37,771 bases of DNA, from the NCBI GenBank assembly GCA_903930015.1, contig CAIYXB010000133.1:1-37771 (forward strand). The letters run 5' to 3'. Every line of letters starts with the position of its first letter. Within the stretch, counting starts at the first letter, position 1. Made by a program: the position numbers and the translations under genes. Positions 1-37,771 of this stretch are shown piece after piece. The notes beneath the pieces are model-generated. The model made no database searches, had not been told where the DNA came from, and saw only the letters and a program-made list of their open reading frames with translations. The stretch comes from an uncultured bacterium. GTDB lineage: Bacteria; Cyanobacteriota; Vampirovibrionia; LMEP-6097.

Positions 1-722
1 GCTTTAGCTTGATTCTTTAGGCCCCTTTCTACGACAGCCTCTTTATTAGGTTTTTTTTCAAAATCTTTTATATCATCGTTGAGTTTTTCTATACTTCTTT
101 TTACGTCTTTTTCCACTGTGCCATATTCAATGCTTGTGATTGTATTATTTACAGAATTCTCTAAGCCTCTTGTTATTTTTTGTGTTTTTTTTGAATCTAT
201 GCTTGCAAGTATCGCAACGGAAAAATCTTTTGTCATTTGAAATGTATCTCTCATTAACCTAAGAGCTACTTTCATGCTTGTGCCGTTAACAGCTTTTTTT
301 ATACCTTTATTCTCGTCCAAGAAATCATTTTCTCTTAAACCAATCTGCTCTATTGATGAATCTCCTAAGCTTTCTCTTAATTCGAGCGCTTTGCCACCGC
401 CAGCTCTGAAATTAGTAATAATTCTAGTATTTACTGCTCCTCTTGGTGAAGGATAGTTTTCATTTGTTAATACGCCTTTAACAGCTACGTCATTACTATT
501 GCCGATCGGAAAAATTTTAATTACTTTACCAACCTCAATACCATTAGAAAAAATTGGTGCACCTTTTGATAGCCCTTCAACATTGTTAAACTGGGATATA
601 AAAGTTCTAGCTTCTCTTCTTTCTTTATAAATATTCCAAGCAAAAACTATAAGTGCAAATACAACACCAAAAGTGAGAATTTTTTTCACTATCCCAAGTA
701 GGAAATTTATGAGTAATCCCAT
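1..722 (-). CDS. MlaD/MCE-family protein (N-terminal part, truncated by window edge)
   Basis: Reverse-strand frame is open from ATG at 722 to the window edge (absent from ORF track). Reads MGLLINFLLGIVKKILTFGVVFALIVFAWNIYKERREARTFISQFNNVEGLSKGAPIFSNGIEVGKVIKIFPIGNSNDVAVKGVL...: N-terminal TM helix plus MCE-like 'F.nveGLs.GapVf.nGieVGkV' motif. Confidence 0.85.
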   Translation of the reverse strand, partial: MGLLINFLLGIVKKILTFGVVFALIVFAWNIYKERREARTFISQFNNVEGLSKGAPIFSNGIEVGKVIKIFPIGNSNDVAVKGVLTNENYPSPRGAVNTRIITNFRAGGGKALELRESLGDSSIEQIGLRENDFLDENKGIKKAVNGTSMKVALRLMRDTFQMTKDFSVAILASIDSKKTQKITRGLENSVNNTITSIEYGTVEKDVKRSIEKLNDDIKDFEKKPNKEAVVERGLKNQAK

Positions 723-750
723 ACTATTTAATATAACTCAATTTTAAATA

Positions 751-875
751 TCAGGACTTCCGCGTTTGACTTACTACTGCATTAATTCTCGTCTCAAAAT
801 GCTCATTTACAACCAGTAAACTGCGCTTTTTCGCCTCGAATATGCCTTGTAATAAGCCAAACGCATAAGTCCTGA
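751..875. repeat. 125-bp imperfect palindrome (MITE-like) downstream of dnaK
   Basis: Ends TCAGGACTTCCGCGTTTGaCTTA and rc TCAGGACTTATGCGTTTGgCTTA; pairing continues weakly inward to apex TTTACaaccaGTAAA. Confidence 0.75.
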
Positions 876-896
876 ATTATAAGGATCTGTCGTCTT

Positions 897-997
897 ATAC
901 TAAACATACCAACTAATCCCACATAGATTTTTTATGTGCCTGTCGCAGAGCTAAACCGCTTCGCTTGGCACGCTAATTTAATACGCGGGGTTGATAT
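897..997 (-). repeat. Dispersed palindromic repeat family B, copy 1
   Basis: Reverse complement closely matches 22007-22110, sharing gtgccaagc..gagc...tagctctgcgacaggc.cat...tgtggg.tt..ttggtatgtttagtat; inverted ends and inner GTGCC/GGCAC hairpin. Confidence 0.8.
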
Positions 998-2904
998 TAG
1001 TCAACTGAAGTAGCTTTAAAATCAGCATCAATAACATCATCATTAGAGCTTGACTCAGTTGTATTTGATGAATTAGAGCTTGACTCAGAATATGTAGAAA
1101 CAGCTTTTTGGAATTCAGCCATTGCGTTTTGGATATCTATAGATTTTTGCTTTAATTCTTCAACAGCCTTACTCTCTTTAATAGCTTCTCTTAAAGATTT
1201 TGCTTGAGTCTCTAAATTATCAGCTTGAGTTTTGATATTTTCAAAGTAAGGCTTATCTTTATGGTCAGTAATTAGCTTTTCAGCTCCATAGACTAAAGAA
1301 TCAGCTCTATTTCTTTCTTCTTGCTCTTCTTTAAATTTCTTGTCTTCTTCAGATTTTTCTTCTGCTTCTTTGACCATTTTCTCAATTTCAGCGTCAGATA
1401 AGTTGGTTGAAGCTGTAATAGATATCTTCTGCTCTTTACCAGTTGCTTGGTCTTTTGCAGATACGTTGATAATACCGTTTGCGTCAATATCAAAAGTTAC
1501 TTCAATCTTAGGCATACCTCTTGGAGCAGAAGCAATATCATCCAAATGGAAATCGCCGAGAAGCTTATTCTCTGAAGCTTTTGCTCTTTCGCCTTGGTAG
1601 ATTTTTATATCAACTCTAGTTTGGTTATCCTCAGCTGTTGAGAAAGTTTCAGATTTCTTGGTAGGGATAGTTGTGTTACGTTCTATCAGTTTAGTCATCA
1701 CACCTCCTAAAGTCTCAATACCAACACTCAAAGGAGTTACGTCAAGAAGTACAACATCTTTAACATCACCAGCAAGGACGCCACCTTGAATTGCAGCCCC
1801 AACAGCAACAACTTCATCAGGATTCACTCCTTGACTAGGTTCTTTGCCTGTGATCTCTTTAACTATATTTTTGATTGCAGGGATTCTTGTAGAACCTCCA
1901 ACTAAAATAACTTCATCAATGTCGCTTGTTTTCACGCCAGCATCTGATATTGCTCTATTAAGTGGTTCTTTTAAGTTTGCAAATAATTTTTCTGATAATG
2001 ATTCAAATTTAGCTCTTGAAATTTTCATTTCTAAGTGTTTTGGACCATTCTGGTCAGCTGTAATAAATGGCAAGCTGATAGTAGATTCCGTTAAATTTGA
2101 AAGTTCAATTTTTGCTTTTTCGGCTGCTTCTGTAAGTCTCTGAAGGGCTTGTGAATCTGTACGAAGGTTGATGCCGTTCTCTTTTTGAAATTCATCTGCA
2201 ATGTAATTAACAAGTAATAAGTCAAAGTCATCACCACCAAGCCTCGAGTCTCCAGCAGTTGCTTTAACTTCAAACACTCCATCACCAAGTTCAAGAATAC
2301 TTACGTCAAATGTTCCACCACCTAAGTCAAAAACTAGAATTGTCGAGTCGTCTTTCTTATCAAGTCCATATGCAAGTGCAGCTGCAGTTGGTTCGTTTAT
2401 AATTCTTAAAACTTCAAGTCCTGCAATCTTACCAGCGTCTTTGGTAGCTTGTCTTTGGCTGTCATTAAAATAAGCAGGAACTGTTATTACAGCTTGCTCA
2501 ATTTTTTGCCCTAAGTAACTTTCAGCATCTTCTTTTAACTTACGTAATACTTGAGCTGAAATTTCTTGAGGTGTGTAGTCTTTATCATTTACTTTAATAT
2601 TTACAGAATTGTTTTTACCCTGAACTGTGTCATAAGCAAGGTTTGCTCTGTCTTTTTCGGTTTCTTGCCAAGTGTGTCCAATAAGTCTTTTTGCACTATA
2701 GATAGTTTGCTTTGATTTTAAAACTCTTTGGCGCTTTGCGATTTGACCAACAGATTTGTCAGCTCCAAGGAAAACTACTGACGGTGTAGTTCTAGCACCC
2801 TCATTGTTAGGGATTACTGTAGGCTGTCCTGCTTCCATGATCGCCATACAAGAATTTGTTGTTCCTAAGTCAATACCTAATACTTTGCCTTTTGCTTTGC
2901 TCAT
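997..2904 (-). CDS. dnaK: Molecular chaperone DnaK (Hsp70)
   Basis: [72 protein letters not shown]; full length 635 aa. Confidence 0.98.
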
Positions 2905-3037
2905 ACAGCAATTATAGCAAGATTGCTAGTTCTCTTAGTCCTACTTAATAGAAAATAAATAGTTATTCCTTCTTTAAGCTCAGTATATGTACTGAAGTTA
3001 ATACTTGATTTCAATGAGACTTGCTAAAATAATATCA

Positions 3038-3388
3038 ATGTCAAGAAATGAAATAAATCAAGTAACCATAGTTGGAAGAGTCGGGAAAGATCCAGAATTA
3101 AGATATTTTGAATCTGGCACAAACTTAGCAACTTTTTCTTTAGCTGTTAATAGACCAACTAAAAACAAAGAGACGGATTGGTTTGATATCAAAATTTGGG
3201 GAAGACCTGCTGAGATTGCTGGTGAGTATGTTCGCAAAGGATCTTTGATTGGTATTACCGGTGAGATTGATTTTGATTCATGGAACAACAAAGAATCTGG
3301 AGAGCTTCAAGTGAAGCCTGTTATCTCTGCAACTGAGCTAAGGCTGTTAGGTAGTAAAGCAGATAACGCAGGTTTACAAAATAACTAA
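3038..3388 (+). CDS. ssb: Single-stranded DNA-binding protein
   Basis: OB-fold SSB signature INQVTIVGRVGKDPELRYFESGTNLATFSLAVNR; ORF track starts at 3005, but ATG at 3038 (MSRNEINQV) is the more likely start. Confidence 0.9.
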   Translation: MSRNEINQVTIVGRVGKDPELRYFESGTNLATFSLAVNRPTKNKETDWFDIKIWGRPAEIAGEYVRKGSLIGITGEIDFDSWNNKESGELQVKPVISATELRLLGSKADNAGLQNN

Positions 3389-3648
3389 ATTCTTCTAAAA
3401 TCAAATGGCCTAATTTTTATGATTGGTCCGGCTTGAATGCTTACATTTGCTAAGCTGGCTTTGGCTACTCTAAGACCCGCGTTTGCGGTTCCTGATACAG
3501 TTTGAATTGCTTTTTTTGTTATAAAACCGAGCGGTATAGTGACTGGTTTCAATGCCAATTTAACAAGTTTGCCGGTGATTGAAGCTTCTGCGCTGGCAAA
3601 CAAACTTAAAACAAATATATTTGCAATAATAAAAGTTCTTTTCCCCAC
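3385..3648 (-). CDS. Small secreted hypothetical protein
   Basis: 87 aa with N-terminal signal-peptide-like segment (MGKRTFIIANIFVLSLFASAEA). Confidence 0.5.
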   Translation of the reverse strand: MGKRTFIIANIFVLSLFASAEASITGKLVKLALKPVTIPLGFITKKAIQTVSGTANAGLRVAKASLANVSIQAGPIIKIRPFDFRRI

Positions 3649-3726
3649 GACTAAGTCTTTATACGTGTTTAAAGCCGGTTATAACTTAAATAATTTAAAT
3701 TATAGAAAAATTTTCTTAATCCTGAT

Positions 3727-4086
3727 TTAACCTAGCAAAATAGCAAATGCTACAGCCATTTCTTTTTCGTGACTAATTGTAACGTTAACTTTTTTGTTTG
3801 AATTTTTAATGCTGACTTGAGGAGCACCTTTATCATCGTGAGTAATTTCAATATCCTTAAAACCTAATTCTTTGCCGATGCCAGTTCCTAAAGCTTTTGA
3901 GATGGCCTCTTTGGCTGCAAATCTACCAGCGATTCTATGGAAGCTGCCATATTTTTTGCTTAGGGAATTTTCAAGATCTTTAATTTCTCTATCAGTGAAA
4001 ATTCTATTTAGAAATTTTCTACCAAAATTTTTGTAGATTTTCTCTATTCTTTTTGGGCAACAAAGATCAACTCCAATTCCGGTCAT
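3727..4086 (-). CDS. acpS: Holo-[acyl-carrier-protein] synthase
   Basis: MTGIGVDLCCPKRIEKI...FAAKEAISKALGTGIG...VTISHEKEMAVAFAIL, typical AcpS. Confidence 0.96.
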   Translation of the reverse strand: MTGIGVDLCCPKRIEKIYKNFGRKFLNRIFTDREIKDLENSLSKKYGSFHRIAGRFAAKEAISKALGTGIGKELGFKDIEITHDDKGAPQVSIKNSNKKVNVTISHEKEMAVAFAILLG

Positions 4087-4136
4087 TGGGGATATTATCT
4101 CATATTAATACGCATGGTGATAGGCGTGTGTGAGTA

Positions 4137-5270
4137 TTAGATAAATAATTTTGCTTCGATAAATTTTTTATCGCGTGTGTTTGCTAGTAAATAACCAGCT
4201 GCTTCTAAATAGTTCTTTACAAGAACATGTGGTACACCGTGCATTTGGGCTGTGTCATCAAGATTTGTGGTGTTATTCTCAACACAAACAACTTGGATTT
4301 CGCTTTTCCAGGCTTCTACCATTGGCGTGCCGTTGCATGAATCATAGGGTACAACTAGATTCGCAACTTGAGATGCAACGACATCATCTGGTTTTCTATG
4401 TAGATTTAAATCCTGAGCTTGAATCCAATCACTGCTTAATAGTTTATAAGCATCAGGTAAAGGGATTATTTGTGGAGAATTTTGCAAGCATTTTAAGACT
4501 GACGCTAAAAAGCAATCACTGAGGTATTCGGCAGCAACTTTAGGATCTACTAATTCATTAAGCTTGATGTCTTCTCTTTCAAGAACGCTAACTTTTGATT
4601 TAGTGCTGGTATCAAAACTCAAATGTTTTTTTGAATTATTTTTTGATCTAATAATTGGTGCATGTGCGGCAGGTAAAAGAGTCATTTGAGCAACTAAGTG
4701 AGAGATTTTTGCTTCAATTGCTCCAATTGGATCATAGCCCTCCCCGCAAGAATAATTTTTTGTCTCAATCGATTCATCATCTTCATCAAGTACACAAAGC
4801 ACAGCAATTGCAGTTGCTCCTTCTAAGCGAGCTTTCTCGCAGGCAGAAAGTAATGTTCTGAAATTTTTAACGGACTTTAAATCGTTAGCTTCTACTGCTT
4901 CTTCTGTGTAGAAAATTTCTTCCACAATATCGAGCCCATAAACATGTTTTGCTGCTGAGATGCAGTTTTGAGTTAAGTTTCTTTCTGATTGAGTTGCTGC
5001 AGCATCAATAACAACTGCTATCTTGTGTCTCACGTTTATTCTCAGAGCAATTTGATTTGCAAAAAACCTATCTAAAAAATACCCTTCAACAACACAGACG
5101 TTATCTGGTATGTCAGTCATCATTGCACCATTAACAACATTTGGGTGAGTGATTAAAAGGTCAGAAGCTTTTGCAAGTAGTTTGCAGGCTGGATTTGCAT
5201 CACCCGCAAATCCACCAATTCTTGCCCCGATGCCGGTTGGAACTATCATGCAATTTATGTTTCTAAGCAT
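4137..5270 (-). CDS. DUF3326 family protein
   Basis: MIVPTGIGARIGGFAGDANPACKLLAKASDLLITHPNVVNGAMM...NVCVVEGYFLDRFF matches the DUF3326 signature as recalled. Confidence 0.85.
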   Translation of the reverse strand: MLRNINCMIVPTGIGARIGGFAGDANPACKLLAKASDLLITHPNVVNGAMMTDIPDNVCVVEGYFLDRFFANQIALRINVRHKIAVVIDAAATQSERNLTQNCISAAKHVYGLDIVEEIFYTEEAVEANDLKSVKNFRTLLSACEKARLEGATAIAVLCVLDEDDESIETKNYSCGEGYDPIGAIEAKISHLVAQMTLLPAAHAPIIRSKNNSKKHLSFDTSTKSKVSVLEREDIKLNELVDPKVAAEYLSDCFLASVLKCLQNSPQIIPLPDAYKLLSSDWIQAQDLNLHRKPDDVVASQVANLVVPYDSCNGTPMVEAWKSEIQVVCVENNTTNLDDTAQMHGVPHVLVKNYLEAAGYLLANTRDKKFIEAKLFI

Positions 5271-5288
5271 GAGCTTATTATACTAAGT

Positions 5289-5798
5289 TTAAGACTTGTG
5301 TAATTTTTTGAGTGCAGTTGCTCCTCTGTACTGATCAACTACATTTTCAACTGCAAGAGCAAGAATAGCTTTTGAGCTATCATCCAAAGTGCCTTTATTA
5401 AGGGTTGTGGTTAGTGTTTTGAGAGTTTCAAATTCGTTAGCCTTGTCACCAAGTCTCACTTCAACTTGATTTAGTAAGCGATCTTTTGGAATTTTTTGAT
5501 CTGCCGAATATTTATTGAACAGGCTTAGAGGAAATTTGACATAGAAAATTTGATTTTTACCCTTTTTGTTTGATCGAGCTGTAAGCTCAACCTTTCCATC
5601 CTGTTCTAGTTGACGAATTAGTTTAACAAAGGTATTTGTGAGCAGGCTATGTTTCTTTATTGCTTTAGGATGATTAGTTTTTCTTAAGCCAAGTTGAGGT
5701 CTTTTAGTAAAAGTAGAAAGGATTCCAGTTTTGCCGCTTTCATAACCATAAACAATCATCCTAGTAAAAATAAAATGAAATACGTTATTATTTTTCAC
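5289..5798 (-). CDS. Hypothetical protein (possible winged-helix-like fold)
   Basis: 169-aa ORF colinear with secD and DUF3326; segment 'LLTNTFVKLIRQLEQDGKVELTARSNKKGKNQIFYV' resembles a helix-wing arrangement. Confidence 0.6.
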   Translation of the reverse strand: MKNNNVFHFIFTRMIVYGYESGKTGILSTFTKRPQLGLRKTNHPKAIKKHSLLTNTFVKLIRQLEQDGKVELTARSNKKGKNQIFYVKFPLSLFNKYSADQKIPKDRLLNQVEVRLGDKANEFETLKTLTTTLNKGTLDDSSKAILALAVENVVDQYRGATALKKLHKS

Positions 5799-5815
5799 TA
5801 AGATTCTAAATAAGT

Positions 5816-7129
5816 TTATTTAAAAAGAGCAGTTTCTTTAATATTAAAGAATTTAACGAAGCTAAATATCAGAGTTTTGGTAACAAATAGAGAAGATACT
5901 AGGGAAAGTATTACTCCGATTAATAGTGTAATAGCAAAGCCTTTAACAATACCAGTTCCAAATATAATTAAGATCAAACAAACCATTGATGTGTTCATGT
6001 TTGAGTCATATATTGAGGTATAAGCACGATCAAAACCATCTCTTAAGCCGATCAGTACTGATTTGCCTTCGTTCATTTCTTCTTTTGCTCTTTCGAAAAT
6101 AAGAATGTTGGCATCAACCGCCATACCAATACTTAAAATAAATCCTGCAAGCCCTGCTAGTGTCAGGGTTACATTCTCTTGAAAAGCATACATTGCCATG
6201 AGCACATAAATGCTAAGAGCAATTGAAGCAATCACTCCAGGCAATCTATACACAGCAATCATGAACAGCATTACTGCAAGTAAGCCCCAAGCTCCAGCTT
6301 TGATGCTCTTGTTGATTGATTCTTGTCCTAAGGTTGCGCCTATAGATCTTTCTTGAAGAATTGTTACTGGCACTGGCAGTGCACCAGCATTTAGTTGTAC
6401 GGCAAGGTCTTGAGCTTCTTCTGCTGTGAAATTCCCCGTGATCTGTCCAGAACCAGCTGTGATAGCTGATCTTACGGTCGGAGCTGAGATGATATTGCCG
6501 TCAAGTGAAATCCCTAGTGGTTTATCAATCATTTTTGAAGTGAGATCACCAAATTTAGTAGCTGCTTCTGTCTTGAGTTCAAAATCAATAGCCCAAGTTG
6601 CAACACCATCTGTACTTGCTTGAGCACGTTTTAGATCAGCGCCAGTAATTCCTGTGCTCACCCATTCTTCTGTTTGATCTTCTTGACCTGCATTTTTAAT
6701 AATTAATTCTTTGAATTCTAAGTTTGCTGTTCTAAGTAATCTTCTTTTTACTATACTTGGATCAGCACCAGGAACCTCAACTAGAATGCGGTTTTTACCA
6801 ACTTGTTGAACAATTGCTTCACTTGTCCCAGAAGCATTTACTCGATTTTCAAAAACTTTAACAAGTCCTCTCATAACTTCTGGTGTTATCTCTGGGACTT
6901 CTTTGGTTGGTTTTGCTTCAAACTCAAACTGAGACCCACCAACTAAATCTAAGCCGAGTTTTAATTTGGTTAAAATGTTGTTTCCTGCGATAGTTGTAAG
7001 TTTTTGTTCCTTAAGTCTGTCGTAAGTGAAATCTTCACCGTCTGGTTTTATTGTAAATAATGCAAGTGAAACGAAAACGGTAACTGCAATAATTACTAAT
7101 AATCTAAAATTCTCTTTGATGAAATCCAT
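5816..7129 (-). CDS. secD: Protein translocase subunit SecD
   Basis: LKLGLDLVGGSQFEFE, VVFENRVNASGTSEAIVQQVGKNRILVEVPG, ALPVPVTILQERSIGATLGQESI, GMAVDANILIFERAKEEMNEGKS. Confidence 0.96.
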   Translation of the reverse strand: MDFIKENFRLLVIIAVTVFVSLALFTIKPDGEDFTYDRLKEQKLTTIAGNNILTKLKLGLDLVGGSQFEFEAKPTKEVPEITPEVMRGLVKVFENRVNASGTSEAIVQQVGKNRILVEVPGADPSIVKRRLLRTANLEFKELIIKNAGQEDQTEEWVSTGITGADLKRAQASTDGVATWAIDFELKTEAATKFGDLTSKMIDKPLGISLDGNIISAPTVRSAITAGSGQITGNFTAEEAQDLAVQLNAGALPVPVTILQERSIGATLGQESINKSIKAGAWGLLAVMLFMIAVYRLPGVIASIALSIYVLMAMYAFQENVTLTLAGLAGFILSIGMAVDANILIFERAKEEMNEGKSVLIGLRDGFDRAYTSIYDSNMNTSMVCLILIIFGTGIVKGFAITLLIGVILSLVSSLFVTKTLIFSFVKFFNIKETALFK

Positions 7130-7167
7130 ACAAAAAAAAGTATATAATATCTAGATTTTTTGGGCTT

Positions 7168-8070
7168 TTATTTTAAGAAACTTGTTTGATATAAAAAGTA
7201 GTCTTTTGGTAATTTTAGGCTTAGAGACTTAAAAGCAGCTTTAGAATTATCTAAATCTTTATAAAAAGCTAACATTGTTGATCCGGAGCCGCTTAACAAA
7301 ACTTGATCTGCCTTTGTTGAGTGTAGCTGCTGCTGTATCTCCACTAAGCTTGGTTCCTCTTCAAAAACAACATCTTCAAAACTATTAAAAAAGCCATCTT
7401 CGTAAGTGAAACTAGATTCTTTGTTTTTTAGAAGAGCATAGGCTTTTGCAGTTGAAATTCCAAAATTTGGTTTTACTAAAATTAAATTTGCGTATTCATC
7501 GAAATTGAAATCGAATAATCTTGTTTTAAAATTTTCGCCTCTTGACTCGCCGTAAAGTCTTGGGGTTTTTGTTGAGAGCAGGCAAAAAGGCACATCGGAA
7601 CCTAGGCTTAGAGCAAGTTCCAGTAATAGCCTTTCTTGAACTTCAAAATCAAAATGTTCTTTGAAGAATTTATTTAGTACCCGAAGTGTAGCAGCTGCGT
7701 TACTGCTTCCGCCTGCAAGACCAGCTTCTAAAGGGATTTGTTTATCTATATAGATTTTAATTGAGATTGAACTTAGCTGCTCAAGGATATTTTCTTCTAG
7801 TGTTGAAAGGTAAAGTTCGATTGCTTTTGCGATGATATTTCTTTCACCTAAAGTTTTTATTTCTTCTGAGTTAGAATCAATTTCTAAACTAAAATCTAAA
7901 TTTTCAGATTGCTTTTTTTCAAAATCAATTTTGAAAGTTAAGTGATCACTAAGTTCTAGTGCCTGAAATAAAGTTTCAAGATTATGAAAACCGTCATCAC
8001 GTTTATCAAGTACCTTGAGAAATAGGTTTATTTTTGCGGGTGATCTTTCTAGGTAGACGGCTTGGTTCAT
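7168..8070 (-). CDS. ispE: 4-diphosphocytidyl-2-C-methyl-D-erythritol kinase
   Basis: SPAKINLFLKVLDKRDDGFHNLETLFQAL; PLEAGLAGGSSNAAATLRVLN; LLSGSGSTMLAFY (GHMP kinase motifs). Confidence 0.96.
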   Translation of the reverse strand: MNQAVYLERSPAKINLFLKVLDKRDDGFHNLETLFQALELSDHLTFKIDFEKKQSENLDFSLEIDSNSEEIKTLGERNIIAKAIELYLSTLEENILEQLSSISIKIYIDKQIPLEAGLAGGSSNAAATLRVLNKFFKEHFDFEVQERLLLELALSLGSDVPFCLLSTKTPRLYGESRGENFKTRLFDFNFDEYANLILVKPNFGISTAKAYALLKNKESSFTYEDGFFNSFEDVVFEEEPSLVEIQQQLHSTKADQVLLSGSGSTMLAFYKDLDNSKAAFKSLSLKLPKDYFLYQTSFLK

Positions 8071-8170
8071 GGGTTCTCATTCAAATTATCGCAGATAATT
8101 ATGCTATATTATTTTGATGCCTTTTGAGGGTCAGCCTTATCAACTTTTCATGTGTTATAGAAATCCAAGA

Positions 8171-8307
8171 AAATTTTCTTCAAATTTCAACCACCCTTAC
8201 GCATTCGGCGCAGCCGCTGTGATGATGTTTTCGTTGTTTTGCTTTGCAAAACTTAAATGCTACATCAATCCGATATGCTTCAGGGTGTTGCAAATTTTCC
8301 GAAAACT
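8171..8307. repeat. ~137-bp imperfect palindrome
   Basis: Arms ..TTTTCttCAAATTTcaACcACCCTtacGCATtcgG.. and rc TTTTCggAAAATTTgcAACACCCTgaaGCATatcGG; apex GTTTTGCtttGCAAAAC. Confidence 0.7.
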
Positions 8308-8323
8308 TTTTTCGTTTATTTAG

Positions 8324-8444
8324 ATTTGATTGCTTAGGCAGCCCAAATTTTTGCGACGGGCACGGTTAAGTTAGCTATGGTGATAAATCCTGATTAAAAT
8401 CACAGGTGTCAGCAAAAATGAGCTGTTGTCTAAGCAATCAAATT
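8324..8444. repeat. ~121-bp palindrome with long inverted ends
   Basis: Left arm ATTTGATTGCTTAGGCAGCccaaATTTTTGC; rc of right arm ATTTGATTGCTTAGACAACagctcATTTTTGC; inner GTGAT...ATCAC. Confidence 0.75.
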
Positions 8445-8597
8445 AGTGTGACCTTTATAATTGCTATTGGAGTAATTTGATGACTGATTCAACAACCCTT
8501 ATTGATAAACGAAATATATAGGTGCAATGCACTAACTTTAAAAATGCTAGAATATGTATCTCTATATAATTCAGTAATATTTTACTAAAAAATCAAA

Positions 8598-10109
8598 ATG
8601 GTCGAAGCTAGCATAGTTAACAAAAAAGAATTAAAGCAATCGCGCCAGCGTGACCCGAATGCTGAAAAAGATATTAAGTTTGTTTCTGGTCCAGCTTATA
8701 TTTCTTCGGTGCCACCTTGGTCTTTAGCTCATGAATTAGAACTTAAAGCTGGAGATAAAATCCTTGAGATTAATGGCAAGAAGTTTAGAGATTTTTTTGA
8801 TTTTCAATATCATTTTGAACAAAGTGATTTAGCAGTTCTTCTAGTGCAAAGAGAGATAAAGCAAGATTTAGCTCATCCGCGCGAAGGCGCGAAAGATGGG
8901 CTTCAAACAAGTTTTGAAGAATTTGAAATTGAAATAGAAAAAGATTTTGGTGAGGCTTTGGGATGCGAGTTTGTAACACCTTTGTTTAACGGTGTTCAAG
9001 AGTGTGCGAATGATTGTCCATTTTGTTTTATTGAAAATCAACCCTTTGATGAAACTAGAAAAAGCTTACAGTTAAGAGATGATGATTTTCGCTTGAGCTA
9101 TCTTCATGGTAGTTATGTGACACTCACTAATTTATCTTTTTCAGATAGAAAGCGTATTGAGACTTTAAGACCAGGTCCGCTTTATATCTCTGTTCATGCG
9201 ACAGAGCCAGAAGTCCGCAACTTGATGTTAGGTCGAAAAAAATCGAGTCCAATTATGGATGAACTCAAGTGGCTTGCAAGTTTGGATATACCTGTTCACG
9301 CTCAAATTGTTTTGTGTCCAGGTATGAATGATGGTAAGCATCTTTTAAATACGATAAATGATCTCTATACTCTAAAAGACTCTCCAGTATTGTCTTTAGC
9401 GATAGTGCCAGTAGGGCTCACTAAATATCATAGACGTGGACTTAGACGCTTTGAGCTTGATGAAGCTTTAGATACTATCTCAATGGTAGAAGCCTGGGAA
9501 AATGTTGATGCCAAAAAAAGAGGAAAATTTGTTTTTCTTTCTGATGAGTTTTTCTTGATGACTCACGCTGAAGTCCCAGAAAAAAAATATTATGGTGATT
9601 ATCCAGTTCTTGAAGATGGAGTTGGAATGACTAGGCTGTTTTTGGATGATGTTGAAACACAACTTGCAAAAATTAAACCAAAATCCTTTGGCGAAAAATT
9701 TAAAATATCTTGGATTAATGGAACTATCTCACAGCATGCACTTAGAAAAGTAGCTAAGATGTTTGAAGCTAAGTTCCATAATTTAGAGTTAGAGCCTGTT
9801 TGTATTGATTCAGAATTTTGGGGTACTACTAATGTAACTGGTTTACTTACAGGAAAAGATATTTTTGCAAAAATAAAAGACAAACAAGATCTTGGTGATT
9901 TGGTCTTAATTCCAAGTGTAATGCTTAAAGAAGGTTTTGATATTTTTCTTGATGATATGCATATCGATGAACTTTCTGTGAAACTTAAAACTAAGTGTGT
10001 GAAAGCTTGGGGTGCAAAAGAGATGATTGAACTTTTAACTTCAGAGCAGAGTTTTTCTCAATCTCGCCATAATAAGCAAGATCCCAAAGCCATGAATCCT
10101 GTTCTCTAA
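8598..10109 (+). CDS. DUF512/TIGR03279 family protein (PDZ-like domain plus CxxxCxFC Fe-S motif; cyanobacterial-type putative oxidoreductase)
   Basis: ISSVPPWSLAHELELKAGDKILEINGKKFRDFFDF (PDZ-like); CANDCPFCFIENQP; DDDFRLSYLHGSYVTLTNLS; LYISVHATEPEVRNLMLG. Confidence 0.9.
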   Translation: MVEASIVNKKELKQSRQRDPNAEKDIKFVSGPAYISSVPPWSLAHELELKAGDKILEINGKKFRDFFDFQYHFEQSDLAVLLVQREIKQDLAHPREGAKDGLQTSFEEFEIEIEKDFGEALGCEFVTPLFNGVQECANDCPFCFIENQPFDETRKSLQLRDDDFRLSYLHGSYVTLTNLSFSDRKRIETLRPGPLYISVHATEPEVRNLMLGRKKSSPIMDELKWLASLDIPVHAQIVLCPGMNDGKHLLNTINDLYTLKDSPVLSLAIVPVGLTKYHRRGLRRFELDEALDTISMVEAWENVDAKKRGKFVFLSDEFFLMTHAEVPEKKYYGDYPVLEDGVGMTRLFLDDVETQLAKIKPKSFGEKFKISWINGTISQHALRKVAKMFEAKFHNLELEPVCIDSEFWGTTNVTGLLTGKDIFAKIKDKQDLGDLVLIPSVMLKEGFDIFLDDMHIDELSVKLKTKCVKAWGAKEMIELLTSEQSFSQSRHNKQDPKAMNPVL

Positions 10110-10845
10110 AGTCTTTTAGTAAAGTGTGGTCAATAGTGGGGTTAGATTCTAACTCTTTACCTTCTTTATTTACTACTATTCTTTCGGTATCAGTTAGTAG
10201 ATGAACAGTTGTTTCTTCTGGAAAAGCTTTTAAGTATTCTATGTGGTTTGTTTCAAAACTTTCTAAAAAAGCTTTGAGGGTGGTGGTTTCAAGCATTTTT
10301 TTCTTTTTTGAAAAATACTCAAAAGCTAAAGAAAGCTGAGAGAGTAAATTGCAGGAAAGTACATAATCAAGTTCTTCTTCTAGTAAAAAGTGAATTGGTT
10401 TTTTATAAATTAGATTTTTTAATTTCTGATCAAAAAGCTCTTTGTTTTTACCGTGGTTTTGCCAAAGATAGTAGGCTTCTTTTAGAGTAGAGCTTATGTC
10501 AACTTGTTCAAAACGACAATTATCGTATTGTTTAATCTCGTTTATAGATTCTTGTAAAAAGAAAATATCAACTAAAATTACTTCTTTGAACTGATCAGAA
10601 AACTCTTTTAAGGGCACGTCTAAAAGTAGTCCAGCACCAATAATTAGAGCCTTTCTTTTGTTTGTGAGTTTGGAAATTGTTTTTATGATTTCTTGCTTGG
10701 ATTTTTCTTGGTGTTCAAGCCAAAGATCTTTTTGTCTTTTTTTGCGATATTTAATTCCAATAATTTCTTGTACTAGTCCGAGTTTCACCAAGTATTTTGG
10801 TGCTAAGAAAGAGTGAAATAAAAAATCAATACTTTCTTCGATCAT
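9991..10845 (-). CDS. Putative class I SAM-dependent methyltransferase-like protein
   Basis: RKALIIGAGLLLDVPLKEFSDQFKEVILVDIFF resembles Rossmann motif I/II; 284 aa. Confidence 0.65.
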   Translation of the reverse strand: MIEESIDFLFHSFLAPKYLVKLGLVQEIIGIKYRKKRQKDLWLEHQEKSKQEIIKTISKLTNKRKALIIGAGLLLDVPLKEFSDQFKEVILVDIFFLQESINEIKQYDNCRFEQVDISSTLKEAYYLWQNHGKNKELFDQKLKNLIYKKPIHFLLEEELDYVLSCNLLSQLSLAFEYFSKKKKMLETTTLKAFLESFETNHIEYLKAFPEETTVHLLTDTERIVVNKEGKELESNPTIDHTLLKDFREQDSWLWDLAYYGEIEKNSALKLKVQSSLLHPKLSHT

Positions 10846-10902
10846 ACTTCAAAATTATCTCATCTTTTTGTATTGCAGCTAATCTAAAATAGTAAGCTGA
10901 AA

Positions 10903-11342
10903 TGTCATTGCTCTAATGGTCATGAAATTCGTTGACAATTTTTCTGCAATAAAACTTTCGCTATATCTCAATTATTTCAAGCTGGTCATTCCAATGGGTT
11001 CAAACTTCCCTCCGCAAGGGAAAATCCTATGATTGTCTCACAAACGCATCCGCTCTTAAATTCACTTTAGACACTTAAATGATTTCAGACTGGTTCGCCA
11101 ATTATGGATTTTCACTTTGCTCCAGTCGTTTTCACCTCATTTCCATTTAAAGCTTAAAATAATTGAGATAAAGCTATTAGTGTTAATTAGGTCTAATTGC
11201 AATCAAATGAAATCACCTTTTTTCTAAGCGTTTGCGTAAGCTCAGGCGCAGAAAAAAGAGTGATTTCATTTGATTATTGCAATAGAGTTAATGATTACTA
11301 CTTAAACTGTCAACGAATTTCATGACCTTTATAGCGATGACG
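10903..11342 (-). repeat. ~440-bp nested palindromic element H, copy 1
   Basis: TIRs TGTCATTGCTCTAATGGTCATGAAATTCGTTGACA / CGTCATCGCTATAAAGGTCATGAAATTCGTTGACA (inner 20 bp identical); inside are a large hairpin (~10958-11176) and a second hairpin (~11178-11305). Reverse complement matches ~19182-19635. Confidence 0.88.
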
Positions 11343-11379
11343 TAAAATTTCCTTTTGAAAAATTATATTTATCAAAGAC

Positions 11380-12660
11380 CTAGTAAAGGTCTTCTAGTTC
11401 GTCTAATTCTTTAGGATCAATTCCAATATCTTCAAGTTCTCTGTCAAGGCTATCATCAGAGTCTTCATCAAAACTGTTGAAATTGTTCGATCTGCTATTT
11501 AAAAAAGAACCAGTTTCTTCTTGTTCTTGAAAAGCTTCTCTTGTACCAAGTGATTCTCTGCCACTTAAGCTAGGAGCTTGCATGCGAGTGTCAGTATTAC
11601 TTAATTTAGCGTCAACAGCTTTTTTGATGTTAGTTTTGCTAATTTTAATTCCAAATTGGTTGCCTACAATAACTAAATTGCCAGAGGCTATTGGTTTGTC
11701 ACCAGGAGCAACTAAAGTGAGCTGCGAATCAATTAATAATCCCAAAGGCAAAATACCTCCTGATTCAAGTTCTAAAATTTTACTAAGAGGCATTTGCACA
11801 GATTTAAATTTCGCCGTAAGTTCAACGGGTAAATCTGTAAGTAAATCTTCGCTATGGTTTTCGTCTCGGTTCATTGAATTTACATTTAAATCATAGTACA
11901 AATCCCTATAATTAGGATTATCTTTTGCAGGAAGTCCTACATTAAATAAGAGTTGATCTAGCTCTGATTTGTTCCAGATAAGATGGCGAATATCACTATT
12001 TTCAAAAACTATTAAGTCATCTTCTTCTAAACCTCTTATTTCGCTTATTTTAAGCTTACTTTTTCCGACATCAAGGTCTAAAGGTACTTCTATATCTAAA
12101 TTAGCTAGAGTTGATCTTAAATCATATGCAGCTTTAATTTTTAAGTTCGATGGTACCAAGCCAGGCGGAACACCAATAGCAATTGATCCAAGATCTTTGT
12201 CGTCGATTTCAATACCCCAAATCAAATAAATAAAATTCCCATTTGAATTTGGAATTGAAAGTCTCCAATAATCATTCCAGAAATTTTCTAATTCAACAAA
12301 GAAGTTTTCAAAAACAGATAATTCAAGTGGAGTGATTTGTTTTAATTTAAAAGGTTTACCATTGTCGCCAAGGCTATTTTTAAGAACTCTGTCAATAAAA
12401 ATTTTATTGACTCTAAATTGTCCTGCAATGTTGGTGCCTGTATCCCATTCAGCTACAAGTCCTTGCCATGCTTTGTCTTGTATATCTCTTGTTACTGCAA
12501 TTAATCTTGACTTGCAGGTTATACCCCAAAACTCATTAATGAGTTCATGAACTTTATATTCATTTTCAAACCATGGCAGTAGTTCATCAAGATTTAGAAA
12601 TCTTGATTTATTGAACTCAAGGCCAAAGGCTTCATGTGTTAATTTACAGTTCACGTTCAT
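11380..12660 (-). CDS. SpoA-domain protein, SctQ/YscQ- or FliM/FliN-like (C-ring component)
   Basis: C-terminal 'DLPVELTAKFKSVQMPLSKILELESGGILPLGLLIDSQLTLVAPGDKPIASGNLVIVGNQFGIKISK' is a clear SpoA domain; an upstream 'VPLDLDVGKSKLKISEIRGLEEDDLIVFENSDIRHLI' looks like a first SpoA domain. Confidence 0.8.
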   Translation of the reverse strand: MNVNCKLTHEAFGLEFNKSRFLNLDELLPWFENEYKVHELINEFWGITCKSRLIAVTRDIQDKAWQGLVAEWDTGTNIAGQFRVNKIFIDRVLKNSLGDNGKPFKLKQITPLELSVFENFFVELENFWNDYWRLSIPNSNGNFIYLIWGIEIDDKDLGSIAIGVPPGLVPSNLKIKAAYDLRSTLANLDIEVPLDLDVGKSKLKISEIRGLEEDDLIVFENSDIRHLIWNKSELDQLLFNVGLPAKDNPNYRDLYYDLNVNSMNRDENHSEDLLTDLPVELTAKFKSVQMPLSKILELESGGILPLGLLIDSQLTLVAPGDKPIASGNLVIVGNQFGIKISKTNIKKAVDAKLSNTDTRMQAPSLSGRESLGTREAFQEQEETGSFLNSRSNNFNSFDEDSDDSLDRELEDIGIDPKELDELEDLY

Positions 12661-12926
12661 CAGATAATCTCAATCAAGCAATTCGCAAAAATTAAGATTC
12701 ATAAATGATTTACCTCGTTGTTATAAAGCTTAAACTAAACCTCTAGGTCATCTAATCTAGATATTTAGATGTATTATTTAAAATCACTAAATTTTTAGCT
12801 TGTTTTATTAGCTTTGTTAACAGTAGCTAGTGGACTTTTTCTAAAAGTGATAAAAATCAAGCATTAGCTTGGTATAAATAAAATAATGACTAGGTATTAG
12901 TCGAAAGAAGCAAAAATAGATAGCGA

Positions 12927-13733
12927 ATGATTTTAAATTACTATTCTAAAGGTGATCCAAATGATCCCATCGTTGTTTTTTTGCATGGTAGTGCAAGTGA
13001 TGCGACAGTCTGGTTAAATGAACTCAATATAGTAGCTTCAAGAGGTTATTACTGTCTTGCTATTGACCTTCGAGGACACGGTGAGACTAGATTAATGCAA
13101 CAGCCTAGAGCTCATGTGAAGATTGATATAGACTCTCATGTTCATGATGTAATTGAAACACTCACCAGCATGAATATTTTCCCTCAAAAGAAAATTATAA
13201 TTGTTACTCATAGTTTTGGTGGACTTGTTGCTGTTTATTTAGCTGATAAATTTCCTGATCTAATTGAAAAGCAGATTCTAGTTTGTTTGCCACCAAAGCT
13301 TGTTTCGCCTGTAAAAGATTTTTTAAAAATACTTTTGGGTAAACCTATTGATATTATTCAGCAGAATTTAGATTTTGTTAGAAAATTTGTTTTAAGACCA
13401 AGGTATATGTCTTCAATAATGACAAATGCACCAGTCTTAAGAGAAATTTACAAACACGTTCGTTCTTGGAGTGCTTTTCGAAGGATGTCAAAATCAAAAT
13501 ATCAGGGACCTATTTATTTGGCGGCTGGAAGGTTTGATTTGGTGGCACCAGCTCCCCTTGTTCATAGACTTTCTTTGTCTTTGAAAAATTCTGAATTTGA
13601 ACTTTTCAAATGGTCTGGACATGCTCTTATGGAAGATGAGCCAGAAAAATTTATTTTGTGGTTAATTAAATGTATCTCCGGTAAAGAAGATAATGAGATT
13701 AAGTTACTTGAAGAAACAGAAAAAATAAATTAA
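12927..13733 (+). CDS. Alpha/beta hydrolase
   Basis: VVFLHGSASDATVWLNEL, AIDLRGHGET, IIVTHSFGGLVAVYLA, AAGRFDLVAP...GHALMEDEPEKF. Confidence 0.92.
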   Translation: MILNYYSKGDPNDPIVVFLHGSASDATVWLNELNIVASRGYYCLAIDLRGHGETRLMQQPRAHVKIDIDSHVHDVIETLTSMNIFPQKKIIIVTHSFGGLVAVYLADKFPDLIEKQILVCLPPKLVSPVKDFLKILLGKPIDIIQQNLDFVRKFVLRPRYMSSIMTNAPVLREIYKHVRSWSAFRRMSKSKYQGPIYLAAGRFDLVAPAPLVHRLSLSLKNSEFELFKWSGHALMEDEPEKFILWLIKCISGKEDNEIKLLEETEKIN

Positions 13734-14828
13734 CAAAAATATTATTAGAAAAATCATTAATGCAAATTTCATTTCAACTAAATATCTAAATAAAATTCTT
13801 AGGTAAACATTTTGCTTGTAAATTTTTTCGTATGCTTGATTTAGCTTTAGTTCCTTTGGGTAATCAGGTCTTGTTAATATCAATGTATGAAGGGGTTTGA
13901 TTGGATCTTCGTACATTAATATAAATTGATGCTCTTTTTTTGTAAGATTTTTATGATTAATAGTTTCTTGGTCTTCATTAAAAAAATACTTGCATATAAA
14001 TTCAAAGTTTACAGCTTGAGCTAAAGAATTTCCATAGAAGCATGGATCGAAATAATCTAAACCCGGCTTAGAGCTGGCGTTAAAGTCTGAAGCAATGAAA
14101 ATACCACTAACCTTAAGCTTAAATAGTATTCTGCGTATAGCCCTCAGCGCCCCATACGAATAAATAATTGTTGATGTGCGATTTGGTCTAAAACAAGAAT
14201 CAAGAATTATTTGGTGATCAAGTTTAATTTCTTTTTGAAAATCAAGTGTTAGAAATTTTTGTTGCTTCCTTATTTTTTTGATCTTTTCTGATGAACTAAG
14301 ATCGATACTTATGTATTTTTCTAGGTATTCATTTTTTAGTGAGTCCTTTGCAATAACTCTTGCCGGCAACTGATCAAGAAGATAATTACACATAATTAAG
14401 TCATACTCGTGGTCTTGAATTTCATTCATTTGAAAATTGATATCAAGTTTGAGGTATATGACTTTATCTTTGTATGAATCAAGTTTTTTGCTTGTTTGCA
14501 ATTCATCTAAAGTTTTTTGAGAGTAATCTGAAACGGTATATTTTAGTTTAGAAAAATAATTCTTCTGATCGATATCCTCAAAAGCTTTTAAAAAATTATA
14601 TGCAAATTCAGCATTGCCTGAACCAAGCTCAAGTATTTTGATTTCTTCAAGTTCTTTGTTAAGATTTCCTAGACATTCGTAGAAAAAAATAGCCTTTTTG
14701 AAGGCTTCAAAATAATTTGAAATTCCGGTATAAGGGACTTCACCCTTTGACCATGCTTTAAGACCACGATTTAAAAAATAATCGTTATGTAAATCCCAAA
14801 TTTCTGATTCATCAAATCGCTTGAACAC
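13704..14828 (-). CDS. SAM-dependent methyltransferase-like protein with C-terminal TM segment
   Basis: KILELGSGNAEFAYNFLKAF, YTVSDYSQKTLDEL, YDLIMCNYLLDQLPARV; C-terminus FALMIFLIIFLLIYFFCFFK. Confidence 0.8.
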   Translation of the reverse strand: MFKRFDESEIWDLHNDYFLNRGLKAWSKGEVPYTGISNYFEAFKKAIFFYECLGNLNKELEEIKILELGSGNAEFAYNFLKAFEDIDQKNYFSKLKYTVSDYSQKTLDELQTSKKLDSYKDKVIYLKLDINFQMNEIQDHEYDLIMCNYLLDQLPARVIAKDSLKNEYLEKYISIDLSSSEKIKKIRKQQKFLTLDFQKEIKLDHQIILDSCFRPNRTSTIIYSYGALRAIRRILFKLKVSGIFIASDFNASSKPGLDYFDPCFYGNSLAQAVNFEFICKYFFNEDQETINHKNLTKKEHQFILMYEDPIKPLHTLILTRPDYPKELKLNQAYEKIYKQNVYLRILFRYLVEMKFALMIFLIIFLLIYFFCFFK

Positions 14829-14861
14829 TTTTAATAGTTTAAATCCTGTTTAGCTATGGAC

Positions 14862-14891
14862 CAAAAAAAAGCCCACCACAAGGGTAGGCTT
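14862..14891 (-). terminator. Rho-independent terminator
   Basis: On minus strand AAGCCTACCC ttgt GGTGGGCTT TTTTTTGG, downstream of CDS ending at 14921. Confidence 0.85.
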
Positions 14892-14920
14892 AAATCTATA
14901 GTTATAAGCTAAACGCTTGT

Positions 14921-15184
14921 TTAGATTAAGAAATAACCTTCTTCGAAACCACTAAAATCTTGATCAGTTACTAATTCATAAAGACCAACAGATGTAGCAG
15001 TAACTAGTCTTACAGGAAGTTTAACTAACCAAACTAGCGCGTTTCCAACCCCACATGCTACACAAGTTGTGTCAGATGTTTTAGAACTATGCGACGATGT
15101 CGGTTTTGTTCTATTCACTCCATCTGCTAAAACTGGCGTTGCAGTAAAGATAGCTAATAACGCAATAATCAATGCTTTTTTCAT
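14921..15184 (-). CDS. Small secreted hypothetical protein
   Basis: MKKALIIALLAIFTATPVLADGV signal peptide; probable start at 15184 rather than 15226 in the ORF track. Confidence 0.65.
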   Translation of the reverse strand: MKKALIIALLAIFTATPVLADGVNRTKPTSSHSSKTSDTTCVACGVGNALVWLVKLPVRLVTATSVGLYELVTDQDFSGFEEGYFLI

Positions 15185-15335
15185 ACAAACTGAGTATAAG
15201 GGTTGATAGAGCTTTTGTAAAGTCATTACATTTTAGATATCACATAATTCATAAATTCATAATGAAATGCCATGAAACTTATGTTGAACAGAGCTAAGCA
15301 ATTTATTTTTATAAAATGTATTATTTTACTGCTTT

Positions 15336-16952
15336 ATGTTGGAAAATTTTGGATTTGAAAATTTTATCGGAGTAATCGGTGGACTTGCCGTCTTTATGCT
15401 TGGACTTGATATGATGAGCTCCAATCTAAGTAAAGCTGCTGGCAATACTTTCAAATTAATTCTGGAGAAGGCTACCGACAATAGAGCGATTGGTGTTTTA
15501 GTGGGTACTCTTGTGACCGCAGTAATTCAGTCAAGTAGTGCGACAACAACAATTTTAATTTCCTTAGTTCAATCACAATTAATAAGTTTCGAAAGAAGTA
15601 TCGCTGTTATTTTAGGTGCCAATATCGGAACCACAGTCACCGGACAGATTATGGCTTTTGACGTCACTAAATATTCTTTGATATTGGTTGCTTTAGGTTA
15701 TTTGTTGATGATTCTTTCGAAAAGAACAAGAACCAAAAACATTGCTTACATAATTATTGGTCTTGGTTTTATTTTTCAAGGACTTGAGATTATGTCTAAC
15801 TCAATGTCCGTATTGAGAGATTCACCGTATTTTCTTGGCTTAATGAGTAGTTTTGAGGATGTTGGTCTTGGAATTTTAGCTGGGACTATTTTTACAGCAC
15901 TCATTCAATCTAGTAGTGCAAGCATTGGTATTGCTATAGGACTTGCATCAGAGGGACTAATAACTATAGAAGCAGCAGTGCCATTAATTTTAGGAGCTAA
16001 TATTGGTACTTGTATAACAGCTATTCTCGCTGCTATAAATACAGGCTCTGCTGCAAAGCGAGTTGCAGTTGCTCATCTTTTTTTTAACGTGACAGGCGTA
16101 CTTCTTTTTGCGTTTTGGGTTCCTGATTTTATTAATTTTATAAAAGTTATTACTCTAGATACGGGTAATATACCTAGGCTTATGGCAAATGCACAGACCG
16201 CTTTTAATGTCATTATGACTTTGATTTGGTTTCCTTTTATTGGACTTCTAGAGAAGATTTCTTGTTTTATTATCAAAGAAGATCTAAACCCTCCTAAAGC
16301 CAAATATTATTTCCCTAGAATTAGCAGTCTCTCTCAAAGTCCTGAGCTTTTGTTTGTTCAGTCAAATGATGCTATTAAAAATTACAAGAATGTTGTAAAA
16401 GATATGTTGTGGCTTTCTCGTGATTTTTTTATAAAAAAGGAAAAAGATAAGGAAGCTCGATTATTAGAGATTAGAGAATATCAAATTGAGTTTAGAATTG
16501 ATATCCTAAACTTTTTAAGTCGTATTGTTAAGCAGAAGCTTGACTTTAAAGATGTCTCAAAAGCACTGAATCTAGTGAGTTTGGTAAATGAGATAGAGCA
16601 CATTGCATTTAAGTTAGAGAGTTCACTTGTTGCACTTCATCATAATGTACCTGCGTTTGATCAGAGATACACGGGTTTAGAAGAATATTTCATAAAAACT
16701 GTAAAATGCTATTCGAAAGCATGTAATGCAGTCATGTATGATTCTTATGAAGATTCGCAAAATATTTTAGAGAGACTAGATGAGCTCAAGACAATCGAAG
16801 AAGAACTCAGGAATAAATCTGTTGATGATTTACTTGACGGTGGTGATTATGAAAGTGAGAAACTTAATCTTTGGGTGCTTGAGTTTATCCGTAGTGTTAA
16901 TGCGACTTCTCGAAGAATTTGTAATATTGTAAAGCTTGCTAAAGTCGTATAG
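15336..16952 (+). CDS. Na/Pi cotransporter family protein with C-terminal PhoU-like region
   Basis: GLAVFMLGLDMMSSNLSKAAGNTFKLILEKATDNRAIGVLVGTLVTAVIQSSSATTTILISLV; duplicated ALIQSSSASIGIAIGLA...LGANIGTCITAILA. Confidence 0.94.
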   Translation: MLENFGFENFIGVIGGLAVFMLGLDMMSSNLSKAAGNTFKLILEKATDNRAIGVLVGTLVTAVIQSSSATTTILISLVQSQLISFERSIAVILGANIGTTVTGQIMAFDVTKYSLILVALGYLLMILSKRTRTKNIAYIIIGLGFIFQGLEIMSNSMSVLRDSPYFLGLMSSFEDVGLGILAGTIFTALIQSSSASIGIAIGLASEGLITIEAAVPLILGANIGTCITAILAAINTGSAAKRVAVAHLFFNVTGVLLFAFWVPDFINFIKVITLDTGNIPRLMANAQTAFNVIMTLIWFPFIGLLEKISCFIIKEDLNPPKAKYYFPRISSLSQSPELLFVQSNDAIKNYKNVVKDMLWLSRDFFIKKEKDKEARLLEIREYQIEFRIDILNFLSRIVKQKLDFKDVSKALNLVSLVNEIEHIAFKLESSLVALHHNVPAFDQRYTGLEEYFIKTVKCYSKACNAVMYDSYEDSQNILERLDELKTIEEELRNKSVDDLLDGGDYESEKLNLWVLEFIRSVNATSRRICNIVKLAKVV

Positions 16953-16990
16953 AAACTTTTTTGATTCTCTATATCTGGAATCTCTTATTT

Positions 16991-17971
16991 TCAGTGAATC
17001 TGTAATGTAATATCAATTGGACAATGATCACTACCGTCTTGTTTGGCAAGAACAGTCGCTGACTCTAAATGATCTTTAAGAGCTTCACTCAAATAAAAGT
17101 AATCTATTCTCCAGCCTATGTTGCGCTCACGTGCAGCTGTCCTAAAGCTCCACCAAGTATAAACATCGGCTTCGTTTGGATTCAAGTGTCTATAAGCATC
17201 AAAGAAACAAATCTCCTCAATCCAATCTAAATACATGCGCTCTACTGGCATAAAGCCTGTCGTGTTTAAGTTTTCTTTTGGTCTTGCAAGGTCTATGTCA
17301 TAGTGTGCTGTATTAAAATCTCCTTTGACTATTACATAAGGGGTGATTTTAAGAAGTTCTTTTAAATAGACTATTAATAGTTCATAGAATTCAAATTTGA
17401 ATTTAAGTCTTTCTGTACTTGCTCCGCCATTTGGGAAGTAGATGTTAAGTATAATGATTTTCTTTGAACCAAAATTATGTTCAGTCTCTATGATTCTTCC
17501 TTCTGAATTAAAAGCCTCAACTTGTTCTTGAAGTTCTTTTTTAGTAAGTCTTTTGACTGTTTGCAAATCATTGATGCTTTTGGGAAGATTATTTGGTCCA
17601 ATGGCTTGATCTAATCCATCATAGTTAATGAGAGTTTCTTTTTTACCTTGATTTACACTTGTGATTTTATAAGCAAGCGGCTCTGTCTGAAATCTTTTGA
17701 TATCAAAGCCAAACTTTATATAATTTGGTGTGAAATTTTTTGAGATGTAGTTTGCAGTACCACTATAACCTTTGCGCTCAGCGCTGTTGTACTCAATGAT
17801 TGGATATTTTTCACGTAACTTGAAGTCTGACTCTAATTGATCTGGTTGAGCTTTTGATTCTTGGATGCCAACCATATCGTAATTAGATTCATCAAGCCAT
17901 TCAAAAAAACCTTTTTTTGCTACCGCACGAATGCCATTTATATTCCAAGAGCAGAGTTTTATTTTAGTCAT
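16991..17971 (-). CDS. xth: Exodeoxyribonuclease III / AP endonuclease
   Basis: MTKIKLCSWNINGIRAVAKKGFFEWL...DMVGIQESKA...VKGDFNTAHYDIDLARPK...YTWWSFR..ARERNIGWRIDYF...DGSDHCPI. Likely start 17971 (ORF track 18007). Confidence 0.94.
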   Translation of the reverse strand: MTKIKLCSWNINGIRAVAKKGFFEWLDESNYDMVGIQESKAQPDQLESDFKLREKYPIIEYNSAERKGYSGTANYISKNFTPNYIKFGFDIKRFQTEPLAYKITSVNQGKKETLINYDGLDQAIGPNNLPKSINDLQTVKRLTKKELQEQVEAFNSEGRIIETEHNFGSKKIIILNIYFPNGGASTERLKFKFEFYELLIVYLKELLKITPYVIVKGDFNTAHYDIDLARPKENLNTTGFMPVERMYLDWIEEICFFDAYRHLNPNEADVYTWWSFRTAARERNIGWRIDYFYLSEALKDHLESATVLAKQDGSDHCPIDITLQIH

Positions 17972-18101
17972 AGATCTTTGAAGCTGTTTTGCTAAGTACG
18001 AGAACAAGGCTTTCGAATGTCGAAAAGGCTGAGTTTACTAATGGTAAATGATGACTTTGAGGCATGAGAGTAACGCAGTTATCGGACTTAGCAAGATAGC
18101 T

Positions 18102-19160
18102 TCAGGCAGATACTGTGGACATTTTTTCAACTTCATTTGCAAGCGCATCACCAATTTCAACAGTGCTTGCTTTACCACCAAGGTCTGCAGTCATAATACC
18201 TCGATCTAAAACAGCTTGGATAGCAGCCTCTAAGATGCGGGCTTCTTTTTCCATAGAGAAACTATACCTAAGCATCATAGCTGCTGAAAGAATCATCGCC
18301 ATTGGGTTTGCTTTGCCTTGTCCGGCTATGTCAGGAGCGGAACCGTGTACTGGTTCGTATAATCCTGGTAAAGATCCATCACCAAGTGAAGCGCTTGGTA
18401 GTAAACCTATACTTCCTGTAAGCATTGATGCTTCATCGGAAAGAATATCTCCAAATAAATTTCCAGTGACAATTACGTCAAATTGTTTTGGATTTTTGAT
18501 TAATTGCATTGCTGCATTGTCGACATACATATGTGTTAATTCAACATCAGGGTATGCTTTTGCAGTCTCTATGACTGAATCGCGCCAGAGCTGTGAAACA
18601 TTGAGTACGTTTGCTTTATCCACGCTACAAAGTCTCTTATCTCTTTTTTGTGCAAATTCAAAAGCTACTTTCGCAATTCTTTGAACTTCAGGTTTAGTGT
18701 AGATCATCGTGTTTATGCCTGTGAAACCATCATTAGAGCTTGGCTTACCAAAATAAATTCCGCCAGTAAGTTCGCGAATAACAACAATGTCAGTTCCTTT
18801 AACAACTTCTTCTTTTAGGGTAGAGAGTTTTGCAAGTGAATCAAATACCATTGCCGGTCTGATATTGGCAAAAGTTTTTAGCTCCTGTCTTAACGCCAGT
18901 AAGCCAGTTTCAGGTCTCATTTCTCTAGGTAAATTATCATACTTAGGCCCACCAATCGCAGCCATTAAAACTGCATCAGCTTTTTTAACACCTTCTTTTG
19001 TTTCCTCGGGGAAAGGTGAATTGAATTTATCAATTGCAACTCCGCCAAGTGCGTATTCAACATACTCAAAATTTAAATCTAGTTTTGCAAGAACTTTAAG
19101 GGTTTCTTTTGTGATTTCTGGTCCAATACCATCTCCTGGAATAAGTGCAATTTTCTTCAT
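18102..19160 (-). CDS. leuB: 3-isopropylmalate dehydrogenase
   Basis: [98 protein letters not shown]. Confidence 0.97.
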
Positions 19161-19181
19161 AAGTTGTTAATTTTAGCATGC

Positions 19182-19635
19182 TACTTCGTCATTGCTGCCA
19201 GGTTCTTGCAATCCGTTAACACTATAAGTAGTAATAATTAACTCTATTGCAATATTCAAATTAATTTACTCTTTTTACTGCGCCTGATCTTCGAAAAGGC
19301 TCCGTAAAAAGGTAAATTAATTTGATTGCCATTAGCTTCAATTAGCACTAATAGCTTTATCTCAATAATTTCAAGCTTAAAATGGAAATGAGGTGAAAAC
19401 GACTGGAGCAAAGAGAAAATTCATGATTGGCGAACCAGTCTGAAGTCATTTTTGTGTCTAAAGTGAAATTACGAGCGGATGCGTTTGTGAGGCAATCATT
19501 GAATTTTCCTTTGAGTAAGGAAGTTTGAACCCATTGGAATGACCAGCTTGAAATTATTGGGATAAAGCTAACGATTTATTGCTTAGTAATATCAACAAAA
19601 TGAATGACATTTATGATGGCGAGTGCAGCGAAGTA
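19182..19635 (+). repeat. ~440-bp nested palindromic element H, copy 2
   Basis: Plus strand matches reverse complement of 10903-11342 over its length (e.g. identical GGAAATGAGGTGAAAACGACTGGAGCAAAG, GAGCGGATGCGTTTGTGAG, GTTTGAACCCATTGGAATGACCAGCTTGAAAT) with preserved internal hairpins. Confidence 0.88.
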
Positions 19636-19654
19636 ATCTAAGTATCATCAACGC

Positions 19655-20533
19655 TTATGTCAGCAACACTTGGCACTCAGGGCAAAAAAACGAAGATCTT
19701 CCATTCTGTTTGATTCTTTCAATGGTGGTTTTGCATTTAGAACAAGGTTGTCCGTTTTTACCATAAACCTTAAAGTTAAATTGAAAATATCCAGACTCAC
19801 CTTTTTCATTTGCGTAATCTTTGAGAGTTGATCCACCTGCTTCAATAGCGGCATTGAGAACTTTTATTATTTCTTTTCTTAATTTTTTGATTTCAATTTT
19901 ACTTAAGTCACTTGCTAGCCTTTCGGGATGTATTCTGGATTTAAATAAAGCTTCATTGGCATAGATATTACCAACTCCTACTATTAAATTGGCATCCATT
20001 ATGGTTGATTTAATAGATTTGTTTCTTTTTGAAATGATCTCCTCAAAAGCCTTGAAGCTAAATGCTTTATCGAGTGGTTCTAATCCTAAGTTCTTGAAAA
20101 ATTTATAACTTTCCATCTGTGATTTATCTATAAGGTCAATCATGCCAAATTTTCTAACATCATTGTAGGTTAGACTTGTACCGTTCTCTAATTGAAAAAT
20201 CACATGATCGTGTTTGTTTAAATGCTTTAGCCGGTGTGTAAAAATTTCTTCTGTCGAAAGATTTTTCTTTTGAGTGTTTTTTGTCGTGATCAAAAGTCTT
20301 CCAGTCATGCCTAAATGAATGACGATAATATTTTGATTATCTAATTCAATAAGAATATATTTTGCTTTTCTTCTGACATTTAAAATTTTGGATTTTAAGC
20401 AATCTTGTTTAATGTTTTTTGGAATTAAGTATCGAAGTTTAGGATTAAGAATTTTAAGATTACTGATAGTTTGATTTTCAAGATGTGTTTTGATGCCTCT
20501 TGAAATAGTCTCGACTTCTGGCAGCTCAGGCAT
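19655..20533 (-). CDS. mutM: Formamidopyrimidine-DNA glycosylase
   Basis: MPELPEVETISRGIKTHL; GVGNIYANEALF; C-terminal zinc finger CSKCKTTIERIKQNGRSSFFCPEC. Confidence 0.97.
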   Translation of the reverse strand: MPELPEVETISRGIKTHLENQTISNLKILNPKLRYLIPKNIKQDCLKSKILNVRRKAKYILIELDNQNIIVIHLGMTGRLLITTKNTQKKNLSTEEIFTHRLKHLNKHDHVIFQLENGTSLTYNDVRKFGMIDLIDKSQMESYKFFKNLGLEPLDKAFSFKAFEEIISKRNKSIKSTIMDANLIVGVGNIYANEALFKSRIHPERLASDLSKIEIKKLRKEIIKVLNAAIEAGGSTLKDYANEKGESGYFQFNFKVYGKNGQPCSKCKTTIERIKQNGRSSFFCPECQVLLT

Positions 20534-20624
20534 CAAAAAATTATAATCCCTATTTAAGCCACAGCTATTCTAGATAAGCCGCGCCGAGCTTAAGTAAATT
20601 TAATTTAAATTCACTTTTTGGCAC

Positions 20625-20653
20625 TTGAATATACGTAAAAAATTTGCTATAAT
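20625..20653 (+). promoter_or_regulatory. Sigma70-type promoter: TTGAAT - 17 nt - TATAAT
   Basis: Perfect -10 hexamer at 20648-20653 and TTGAAT at 20625-20630 with a 17-nt spacer. Confidence 0.7.
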
Positions 20654-20681
20654 AATTCTTATTCAAATAAAGAAAGAAATT

Positions 20682-20704
20682 AAGTCCTTCGGGGCTTTTT
20701 TTAT
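20682..20704 (+). terminator. Rho-independent terminator with UUCG tetraloop, upstream of the 20732 CDS
   Basis: AAGTCC-TTCG-GGGCTT followed by TTTTATT, about 25 nt after a predicted TSS near 20660. Confidence 0.75.
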
Positions 20705-20731
20705 TGGCTTTTTTAATGCGTAAATACGATA

Positions 20732-22027
20732 ATGATTTTTGACACAATAGTAATTGGAGCAGGTGCAGCAGGTTTTATGGCTGCTATCACTTCAGCGCAG
20801 TGCGGTCAAAAAACTCTCTTAGTTGATTCAAATACCAAGCTTTGTGAAAAAATTCGAATTTCAGGAGGAGGAAGGTGTAATTTCACAAACATAAATACAA
20901 GTTATGAGACTTACAAATCTCACAACCCTAATTTTGTTAGATCAGCGCTTTCTAGTTATACCCCAGAAGATTTTATTGCTCTTGTAGAAAAATATAAAAT
21001 CAAATTCCATGAAAAAAAGTTAGGACAATTGTTTTGTGATGATAGTTCGCAAGATATTATAAATCTACTTAGAAATGAAGCGCAAAATTCTGGTGTTGAA
21101 CTGCTTTTCCCAGTAAAAATAAAAAAAATTCATATCAAAGATATTGACTTGAGTCTAGATATACAGAAAAAAATAAAAGCGAAGCTAGATTTTAAGATAA
21201 AGAAAAATTTTGCCTGTGAATCAAATGGAAAAATATTTGAAGCCGATAAATTGATTATCGCTACTGGTGGGCTTTCTATTCCTCAGCTTGGTACAAGTTC
21301 GTTTGGCTATGATCTTGCTAGTTTGCTTGATCTAAATATTATAAATACTGAGCCTGGATTAGTTCCATTACTTTTAAATCATAAATTATTCAATGATAAT
21401 TCAGGACTGAGTTTTGATGTGAAATTAAATGCTAATGAAGCATCTTTTAGAGAAAATATTTTAATTACTCATAAAGGTCTTAGTGGTCCGGCTACGCTGC
21501 AGATTTCTAATTACTGGCAACCGAAAGATGAGCTTGTTGTGAATTTTTGTCCGGATTTAAACCTAGAGGATTATTTGTTGAAAAATAAAAAGAACAATCC
21601 TAATATTAAGCTAAGTAAATTAATCTCGGAAATCAAGCAAAAAAAGAATATAGCAACCTTCACAAATAAAATTGATAGAGAATTTATTTTCTCAAAAAAC
21701 TTCTTAAAGAGTCTTGCTGAGCTTTTTGTAATGGATAAAAATATACAGGAATATTCTGATGACAAATTGAAGGAATTTGTAAACTTACTTAGTTCAATGA
21801 AGCTTAAACCTAGCGGATATGAGGGCTATGAGAAGGCTGAAGTTACGAAGGGTGGTATCGATACAAAAGAACTTGATCAAAAAACGATGCAAGTGAAATC
21901 TTGTGAGGGATTATATTTTATTGGAGAGCTGGTTGATGTTACAGGTTGGCTTGGTGGTTATAATTTTCAATGGGCTTGGTCAAGTGGGTTTCTTGCTGGC
22001 CAAAGTCATACCAATCCCACAAATTAA
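20732..22027 (+). CDS. NAD(P)/FAD-dependent oxidoreductase, HI0933/BaiN-like
   Basis: DTIVIGAGAAGFMAAITSAQCGQKTLLVDSN...KIRISGGGRCNFTN; ATGGLSIPQLGTSSFGYDLA; AEVTKGGIDTKELDQKTMQVKSCEGLYFIGELVDVTGWLGGYNFQWAWSSG. Confidence 0.95.
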   Translation: MIFDTIVIGAGAAGFMAAITSAQCGQKTLLVDSNTKLCEKIRISGGGRCNFTNINTSYETYKSHNPNFVRSALSSYTPEDFIALVEKYKIKFHEKKLGQLFCDDSSQDIINLLRNEAQNSGVELLFPVKIKKIHIKDIDLSLDIQKKIKAKLDFKIKKNFACESNGKIFEADKLIIATGGLSIPQLGTSSFGYDLASLLDLNIINTEPGLVPLLLNHKLFNDNSGLSFDVKLNANEASFRENILITHKGLSGPATLQISNYWQPKDELVVNFCPDLNLEDYLLKNKKNNPNIKLSKLISEIKQKKNIATFTNKIDREFIFSKNFLKSLAELFVMDKNIQEYSDDKLKEFVNLLSSMKLKPSGYEGYEKAEVTKGGIDTKELDQKTMQVKSCEGLYFIGELVDVTGWLGGYNFQWAWSSGFLAGQSHTNPTN

Positions 22028-22110
22028 ATTAAGGTGCCAAGCAGAGCGATCTAGCTCTGCGACAGGCGCATATGAAAATCTTTGTGGGTTTAATTGGTAT
22101 GTTTAGTATT
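22007..22110 (+). repeat. Dispersed palindromic repeat family B, copy 2
   Basis: CATACCAATCCCACAAA...TTTGTGGGtttaATTGGTATG inverted ends; inner GCAGAGCgatctaGCTCTGC; homologous to 897-997 in inverse orientation. Confidence 0.82.
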
Positions 22111-23550
22111 AATTATGCTTTTTGCCATACCTTTAAAAATAAAAATATGAGCTGGCATCATTAAAAACCAATAAAGTCTTCCCCAAAGACCAGCTGGTCT
22201 AAAGGTTGCTATCTGCCTAAGTCTGTTTTTGCCATTAGGTCCTTTATCTACAATAAACTCAAGAAAAGCTTCGCCAGGTAATTTCATTTCAGCATAGAGT
22301 GCAAGATGACATTTAACTTTATCTGCTTTAAGTACACGCCAAAAATCAAGAGCATCTCCTTGGTATAGCTGTGTTCCACCTCGACGGCCGCGTCTTAAGC
22401 CCACACCACCAAAAAGTATATCGAGTAAACCTCTAATTTTCCAAGCCCAGTCCCAGTAATACCAACCACGCTCCCCACCAATATTCCAGATATTGTTTTT
22501 AACCTCTTCGATGTCTCTATCAAATTCAAATTCCTGTCTATCAAAAAAACATCCATACTCTGGGACTTCTATATCTACAAAATTTTTGCTAGCCAGGTAA
22601 ATAAAAGCATCTTTCCAGCTCGAAAAAACATCTTCTTCTGAGACCTTAATTAAAGATCTCTGTAAAGATTCTTCGTAGCTATAACATTTAATTGGTACGA
22701 TTTTTTCTATGCCAGTTTTTTTTACAATAACCTCGTTCTTTAAACTTGTTACAAGATTTTTTGCTAAGGAAAAATCAGCTGTTGTGATTAAGCTAAGCCA
22801 GCGAGCTGAGAATCTAGGAGGTAAAAAATATGTTGAAAAAATCCATCTTTTTAAGCCACGCGCTTTAGCATAACCATAAAGCATAGATCTATAGCTAAGA
22901 ATATCAGGGCCGCCAATATCAAAAATTTCACCATAAGCTTTTTCTTGAAGCATTACTCCCTTAAGATATTCAATTACATTTTTAATGCCGATTGGTTGGC
23001 ATTTGGTAGTGATCCATTTTGGAGCAAGCATAATTGGAAGTTTTTCGGTTAGGTCTCTGATGATTTCAAAAGACGCACTGCCTGAGCCGATTATAATTGC
23101 TGCTCTAAGAACCGTTGCTGGGAATTTAGCTGTTCTTAAAATATTTTCTACGTTTACTCTTGATCTTAAATGTTTTGACAAAGGATTTGAATTTGCAATA
23201 CCACCCAAATAAATAACTTGTTTTAATTTTGTTTGATTCATTCTATTAACAAAATTCTGGGCGCATAATTTCTCAAGTTCTTCAAAATCTTTACTGGTTT
23301 TACCACTCATGGAGTGTACTAAGTAGTAAGCTACATCGATGTCATCTGGAATATTTTTTAAGGTTTCAGGTTCTAATAAGTCAGCATTGATTATATTTAG
23401 TTTTGCATCTGGATGTCTTTTATTAAATTTTTCTGTTTGTAATCGGGATTCATGTCGAACCATTGCATAAACAATATTTGCTTCAAGCAAAAGGTCACGA
23501 ATTAACCTTTGTCCGATATATCCGTTTGCTCCTGTAACTAATATCCTCAA
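22090..23550 (-). CDS. SDR family NAD(P)-binding protein with C-terminal DUF2867-type domain
   Basis: MRILVTGANGYIGQRLIRDLLLEANIVYAMVRHES...DVAYYLVHSM; C-terminal WYYWDWAWKIRGLLDILFGGVGLRRGRRGGTQLYQGDALDFWRV. Confidence 0.93.
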   Translation of the reverse strand: MRILVTGANGYIGQRLIRDLLLEANIVYAMVRHESRLQTEKFNKRHPDAKLNIINADLLEPETLKNIPDDIDVAYYLVHSMSGKTSKDFEELEKLCAQNFVNRMNQTKLKQVIYLGGIANSNPLSKHLRSRVNVENILRTAKFPATVLRAAIIIGSGSASFEIIRDLTEKLPIMLAPKWITTKCQPIGIKNVIEYLKGVMLQEKAYGEIFDIGGPDILSYRSMLYGYAKARGLKRWIFSTYFLPPRFSARWLSLITTADFSLAKNLVTSLKNEVIVKKTGIEKIVPIKCYSYEESLQRSLIKVSEEDVFSSWKDAFIYLASKNFVDIEVPEYGCFFDRQEFEFDRDIEEVKNNIWNIGGERGWYYWDWAWKIRGLLDILFGGVGLRRGRRGGTQLYQGDALDFWRVLKADKVKCHLALYAEMKLPGEAFLEFIVDKGPNGKNRLRQIATFRPAGLWGRLYWFLMMPAHIFIFKGMAKSIINTKHTN

Positions 23551-23602
23551 CTTACTACTAATTCTAGTTTACTTACTTGATTTTGTTTTAAAATATGTAT
23601 TA

Positions 23603-25189
23603 ATGGCATATCCATACAAAAATCTCAAAGAATTCGTTCATCACCTTGAAAAAGAAGGAGAGCTTATTCGTATTAAAGCCCCAGTTGATGCGGAACTTGA
23701 AATCACCGAAATAGCTGACCGTATTTCAAAAGCTTGTTGTGTAGATGGAAACTTGGCAAATGATCCAGAAGATAAAAATCAACATTCCTTCGCTGATACA
23801 CAGGCTAAAAAAATTGGTAATAAAGCTTTGCTTTTTGAAAATGTACGCGGCTATGATATGCCAGTCTTGATTAATTCTTTGGGCTCGCATAAAAGAATGA
23901 AAATGGCTTTAGGAGTTTATGATCATAGAGATGGCTATGACGCACTTGGGAATAGAATTCGCGAATTTATTAAACCTGAAGTGCCTGAAGCTCTTGCTGG
24001 TAAATTACAAAAATTATTAGAGCTTTCTGAAGTAAGAAAGTTTATTCCAAAGATTGTTTCTAAGGGATCTTGCCAAGAAGTGGTTATTTTAAGAGAAGAT
24101 AATGAAAAGCTCTTGGACAAATTACCGATAATTAAATGCTGGCCTGATGATGGCGGACACTATATGACTTTAACCTCTGTTTTTACTAAAGACTCTGACA
24201 AACTAGGTTCTGGGCGCAATGTTGGCATGTATCGAGTACAAAAGTTCGATAATATTACAACAGCGATTCACTGGCATAAGCATCATGATGGAGCTCATAC
24301 CTATCAAAAGTCACTTAAGAAAGTAAAAGACAATGGGAAAGAGCAAAATCGCATGGAACTTGCGGTTGTAATTGGTGCTGATCCTTCAATTATTTATTCT
24401 GGTACAGCACCGCTCCCGCCTGGTATTGATGAAATGATTATGGCTGGTTTTATTCGTCGAAAGCCTGTTGAACTAGTGAAATGTAAAACCATAGATATTG
24501 AAGTACCAGCTGATGCTGAAATTGTAATTGAAGGATATATAGATTTAAATGAAAAAGAAGTTTTAGAAGGTCCTTTTGGTGACCATACTGGTTTTTATTC
24601 TTTAGCTGATAAATATCCTAAGTTTAATGTAACAGCTCTCACTCACTGTAAGGATCCTATCTATGCAACTACCATTGTTGGTTTACCTCCGCAGGAAGAT
24701 TGCTACTTAGGGAAAGCTACTGAAAGAATATTTTTACCTTTACTGCAGTTGGTTTGTCCTGAGATCTTAGATATGAATTTACCTTGGGATGGAGTTTTTC
24801 ATAATTGTGTTCTTGTGAAGATTGATAAACGTTATGCAGGACATGCACAAAAAGTCATGAATACTATGTGGGGTATGGGGCAAATGGCTTGGACGAAATC
24901 AATAATTGTTTTTGATAAAGAAGTTGATATTCATAACTATTCAGAAGCAGCGATGTATGCTTTTGGAAATGTTGATCCACAAAGAGATATGATTTTTACA
25001 AAAGGTGCGCTAGATATTTTAGACCATGCAACTTCAATCATGGGCTTTGGATCAAAAGTAGGTATTGATGCGACTCGCAAGTGGGCAGATGAAGGCTATC
25101 CACGGGAGTGGCCTAATTTAATAGTAATGTCTGATTATATTAAAACTAAAGTTACTGATAGATGGGATGAATATTTCACTAACGTTTAA
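23603..25189 (+). CDS. ubiD: UbiD family decarboxylase
   Basis: LKEFVHHLEKEGELIRIKAPVDAELEITEIADR; NVGMYRVQ; IHWHKHHDGAHTYQ; EGPFGDHTGFYS. Confidence 0.95.
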   Translation: MAYPYKNLKEFVHHLEKEGELIRIKAPVDAELEITEIADRISKACCVDGNLANDPEDKNQHSFADTQAKKIGNKALLFENVRGYDMPVLINSLGSHKRMKMALGVYDHRDGYDALGNRIREFIKPEVPEALAGKLQKLLELSEVRKFIPKIVSKGSCQEVVILREDNEKLLDKLPIIKCWPDDGGHYMTLTSVFTKDSDKLGSGRNVGMYRVQKFDNITTAIHWHKHHDGAHTYQKSLKKVKDNGKEQNRMELAVVIGADPSIIYSGTAPLPPGIDEMIMAGFIRRKPVELVKCKTIDIEVPADAEIVIEGYIDLNEKEVLEGPFGDHTGFYSLADKYPKFNVTALTHCKDPIYATTIVGLPPQEDCYLGKATERIFLPLLQLVCPEILDMNLPWDGVFHNCVLVKIDKRYAGHAQKVMNTMWGMGQMAWTKSIIVFDKEVDIHNYSEAAMYAFGNVDPQRDMIFTKGALDILDHATSIMGFGSKVGIDATRKWADEGYPREWPNLIVMSDYIKTKVTDRWDEYFTNV

Positions 25190-26289
25190 GCGGCAAGAGC
25201 TGTAATATTATTTCCTGTTTTGACTCCTGTTGCACGAAGTTTTCTTGTTTTATCTACATAAGTACCTTCATCACGCGCGCTAGAAGTATTTGTATAAAAG
25301 AAATTAGCAAGATTATTAGTTGCTAGGCTCAAGTGACTTAAGACAGTTGCAAAAGGTTCTGGTGTAAATGTTTGCAATATATCAAGAGCTGATACACCAA
25401 GATAAATACCACCTGATAGTTTGTTGTTTATATCTCCATGAACAAGCTTTCCATAATCACAACCAATACCTCCTAAATTACGAATTATTGCAGCGACTTT
25501 TCTTAAATAAGAGTCTTTGTTAGGAGAAAGAATACCAAGAGTAGCTCCAATGAAATTTCCAAAAGCACTTACAAACATTGTCCCATTATGTTTTTCTTCA
25601 AATTCCTTGCCTCTGAATATCATTCTATTTTTGCCTAGTCCAGCTTTGTAAATTTCAATCATCTTTTCTTTAAAAGCTTTAGCATTATTAGTAAAATCCT
25701 CAAAGAGATTTTTTGAAGGTTTTACCTTGTCTCTGTGACCTTGTTCCATCATTGAGATACCGCTACTTAGACCAGAGAATAAGAAGAAATTTTCTAAACT
25801 TGCAAAAGGTGCAATCGAATAAGCAAGTCTTCCTATTCCATCCCAGGATCTTCCGTGCTGTAATGCAGAAATACCTTTTATGATGAAGTTGTATAAATTT
25901 GCAGCTTTAGAAACGAATAGGGAGTTTTTATCAAAAAATCCTTCAAGATTTTCTGGTAGTATTTTTGTTGCTTTTGAGAAACCAGCAATTAAATGCATTG
26001 TGGAAGCAAATCCAAGAGCGATAATTGGAACTTTATCTCGAATAGTTTTAAAAATATTATTTGTGGGTAAGTTCTTTGAATTTTCAAGTCCTTCCATTGA
26101 ATCAAAAGAATTATTGTTAGTGCTAGGCTCAATTAATTTGTGTAAACGATTTAAATTTTCAAAACTATTTTTATGATGATCTAGAGTTTTCTTTTCTTCG
26201 AATCTATTTTGTGCATGTAAAACTTTGCCAGCAAAATTTTGGTTTTCTGCTGTTTCTAAGATATTTTTACTGGTGTCTAATGCAAGCAC
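25186..26289 (-). CDS. Hypothetical protein with hydrophobic segments, no recognised family
   Basis: 367-aa ORF convergent with ubiD with a 4-bp overlap; hydrophobic/glycine-rich stretches. Confidence 0.6.
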   Translation of the reverse strand: MLALDTSKNILETAENQNFAGKVLHAQNRFEEKKTLDHHKNSFENLNRLHKLIEPSTNNNSFDSMEGLENSKNLPTNNIFKTIRDKVPIIALGFASTMHLIAGFSKATKILPENLEGFFDKNSLFVSKAANLYNFIIKGISALQHGRSWDGIGRLAYSIAPFASLENFFLFSGLSSGISMMEQGHRDKVKPSKNLFEDFTNNAKAFKEKMIEIYKAGLGKNRMIFRGKEFEEKHNGTMFVSAFGNFIGATLGILSPNKDSYLRKVAAIIRNLGGIGCDYGKLVHGDINNKLSGGIYLGVSALDILQTFTPEPFATVLSHLSLATNNLANFFYTNTSSARDEGTYVDKTRKLRATGVKTGNNITALAA

Positions 26290-26356
26290 TTATATATACA
26301 TGTTAGCATTTTTAAGAATCAAAGAAAAACTTAGGTGTTTTCAGCCAAAAATAACC

Positions 26357-26394
26357 AAAGGTCCGCTTTGAGTCGCGGACTGGAGGCGGACCTT
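26357..26394. repeat. GC-rich hairpin abutting the rseP stop codon
   Basis: AAGGTCCGCtttgagtcGCGGACtggagGCGGACCTT: 9-bp outer stem or alternative GTCCGC/GCGGAC inner stem. Confidence 0.6.
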
Positions 26395-27523
26395 AGCCAA
26401 AAAGCCAGTTTTTAATATCGTTAAAAGTGGTAATTAATATGGCCGACATCAAAAAGGCAAATCCAATTTGCACCAAGCTCTCTTGAAATTTTTCAGATGG
26501 TTTTTTACCTGTAATAGCTTCAATGGCCATAAACATTAGATGTCCACCATCTAATGCTGGTATCGGAAGTAAATTTATTACAGCAAGATTTAAGCTAAGT
26601 AGAATTGCAAAATCAAAAAGCAATGTTGCATTGTTTTTGATGTCTTGGCTAATGATTTGAACAATACCAACAATCCCTTTTACGTCTCCTAGATTAACTC
26701 CAGCGGGCTCTAAGTTAGGAACGAAAATTCCAATGATTTTCTGAAATAGTGCTGCAAAAATTCCAAATACAGACAAAAACATGAGTAGTATTGTTTTACT
26801 TACAAACAAGAAAGCCTCTTTGATCCATATAAACGCATTTGCTGGATACTTGTTATAAATTTTTTGTGAACCTAGTACTATTCCAAGAGCTCCAGGGTTC
26901 TTGATATATAAACTTAATTTTCTAATATCTTCTATCTCTTTATCGGGATTAATATCTCTTTCAACTAAAAGAGTTATTTGTGTGTTTGCAGTTGCTTTGA
27001 TTTTGTCTTGCAATTCTTTTGCTGTCGTCAATTGATAGTCATCAATACTTATAACCTTATCTCCAATCGCAAGACCAGCTTTTTGTGCTGGCGAATCTTT
27101 TGAAAACGCTGATACTGTGGTAGTTGGCTGGGCACTGGGAAGTCCAACACACGCTGCCATAATAATTGCAAGTAAAAATGCAAAAAGGATATTAAAAGCA
27201 ATACCACCAAAGGCAACTACTGCTCTTTGATGCACAGGAAATTCTCTTAGTGGTTTTAAATTTTCATACTTCGCTAGAGATTCTTTATCGGTTTCATCTC
27301 CGAGTTCTGGAATTGCAACAAAACCTCCTATCAAAGCAAAATAAAATTTGAATTGAGTGTCCCATTTTTTAAATAAATTAATTCCAGGTCCAAATGGTAA
27401 TCCGATTCCAAAAACAGGAGTTTGAAATCCATACATTTTGGCGAATAAAAAATGACCAAATTCGTGGACAATAATTAAAACTGCAATAGTTAAAACACTA
27501 ATAATGATGGCAAAAAAATCCAT
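26393..27523 (-). CDS. rseP: RIP (site-2) metalloprotease RseP
   Basis: LIIVHEFGHFLFAKMYG (HEXXH), PDZ region SPAQKAGLAIGDKVISIDDYQL, NLAVINLLPIPALDGGHLMF. Confidence 0.96.
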   Translation of the reverse strand: MDFFAIIISVLTIAVLIIVHEFGHFLFAKMYGFQTPVFGIGLPFGPGINLFKKWDTQFKFYFALIGGFVAIPELGDETDKESLAKYENLKPLREFPVHQRAVVAFGGIAFNILFAFLLAIIMAACVGLPSAQPTTTVSAFSKDSPAQKAGLAIGDKVISIDDYQLTTAKELQDKIKATANTQITLLVERDINPDKEIEDIRKLSLYIKNPGALGIVLGSQKIYNKYPANAFIWIKEAFLFVSKTILLMFLSVFGIFAALFQKIIGIFVPNLEPAGVNLGDVKGIVGIVQIISQDIKNNATLLFDFAILLSLNLAVINLLPIPALDGGHLMFMAIEAITGKKPSEKFQESLVQIGFAFLMSAILITTFNDIKNWLFG

Positions 27524-27545
27524 TGTATTTATTATACAGCTTGTT

Positions 27546-27773
27546 GGGAGTGTCGCCGAATGGCATTTTAGAATAGAAATTAGATGAAATATAAAGAATT
27601 AGAAATAGATGCCATTCGTCGATACTCCCTCAAATATCTGTTGCAAACTCTGTTGCTCAACTCCGTTGAGCAACAGAGTTTGATCTTTTTTAAGGGCTTG
27701 TTTCCGCCGAACTTCACCAAAATTAAAGATTTTGGGCCTTCTATTGACACATTAGGTTCGGCGACACGCCCTT
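27546..27773. repeat. ~230-bp compound palindromic element
   Basis: Palindrome 27546-27629 (GGGAGTGTCGCCGAATGGCAT / rc GGGAGTATCGACGAATGGCAT); perfect 17-bp hairpin 27645-27681; palindrome 27692-27773 (AAGGGCTTGTTTCCGCCGAAC / rc AAGGGCGTGTCGCCGAACCT). Confidence 0.82.
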
Positions 27774-28771
27774 GTTTGTTGATAAACCATATCGGGACTT
27801 ATTTTATTAATAGAATTGTGGTCTTTGAGTTTGGTCTTTTTGTTACTAGCTTTTAAACCATAAAGCTTATCTACACTGATAGCTTTGAAGCCATATGGAC
27901 CAGATCTTGACCCACTACTAGGTCCATAAAGTCCTATTATTTTTTTATCTTTTTTTTGTGAGAAAAGTGAGGCTGCTGCAATATGTAATGGTCCAGTGTC
28001 CACTCCAATAACTAGATCCATTCCTTGATAAAAGTGGAATAAATCTTCGAGTTTTTTGTCTGTAACTATCTGAATTTTTTTTGAAACAGAACTTCGAATT
28101 TGTTCAAGATAGTCTTGATTTTGCGGTGAACCTGTCATGAAAAAATTATATTGATTTTCATCTAAACCTTGAATTAAATGAACCCAATTTTCTAAAGCCC
28201 AATGCTTAGACTCCCATGTTGTTGCTGGAATAAAGCAACATTGTTTTTTTTCTTTCTTTTTAGATTCTTGCATACTAACGCCAAAATCAATGCTCAAGTC
28301 AAGTTCACCTTGATTGCAATTTAGCTCATTAAGAAAGGAACCAATCAATTCAAGGTTTTGATCAATAACATGCTTCTTAGATTCAATACTTTTATAATCA
28401 CAAAAAGATTTTTTATAAAAATATCGTGCCCAATCTTCTCTTGGTAATTTGAATCCGTAATTAGAATTTGGAGCGATTATTTTGGAAATTAGAGCTGTCT
28501 TAAAAAGACCTTGTAAGTCAATCACGTAATCATATTGATTTTTTAATTCACTTGCTTTTCTTATAAGAGTAGTAAATTTGCGATTTTGGAGAATCACAAG
28601 ATTTTCTTTTTTAATAGATTGAAATAAGCTTGGGGCAAGGCTCTCGTATACAAGCCAGTCAATTTGCAGATTGGGATTTTCTTTAATCAAGTTTCTTTTA
28701 AGAGCTAGATAGGCAGGTATGCCATGAACCAAGTCACCTATTGAGCTTAATTTAATAATGAGTATTTTCAT
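27752..28771 (-). CDS. Glycosyltransferase family 9 (LPS heptosyltransferase-like)
   Basis: MKILIIKLSSIGDLVHGIPAYLALK; IPATTWESKHWALENWVHLIQGL; DLVIGVDTGPLHIAAA; IGLYGPSSGSRSGPYG. Confidence 0.93.
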   Translation of the reverse strand: MKILIIKLSSIGDLVHGIPAYLALKRNLIKENPNLQIDWLVYESLAPSLFQSIKKENLVILQNRKFTTLIRKASELKNQYDYVIDLQGLFKTALISKIIAPNSNYGFKLPREDWARYFYKKSFCDYKSIESKKHVIDQNLELIGSFLNELNCNQGELDLSIDFGVSMQESKKKEKKQCCFIPATTWESKHWALENWVHLIQGLDENQYNFFMTGSPQNQDYLEQIRSSVSKKIQIVTDKKLEDLFHFYQGMDLVIGVDTGPLHIAAASLFSQKKDKKIIGLYGPSSGSRSGPYGFKAISVDKLYGLKASNKKTKLKDHNSINKISPDMVYQQTRACRRT

Positions 28772-28947
28772 TCCTTGAGGACTACAATACCTATAATTTA
28801 GCTTATTTAGCGGGTTGTGTTCAGATAAACATCCCGGTTAGATCCTTTAATTATTAAATTTTGTATAACTTATTAGATAAATGCTTTTTTTATTATTTGT
28901 AAGAGCTAATCTATTAATACGCGATAGCTTTTAAAGTTCCTTATTAA

Positions 28948-30300
28948 ATGTCAAAAATTAAACTAGCAATAATAGGAAGACCAAATGTGGGCAAGAGCAC
29001 ATTACTAAATAGACTTGCAGAAAAAAGGCATGCCATCGTTGGAGAAAAAGCCGGAATTACTAGAGACAGAAATTATATTGATTTTGATTGGGAAGATCAG
29101 AGTTTTACTATAATCGATACTGGTGGAATTACTTTTGATAACGAAGATGGCTTTGCCGATGAAATTAAAAGACAAGCAATGATTGCAATTGAAGAAGCTG
29201 ATGCAATTATTTTTTTAACTGATATTAGTACTGGAATCACAGCTCAAGATGATCAAGTTGCAAATATTTTAAGAAGAAGTTGCAAAAAACCAGTTTATGT
29301 TGCAGCTAATAAATCGGATAGCCCTGAGCGTGAGCAAATGGTGTTTGAGTTTTATGGTTTAGGATTTGAAAATGTTTATGCAATAAGTGCTTTGCATGGC
29401 TCTCAGGGACTAAGTCAAATGCTCAGTGATATTTGTAGTACTTTCAAGTCAGAACCTAGATCTGATTTAAAAGAAGATTTTATAAGAGTAGCTATTGTTG
29501 GAAAACCAAATGTTGGTAAGTCAAGTTTATTTAATAAATTACTTGGTGAAGATCGATCTATCGTAAGTGATATTAGTGGTACCACTCGCGATTCAATTAA
29601 TACTAAGCTCAAGCGTCATGGTTTGAATTTTGAATTAATAGACACAGCAGGACTTAGAAGAAAATCAAAAGTCCGTGAAGAAATAGAAAGATTTTCAAAT
29701 ATAAGAACTACTTTTTCGATTGCCGCATGTGATGTTGCAGTGTTGATTATTGATGCAACAGATGAAGAGATAATTACTGACCAAGATCAAAAAATAGCTT
29801 CTTTAATAGAGAATAAAGGTAAAGCTTGTGTTGTCCTAATCAACAAGTGGGATTTGGTAGATTCAGAAATTAAGGAAAATAACGTAAAACTAGAAAAGTT
29901 TAAAAAAGAACTTGACCATAAACTGCGTTTTATTGATTATGCACCTAAAGAGTTTATCTCTGCTATTACAGGAAAGCGTACAGATAAAGTATGGGAATTA
30001 ATAGACCAAGTTAACCAAGAGCACAAGAAAAAATTATCAACAAATATTTTAAATAAAGTTATAAGTGACATAAGTGTATTTCAGCCTCCTCCTGTTGTTA
30101 GGCAGAAAGCTCTAAAAATGAAATTTGCGACTCAAGTTGCAGTGGCACCACCAGAGTTTGTACTTTTTACAAATTATCCAGAGCTTGTTCCTGAATCCTA
30201 TAAGAGATTTTTGGAAAATCAGTTTAGGCAGTATTTTGGTTTTAACGGAACACCAATAAGAATTAATTTTAAAGCAGAAGACAAACAGACCCAGGTATAG
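28948..30300 (+). CDS. der: GTPase Der (EngA)
   Basis: Two G domains: IIGRPNVGKSTLLNRL...DTGG and IVGKPNVGKSSLFNKLLGEDRSIVSDISGTTRDSI...DTAGLRRK; C-terminal KH-like domain. Confidence 0.97.
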   Translation: MSKIKLAIIGRPNVGKSTLLNRLAEKRHAIVGEKAGITRDRNYIDFDWEDQSFTIIDTGGITFDNEDGFADEIKRQAMIAIEEADAIIFLTDISTGITAQDDQVANILRRSCKKPVYVAANKSDSPEREQMVFEFYGLGFENVYAISALHGSQGLSQMLSDICSTFKSEPRSDLKEDFIRVAIVGKPNVGKSSLFNKLLGEDRSIVSDISGTTRDSINTKLKRHGLNFELIDTAGLRRKSKVREEIERFSNIRTTFSIAACDVAVLIIDATDEEIITDQDQKIASLIENKGKACVVLINKWDLVDSEIKENNVKLEKFKKELDHKLRFIDYAPKEFISAITGKRTDKVWELIDQVNQEHKKKLSTNILNKVISDISVFQPPPVVRQKALKMKFATQVAVAPPEFVLFTNYPELVPESYKRFLENQFRQYFGFNGTPIRINFKAEDKQTQV

Positions 30301-30304
30301 GCTT

Positions 30305-32035
30305 TTGAGCGAACTAAAAAAACTTCAAAAATTTTTTACAGAAAGCTTTGATTATAAGACTCAAATTTTACTAAGAGTAGCTTTGATCGGTGTGATCATA
30401 GGTGTTGTTGCAGTGGCTTTTAGAAGGGGTATTGAAATTCTTGCTCATTTTATTTCTCAAATATGTACAACGACTGATGGAGAATGGTACACGTGGTTAT
30501 ATTTTCCTTTGATAACAACTCTTGGAGGACTTGTTGCAGGTTATATTACTCAAAAGTATGCACCTGATGCCAAAGGTAGTGGTATACCTCAAGTGAAGCA
30601 AGCTTTAAATACAAGTAGTGTTGTTATTAAATTAAGAACAGCTTTTGTGAAATTTTTTGCTGGGATAATTGCAATAGGATCAGGACTTTCTTTAGGCAGA
30701 GAGGGACCAACAGTGCATATTGGTGCTGCATTAGCTTCAAAAATATCAAGAGTGCTTGGTGGCAAGCATAGAAAAAGAGCAGTCGCAAGTGGTGCTGGAG
30801 CTGGACTGGCAGCAGCTTTTAATACTCCGATCGCTGGGGTTATTTTTGTAATTGAAGAGTTAGATAAAAATATGTCTAGTCTTGCTTTAGGTCCGGCAAT
30901 AGTTGGGTCTGTATCAGCGGCTGTTACTTGTAGGTTACTTTATGGTGATGCTTTTACTTTTAAGTTTGAATCTACTCACGTAACAGATCTTTGGAGTTTA
31001 CCTCTATTTATTTTTCTTGGCGTACTTTGCGCAATTTTTGGTGTGTATTTTCAAAGATCAATACTTTGGAGCTTAGGCGCCTATGAAAAAGTTTTAACTG
31101 GTAAGCTTCCAAAATGGGCTTGGGGAGGGCTTGCTGGTTTTGTTACAGGAGTTGTTGCGCTTTATCTTCCACAAGCCATTGGTGGTGGTCATGAAACTTT
31201 GGCATCTGTTCTAGACGAAAGTCTTCCTTTGTTACTCATTATTATAATTTTTATGGTGAAATATTTTTTAACTGTCGTTGCTTATGGTAGTGGTGTTCCT
31301 GGTGGAATTTTTGCTCCGACGATAATACTTGGTGCTTTACTTGGATCAATTGTTGGTCATGTAAGCGGAGCTGTATTTCCTCAGCTAGGAGTAGTTCCGG
31401 CAAATTTTGCCTTTGTTGGAATGGGAGCCTTCTTTACAGCAGTATCTAGAGCTCCAATTACAAGTATTGTTATGTTATTTGAGCTCACAGGAAACTATGA
31501 ATTGGTTCTACCCCTAATGTTTGCTTGTATAGTTGCAAATGTTAGTGCTGAAAGATTAAAAAAGGGAAGTATCTACAGGTGCCTTCTAGAAAGAGAAGGA
31601 ATTGATATCAAAGAATATTCTTCACCTTCCTACCTGCAAAGATTCAGTGTAGAAGACGCTATGAATTCATCTGTGGATACTATAAATGAAAATGAGCCAT
31701 TAATAAATCTAATTGAGGCTTTTGATAAAACTGATCATAGTGGTTTCCCTGTTGTTGATAATGAAGGTAAATTAGTCGGAATTGTCACAAAGCAAGATAT
31801 GCACCGTATTAGTACTGATATGAAATATGATGAATTTCTTGTCAAAAATATTATGACAAAAAATCCAAAAGTTTTAAGACCAAGCGATAATTTACATTCT
31901 GCAATTATTAAATTCTATGAATTTAAGGTAGGAAGATTGCTTGTTATTGATGATAATGACAATGAGGCTTTAGTCGGTATTATTACTCGATCAGATATTA
32001 TTAATTTTGAAGCGAGTCAAGAACTGGTCTCTTAG
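30305..32035 (+). CDS. ClC-family chloride channel/transporter with C-terminal CBS pair
   Basis: [66 protein letters not shown] repeats in the last ~130 aa. Confidence 0.95.
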
Positions 32036-33165
32036 AATAGCTTTAAATATTGTCCGTATCCTTCTTTCTCAAGATCTTTTACTGGAATAAATTTTAGAGC
32101 AGCTGAGTTTATGCAGTACCTTAAGCCGCCATCTTTTTGAGGTCCATCATTAAATACGTGACCCAAGTGAGAATCGCCGTGTTTAGATTTAACTTCAACC
32201 CTTTTCATGCCATGACTTTCATCTGTTTTTTCAATGACGTTAGCTTGTTCTAGGGGCTTAGTAAAAGAAGGCCAGCCAGTACCTGAGTCGAATTTGCTTT
32301 TTGAGCTAAAGAGAGGCTCTCCTGTGACGATATCCACATAGATTCCAGCTTCTTTGTTATCCCAGTATTTGTTCTTGAATGGAGGCTCGGTACCGCAGTT
32401 TTGAGTCACATGGTACTGAATATCATCTAAATTCTTTAACAGAGTTTCTTTGTTAGGTTTTTTGAATTTACTTTCACTTTGGCCATTTAATTGATTTATA
32501 TCTAGAGTTTCAATCTCATCCTCTAAATCGAATAGAGGCTTCTTAAATTCACTTTGTATTTTGTCAACAAAACTTTGTCTGCCAGACCCAGCTCTATAAG
32601 CAGCATAATGAATTGGATTTTTCTTGTAATAATCTTGGTGATATTCTTCGGCAGGGTAAAATTCACCAGCATCTTTTATCTCTAATTTAATGAGAGTATA
32701 AAAAAGTTTTTTTTCATTTAATTGTGAAATAGCTTTTTGTGCTAGTTCTTTTTGCTTGTCATTATGATAAAAAATTGCAGGTTTGTATTGTGATCCTCTA
32801 TCTGCAAATTGTCCTTCGTTATCAGTGACATCGACCTCTCTAAAATAAGCTTCTAGTAATTCTACATAGCTAATTAGTTTTGGATTATAAGATATCTCAA
32901 TAGCCTCATAATGCCCGGTGCTTCCCATACTCACTCTTTCATAATTAGCATCTTTTTTACTTCCACCTATGTAGCCAGAAGTTACGGAGAGTACTCCCTT
33001 AAGTTTTGAGAAGGTGCTCTCTACGCACCAAAAACAGCCTCCTGCAAAAGTAGCTATTTCTGCTGTAGCAGCTTGAACATTATTTCCATCTTTCATTTGT
33101 TTATCCTTTTGTGAAGTGCATGAAATACAACTAATTATTATAAGTAAAGCAAAAAGATATTTCAT
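32032..33165 (-). CDS. msrAB: Fused peptide methionine sulfoxide reductase MsrA/MsrB, predicted lipoprotein
   Basis: Lipobox-like ISCISC; Msr[32 protein letters not shown]; Msr[66 protein letters not shown]. Confidence 0.95.
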
Positions 33166-33169
33166 AATG

Positions 33170-33988
33170 TTAATTCAATCTAGCTTTGGCGAGAGCTAAT
33201 ACTGAATCAGGCTCAGCTCTATGCTTGTAATCAACATCTGCAAAAACATACTTAATGATTTTATCTTTGCTGATGATAAATGTAGCAGGTACAGGAATTT
33301 CCCATTCGCCATTACCATTTCTCTCGCCGATATTTATACCATACTGTTTGTAAATTGGTACTAGTTGGGGGTCAAGAGTAAAATTGAGGTGGTATTTTTT
33401 TGCAATTTTATTGTCTTGATCAAATAAAAGTGGGAATGGTAGAGAATTCTTATTATTGAAAATCTCTGAGTATGATGGTTTTTCAGGGCTAATTGCTATT
33501 ACTTCAAGTCCAGCATTTTTAAAAGCCTGATAGTAATTTTTAAATTCCTTTAGCTCTAAATTGCAGTAAGGGCACCAACTACCTCTATAAAATAGTAAAA
33601 CAACATTCTTTTCTTTCAATAAATTATAAAGTTCAACTTGATTACCTTTTGGATCTTTAAGTTCGAAATTATCTGCTTTATCACCAGCTTTTGGAAACTT
33701 AGTTTCCATTTGTTGGCTTTTTAATCTTTGTAAAGATTCGATCATTACTTTTTTATTTGCAGGTGCAATTTTAGATTTTGCTATTTCAGCATAAGCATCT
33801 AATTTGTCCTGTAAGCTCATCGTGATTGAAAGAGTTTCTGGTTTCTCAGACTCAATTTCAGGAATTTCTTCATTTTGAGATTTAAAATCACGCTTATCTT
33901 TATAAGAATTAGTTTTTTTAATGAAACTCTTACTGCAAGAGTTCAAACTAATTGTAAAAACTCCTATTAAAAATAAATTCCTGAGCAT
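33170..33988 (-). CDS. Peroxiredoxin-like (AhpC/TSA) predicted lipoprotein
   Basis: N-terminal [10 protein letters not shown] lipobox-like; [42 protein letters not shown]. Confidence 0.92.
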
Positions 33989-34016
33989 ATTAATAAAGTT
34001 AACAGATTAGAAATGT

Positions 34017-35471
34017 TTATTCAACAGAATTGATTATTGCAAAATTAACTTTGTATAAGTTATTTTTTCTAGAATGCAAATAAGGAGCTGTCTTTGAGAA
34101 TAAATTTCTGTATTCAAGTTTATTCTCAAGAGCAAACTGCTTAAAATCTCTATTATTCTCTTTACTATAGACAATAAGATCATTTGATAACTTTTTAGTC
34201 TCGACTTTAGGGTATATTACCTTGATCTCTAGGTCTTTGTTGAAAGTTTGTATCCCAGCTAAGATACAAACTTCTTTAAAGCTATATATTTGCAGATCAG
34301 GGTCGTTAATATTAATACCGTTTTTGAAAAGGTCATTCTTGAAATCAGAGAAAATAGCTTTGTAAGGTTTTGCTAAAAAACTAGGTCTTTTTTCATTTGG
34401 AAAATAGTAGCTAGAAATTCTCATTGCATAAAATACAATAATTAAAATTAAAATAGTTAGCTTAAATAATTTGTGCAATATTTTTTCTGATTTTATATCA
34501 ATGAACGAAAAAACAATGATAGGTATAAAAATATTTAATGGAGCAAGCCATCTTTGAGAAAAATTAGCGGCTTTTAAAATTACTATAAGTAGAAATGGAA
34601 ATATTATGCAGAAAATTAAAATAGCTACGGAGAACTTATTTAATTCGGTCATTTGTTTTTTAAAGTCTTTGAAGAAAAATATTATAATCGTCAAAAAATA
34701 AACTACATAGTTCCAGTAGGTATTTAAAAGCACTGAGATTAAATTGAAAATTACACTACTACTTCCGGCCTCACCTCTTTTTAATGCATAATATATTGGT
34801 TGAAAGTCATTGTTTATGACCCATACTAAGTGCGGTGATGTGATTAATAAGCATAAAATGATTGCCAAAAGAGTTTTCAAGTTAAACAGAACTTTTTTGC
34901 CTTGCTTGGTGAAACAAGAAGAAAAAATAAGTGCAAGAATGAAAAAAATAAAATTGTATTTGGAGAGAAGACCCAAGCCAAAGAAAATCCCTAGCAGCGA
35001 GTAGTTAATTAGGCTAGTCTTGTTTAAATAAATTTTTAAATAGATAAAAAGAGCAAGAGCACAAAAAAGCATCATTAACGCTGTATGAATTGTGTAGCGG
35101 TAAAAGTCGTAAGAGTAAATAAAAAATAGGCTATAGCTTATAAAGCAATAAAATGATTTGATATTATCGTTAAAAATTAGCTCAGAAATTTTGTAAAGGA
35201 AAACTAGGAATATTACAACGATAGTGTGATAGACCATCATCATCATGGTGGTATTTAAACCAAATAAAAATGACGTACCTTTAAGAATCCAGCTATAAAG
35301 TGGAGGTTGATCTGTATAACCTAAAACAAAATTCTTGGCATCTATGAATTGCTCAGCTTCATCGTAGGTCATGCCATATTTTGATGCAAAAAATCTTATT
35401 AATATGAAAATAAAACTATAAAGAAGAATGAATTTATAGATATTTGACTTTGAGTTTTTTGTGGAATCCAT
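34017..35471 (-). CDS. Glycosyltransferase family 39-like (PMT/ArnT-like) membrane protein
   Basis: MTYDEAEQFIDAKNFVLGYTDQPPLYSWILKGTSFLFG, GLGLLSKYNFIFF, SPHLVWVINNDFQPIYY; multiple TM helices. Confidence 0.88.
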   Translation of the reverse strand: MDSTKNSKSNIYKFILLYSFIFILIRFFASKYGMTYDEAEQFIDAKNFVLGYTDQPPLYSWILKGTSFLFGLNTTMMMMVYHTIVVIFLVFLYKISELIFNDNIKSFYCFISYSLFFIYSYDFYRYTIHTALMMLFCALALFIYLKIYLNKTSLINYSLLGIFFGLGLLSKYNFIFFILALIFSSCFTKQGKKVLFNLKTLLAIILCLLITSPHLVWVINNDFQPIYYALKRGEAGSSSVIFNLISVLLNTYWNYVVYFLTIIIFFFKDFKKQMTELNKFSVAILIFCIIFPFLLIVILKAANFSQRWLAPLNIFIPIIVFSFIDIKSEKILHKLFKLTILILIIVFYAMRISSYYFPNEKRPSFLAKPYKAIFSDFKNDLFKNGININDPDLQIYSFKEVCILAGIQTFNKDLEIKVIYPKVETKKLSNDLIVYSKENNRDFKQFALENKLEYRNLFSKTAPYLHSRKNNLYKVNFAIINSVE

Positions 35472-35540
35472 TAGGTTTCATTATAATGCTTCAATCTAAA
35501 TAAAATTTGTTATTTATGTCGAAGTTTAAAATCCTGACAA

Positions 35541-35569
35541 AAATAAAGGAGCAAATGCTCCTTTATTTT
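35541..35569. terminator. Hairpin terminator, possibly bidirectional
   Basis: AAATAAAGGAGCA-aa(a)-TGCTCCTTTATTT symmetrical hairpin downstream of the 35594-35842 CDS. Confidence 0.8.
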
Positions 35570-35593
35570 CTTTAATTAACAATAAATTTTCAA

Positions 35594-35842
35594 TTATGCT
35601 GAAAGTTTTTTGTCTTCATCATCTTCGTGATCATCTTTATCACAACCGATTAGTTTTTTGTCTTCATCATCTTCGTCTTCATCATCGTGATCATTGCTGA
35701 TTAATTCAGCGCCATCATCTTCGTGATCATCTTTATCACAATTTAAAGTTGATAGCTCCTCTGTTGATACAACATTTGCTGTTGCACTTGAAAAACCATA
35801 TAATAACGCTAGCAAAACAATAGCGAGTGTCTTTAATTTCAT
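35594..35842 (-). CDS. Small secreted acidic Asp/Glu/His-rich repeat protein
   Basis: Signal peptide MKLKTLAIVLLALLYGFSSATA; repeats NCDKDDHEDDGAELI / GCDKDDHEDDEDKKL; flanked by a terminator. Confidence 0.75.
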   Translation of the reverse strand: MKLKTLAIVLLALLYGFSSATANVVSTEELSTLNCDKDDHEDDGAELISNDHDDEDEDDEDKKLIGCDKDDHEDDEDKKLSA

Positions 35843-36027
35843 AAATTCTCCTTTAAAAATCTAATTATAAGTATTACCTCTTTAAGTACTTCAAAAGAGA
35901 TCTTCGGTAAATTCTAACTTTTCGATAGTGTATCTTGCAGAAATTTTAAAATTGAAGATTAATTTTAGTTCCGTAAATACACTTTCAGTTAGGTGCTGAC
36001 TAATTAAATAACGAGGTTCGGACTATT

Positions 36028-36140
36028 TAAGGATGCCCTGAAAAACGAAGTTTTTCAATCGGGCGTCCAGATAAAGGGTAGCAACCATGCGTAGCATGAG
36101 TTGCCGAGTTACTAAAATTTTCTATTTTTCAGTGTATCCT
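36028..36140. repeat. Structured intergenic element with two hairpins
   Basis: GGATGCCCtgAAAAACgaaGTTTTTcaatcGGGCGTCC (36031-36068), GCAACcATGCgtaGCATgaGTTGC (36080-36103); flanking TAAGGAT...ATCCTTA. Confidence 0.65.
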
Positions 36141-36184
36141 TAGCCATATAATATCTAAGCTTCCTATTTATAATTTGTTTTTCT

Positions 36185-37057
36185 ATGGTAATTTCTATTT
36201 TTTCAATTTTTGTAACCTCAATTTCTTCGATTTTTTGGGGTAGTTTTGACGGTGTGCGAAAGCATTTGACTCAAAAATTAAATCACTGGACTTTGCTTTT
36301 CTACCTATCCTTTTTTTTTAGTCTTGTTTTTTTGATTTGGATCTTAATAACTTCTAGTTTTAATTTTTCAAATGAGTACATTCTTTATGGATTGATAACA
36401 GTTGTTTTAAATTTTTTAGCAAATTATTTTTATATAAAGGCAATAGACCTTTCTGATATTTCCAGTACAGTACCTTATTTAGCTTTTACGAGCCTTTTTA
36501 CAGCTTTAGCAAGTTTTTTAATCTTGGGAGAAAAGCTAAATTTTCTTCAAGTCGTTGGAATATTTATTGTGGTTTTTGCCTCATTCTTTATTAATTATAA
36601 AAAGGATGACCATTTAATTAATTCTTTCAAAGAGAATAAAGGTGGGCTTTTAATGATTCTGGTTTCATTACTTTGGGCAATTTCTGCTCCTTTTGATAAA
36701 TTAGCAGTCACACACAGTAACGTTATTAGTCATTCATTTTTACAGTCAGTATTTATTTGTGTACTAAACCTCTTGATAGTGCTGAAATCATCTAAGTCAA
36801 AACTTATTTCGGATTTTTTTGTAGCTCCAAAAGTTTTAATAGGCGGTTCTATAATGGCGGCATCTGCATTAGGTCTTCAATTCTATGCTTATACATTAAT
36901 GCAAGTTTCTATTTTTGAATCACTGAAAAGAGCATTAGCGATCATCACGGCATTTATAATTAGTTCATTGTATTTTAAAGAAAGAATTTCATTAATTAAA
37001 ATTATTGCTACAATCGTGCTGATTATAGGAGCTTTTTTAATTTTAAATGGAAATTAA
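36185..37057 (+). CDS. EamA/DMT-family transporter
   Basis: ~10 hydrophobic segments; VVLNFLANYFYIKAIDLSDISSTVPYLAFTSLFTALASFLILGEKLNFLQVVGIFIVVFASFFI. Confidence 0.88.
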   Translation: MVISIFSIFVTSISSIFWGSFDGVRKHLTQKLNHWTLLFYLSFFFSLVFLIWILITSSFNFSNEYILYGLITVVLNFLANYFYIKAIDLSDISSTVPYLAFTSLFTALASFLILGEKLNFLQVVGIFIVVFASFFINYKKDDHLINSFKENKGGLLMILVSLLWAISAPFDKLAVTHSNVISHSFLQSVFICVLNLLIVLKSSKSKLISDFFVAPKVLIGGSIMAASALGLQFYAYTLMQVSIFESLKRALAIITAFIISSLYFKERISLIKIIATIVLIIGAFLILNGN

Positions 37058-37060
37058 TCT

Positions 37061-37444
37061 ATGAAACTTGAGTTTGAAGTTAGAGATTATGAATGCGATG
37101 TGCAAGGTATTGTGAACAATGCTGTTTATATTCAATATTTAGAACATGCAAGGCATAAATTTTTATTAGAAAAGCAAGTGAATTTTGTTGATTTGTCAAA
37201 ACAAGGGAAAAATCTTGTGGTTCACGAAGCTAGTTATACTTACCATAAATCTCTGAAACCAGACGATAAGTTTTATATTGTGACTGAAGTAGAGCTAGGT
37301 TCAAAACTGAAAATAATTTTTAATCAAAAAATATTTCGTGACAGTGAATTAATTTTGACGGCAATTGTGATTGGAGTTTGTATTGATAAAAATTCTAATA
37401 AAATTTCTAAGATTTTAGATATTCTTGGTCCCAATTTTCTTTGA
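37061..37444 (+). CDS. Acyl-CoA thioesterase (4HBT, YbgC-like)
   Basis: LEFEVRDYECDVQGIVNNAVYIQYLEHARHKFL hotdog thioesterase motif. Confidence 0.9.
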   Translation: MKLEFEVRDYECDVQGIVNNAVYIQYLEHARHKFLLEKQVNFVDLSKQGKNLVVHEASYTYHKSLKPDDKFYIVTEVELGSKLKIIFNQKIFRDSELILTAIVIGVCIDKNSNKISKILDILGPNFL

Positions 37445-37771
37445 AATTAAACTCAAATTCTTGTGGTTCTTTTGTTTTATTTTGGTAGCTTGGATTTGCT
37501 AAAACGTAATAACGGTTATTTTCATATGAAATTGATAAGTTGAGATTAATGAAATTCCCATCGCTAAGCCTAAATTGATATTTCATATTACTAACATTTG
37601 AATCAGGATCTTGTTTTAATAAATGAAGGTTGTTGATAAAGAGTTTTTTTTCTCGTTGATGTATAAAATTAAAAATAGGAGATTCTTTTAGTTCGTGGAT
37701 ACTATAGCCTGTACGTTCAACCCATGCCGGATTTAAAAATTCAAAACAGAAATCTTTATCTAATATTGCAA
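37407..37771 (-). CDS. PAS-domain protein (C-terminal part, truncated by window edge)
   Basis: Manual translation: AILDKDFCFEFLNPAWVERTGYSIHELKESPIFNFIHQREKKLFINNLHLLKQ...KYQFRLSDGNFINLNLSISYENNRYYVLANPSYQNKTKEPQEFEFNFKENWDQEYLKS*; PAS 'nPAwverTGYs.eEl'. Absent from ORF track. Confidence 0.78.
   Translation of the reverse strand, partial: AILDKDFCFEFLNPAWVERTGYSIHELKESPIFNFIHQREKKLFINNLHLLKQDPDSNVSNMKYQFRLSDGNFINLNLSISYENNRYYVLANPSYQNKTKEPQEFEFNFKENWDQEYLKS

Follow-up and report, generated by a model that had tools for sequence, protein, structure and literature searches.

BIMEs and BOX elements are mosaics of palindromic sub-units found between genes, and duplication of a TA dinucleotide at the insertion site is typical of Tc1/mariner-IS630 transposases. 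The MITEs listed for bacteria include RUP, NEMIS, Bcr1, ERIC, YPAL, Nezha and EFAR (PMC3733652). CGTC-tagged REPs, among them RPE-4/RPE-6 and dRS3, take the form of 20–40-bp hairpins with an 8–9-bp stem and a CCA tail; no transposase has been reported for them, and the enzyme that mobilises them is an open question (Di Nocera et al. 2013, PMC3733652).

Here we compare these systems with H, an element of an uncultured bacterium. Like the bacterial MITEs, H is short, non-coding, multi-copy and dispersed between genes, and it ends in terminal inverted repeats. It differs from them in being larger, in nesting several independent palindromic elements, in belonging to a family whose ends carry varied interiors, and in having outer ends without a visible target duplication. 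With CGTC REPs it shares the tip [C/T]GTC-ATTGC, tags that face outward as they do in dimers, and the circumstance that no dedicated transposase has been found; unlike those small tailed hairpins, however, H has 34–38-bp arms that lie 225–540 bp apart, enclose modules and bear no tail. One module of the family, C, resembles MITEs of the Tc1/mariner-IS630 type in its TATAGTA ends, TA duplication, lack of coding sequence and many solo copies, whereas its interior, kept across three genera, forms a covarying, conserved hairpin whose core is conserved and largely unpaired. H also recalls BIMEs and BOX elements as a mosaic of palindromic sub-units in intergenic gaps, but those mosaics are laid side by side, while the modules of H sit within the loops of other modules. 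The H family adds a new variant, and an uncommonly elaborate one, to the known bacterial miniature transposons; a literature search found no paper describing it, most subscription papers being outside that search's reach.

H copies and a relative in the window

The window, by which we mean the whole 37,771-nucleotide stretch analyzed, contains one complete H copy (10903..11342, + strand) with the architecture O-A-B-O, O denoting the outer ends. Its left outer arm (10904..10941, tip TGTC-ATTGC) and right outer arm (11304..11341, tip GCAAT/GCGAT-GACG) are 38 nt long and 89% complementary by repeat search. Between them, on the same strand, lie module A, an inner palindrome (10960..11188) with arms at 10960–10984 (AGCTATATCTCAATTATTTCAAGCT) and 11164–11188, and module B, a hairpin (11189..11301) with a stem at about 11199–11280. 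An earlier note on this DNA, made from the letters alone, had described terminal inverted repeats of ~35 bp enclosing two hairpins, and the outer arms, the inner arms of A and the hairpin of B were all recovered. It had also reported two homologous nested inverted repeats, which a repeat search of the window bears out: the copies are inverted relative to each other and match at 10946–11236/19292–19582 (87% complementary) and at 11238–11342/19187–19291 (82% complementary). The second copy, placed at ~19182-19635 in that note, does exist, but its extent had been overstated; it is an O-A-B-O element on the − strand at about 19187..19609 whose upstream outer arm has decayed badly.

The count of two elements in the window holds for H itself, but a third relative had been overlooked. 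Modules C and D occur without outer ends at 8161..8443 (+ strand), where they match the C-D portion of an element on contig C234 at 90% identity, and the core of this C copy (8170–8309) scores 160 bits with covariance model R1. The C+D element lies between divergent genes and upstream of a gene resembling TIGR03279, a match whose score falls under that family's cyanobacterial cut-off. Protein-family matches of this sort do no more than suggest a host on the Melainabacteria side of Cyanobacteriota.

No ORF of at least 80 aa spans H, and the neighboring ORFs stop on either side of it, in line with the absence of a sensible ORF noted before. The + strand folds as RNA at −163.6 kcal/mol against −82.8 ± 5.8 in dinucleotide shuffles (z −14), the − strand reaches z −13, and H folded as DNA reaches z −11. 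In Rfam, nothing matched H at gathering thresholds. A permissive search gave, for module B, two microRNA-hairpin families whose low scores fell well short of their gathering thresholds, and we regard these matches as chance.

A modular family and its nested element C

The host assembly (GCA_903930015.1; 2,196,890 bases in 256 contigs, 96.8% complete, contamination 0.66%) holds 83 BLAST matches to H, whereas a lack of further copies would have refuted the earlier note by its own terms. The outer terminal repeat GTCATTGCTGTAAGGGTCACGTAATTCGTTGACA occurs at 47 sites in this genome with at most three mismatches, and a shorter pattern of it at 64 sites, each against 0 for the reversed control; the ends of the outer unit read GTCATTGCTGTAAGGGTCAC. 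These host-genome counts are lower bounds, drawn from searches and extracted stretches. Among 60 relatives, eight of them in the host's family, H had nothing but one 58-base match (E 7e-4). Plasmid and phage collections held no match to H, the plasmid collection none to the C/D element, and exact core patterns were absent from the genome collection and from viral contigs. Viral contigs did hold six 18-mer matches to C, none of which the covariance model recognized as a copy of the module, and a weak match to the model of A in one relative (G008) was an unrelated palindrome.

When the consensus sequences of the modules were placed on 241 kb of extracted host DNA, they formed 85 clusters, with O in 58, A in 36, B in 29, C in 44 and D in 20; by covariance model, A has 16 substantial copies. 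The same outer ends bound different interiors, A+B in H and C+D in another subfamily, and they lie 225–540 bp apart. The main architectures are O-A-B-O (beyond the window on contigs C70, C171, C52 and C99), O-B-O, O-A-O, O-C-D-O, O-C-O, O-C-A, solo C and solo O, and in further copies A, B or D is missing, inverted or interrupted.

Several of these forms recur. Six O-B-O copies at different loci (C136, C194, C46, C151, C99 and C211) have one common junction, CAATAATTGA, which sits at the short direct repeat AATAATT and retains half of A's right arm. We considered the B-only form as the original empty site for A and rejected it: because half of A's right arm persists and the junction falls at a short direct repeat, the B-only form is a deletion. 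The simplest reading of the common junction is a single deletion that later spread. A was deleted separately in C199, at AAGCT, and C5 and C121 have a C-D fusion in common. A small palindrome (AGACCTGTT...AACAGGTCT) lies within A in C52 and C99; C179 and C226 have gained a second palindrome (AGAGTTACTACAAAG...) next to it, one that is also visible at the edge of contig C7. Comparison with C34, C145 and C12 shows that the A core of C202 is flipped with respect to its flank, the outcome expected if the two arms of A recombine with each other.

Deletion derivatives at many unlinked loci thus argue that the outer-ended unit spread without coding capacity. The earlier note had proposed a non-autonomous mobile element, and the many dispersed copies with common ends, no coding capacity and amplified deletion derivatives agree with it; it had also ranked the layout above REP/BIME and simple MITEs in elaborateness, and H is indeed a composite of nested palindromic modules. 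H probably represents one of the structural classes within a composite family of nested, MITE-like elements, and we propose the following mechanism. A non-coding unit with 34–38-bp outer terminal inverted repeats and CGTC/TGTC-ATTGC tips would have been copied to many intergenic sites, and other palindromic elements would have inserted within it and within each other. Modules would then have been lost, joined or flipped at short direct repeats and microhomologies, with amplification of some of the resulting derivatives. The family shows miniature transposons of differing types that nest in a bacterium and composites of them that are copied as units, in copies numerous enough for the order of events to be read.

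The nesting is clearest for module C, which ends in TATAGTAAACC...GGTTTACTATA, numbers about 50 copies in the host genome by covariance model, and is found both solo and within O units. Set against the H copy of the window, contig C118 shows an H-type element into which C has inserted, duplicating TA cleanly (empty site GATTACTA/CTTAAACTG; filled site GATTACTA/CAGTAAACC...TTTACTA/TA/CTTAAACTG). In C81, C lies on the other strand at a second TA, 3 bp away from the C118-type site. On each side, 10 of 11 C copies have a TA, and solo copies are flanked by it. C, with its TATAGTAAACC ends and TA target duplication, reads as a MITE of the Tc1/mariner-IS630 type, and its TA-duplicating insertion points to an ordinary cut-and-paste transposase for this module. 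Of the insertions in the proposed mechanism, that of C is shown by the filled and empty sites.

C was present in 5 of 382 genomes of the class, counting the host genome itself, and in three genera in all; its multi-copy relatives are in genera g3 and g4, within the host's family only. IS630 fragments in the host genome lie at contig ends and have ends (TATAGTATTCC) with only the first TATAGTA in common with C. The 3' ends of IS630-type transposase genes with the terminus TATAGTATTCCTCTAATG lie at contig edges at three loci (L128, L129 and L130), apparently belonging to a multi-copy IS. At three other loci (L197, L198 and L199), C copies carry a similar insert of ~64 nt at a conserved bulge; this is another nested palindromic module, amplified along with its host C.

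Outer ends and candidate transposases

The outer ends of H, [C/T]GTC-ATTGC, are identical to the tip of CGTC-tagged REPs. Such tips also occur in the host genome (47 exact, against 0 for the control), and several of the host's CGTC REPs are outward-facing dimers (e.g. L186-L190). If the host is a melainabacterium, its lineage is not among the phyla for which PMC3733652 lists CGTC repeats. Variant H ends have ...CTCGCAAT, joined to TGTAAGG, in place of the tip, and these look like fusions with CGTC REPs. The H family thereby links long-TIR elements to CGTC-tagged REPs. Although the outer ends carry the tag by which such REPs are recognized (CGTC or TGTC, then AT), H is not a CGTC REP, because its 34–38-nt arms, hundreds of bases apart and without a tail, depart from the REP hairpin in size, stem and tail. 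The outer unit may nonetheless be moved by the same enzyme as CGTC REPs. Nor does H agree with GTAG REPs and their RAYTs, given its [C/T]GTC tag and the Y1 loci described below.

Target duplications at the outer ends showed no excess over shuffles in 12 copies; since the copies are old, such duplications may have been lost by mutation. No pair of outer ends encloses a transposase or other gene, in an assembly that breaks at these repeats. We infer that the outer unit is mobile in trans, judging from the one genome of the genus that was compared, and that a candidate transposase would act on its outer ends from elsewhere.

A rival candidate for moving the outer unit is a Y1 transposase (RAYT-like, IS200/IS605-type), which would act on single-stranded DNA in the way that REPs are mobilised. 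The host genome has five RAYT-like Y1 (HUH) transposase genes of 280-316 aa (L124-L127 and contig C33:10295-10549), and this reading is in keeping with the tip common to CGTC REPs, the outer ends without target duplication and the strong folding of both strands. Against it, at the four Y1 loci examined of the five, neither H-family repeats nor REPs flanked the gene, and no transposase is reported for CGTC REPs (PMC3733652). We therefore hold Y1 transposition to be a tentative alternative, and a rather unlikely one.

A broader proposal makes the folded single strand the unit that is acted on throughout the lineage: hairpins would recruit hairpins, arms would be rewritten by template switching, and a dedicated factor would recognize the C core and also serve the CGTC-tipped outer unit. 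If true, such a system would supply the missing mobilising enzyme of the CGTC repeats; we think it improbable. Spread via folded ssDNA, as the earlier note had suggested, stays a conjecture; what was seen is the TA-duplicating insertion of C, together with concerted change of hairpin arms.

Hairpin arms, RNA structure and gene placement

In A, B and C, the arms of one copy resemble each other far more than those of different copies. Mismatches within and between copies averaged 0.27 and 1.35 for the inner arms of A, 0.56 and 3.13 for B, and 1.33 and 3.02 for C (0/5000 permutations in each case). The outer arms, 225-540 bp apart, show no more than marginal concert (233/5000 permutations for the core, 1244/5000 for the arm as a whole). 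An alignment of 18 copies of B has double changes at six stem pairs, and its variant pairs comprise 35 full double changes against 19 mismatched or wobble cells. Template switching at quasipalindromes has been described in E. coli and in yeast (PMC7202029, PMC3820800). Because the arm changes are concerted, mostly double, and fade with arm distance, we infer that template switching caused the concordance: close inverted arms would be kept complementary by copying one arm from the other within a hairpin during replication. The concordance could instead come from selection for pairing or from subfamily ancestry. The family offers a natural series in which arm-to-arm correction can be measured against arm distance.

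Selection for the fold is the basis of another reading, under which H, and module C most of all, would act as structured RNA, be it as cis-acting UTR elements or as a family of sRNAs, with incidental spread. The C core is conserved and largely unpaired, and its stems covary strongly in three genera; 21 pairs show double changes against 8.8 ± 1.7 (0/500 shuffles), far over slid controls; an absence of covariation was another outcome that would have refuted the earlier note. On the + strand, however, G-U cells do not outnumber A-C cells in A (4 vs 6) or C (28 vs 42), and only B has such an excess (8 vs 3). Copies also lie in either orientation relative to genes, whole branches are lost or inverted, the insertion of C duplicates TA, and Rfam, in which a known family would likewise have refuted that note, offers no credible match. 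A structured-RNA origin is thus very unlikely, and the idea that H as a whole is one large structured ncRNA fares no better, its branches being deleted or inverted.

None of the elements lies inside a gene, and where one overlaps an ORF the overlap is at most 60 bp. The 49 elements with both neighbors in view fall in 24 convergent, 21 co-directional and 4 divergent gaps, as compared with 7, 35 and 23 among 65 other gaps, an excess in convergent gaps (24/49 vs 7/65) with p = 1e-5. This over-representation between convergent genes, with rarity between divergent ones, is what transcription terminators or mRNA 3' stabilizers kept for the host's benefit would show, but H is missing from relatives in the host's family, its size and modularity are beyond any terminator, and purifying selection on insertions gives the same bias, so that we find a host function of this kind highly improbable. 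Purging of harmful insertions would leave such a bias; under the composite-MITE reading, insertions would persist at sites where they do no harm, chiefly gaps flanked by convergent or co-directional genes.

An assembly artefact or contamination deserves almost no credence: the draft is fragmented and many contigs end in elements, but many complete copies have distinct sequences and distinct unique flanks, contamination is 0.66%, and module C recurs in independent genomes. Contigs terminate within H-family elements because repeats break assembly, and the family accounts for many of the breaks in this draft genome.

The window holds other repeats. A dispersed palindromic repeat of ~100 bp, with ends like ATACCAATTAATCCCACA...TGTGGGATTGGTAT, lies at 897-997 and, inverted, at 22008-22109; a third trace of it flanks an element at another locus (L047), and it is probably a separate MITE family. 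At 35604-35731, three 48-bp tandem repeat units lie within a small ORF (35594-35842).
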